From: an uncultured Ruminococcus sp.
GTDB taxonomy: Bacteria; Bacillota; Clostridia; Oscillospirales; Ruminococcaceae
Direction of reading: 5' to 3'
NCBI GenBank assembly: GCA_946537565.1
Contig: CAMNFW010000037.1
Span: 1 to 12,975, forward strand
Length of the DNA stretch: 12,975 nt
Shown piece by piece: positions 1-12,975 of the stretch (position 1 is the stretch's first letter; each line of letters begins with the position of its first letter). Both the position numbers and the translations under genes were made by a program. The notes under the pieces are model-generated. The model was given only the letters and a program-made list of their open reading frames with translations, was not told where the DNA came from and made no database searches.

Positions 1-384
1 AGACTCGTCCACTCGCCGGCGCATTTCCTCATAGGGCACGCCGAGATTTTCCAGAGCGAAGGCAACGTCCTCCTCAACTATTGAGGATACGATCTGATTG
101 TCGGGATTCTGAAAGACCATTCCGGCACGCTGACGGAGCTGGAAAAGCTTTTCCTCGTCACGGGTGTCGATACCGCCGACAGTGACGGTGCCGCTGGTGG
201 GCAGAAGGATAGCGTTCATATGCTTGGCGAGGGTAGATTTGCCGGAGCCGTTGTGACCGAGAACGGCAATAAACTCGCCTTTTTTAATGTCAAGATCAAT
301 ACCCTTAAGCACCTCGTCAGAAGCGTTTTCGCTGCTGCCGTTATAGCTGAAGTGAAGGTCTCGTATTTCGATAAAATTATCCAT
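1..384 (-). CDS. ecfA1: Energy-coupling factor (ECF) transporter ATP-binding protein EcfA, N-terminal part
   Basis: Only the first 128 codons are present; the gene runs off the left edge. The product is an ABC-type ATPase of the energy-coupling factor vitamin/metal uptake systems. It would sit on the cytoplasmic face of the membrane and pair with a second EcfA, the EcfT scaffold and a substrate-binding S component. Visible motifs are the Walker A loop GHNGSGKST (residues 43-51), the Q-loop FQNPDNQ (91-97) and the following VEEDVAF (103-109). The QNPDNQ plus E-DVAF combination is typical of EcfA rather than general ABC importers. The ATG at 382-384 is preceded by GGAG (397-400) with a somewhat long 12-base gap. 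EcfA2 and EcfT are likely neighbours beyond the window (inference). The EcfA1 rather than EcfA2 choice is a guess from the N-terminal sequence. Confidence 0.9.
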   Translation of the reverse strand, partial: MDNFIEIRDLHFSYNGSSENASDEVLKGIDLDIKKGEFIAVLGHNGSGKSTLAKHMNAILLPTSGTVTVGGIDTRDEEKLFQLRQRAGMVFQNPDNQIVSSIVEEDVAFALENLGVPYEEMRRRVDES

Positions 385-545
385 AAATATCAGATACTCC
401 AAAGAGGGAAAGTTGATAAACAATTCACAATAAAAGCCTGTTAATATAAATTCCGGATTTTTTCACTCCGGTAACACAGCCTGATGAGCAGCAGATAATT
501 TCCGGGATATACTGAGGAGCCGTTCAGGAGACGGTTGGCTGTTCA

Positions 546-1478
546 TTAGTTTATTGCTGCGGTCGAGGCTATATGAAGGGATTCTTCCTTTGTGGGAGTT
601 TTTATCATGACGGTATATTCAATATTATCGTCCGCAAAAGCACCCAGCCAGATGTTGTGATAGTCAGGGTCAGGTTCTTGCGAACCGGCTTCTAATGAAT
701 AGTCCGGAAGGAGAGTATTCATGCCGTGAGCATAAAAATCCTTGCCGTCCTTTTCCATAAAGAATATCTCAGGGTAGATATCGAAAGCAAGTCCCTTTGC
801 AATAACAGCTGCATCGAAATCCTCAGCATTTTCCTCAGTGCGGTCAGCGCTGGTGAAGGAGAGGGCAGCTCTGTAAAATGAACGTCTTGTGCCGTCATAT
901 TCAATACCCAGACCGGCAAAAGCTTTGATAGTATTTTCGGTTTTAGCTTCCGGGATAAGCTGAGTGAATGTCTCGTCCTCTTCTTCCTGGCTCCAGTCGT
1001 TTCCTGACATAAATAAAATGATAATGCTCTTGTCCTCATTCTGGAATCTTTTTAATGAACCGGAGGCTAATTCTGTGACATCGGAGGGAACATAGAGCGA
1101 GACCTTGCCGTCTGTGATCTGATGCCAGTCATCGGGAACTGTAAACTCCGGTATTGGCTGAGCAGTGAGATCAACGGCTTTTTTAGCGGTTTCTTTTATA
1201 AGACTGACTGCTTCATCGACCTCTTCCGGAGATGCAGAATACTCTTCAAGCAGATTGAGAGTAGTATCCTCAGCGGTAACAGGTTCAGTTTCCTCAGCTT
1301 CATCAGTTTCCTCAGCAGTGACCTCTTCTGTGTTTTCAGCGGTATCTTCCGCTGCGGAAGAGCTGTCGTTACTGACCACGCCTGCACCGGGAGAAGAGAC
1401 CCGACCGTCCTCAACTCCGCAGGCTGCTGCCGAAACAGTCATTGCCAGCAGGAGTGAAAGTATAACAAGCTTTTTCAT
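546..1478 (-). CDS. Secreted lipoprotein, paralogue of the upstream neighbour (family unknown)
   Basis: A 310-residue lipoprotein. A longer frame opens at 1514, but the ATG at 1476-1478 is preferred: it has AAGGAGAA seven bases upstream and begins directly with a lipoprotein signal (MKK, hydrophobic stretch, Cys20 after SAAA). After the cysteine comes an acidic Glu/Thr-rich linker (about residues 30-75), probably a spacer across the cell wall, then a globular domain. That domain shares many blocks with the product of 1498-2295: LTAQPI, PDDW, I-DG, GIE-DG-R, YRA-LS and R-ENAE. The pair therefore arose by tandem duplication. This copy has the longer linker and an extra segment near the C-terminus (around YSLEAGSQEPD). 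No enzyme motif is visible and the function is unknown. The gap from the upstream paralogue's stop is 19 bases, so the two are probably co-transcribed and translationally close. Confidence 0.8.
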   Translation of the reverse strand: MKKLVILSLLLAMTVSAAACGVEDGRVSSPGAGVVSNDSSSAAEDTAENTEEVTAEETDEAEETEPVTAEDTTLNLLEEYSASPEEVDEAVSLIKETAKKAVDLTAQPIPEFTVPDDWHQITDGKVSLYVPSDVTELASGSLKRFQNEDKSIIILFMSGNDWSQEEEDETFTQLIPEAKTENTIKAFAGLGIEYDGTRRSFYRAALSFTSADRTEENAEDFDAAVIAKGLAFDIYPEIFFMEKDGKDFYAHGMNTLLPDYSLEAGSQEPDPDYHNIWLGAFADDNIEYTVMIKTPTKEESLHIASTAAIN

Positions 1479-1485
1479 AATGATA

Positions 1486-1493
1486 TTCTCCTT
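1486..1493 (-). promoter_or_regulatory. Ribosome binding site fixing the lipoprotein start at 1478
   Basis: AAGGAGAA lies seven bases before the ATG at 1476-1478. It selects this start over the in-frame codon at 1514, which would put 12 residues in front of an otherwise classic lipoprotein signal. It sits in the 19-base gap after the upstream paralogue's stop. Confidence 0.75.
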
Positions 1494-1497
1494 AAGA

Positions 1498-2295
1498 TCA
1501 TGTTTTCTCAGCATCGCAAAGCTTTGCGGAAGAAGCCATTTTCAGCATCGTTTCAAAGCTGTCACCGTATATCATTGCGCTGCATTCTGTATTCTCGTCC
1601 GGGAAAGCGATCACTAAAGCTGCGGTATGTTCACCGGAAACATAACTGTCCTTGAAATCGCTGTATGTGGTAAGCGCACCGAGATATATCAGAGTGTAGA
1701 CAGGAGAATCCGGCGTTCCGCTGACAAAGACCTCCGGGAACCAGTTTCCGATGACCTGCGACTTCATAAGCGCTGCAGTCTCAAAGCTTTCAGCGTTTTC
1801 ATCAGTGCGGATATCCGGCGTTACACTGAGCAGCGCACGGTACAGATCCTTCCGGCTGCCGTCAAACTCAATGCCAAGCTCTGAAAAGGCTTTGCTGAGC
1901 GGCTCACCGCTGAGCTTTGGAAAATCCTCGTCGATATAGCTGCTGTCATATTTTTCCCAGGAGGTGGGACCGATGAACATAACATAATCGCCGGTGTCCT
2001 GGCTGATATATTTCAGTCTTTCCTTTTCGAGGTCAGGGGGAACAGTGAAGGTCATATTTCCGTCGGATATTTCTATCCAGTCATCGGGAAGCGAATAATC
2101 TGCAATTGGCTGAGCGGTCAGTTCGATCCCGGCCATAGGATCGACACTGAAAGGGTCATCGTCATCTGCTGATGATGATGATGTTGCTGCTGTTGATATT
2201 TCAGCGGCTGGATTTTTGGTGTTATCGTCCATTCCGCAGGAAACTGCCGGAACGGTCAGTGCCAGCAAAACTGAAAGTACTATAAGCTTTTTCAT
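1498..2295 (-). CDS. Secreted lipoprotein, paralogue of the downstream neighbour (family unknown)
   Basis: A 265-residue lipoprotein. The frame can be read from a TTG at 2301, but the ATG at 2293-2295 has AGGAG (2302-2306) six bases upstream and gives the cleaner signal peptide: MKKL, hydrophobic core, and Cys20 after PAVS. A short low-complexity Thr/Ser/Asp linker follows, encoded partly by GAT/GCT triplet runs. A globular domain then shares LTAQPI, PDDW, ISDG, GIEFDGSR, YRALLS and R-DENAE with the product of 546-1478. The first twenty codons are also similar between the two genes at DNA level, which suggests a fairly recent duplication. It is presumably anchored to the outer face of the membrane. 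No catalytic motif is recognised and the function is unknown. A terminator-like hairpin lies just upstream (2307-2343). Confidence 0.8.
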   Translation of the reverse strand: MKKLIVLSVLLALTVPAVSCGMDDNTKNPAAEISTAATSSSSADDDDPFSVDPMAGIELTAQPIADYSLPDDWIEISDGNMTFTVPPDLEKERLKYISQDTGDYVMFIGPTSWEKYDSSYIDEDFPKLSGEPLSKAFSELGIEFDGSRKDLYRALLSVTPDIRTDENAESFETAALMKSQVIGNWFPEVFVSGTPDSPVYTLIYLGALTTYSDFKDSYVSGEHTAALVIAFPDENTECSAMIYGDSFETMLKMASSAKLCDAEKT

Positions 2296-2306
2296 TTTCA
2301 ACTCCT

Positions 2307-2343
2307 GAAAAATATTTCACAGGCGCAGACCGCTGCCCTGAAA
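2307..2343 (-). terminator. Weak terminator or attenuator before the lipoprotein pair
   Basis: On the minus strand, directly after the methyltransferase stop, TTTCA-GGC can pair with GCC-TGAAA around a ten-base loop with a small internal bulge, followed by TATTTTT. The hairpin is imperfect, so partial read-through is plausible and would lower expression of the two lipoproteins relative to the upstream genes. Confidence 0.35.
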
Positions 2344-3216
2344 CTAACGGCTTGCGGCTTCCCAAATTGCAGTTGAGCCGCAGGGAAGTGTCATACCTGT
2401 AGATCTTACAGGCAGACCGATCTCATCGAAGGAGACTTTTCCGCCGAAGCTTCCGGTGAGTACGATGCCCAGGATATAACCCATGACCGAGGGGGAAAGA
2501 CCGGTGGTATAGCTGTTTATGAGGAAAAACAGCGGATTCTCAGAGAGTACGCCGGAGCATAGCTTTACCAGGTCATAGACGCAGTTTTCCAGCTTCCAGA
2601 CCTCGCCGCCGGGACCTCTTCCATAGCTGGGCGGATCCATTATCACAGCGTCATATTTTCTTCCCCGGCGTATCTCACGGGCGATGAATTTTTCACAGTC
2701 GTCCACCAGCCAGCGGATAGGTTTATCTGAAAGACCGGAGGCAGCGGCATTTTCTCTTGCCCACTGCACCATTCCTTTGGAAGCGTCAACGTGGCATACA
2801 CTTGCGCCAGCCTCAGCACAGGCAAGAGTTGCACCGCCTGTATATGCAAAAAGATTCAGTACATTCACCGGTCTTCCGGAAGAGCGTATCTTTTCCGCCA
2901 TAAAGTCCCAGTTCACAGCCTGTTCCGGGAAAAGACCGGTATGCTTGAAGCCGGTGGGACGGATATTGAAGGTGAGGGCACCGTAGCTGATATTCCATGC
3001 ACCTGGCAGCTTCCGGCGGAATTCCCACTGACCGCCGCCCTGATTTGAACGGTGATAGTGACCGTCAGCGGTATTCCAGAGGGGGTCATTCCTATTTGTT
3101 TTCCAGATTATCTGCGGGTCGGGGCGAATGAGGCTGATACCGCCCCAGGTTTCGAGCTTTTCCCCGTCTGAAGTATCAAGAAGGATATAGTCCTTCCAGT
3201 TTGAAGCAGTTCTCAA
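2344..3216 (-). CDS. Class I SAM-dependent methyltransferase (RlmI/COG1092-like, short form)
   Basis: A 290-residue methyltransferase. It resembles the catalytic half of the RlmI-type rRNA methyltransferases but lacks the N-terminal PUA RNA-binding domain of the roughly 400-residue enzymes. Motifs in order are HTGLFPEQ (92-99), the SAM-binding motif I NLFAYTGG (121-128), HVDASKGM (142-149), DDCEKF (172-177) and motif IV DPPSYGRG (194-201). RlmI-type cytosine-C5 enzymes carry a catalytic Cys after the strand following motif IV. Here the matching stretch reads INSYTTGL with no Cys, so m5C chemistry is doubtful and the substrate is open. The start is TTG (3214-3216) with AGGAG (3224-3228) seven bases upstream, and no competing ATG fits. 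The stop of the GlmM-like gene lies 13 bases upstream, so the two are almost certainly co-transcribed. Confidence 0.85.
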   Translation of the reverse strand: MRTASNWKDYILLDTSDGEKLETWGGISLIRPDPQIIWKTNRNDPLWNTADGHYHRSNQGGGQWEFRRKLPGAWNISYGALTFNIRPTGFKHTGLFPEQAVNWDFMAEKIRSSGRPVNVLNLFAYTGGATLACAEAGASVCHVDASKGMVQWARENAAASGLSDKPIRWLVDDCEKFIAREIRRGRKYDAVIMDPPSYGRGPGGEVWKLENCVYDLVKLCSGVLSENPLFFLINSYTTGLSPSVMGYILGIVLTGSFGGKVSFDEIGLPVRSTGMTLPCGSTAIWEAASR

Positions 3217-3223
3217 AATATCT

Positions 3224-3228
3224 CTCCT
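3224..3228 (-). promoter_or_regulatory. Ribosome binding site supporting a TTG start (methyltransferase)
   Basis: AGGAG lies seven bases before the TTG at 3214-3216, within the 13-base gap after the GlmM-like stop. It makes the TTG start convincing. Confidence 0.75.
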
Positions 3229-3229
3229 G

Positions 3230-4585
3230 TTAATTGTTTTGCAGGCGCTCCATAATGGTGTCAGCCACCTGGAGAGCCATAGTATTTATGGTGGCAAAAT
3301 CCTTGCCTTCGACGGTTATTCTTATAGCTGGTTCAGCGCCTGTTTCTCTTACGACAATGCGTCCTTCATCGCCGAGTATCTCATCAAATTCATCAATAAG
3401 ACCGGTAATTGCCCGGTCATTTTTCCATACCTCACGGTGGCGGCGGTCGATTCTGACAGACAGCATCACCTGGGGCATTTTTTCGATGACAGAAGCAAGG
3501 CTGCTGGCTTTTGAGCCGGAAGCCTTAAGTATCTCCAGAAGGTGAAGGGCAGTCAGCTGACCGTCTGAGGAAGGAGCATCATTGGTAAAAATAAGCTGTC
3601 CGCTGGGGTCGCCGGCAATACTGCACTGATCCTCCAGCATACGTCTTATCATGCTTCTTTCACCGGTAGAGGCTGAGAGCGCAGTGATTCCCCTGGATTT
3701 TGCAAACTGGCGCAGACCGAGATTGTTAGCAGGGGTAAGAACGATGCTGTTATTGCGGAGGGTGCCTTTTTCCTGCATATATCCGGCGCATATCCCAAGT
3801 ATCATATCGCCGTCGATGAGATCGCCGTTTTCGTCGGCAGCGAGACATCTCTCACCTGAACCGTCAAAGGAAAGACCAATATCGCAGCCGTTAGCAGTAA
3901 CGAATTCCATGACGGCGTTCATATTAGTGCAGCCGCAGTCACGGTTGATATTGGTGCCGTCCGGGGTATTTCCCATGAGGACGATCTCAGCGCCCAGCTC
4001 GGCGAAAATTCTTTTAGCAGTCAGTGAAACTATGCCGTTTCCGCAGTCTATAGCAGCCTTGACACCGTTAAGATCACCGCTGACGGCGGATTTTACATGA
4101 GCGATGTAATGGTCAAGCGCATCTGAGCAGCGGTATATCCTGCCGTATTCTCTTCTTGGTATCGGGAGCAGTTCACCGGGAAAGTCAAGGATAAGCTGTT
4201 CTATGCGTTCTTCTTTTTCCTCAGAAATTCTGTGACCGTAAGATGAGAAGATCTTAACGCTGCTGTATTCAGTGTCAGAATGAGCGCCGGAGATCATTAT
4301 ACCGCCCTGAGCCTCTTTTTCTCTTACGAGATATGCCACAGCCGGAGCAGGAACATTTCCCAGCAGCTCAGCATCAGCACCAGCAGAACATATACCGGCG
4401 CAGAGTGCAGCTTCAAGGGTATCAGATGAAGAGCGGAGGTCTTTGCCTATGAGTATTTTTGCTTTGGAATCTCTTTTTCCGGACAGTACCGCAGCAGCAG
4501 CCCGTCCTATCTGCAATGCAAGCTCACAGGTAAGCTCTGTGACAGCAATGCCTCTTATTCCGTCTTTTCCAAACATTCTGCCCAT
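3230..4585 (-). CDS. GlmM-family phosphohexomutase homologue with altered active site (probable pseudoenzyme)
   Basis: An intact 451-residue protein, full length for phosphoglucosamine mutase, which converts glucosamine-6-phosphate to glucosamine-1-phosphate for UDP-GlcNAc synthesis. It aligns along its whole length with GlmM, starting MGRMFGKDGIRG. Each active-site loop differs. The phosphoserine loop ISASHNP is ISGAHSD (98-104), with Ala101 at the phosphorylated serine. The metal loop DGDGDR is DGSGER (241-246). The sugar loop GEQSGH is GDPSGQ (325-330). The phosphate loop RPSGTEP is RETGAEP (413-419). Normal mutase catalysis therefore seems unlikely, while the frame has no stops or frameshifts and has GGGAGG eight bases before its ATG. 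It may be regulatory, structural or act on another ligand; that is inference. It lies between the C39-like gene and the methyltransferase. A canonical glmM is expected elsewhere in the genome. Confidence 0.85.
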   Translation of the reverse strand: MGRMFGKDGIRGIAVTELTCELALQIGRAAAAVLSGKRDSKAKILIGKDLRSSSDTLEAALCAGICSAGADAELLGNVPAPAVAYLVREKEAQGGIMISGAHSDTEYSSVKIFSSYGHRISEEKEERIEQLILDFPGELLPIPRREYGRIYRCSDALDHYIAHVKSAVSGDLNGVKAAIDCGNGIVSLTAKRIFAELGAEIVLMGNTPDGTNINRDCGCTNMNAVMEFVTANGCDIGLSFDGSGERCLAADENGDLIDGDMILGICAGYMQEKGTLRNNSIVLTPANNLGLRQFAKSRGITALSASTGERSMIRRMLEDQCSIAGDPSGQLIFTNDAPSSDGQLTALHLLEILKASGSKASSLASVIEKMPQVMLSVRIDRRHREVWKNDRAITGLIDEFDEILGDEGRIVVRETGAEPAIRITVEGKDFATINTMALQVADTIMERLQNN

Positions 4586-4697
4586 AGCAGCAACCTCCCT
4601 TCTGTTATAGCTGTGACCGGAAGCTTTCCGAATAAAACCGTCAGCTTCGCAGTGACGAGCTGGAATTAAAGATCATCCTGTAAACAGCAGCGCTGAG

Positions 4698-5231
4698 TCA
4701 GTTCTTTTTCCTGACAGCGTAAACTGCGATAGGACGCAGCTTTCCAATAATAGATTCAATGTCCGGACATACCTGGACATCAGGGTAGTTGTTATAGCGG
4801 TTGTAGACCCTTATGCCCTGGGGAGTGCGGACACAAAAAACGGTGTGTATTGAAGACAGAAAACGGTGTTTTGTCCAGAATGAGACTATAAAAGCCTCTT
4901 CATCACCTGGTTCCTTTAAACGTTCAAAGGCTGCGCCGAAATGCTCCAGAGCTTTTCCGAGCTTATACGGACTGCAGCCGAAAATACCCAGCAGCACCTT
5001 ATACCGTTCCATATAAAAAGCCACCTCATGAAGGGGCTGTGGGATATCAAGGTACTGCAAAGCGTTGTATACTGATATGACCTCGCAGCCGTTGAAGCTC
5101 ATATGGCACAGACCGTAGCGCATTCGGCTCACATCGCCCAGCCCCTGACCGTTGATCATCCGGTGGGGAAAGAAGTGATCCTTAAGGGTGATATTCTGGC
5201 TGAGGTTATATTTTCTGCTTCCTTTGATCAT
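4698..5231 (-). CDS. Papain-like / C39-type cysteine peptidase-like protein
   Basis: A 177-residue protein with the layout of C39-type papain-fold domains. NGCE holds the putative nucleophile Cys49, GIFGCSPYKL (82-91) matches the conserved G-x-P helix start, SSIHTVF supplies His129, and VYNRYNN (143-148) supplies a possible Asn. There is no signal peptide or membrane segment, so it appears cytoplasmic. That is unusual for C39 domains, which often process exported leader peptides. It could be a small peptidase, an amidase or a non-catalytic relative. The ATG at 5229-5231 has a strong GGAGGTGA (5235-5242). The 202-base gap from ruvB and the 112-base gap to the GlmM-like gene are longer than elsewhere in the cluster, so an internal promoter is possible, though I could not identify one with confidence. 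Family assignment rests on motifs only. Confidence 0.65.
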   Translation of the reverse strand: MIKGSRKYNLSQNITLKDHFFPHRMINGQGLGDVSRMRYGLCHMSFNGCEVISVYNALQYLDIPQPLHEVAFYMERYKVLLGIFGCSPYKLGKALEHFGAAFERLKEPGDEEAFIVSFWTKHRFLSSIHTVFCVRTPQGIRVYNRYNNYPDVQVCPDIESIIGKLRPIAVYAVRKKN

Positions 5232-5433
5232 ACTTCACCTCCGCAGCGGGATATGCTTAAAATCGTCAGAAAGCTTCAGGACAATTTATTCCCGGTGCAG
5301 TATTATCTCATAGAGATATGACATTACTCTGCCTGTGAGCCGTCATAAGGACGGAAAACTGCCCGAAGCACCGGCTGTTTACATCTTGAACAGACTCCGG
5401 GAACAGCATAGCCGATCGGGTAAAAATATTTGC

Positions 5434-6492
5434 TTAAAATGTCAGCTGACCGTCACTGCTGCCTGACTGATCATCCGGCGCAGCGATGCCCAGATGTTCA
5501 TAAGCAAGCTTTGTGGCAACACGTCCACGGGGAGTTCTTCCAAGAAAACCCAGCTGCATGAGGAAAGGCTCGCACACATCTTCCAGTGTTACGGATTCCT
5601 CACCGATAGCAGATGCGAGGGTCTCAAGACCCACCGGGCCGCCGCCGTAGCCTTTGATTATCATGGTGAGCATTCTTCTGTCGAGGCTGTCGAGACCCAG
5701 CTGATCTATTTCCAGGCGGCTCAGGGCGATCGAAGCGATATCCCTTGTTATTCTGCCGTTGCCCATGACATCAGCGAAGTCTCTTACACGTTTCAGCAGC
5801 CGGTTAGCTATACGTGGCGTACCTCTTGCACGGCCAGCGATCTCGGCAGCACCGTCGGTATCACAGGGGATACCGAGGATCAGAGCGCTTCGCTTTACGA
5901 TATCAGCCAGCTGATCTTTAGAGTAAAGCTCCAGACGCTGGATAACGCCGAAACGGTCACGGAGCGGAGCAGAGAGCTGACCGGCTCTTGTGGTAGCACC
6001 GATGAGGGTAAAGGGTCTCAGGTCCATTCTGATAGAACGGGCAGAGGGACCTTTACCTATAATAATGTCGATAACTCTGTCCTCCAGAGCCGGGTAGAGT
6101 ATTTCTTCGACGGCACGGGAGAGGCGGTGTATCTCGTCGATGAACAGCACATCATTGTCGGAAAGGCTGGTCAGCAGCGAGACAAGATCGCCGGTTTTTT
6201 CGATAGCCGGACCTGTGGTTACTCTCAGGTTGACACCCAGCTCATGGGCGATAATGCCGGAGAGGGTAGTTTTGCCGAGACCGGGAGGACCGTACAGCAG
6301 CACATGATCGAGGGGTTCATTTCGCCGTTTTGCAGCTTCGATATATACAGCGAGATTTTCCTTTACTTTATCCTGACCGATATATTCATTAAGAGTCTGG
6401 GGGCGGAGACCGAGTTCGGCTTCGCTGTCCTCAGCAGCTGCTTCCGGGGATATAACTCTTGGGGCGAATTCCATATCCTCTGTCTGAATCAT
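5434..6492 (-). CDS. ruvB: Holliday junction branch migration DNA helicase RuvB
   Basis: A 352-residue AAA+ motor protein of the RuvABC complex, which drives ATP-dependent branch migration of Holliday junctions. Motifs are Walker [10 protein letters not shown] (68-76), Walker B VLFIDEIH (115-122), sensor GATTRAG (165-171) and APLRDRFG with the arginine finger (175-182). The C-terminal winged-helix region contains [11 protein letters not shown] and [11 protein letters not shown]. Length fits the family. The ATG at 6490-6492 has a GGGAGGG ribosome site just upstream. The gene lies 38 bases downstream of the SseB-like gene, which separates it from ruvA; in many Firmicutes ruvA and ruvB are adjacent. 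A minus-one frame stays open for 37 codons beyond the stop (see findings). Confidence 0.98.
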
Positions 6493-6530
6493 TATTACCC
6501 TCCCTTTTCTAAAGAATTACAGATTGCAGA

Positions 6531-7265
6531 TCATCTCTCGAAATAACGTTTTTTGCGGACATAGAACGGGTCAACTGTATCAGCGGCTTTTTTGCCCATA
6601 TCCTGTTCCATGCTGATAAAGCAGAGATGCTCACTGGACTTGGTTACCTTTGCGAGATATTTTGAAAGGGGAACGAAGAGTTTTCTTGTGCTTCCCATCA
6701 TATCCAGCACCAATAGCAGCTGAGGCTTTTCGCAGCCCTTGACCATTTCCATGAGGAAGGCTCTGTCAACATTTTCCTGTTTGGACAGGAATTTATGGGC
6801 AGCTTTGGTGATATGGCTGACGTTATGTTCACAGGGGCGGTAGCTGATGATATCAGCCTCGTTATAGGAGATAGCCTTGATCTTAAGATTTCTTGCAATC
6901 ATGAGGATGCTCTTGATCTCCTGGGAAGAGAATTCCTTGCCGTAGGAATTGGGGTTCAGTACAGCAGAAGCAGACTGTATCAGGTCGAAGAGGCGGAGAC
7001 AGTTTATCTTATAGCTCTCCACATATCTCTTTGCAAACTGCTGCAAAGACCTGTAGCTGGAGAAGAAGGGGATAAAAATATCACCATGGGGATTTTGAAT
7101 GGTGATAAGTTCCAGCTGGATTCCACCTTCGGCTTTGCCTCTTTCCTGGCGGACTGGATTTTTGCAGATAACGTATACATCGCTCTTAATAAGGGTCTGC
7201 AAAAAGAGCGAACGTTTTGACGGATCCTTGATCGCCGCCTTCAGCAGTTCATCAAGATTCATCAT
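6531..7265 (-). CDS. SseB-family protein
   Basis: A 244-residue protein with the two-part layout of the SseB (enhanced serine sensitivity) family. The N-terminal domain contains GDIFIPFFSSYRSLQQFA (61-78) and LNPNSYGKEFSSQEI (103-117). A C-terminal domain begins near residue 180 (KPQLLLVLDM) and ends DPFYVRKK (232-239). The molecular role of SseB proteins is not settled, and the E. coli name comes from an overexpression phenotype. There is no signal peptide, so it is likely cytoplasmic. Two adjacent ATGs (7263-7265 and 7260-7262) follow a GGAAG site; the second has slightly better spacing, so the true protein may be one residue shorter. The gene is embedded 24 bases after ruvA and 38 before ruvB, clearly part of the ruv transcript. 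Confidence 0.75.
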   Translation of the reverse strand: MMNLDELLKAAIKDPSKRSLFLQTLIKSDVYVICKNPVRQERGKAEGGIQLELITIQNPHGDIFIPFFSSYRSLQQFAKRYVESYKINCLRLFDLIQSASAVLNPNSYGKEFSSQEIKSILMIARNLKIKAISYNEADIISYRPCEHNVSHITKAAHKFLSKQENVDRAFLMEMVKGCEKPQLLLVLDMMGSTRKLFVPLSKYLAKVTKSSEHLCFISMEQDMGKKAADTVDPFYVRKKRYFER

Positions 7266-7289
7266 ATCAACTTCCTTTCGTTATGTATA

Positions 7290-7910
7290 TTATCGCTTGT
7301 TAGCAGATAAAAGTCTTAAAGTTTCGGTAATAAGCTCCTGAGTAGAAAGAGCCGGGTCGAGCTTGCCGAGAATAGGAGCAGCCTCACCCTGGGAATAGCC
7401 GAGTACCATGAGAGCTGCCAGCGCATCGGAAACATTTGAAGCCGCCTCTGGTGAAGACACAGAGGAAAGCTGCATAACATCGCCTGAAACTGAACCGCTG
7501 ATAGATTCCGAGGATATTTTGTCCTTGAGCTCAAGAACTATTCTCTGGGCGGTTTTAGCGCCGATGCCTTTAGTTCTGGTGAAAGCCTTGCTGTCGCCGG
7601 AAGCGGCATAGAAGGCGAATTTTTCGGGGGTCATATCCGAGAGTATAGATACCGCAGCCTTCGGACCTACACCGGAGACTGATATCAGCAGCCTGAAACA
7701 GTTAAGCTCCTGCTGTGTGGCAAAGCCGAACAGTTCGACCGCATCTTCACGGACATAGAGGCTGGTATAAAGCATTGCCTCGCTGCCCACTGCACCAAGT
7801 GCAGCAACGGTGTTGTATGAGGTCTTGCAGCCGTAGCCGACACCTCCGCATTCTATAACGGCGAAGTTCATCTCCTTGACGATGAGTTTGCCTTTCAGAC
7901 TGTATATCAT
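7290..7910 (-). CDS. ruvA: Holliday junction branch migration protein RuvA
   Basis: A 206-residue DNA-binding subunit that tetramerises on the Holliday junction and loads RuvB. The N-terminal OB-fold domain is followed by two helix-hairpin-helix motifs, VSGVGPKAA (78-86) and KGIGAKTAQR (114-123). A flexible Ser/Val-rich linker (about 133-158) leads to the C-terminal RuvB-contact domain. Length is typical. The ATG at 7908-7910 has AAAGGA upstream at a somewhat long spacing, inside the small palindrome GAAAGGATCTTTC. ruvC ends 61 bases upstream and the SseB-like gene starts 24 bases downstream. Confidence 0.97.
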   Translation of the reverse strand: MIYSLKGKLIVKEMNFAVIECGGVGYGCKTSYNTVAALGAVGSEAMLYTSLYVREDAVELFGFATQQELNCFRLLISVSGVGPKAAVSILSDMTPEKFAFYAASGDSKAFTRTKGIGAKTAQRIVLELKDKISSESISGSVSGDVMQLSSVSSPEAASNVSDALAALMVLGYSQGEAAPILGKLDPALSTQELITETLRLLSANKR

Positions 7911-7971
7911 TTTCAGAAAGATCCTTTCGTAAAAGCTTAAGGTCAGTTAAACGCACTGTTCCGGGCAAAGT

Positions 7972-8457
7972 TTACTGCCAGCGAGTTGAATGACCGTGGC
8001 AGATAGCAATGGCAAGGGCATCAGCAGCGTCATCGGGTTTAGGAATCTGAGCCAGATTCAGGAGCTGACGGGTCATTTCCATGACCTGATTTTTTTCAGC
8101 TTTGCCGTAGCCGGTGACAGCGGATTTTACCTGCAAGGGGGTGTACTCAAATATCGGCACATTTCTTTTTGCAGCGGACAGGACGGTGACACCTCTTGCC
8201 TGAGCGACATCAATGGCAGTTTTCTGGTTTGAGGTGAAATACAGCCTTTCCACCGCCATACACTCCGGCTTGAATTTTTCAAAAATAAACTCCATATCCT
8301 CATAGATAGCCTTAAGTCTTTCGGGGAAGGGAGTGTGAGCTTCAGTCAGCACAGCGCCGTACTCCACAGGTGTGAAATTGATACCGTCATAGTCCAGCAC
8401 ACCGAAGCCGACAATAGCGTATCCGGGGTCAATTCCGAGTATTCTGATAGTCTTCAT
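7972..8457 (-). CDS. ruvC: Crossover junction endodeoxyribonuclease RuvC
   Basis: A 161-residue Holliday junction resolvase that makes paired nicks across the junction after RuvAB-driven migration. All four catalytic acidic positions of the RNase H-like fold can be placed: Asp10 in GIDPG, Glu70 in AVERLYF, and Asp143 and Asp146 in PDDAADALAIA. The length fits the family. It is the first gene of the minus-strand cluster, with a good promoter about 50 bases upstream (8508-8537). It is divergently oriented from the YmdB-type gene. Confidence 0.97.
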   Translation of the reverse strand: MKTIRILGIDPGYAIVGFGVLDYDGINFTPVEYGAVLTEAHTPFPERLKAIYEDMEFIFEKFKPECMAVERLYFTSNQKTAIDVAQARGVTVLSAAKRNVPIFEYTPLQVKSAVTGYGKAEKNQVMEMTRQLLNLAQIPKPDDAADALAIAICHGHSTRWQ

Positions 8458-8507
8458 AATTTACCTTTGATACTTGATTTTATCACTCAGCATATTTATA
8501 CATTATA

Positions 8508-8537
8508 ATTATATCACACATGAATAGTGATTTGCAA
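8508..8537 (-). promoter_or_regulatory. Promoter of the ruvC-led cluster
   Basis: Read on the minus strand, -35 TTGCAA (8532-8537), an 18-base spacer ending TGTGA, and -10 TATAAT (8508-8513), giving an extended TGnTATAAT form. A second TATAAT overlaps at 8502-8507. It lies about 50 bases before the ruvC start, in a 244-base divergent intergenic region. Confidence 0.75.
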
Positions 8538-8587
8538 TACAGTTTTAAATTTTTATTTTATTTGACAAAAAGTCCCGGTGTTTTCTC

Positions 8588-8616
8588 TTGACAAGCAATT
8601 GCCGGAATGTTATAAT
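8588..8616 (+). promoter_or_regulatory. Perfect consensus promoter of the YmdB-type gene
   Basis: TTGACA (8588-8593), a 17-base spacer, then TATAAT (8611-8616): an exact match to the housekeeping sigma consensus. The predicted transcript starts near 8623, leaving a leader of about 80 bases before the TTG start at 8702. Confidence 0.85.
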
Positions 8617-8690
8617 ACTATCATAATATACTATTTGAAATATTCTGACCGCTGTATTTTTAAAGCTTGAAATATGTGGTCTGTAAGAAC

Positions 8691-8694
8691 GGAG
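8691..8694 (+). promoter_or_regulatory. Ribosome binding site supporting a TTG start (YmdB-type gene)
   Basis: GGAG lies seven bases before the TTG at 8702-8704. The protein aligned from this TTG begins MKNLLFIGDVVG, exactly the family N-terminus, so no ATG is expected. Confidence 0.75.
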
Positions 8695-8701
8695 ACTGAG
8701 C

Positions 8702-9472
8702 TTGAAAAATTTACTGTTCATTGGCGACGTAGTCGGAAAAGCCGGCTGCGGATTTCTTGCTGCAAAGCTGAGCCGGCTGAAGCAGCTGTACAACATCGAC
8801 ATAACCATTGTAAACGGCGAAAATTCCGCCCAGGGAAATGGTATCAGCCGTCAGTCGGCGGATATGATATTCAATGCCGGAGCGGATGTGATAACCACGG
8901 GAAACCATGCTTTCCGCCGCCGGGAATATCCTGCGGTCTTTGAGGACAGGTATATACTTCGTCCGGCGAATTATCCCGAAGGGGGCGCACCGGGAAGAGG
9001 CTGGTGCAGCATAGATATGGGAGCGTATTCAATAGCCGTAGTGAATCTGATGGGAACGGTGTTTATGGATCAGCTTGACAATCCATTCACAAAGATCGAC
9101 GGGATTCTTGATGAGATAGATACACCTAATATTTTTCTTGACTTTCACGCCGAGGCGACCTCCGAGAAAAAAGCTATGGGACATTATCTCACCGGAAGAG
9201 TTACCGGAGTTTTCGGCACCCACACTCATGTGCAGACGTCTGATGAGATCATACTGGGCGGACATACAGCTTACATTACAGATGCCGGAATGACCGGGCC
9301 GGAGGTATCCTGTCTTGGAGTTGAAAAGGAGCTGGTTATAAACAGGTTCCGTTTTCATACGCCTGTGATGTTCAAGGAAGCGGAGGGAGACTGTTTTTTG
9401 TGCGGTGTATGTGTAGAGTTTGATGAAAAGTATGGCAAATCGCACAAAATCGAACGTATAATTATAAGATAG
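8702..9472 (+). CDS. ymdB: YmdB/TIGR00282-type metallophosphoesterase (cyclic nucleotide phosphodiesterase)
   Basis: A 256-residue binuclear metallophosphoesterase, the usual family length. The Bacillus YmdB enzyme hydrolyses cyclic nucleotides and affects biofilm and motility gene expression. Metal-site residues are placed at Asp9 (IGDVVG), Glu40 and Asn41 (NGEN), Asn68 and His69 (TGNHAF), His149 (DFHAEATSEKKA) and His174/His176 (GTHTHVQTSDE). The family's usual GNH-x-W-D is GNHAFRR here, a mild local divergence. The start is TTG with GGAG seven bases upstream, driven by a perfect consensus promoter. spoVS follows 119 bases downstream; a ymdB-spoVS neighbourhood is common in Firmicutes, although the RNase Y gene often found just before ymdB is not here (ruvC lies there, divergent). 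Confidence 0.92.
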   Translation: MKNLLFIGDVVGKAGCGFLAAKLSRLKQLYNIDITIVNGENSAQGNGISRQSADMIFNAGADVITTGNHAFRRREYPAVFEDRYILRPANYPEGGAPGRGWCSIDMGAYSIAVVNLMGTVFMDQLDNPFTKIDGILDEIDTPNIFLDFHAEATSEKKAMGHYLTGRVTGVFGTHTHVQTSDEIILGGHTAYITDAGMTGPEVSCLGVEKELVINRFRFHTPVMFKEAEGDCFLCGVCVEFDEKYGKSHKIERIIIR

Positions 9473-9495
9473 TCTACAAAAATTCCTCGAAACCC

Positions 9496-9524
9496 TTGCA
9501 ATTTTATTTAGTTTGTGATATAAT
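9496..9524 (+). promoter_or_regulatory. Promoter of spoVS
   Basis: TTGCAA (9496-9501), a 17-base spacer ending TTGTGA, then TATAAT (9519-9524). The extended -10 (TGATATAAT) matches those at 8508 and 12667. Transcription should start near 9531, giving a leader of about 60 bases ending in AGGAGGG (9578-9584). Confidence 0.8.
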
Positions 9525-9591
9525 GAAAATGGACTATAGCTTTATTTATATTTTCCAATGTATTTAAAAATTATTTTAGGAGGGTATCACC

Positions 9592-9852
9592 ATGGAGATC
9601 TTAAAAGTTTCATCACATTCCGCACCGAATTCTGTTGCCGGAGCTATCGCAGGAGTTATCAGGGAGCAGAAGGCTGTTGAAGTTCAGGCTGTAGGAGCCG
9701 GCGCAGCTAATCAGGCAATAAAAGCTATAGCTATCGCCAGAGGCTATCTTGCACCTATCGGCATAGACCTTATTTGCATACCTGCTTTTGCAAATATCCA
9801 GATCGACGGCGAAGAAAGAACCGCTATCAAGCTCATCTGTGAGCAGAGATAA
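9592..9852 (+). CDS. spoVS: Stage V sporulation protein S (SpoVS)
   Basis: An 86-residue protein, full family length and highly typical: MEILKVSSHSAPNSVAGAIA, then VQAVGAGAANQAIKAIAIAR and the C-terminal ERTAIKLICEQR. SpoVS is a small Alba-like protein needed for proper spore coat and septation steps in Bacillus; homologues also occur in non-sporulating Clostridia. It has its own promoter and an AGGAGG site eight bases upstream of the ATG, and is closed by a strong terminator, so it is probably expressed as a single-gene transcript with some read-through from the YmdB-type gene. Confidence 0.96.
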   Translation: MEILKVSSHSAPNSVAGAIAGVIREQKAVEVQAVGAGAANQAIKAIAIARGYLAPIGIDLICIPAFANIQIDGEERTAIKLICEQR

Positions 9853-9871
9853 CAGCATACAATTTAATGAC

Positions 9872-9910
9872 AAAACAAAACGGACTGGTCGTCAGTCCGT
9901 TTTTATTTTT
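9872..9910. terminator. Bidirectional intrinsic terminator after spoVS
   Basis: An eight-base-pair stem, ACGGACTG (9880-9887) with CAGTCCGT (9893-9900), has a five-base loop. It is flanked by an A-rich run on the left and TTTTATTTTT on the right. It can end the spoVS transcript on the plus strand and the convergent propeller-like gene on the minus strand. Confidence 0.9.
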
Positions 9911-9929
9911 TATAGAGACAAGAATCGGC

Positions 9930-10313
9930 TCAGGCTGATGTATTCAGGTAAATTTGCTTCAGCATATTGCCGTCAGTGTCTATTTCGGCGATATTGCTGT
10001 AGTAGGGGCCGCTGCTGAGTTTAACATAAAGATGCCCGTCCTGAGACTGAACGGCATCTATGAAATAATTATAGCCGTCACCTATAAATTCATCTGCATC
10101 AAAAAGCAATTTATCTTCACCCTTGCCAAGCCGGTAAAGCGTATAGCTGTAAGGTCTTTCGTCGTTCTCATTAGTACGGCAATAGAACAAACAGCCGTCA
10201 TGAACAGCTGCAGGAAAACCGTTTTCGCATATTTTCTCGACTGTATAGTCAGATAAGTTCATTCTGAAAATGCCGGGAACATCATTGCTGTACACATAGG
10301 AAGAATAATACAT
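9930..10313 (-). CDS. Beta-propeller-like protein fragment (possibly decayed at the 5' end)
   Basis: A 127-residue protein whose repeats (IFRMNLSDYTVEKI, YTLYRLGKGEDKLLF, IAEIDTDGNMLKQI) resemble the blades of DUF5050-type beta-propellers (YY-s, iyrmn, g-). Only about two to three blades are present, whereas such proteins normally have six or seven and usually an N-terminal signal. It therefore looks like the C-terminal end of a longer gene. A strong ribosome site AGAGGTGA (10327-10334) is poorly spaced for this ATG (10311-10313) but ideal for an ATG at 10322-10324 in another frame that stops after 21 codons, which suggests a frameshift or deletion near the start. The natural C-terminus is followed by the shared terminator. 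Function unknown. Confidence 0.5.
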   Translation of the reverse strand: MYYSSYVYSNDVPGIFRMNLSDYTVEKICENGFPAAVHDGCLFYCRTNENDERPYSYTLYRLGKGEDKLLFDADEFIGDGYNYFIDAVQSQDGHLYVKLSSGPYYSNIAEIDTDGNMLKQIYLNTSA

Positions 10314-10326
10314 ATAATTTCCATAG

Positions 10327-10334
10327 TCACCTCT
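10327..10334 (-). promoter_or_regulatory. Strong ribosome site phased to the wrong frame
   Basis: AGAGGTGA is followed two bases later by an ATG (10322-10324) opening a 21-codon frame. The propeller-like frame begins at another ATG eleven bases further on, in a different phase. Confidence 0.5.
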
Positions 10335-10384
10335 TTGTTAAATGTGTATTTAAGCGTTCAGCATCTATAATTCCACATTCCGCA

Positions 10385-11305
10385 TTAGTATTTGAACTGA
10401 CTGTTGCCGATAAATTCACAGATCAGGGAGTCGGGAGTGACGAGGCCGCTGTCAAGAGGGAAAAGCTCCTCAAGAACCGTTGTGACATCTCTCAGCTCCG
10501 GTACATCGGTCATTTCCTGGAGCATACCAATAAGCCGGTCACGGTACACGCTCAGCTCATAAGCTATGAAGGTGTCAATATCATAGTCGGAGCGGTGCTT
10601 ATATGGCATGATGTACTTATTTTCGCCGTTTTCCACACTTTTGAACATATTCATTGTTTCACGGAGCGAGCGTTTGCGGAAGCTGTTGTCTCTTATCATA
10701 CGGCGCAGAAGTCTGACCTTTGAAGGGTGAAGGATAATATCGCCGCAGGTGACTCTTGTTCTTACGCTGACATAGAGCTTCCAGATGCTGCTGTCGGGCA
10801 CGGTGATAACATCGGGATTGAGAGCGTGAATTCCCTCGAAAATTACCAGTTCGCCTGGATTTCTGCGGAAGGGAGTGCCTTTGCTTTCACGGATCGAGGC
10901 TGAAAAATTGTACTTTGGAATTTCGATGTCCCGGCACTCTTTGATAGCTTCGATCTGGGAATTGAGCAGGGGGATATCAATTCTTGCAGGGGATTCAAGG
11001 TCCATTTTACCCAGAGCAGAAAGCTCCTTTTCCTCTTCGGTCAGGGGTTTGAAATAGTTATCCATAGAGAGCGTGTGGGTTTCAAAGCCATGCTCGTCGA
11101 GTATTTTTTCCAGCATCATAGCGGTTGTGGTCTTGCCTGAACCGGAGGGACCGGACAGAAGTATGACCGGACGCTGCTGGTGGGATTCTATAATTTTTTC
11201 AGCGATGATATTAAGATTATGGAGATACTCTTTGTTGGTGTTTTGTACAAATGAAACCGGGTCAGCTGTTACGGCTTCGTTTATTCGTGTTACTTCGATA
11301 TTCAT
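10385..11305 (-). CDS. Uridine kinase / phosphoribulokinase-family nucleoside kinase (short form)
   Basis: A 306-residue P-loop kinase of the uridine kinase/phosphoribulokinase family. Motifs are Walker A GPSGSGKTT (52-60), MDNYFKP (81-87), DLESPARID (102-110), PKYNF (130-134), IFEGIHALNP (155-164) and the lid arginines RRMIRD (201-206). Many Clostridia encode a longer form of about 550 residues with an N-terminal TGS/threonyl-tRNA-synthetase-like region. Here only a 45-residue N-terminal stretch precedes the kinase domain, so that region is absent. The likely reaction is phosphorylation of a nucleoside such as uridine, but the substrate cannot be read from sequence. The ATG has AAAGGAG (11314-11320) eight bases upstream and a clear promoter at 11340-11368. 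Confidence 0.85.
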   Translation of the reverse strand: MNIEVTRINEAVTADPVSFVQNTNKEYLHNLNIIAEKIIESHQQRPVILLSGPSGSGKTTTAMMLEKILDEHGFETHTLSMDNYFKPLTEEEKELSALGKMDLESPARIDIPLLNSQIEAIKECRDIEIPKYNFSASIRESKGTPFRRNPGELVIFEGIHALNPDVITVPDSSIWKLYVSVRTRVTCGDIILHPSKVRLLRRMIRDNSFRKRSLRETMNMFKSVENGENKYIMPYKHRSDYDIDTFIAYELSVYRDRLIGMLQEMTDVPELRDVTTVLEELFPLDSGLVTPDSLICEFIGNSQFKY

Positions 11306-11339
11306 TACGTTTTCTCCTTTGCAGTGGTGTTATATACAT

Positions 11340-11368
11340 ATTATACCATATATTTCAAGGATTTGCAA
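11340..11368 (-). promoter_or_regulatory. Promoter of the nucleoside kinase gene
   Basis: On the minus strand, TTGCAA (11363-11368), a 17-base spacer ending TGG, and TATAAT (11340-11345): again a TTGCAA -35 with an extended -10. The 12-base palindrome TGAAATATTTCA (11378-11389) lies just upstream of the -35. Confidence 0.75.
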
Positions 11369-11555
11369 CAAAAACAGTGAAATATTTCAGGCGGATAAAA
11401 AGAATATCTGCACCTGCTATCGGTTACAAAATGGCTACAATAAATATAACAAAATAAAGACAAAGCGTTGACAAAACAGCAACTTTGTCCGGTATTACGG
11501 CAATTCTGTACAAACTATCTTTTTGGATACTTACAAAGTTTGTTCATAAAGTATC
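11369..11555. other. Divergent intergenic region between kinase and lipoprotein genes
   Basis: No gene is visible here. The region holds the palindrome TGAAATATTTCA (11378-11389), an imperfect inverted repeat GCGGATA / TATCTGC (11391-11411), an inverted repeat GACAAA / TTTGTC (11470-11489) and the nested repeats at 11526-11555. The remainder is AT-rich spacer. Confidence 0.5.
11526..11555. repeat. Nested inverted repeats abutting the lipoprotein promoter
   Basis: The outer arms GATACTT (11526-11532) and AAGTATC (11549-11555) enclose a second palindrome ACAAAGTTTGT (11533-11543). The pair ends one base before the TTGAAA -35 hexamer, a position typical of an activator or repressor site. No regulator is identified. 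Confidence 0.5.
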
Positions 11556-11587
11556 TTGAAATTCAGGGGATAATTGTGTATTATAAT
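11556..11587 (+). promoter_or_regulatory. Promoter of the plus-strand lipoprotein gene
   Basis: TTGAAA (11556-11561), a 17-base spacer, then TATTAT (11579-11584), overlapped by a better hexamer TATAAT (11582-11587) at 20-base spacing. Transcription likely begins near 11591, leaving a structured leader of about 75 bases. Confidence 0.65.
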
Positions 11588-11595
11588 ATTAACGG

Positions 11596-11636
11596 CAGGA
11601 GCAGTACACCCTCTCGATTTTTTGATGCAGCTCCTG
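11596..11636 (+). promoter_or_regulatory. Leader hairpin of the lipoprotein mRNA
   Basis: A perfect seven-base stem, CAGGAGC (11596-11602) with GCTCCTG (11630-11636), sits at the predicted 5' end of the transcript around a 27-base loop. The loop contains CCTCT, complementary to the AGAGG of the gene's ribosome site (11652-11656), so mRNA protection or translational control is possible (inference). Confidence 0.45.
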
Positions 11637-11666
11637 GAAAATAATTATGAAAGAGGTACACATTTT

Positions 11667-12455
11667 ATGAAGAAGCTTATTTCATGTCTGGTTCTCAGCG
11701 CAGTTATCTGCGGCGCATTTGCTTCATGCGGAAAGTCGTCATCATCGTCATCATCATCATCTGAAGAAGCTGCAACTGAAGCAGCTACAGAGGCTGCAAC
11801 TGAGGCAGCTGAAGAGAATGCAACTGCTGCTGCTGAGGAAGAGGACGAGACTGTTGCTATCGCTGTTGACGATGTTGATTTTGAGGACGCTGTAGAGGCT
11901 AAGACCGGCGATGCTTACCTTGCTTATGCTGACAGCCAGTGGTGGATCCAGTCCTTCGGAAACATCGACAGCCCCCTTACTTATGATGCAGGTGTTGCTG
12001 AGATCAAGGGCAACGGTGATTATACCGTAAGCCTTACTTCCGAGACCAACGGCTTCCGCTTCGATACAACAGGCGATCCCAACGGCGAGTATTATCCCAG
12101 CGGTGCAAACTTCATGGCTGTTGTTATAAAGGACGCTGAGACCGCTCTTCCTGACGCTATTATCACTATCAACAGCATTAAGGTAAACGGCAAAGAGGTC
12201 GAGATGAAGGCTAAGAACTATACCAACACCGAGGACGGCTCTATCCGTTCCAATATCTATAACGCATACGTTGAGGACAGCGCTCTTCCTGGAGATGCAA
12301 GAACCGCTGACGGTTTCCTCTTCAACAACTACGATACTGCTTCACCTAACTTTGAGGAGGGTGAGTACTCTGCTAAGCTGATAGATGCTGAAAAGGATCT
12401 CAGCGAGTGGAAGACTATCGAAGTAAACTTCACTGTTTCAGGCCTTGCAGAATAA
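11667..12455 (+). CDS. Secreted lipoprotein with Ser and Glu-Ala-Ala-Thr linker (function unknown)
   Basis: A 262-residue lipoprotein. The frame is open from 11574, but the ATG at 11667 follows AGAGG with a ten-base gap and starts a lipoprotein signal ending at Cys21 (AFASC). Next come nine serines and four EAAT-type repeats, then an acidic stretch: a flexible spacer of about 45 residues. The rest (about 75-262) looks like a secreted beta-sandwich, with Trp-rich QWWIQSFG and GNGDYTVSL, then FMAVVIKD, IKVNGKEVEM and SNIYNAYVEDSALP. This resembles carbohydrate-binding-type modules seen in ruminococcal and lachnospiral surface proteins, but I cannot assign a family. Codon choice favours GCT, GGC, AAC and CTT more than its neighbours, suggesting high expression. 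It has its own promoter, a leader hairpin and a strong terminator, so it is a single-gene unit. Confidence 0.85.
   Translation: MKKLISCLVLSAVICGAFASCGKSSSSSSSSSEEAATEAATEAATEAAEENATAAAEEEDETVAIAVDDVDFEDAVEAKTGDAYLAYADSQWWIQSFGNIDSPLTYDAGVAEIKGNGDYTVSLTSETNGFRFDTTGDPNGEYYPSGANFMAVVIKDAETALPDAIITINSIKVNGKEVEMKAKNYTNTEDGSIRSNIYNAYVEDSALPGDARTADGFLFNNYDTASPNFEEGEYSAKLIDAEKDLSEWKTIEVNFTVSGLAE
11736..11813 (+). repeat. Triplet run and 24-base repeat coding the lipoprotein linker
   Basis: Nine serine codons (TCG, TCA or TCT; 11736-11762) are followed at 11766-11813 by four 12-base units encoding EAAT-like blocks. Synonymous codons alternate (GCTGCAACT in units 1 and 3, GCAGCT in units 2 and 4), so the DNA repeat unit is really 24 bases. 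Copy changes would lengthen or shorten the linker without a frameshift. Confidence 0.75.
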
Positions 12456-12512
12456 GTCCGGGAACAGATAATAAAAAAAGATATATACTATTTATAATAC
12501 ACACACCATTTG

Positions 12513-12540
12513 CCGGCGGATGATCTCCGCCGGTTTTTTT
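12513..12540 (+). terminator. Intrinsic terminator of the lipoprotein gene
   Basis: CCGGCGGA (12513-12520) pairs perfectly with TCCGCCGG (12526-12533) around the loop TGATC, followed by seven T residues. It is a textbook intrinsic terminator about 57 bases after the stop codon. Confidence 0.95.
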
Positions 12541-12643
12541 ATATTTTGATAGTCAGATTTCCGGTAAAATGACTAAAATCAAGTTAATAAATTTGCTGTA
12601 GTTTACAATTATATAAAATTTTCTCAAAAATTGCGCTTTTATG

Positions 12644-12672
12644 TTGCAATTCTATTTTACTTGTGATATAAT
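12644..12672 (+). promoter_or_regulatory. Promoter with no protein gene downstream
   Basis: TTGCAA (12644-12649), a 17-base spacer ending TTGTGA, and TATAAT (12667-12672). It closely resembles the spoVS promoter: both hexamers are identical and most spacer positions agree. The predicted start is near 12679. Confidence 0.75.
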
Positions 12673-12678
12673 ATTTGT

Positions 12679-12838
12679 ATAAGTTTAACAATGTGCAGCA
12701 TTGGTACAACGATGCTGTGCTTTGTTCTGCCTTGCGGTGAACATTCTGGCAGGGAATTATCATAGAACCGTGCGGAGAATATGTACAGGAACTGAGTATG
12801 ATCTGGTCATTTCTTGTGTGCGGTGGGATTGTCTTTTT
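12679..12838 (+). ncRNA. Candidate structured RNA or long leader, family not recognised
   Basis: Starting right after a strong promoter, this stretch can form an 11-base-pair hairpin (12693-12703 with 12710-12720, G-U pairs included), then TTCTGCC (12725-12731) with GGCAGGG (12748-12754), and ACAGGAA (12785-12791) with TTCTTGT (12811-12817). The ends can also close, with ACAAT (12688-12692) pairing ATTGT (12828-12832) and AAG (12681-12683) pairing CTT (12833-12835), just before a TTTTT run. No strong terminator hairpin follows. I compared it by eye with 6S RNA, tmRNA, RNase P, SRP, T-box and common riboswitch signatures and could not match it. It may be a small RNA, or the leader of a gene beyond the window. 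Confidence 0.35.
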
Positions 12839-12842
12839 GTAG

Positions 12843-12920
12843 AATAATCAAGCTGTAACCCGATTGATATTACAAATAGTATAAAAGTTGTGAAATATTG
12901 ATAAAAACCAGCTGATTATT
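12843..12920. repeat. AT-rich imperfect inverted repeat
   Basis: AATAATCA-A-GCTG (12843-12855) and CAGCTGATTATT (12909-12920) are inverted copies, 12 paired bases with one bulged A, enclosing 53 AT-rich bases. It lies between the RNA candidate and the last promoter. It has no T-tract and so does not look like a terminator. Confidence 0.45.
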
Positions 12921-12936
12921 TAAGGCAAAAAAACGA

Positions 12937-12965
12937 TTGAAAAGTAACTCTCAAAATGTTATAAT
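12937..12965 (+). promoter_or_regulatory. Promoter for a gene beyond the right edge
   Basis: TTGAAA (12937-12942), a 17-base spacer and TATAAT (12960-12965). Transcription would begin at about 12972, so the transcribed gene lies outside the window. Confidence 0.65.
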
Positions 12966-12975
12966 TGTTATACTA

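Follow-up and report, generated by a model that had tools for sequence, protein, structure and literature searches.

The GlmM homologue encoded at the ruv locus of Ruminococcus is probably a retired phosphoglucosamine mutase, kept as a non-catalytic protein after a second, separate and canonical GlmM had taken over catalysis. We call the ruv-locus homologue B and the second GlmM A. GlmM is essential for peptidoglycan, and a non-catalytic role of the protein is known from some Firmicutes. The main result reaches beyond the window (the whole stretch of DNA that was analysed, 12,975 nucleotides from an uncultured Ruminococcus sp.): a repeated hand-over of GlmM catalysis with the old protein retained, of which we found no description in the open-licence literature searched. 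A possible, though tentative, extension is that the original GlmM does a further, non-catalytic job for which the other GlmM is no substitute, and that a bacterial family of GlmM pseudoenzymes has evolved repeatedly.

The ruv-locus copy and its active site

Read as an ORF, the B gene of the window has an ATG start, 451 codons and no internal stop. The first-pass annotation, made from the letters alone, had described this intact GlmM-like frame, with alanine instead of the phosphoserine and every one of the four active-site loops changed; these readings were borne out. The features of the locus are as follows.

2344..3216, minus strand: methyltransferase-like gene (PF10672), 3' of B, in conserved order
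3230..4585, minus strand: B, GlmM homologue of 451 aa that keeps 6 of the 14 scored catalytic-loop residues
3329..3349, minus strand: phosphate loop RETGAEP, residues 413-419 of B
3419..3433, minus strand: E-x-W-K-N, residues 385-389, conserved in altered and intact B and absent from A
3596..3613, minus strand: sugar loop GDPSGQ, residues 325-330
3848..3865, minus strand: metal loop DGSGER, residues 241-246, with Ser and Glu replacing the second and third Asp
4229..4231, minus strand: Arg119, which is Lys in 11 intact B and 54 A copies and Arg in 40/40 copies of the window's clade
4274..4294, minus strand: phosphoserine loop ISGAHSD, residues 98-104, with Ala101 at 4283-4285 (canonical in the genus: ISASHNP or ISASHNS)
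4698..5231, minus strand: 177-aa protein with no Pfam match even at an E value of 1; in most genus loci it lies between ruvB and glmM
5434..6492, minus strand: ruvB, in conserved order
6531-7265, minus strand: SseB-like gene, between ruvA and ruvB in most genus loci (weak match to NF008624, 69.2 bits for a cut-off of 295)
7290-7910, minus strand: ruvA, named from its reading frame and place, without a family search
7972-8457, minus strand: ruvC, named in the same way, without a family search

All four PGM_PMM domains (I-IV) of the window's B score over the Pfam gathering cut-offs, which places it in the alpha-D-phosphohexomutase superfamily. The NCBIfam glmM model (TIGR01455) is its best sequence match among all families scanned and covers it nearly end to end, at 418.8 bits (cut-off 447.55); three other copies from the genus reach 530.6 (an A), 559.9 (a B with 14/14 residues) and 489.8 bits (a B with 12/14). 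The best solved relatives are also GlmM proteins (7ojr, 3pdk and 6gyz). The window's B is thus like GlmM in fold family, the four domains, length and orthologous locus, but it falls under the model cut-off and differs at 8 of the 14 scored positions in the catalytic loops, the phosphoserine included.

The serine that carries the phosphate in the GlmM active site is replaced by Ala101, and the three metal-binding aspartates (DGDGDR or DGDADR), kept in all 54 scored A copies, have given way to DGSGER. Residue 119 is presumably the counterpart of a catalytic lysine of the superfamily. In the phosphate loop, RETGAEP had been read correctly, but the E of RETG is no change in this lineage, because canonical copies of the genus read RESGTEP. 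Trp387, within E-x-W-K-N, is found in 77/77 altered and 11/11 intact B copies, with Ala at that place in 54/54 A copies. That a sequencing error should be the source of the window's alanine alone is unlikely; the 90% cluster of the protein holds 3 member sequences from 2 contigs, one of which (15,174) exceeds the window contig.

What we call the window's clade is a set of 40 B copies chosen by D241, E245 and R246. Besides these defining residues, G242, C247, G325, G329, E414 and Arg119 are fixed in all 40, P327 (39/40), G416 (39/40) and R413 (38/40) are nearly so, and D326 (35/40) and Ser101 (35/40) are mostly kept. His102 occurs in 28/40, and the widest variation is seen at positions that include 103, 328, 415 and 417. 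Of the two variants whose conservation had been in question from the start, the metal-loop change is therefore shared, but Ala101 belongs to a minority (5/40, window included) and is the least shared change. The pocket of the clade may have been remodelled and may still bind something.

The locus was surveyed in 121 of the 125 genus genomes (G039, G067, G092 and G096 were left out). As far as the fetched stretches extend, the order in the genus is ruvC, ruvA, sseB-like gene, ruvB, 177-aa protein, glmM and methyltransferase, the sseB-like or the 177-aa gene being undetected in some genus loci. Outside the genus, ruvC-ruvA-ruvB-glmM-methyltransferase is found in most fetched loci, the exceptions being L312, where such neighbours are missing, and L293, which has the methyltransferase alone; the 177-aa protein was not detected in the fetched loci outside the genus. 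The window's copy shares the gene order and lies on the same side of the A/B split as the other ruv-locus copies, and B is the family's original (ancestral) GlmM, not a stray copy. A search of genome contigs gave 4 named loci, all Ruminococcus.

Some neighbouring genes deserve mention in their own right. The 177-aa protein is fast-evolving (about 37-69% identity to the window's copy across genus loci) and resembles, by eye only, a small cysteine-peptidase-like fold. The window also holds three lipoprotein-like frames (546-2301, minus strand, and 11574-12455, plus strand; signal and Cys recognised by eye) with no Pfam family over cut-off, two of them adjacent and similar by eye. A gene for a TIGR00282-family metallophosphoesterase followed by a SpoVS gene lies at 8702-9852 (plus strand).

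Presence of A and the state of B

A (about 461 aa) was found in 109 of the 125 genus genomes, at an identity of at least 67% to the query copy. All 14 scored catalytic-loop residues are present in each of the 54 genus copies fetched out of these 109, and also in 30 A loci from a family search (3 of these from the genus). One branch with full support separates A from B in a quick tree of 85 rows, which carried a warning of some long branches; A is therefore no recent duplicate of B. Its distribution in the family is patchy (37 of 247 genomes at an identity of at least 55%, 34 of the 37 outside the genus by hand count). Among the 45 genus genomes that are at least 95% complete, a hand count finds A missing in three (G104, G029 and G083), and all three have a B with 14/14 residues.

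We scored the 110 B copies of at least 425 aa for the same residues: 11 keep all 14, 22 keep 10-13, 63 keep 4-8 and 14 keep 0-3. Left out of this scoring were (i) broken or lost copies in G024 (144 aa, stop), G077 (296 aa, frame broken), G106 (222 aa) and G014 (no B), (ii) copies cut by contig ends in G066 (378 aa) and G094 (288 aa) and partial copies in G050 (263 aa) and G035 (135 aa), and (iii) copies below the length limit in G122 (416 aa), G109 and G038 (424 aa each). On the genus tree, B is intact in 9 of the 11 rows without A and non-intact in 95 of the 97 rows with A, a distribution for which the Fisher test ignores kinship. When other genera are included (137 rows with more than 400 aligned residues, 131 of them with both traits; G194 and G036 dropped out), A accompanies an altered B in 101 rows and an intact one in 3, and is missing beside an intact B in 25 and beside an altered one in 2. 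A test on independent pairs allows for kinship: 10 pairs differ in A, and B differs in 7 of them, each time in the direction expected (sign test, p = 0.0156, range 0.0156-0.0312). Without G000, G074 and G036 there are 8 pairs and p is unchanged; in this reduced set, counting every B with at least 12 residues as intact gives p = 0.031 (range 0.0156-0.0625). The genus alone has 4 informative pairs (p = 0.125), too few for significance.

Two rows combine an altered B with no A: that of the window's genome, which is 90% complete, and that of G074 (70%); G036 (73%), scored but outside the tree, has the same combination. In the three tree-set genomes of the opposite kind, A stands beside a B that still has 14/14 residues. 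Outside the genus, 8 A-carrying loci were fetched, picked non-randomly from genomes with a separate ruv-type match, and have a strongly altered B in six cases, 13/14 residues in one and 14/14 in one. On the genus tree, the serine state of residue 101 shows no fewer than 13 changes. In 19 genomes, G034 among them, B keeps 12/14 residues, with the phosphoserine and every one of the three aspartates in place; such copies may be active or altered enzymes and were counted as altered, not as dead. Canonical loops at this locus, which the first-pass annotation had named as a sign that the window's copy is only decayed or mis-sequenced, do occur among the homologues, but almost solely where a second GlmM was not found; this pattern therefore fits a hand-over of function and not random decay.

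The same annotation had expected a second canonical glmM in the window's own genome, and there the expectation failed: A was not found in the assembly (90.16% complete, 310 contigs). From the rest of the genus, A is predicted to lie in the unassembled tenth. The genome has GlmU, over cut-off, so the organism needs GlcN-1-P. Its contig C101 encodes a 571-aa PgcA-like mutase whose loops look intact and which could, in principle and by analogy, help with the GlcN-1-P step. The slot next to hrcA, which holds A in several relatives, holds a Thr-rich protein in the window's genome, A's neighbours varying among relatives. This protein (contig C157; 2518-5205 of L216, minus strand) has 895 aa and is repetitive and, by eye, surface-protein-like.

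Selection on B and alternative explanations

Protein distances were expressed relative to those of ruvC, ruvA, ruvB and the methyltransferase. Their median is 1.02 for A (1127 pairs) and 1.24 for intact B (54 pairs), and in altered B it is 3.47 for copies with 10-13 residues (194 pairs), 2.92 for 4-8 (1766 pairs) and 3.38 for 0-3 (85 pairs), i.e., an evolution about three times faster than that of the neighbour genes; the pairs behind these distances and behind the dN/dS values (Nei-Gojobori on the joint alignment) are non-independent. For copies with at most 8 residues the median dN/dS is 0.114 (70 pairs, dS 0.1-1.0, range 0.05-0.35, maximum 0.348), so that the check on selection proposed at the outset came out as purifying selection. 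The corresponding medians are 0.175 for B with at most 3 residues (20 pairs), 0.057 for A (97 pairs) and 0.112 for intact B (21 pairs, dS up to 1.5). If pairs up to dS 1.5 are admitted, altered B has 0.205 (258 pairs, maximum 0.526) against 0.091 for A (484 pairs). Being low but above that of A, the dN/dS of altered B indicates a sequence that is constrained as a protein, if more loosely than A, and the last comparison, together with the threefold faster evolution, points to relaxed constraint. Of the 104 columns invariant in the 11 intact B and 54 A copies, the 14 catalytic ones are kept in a fraction of 0.41 of the 77 altered B copies and the other 90 in 0.70 (Mann-Whitney test, p = 0.0013). 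In this alignment the loss of residues is targeted to the active site, which follows in part from the use of these 14 residues to choose the altered set.

For the window and its clade, loss of catalytic residues thus goes together with purifying selection, the pattern of a pseudoenzyme at the sequence level. From the absence of frame decay, the first-pass annotation had concluded that the protein is kept for a non-mutase role. This conclusion gains from the purifying selection on altered B, from its retention at the same locus and from the link between its erosion and A, but the missing A of the window's genome tells against it.

B is present in 120 of the 121 loci, and in 4 of the 121 it is broken or lost. 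There is no glmM in G014, where the matches to the 177-aa protein and the methyltransferase lie 17 bases apart (L196, about 3278-3296); G024, G077 and G106 have a broken frame, the last with a stop in the methyltransferase as well, so that assembly errors are possible in it. In 14 of the 34 genomes with A outside the genus, an uninspected hand count gave only two matches, as expected if B is gone. Since B is absent or broken in some genomes, its role would be useful, not indispensable. The same losses, with the threefold faster evolution, would also be expected if B were functionless and in slow decay, either for want of time or because the frame aids translation of the genes downstream. We consider this quite unlikely, given that the dN/dS of altered B lies between 0.05 and 0.35, not near 1, and that B persists at all but one locus, with at least 425 aa in 110 copies, in lineages with at least 13 changes of serine state on the tree. 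One might also suppose that the pocket of the window's clade was not killed but remodelled for another reaction or substrate, as its fixed residues (G242, C247, G325, G329, E414 and Arg119 in all 40 copies, P327 in 39 and Ser101 in 35) could suggest. A new enzyme is nevertheless unlikely: five of the 40 copies, the window's included, do without the serine, positions 103, 328, 415 and 417 are highly variable, and other lineages have lost different residues, down to 0/14, so that one new reaction fails to explain all cases.

Could B still serve this organism as its functional GlmM, either through an unusual active site or with help from another phosphohexomutase? Its assembly yielded no A, the presence of GlmU means that GlcN-1-P is required, and the mutase-like protein on C101 recalls PgcA of B. 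subtilis, which has a side activity as GlmM according to the available part of PMC6797236. That system resembles the present one in the redundancy of phosphohexomutases for the GlcN-1-P step but involves no loss of catalytic residues, and it matters here solely because the window's genome may have a helper of this kind. We judge a working B to be very improbable, as the assembly is only 90.16% complete and in 310 contigs, as the three A-less genomes among the 45 most complete ones all have B at 14/14, and as the other scored genomes with altered B and no A are G074 and G036, at 70% and 73% completeness.

CdaA, known counterparts and a proposed mechanism

In Firmicutes, GlmM inhibits the c-di-AMP cyclase CdaA by binding to it (PMC8573169, from the part available), and a CdaA-type domain was found in all 15 genomes searched, the window's included. 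Both points would favour a role of B as a dedicated CdaA regulator through the B. subtilis-type contact. The position of Arg126, key for GlmM binding, is however Ser or Thr in 15/15 CdaA proteins of the genus (L236-L250); it was mapped as 45 residues before Asp171 of DGA, for which the CdaA of the window's genome was aligned with the solved protein and the remaining 14 were compared by eye at the same motif. On the GlmM side, Asp151 occurs in 54/54 A copies and in 1/11 intact B copies, and the window's B has Arg, Asp and Glu at sites 151, 154 and 195. The B. subtilis-type pair (Arg126 with acidic residues at 151, 154 and 195) is not found here, and such a dedicated regulator is extremely improbable. 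Against this residue argument, substituting alanine only on the GlmM side had little effect on the B. subtilis complex in the excerpts of PMC8573169. The pattern argues against a contact of the B. subtilis type, not against every GlmM-CdaA contact; given the Ser or Thr in all 15 CdaA proteins, GlmM control of c-di-AMP is maybe absent or differently built. The inhibition of CdaA does resemble our case as a non-catalytic, protein-binding role of GlmM (PMC8573169, PMC6368335, each in part), but there it is the canonical enzyme of the cell that binds, and the contact residues are not conserved here.

Another counterpart is PGM5 (aciculin-type) of vertebrates, which the accessible portion of PMC7761743 describes as an inactive phosphoglucomutase paralogue that still binds substrate and whose differences lie in active-site loops that matter when the intermediate is flipped. 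In both cases a phosphohexomutase without activity, as presumed for B, would stand beside an active one. B differs in losing residues of all four loops, in that the altered gene is the original one, in the many lineages concerned and in being bacterial.

We infer that altered B has lost mutase activity and has a non-catalytic role, and propose the following course for the hand-over to A. B is the ancestral GlmM of the family at the ruv locus, and A would carry the essential step from GlcN-6-P to GlcN-1-P. Relieved of catalysis, B would lose Lys119, the second and third metal aspartates and residues of the sugar and phosphate loops, and the window's copy would additionally lose the phosphoserine. 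B would be retained, most likely, for a non-catalytic role already present in the original GlmM, namely the binding of another protein, for which a sugar phosphate might serve as a gate; such gating is suggested because the window's clade has fixed a new pocket pattern (D-G-x-x-E-R-C, G-D-P and R-E-x-G). Each time catalysis was handed over to A, selection would then hold the old protein for its non-catalytic function alone. In our preferred reading, the partner would be one inherited from the old GlmM, and it might be A itself.

A practical consequence concerns annotation: among 11 public records of this protein group that were checked and are named phosphoglucosamine mutase, 9 keep at most 8 of the 14 residues. 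If the proposed hand-over is true, the residues conserved in altered B would map a partner of GlmM, and the natural series of species would separate the catalytic from the second role of GlmM without made mutants, showing which residues are important for the second.
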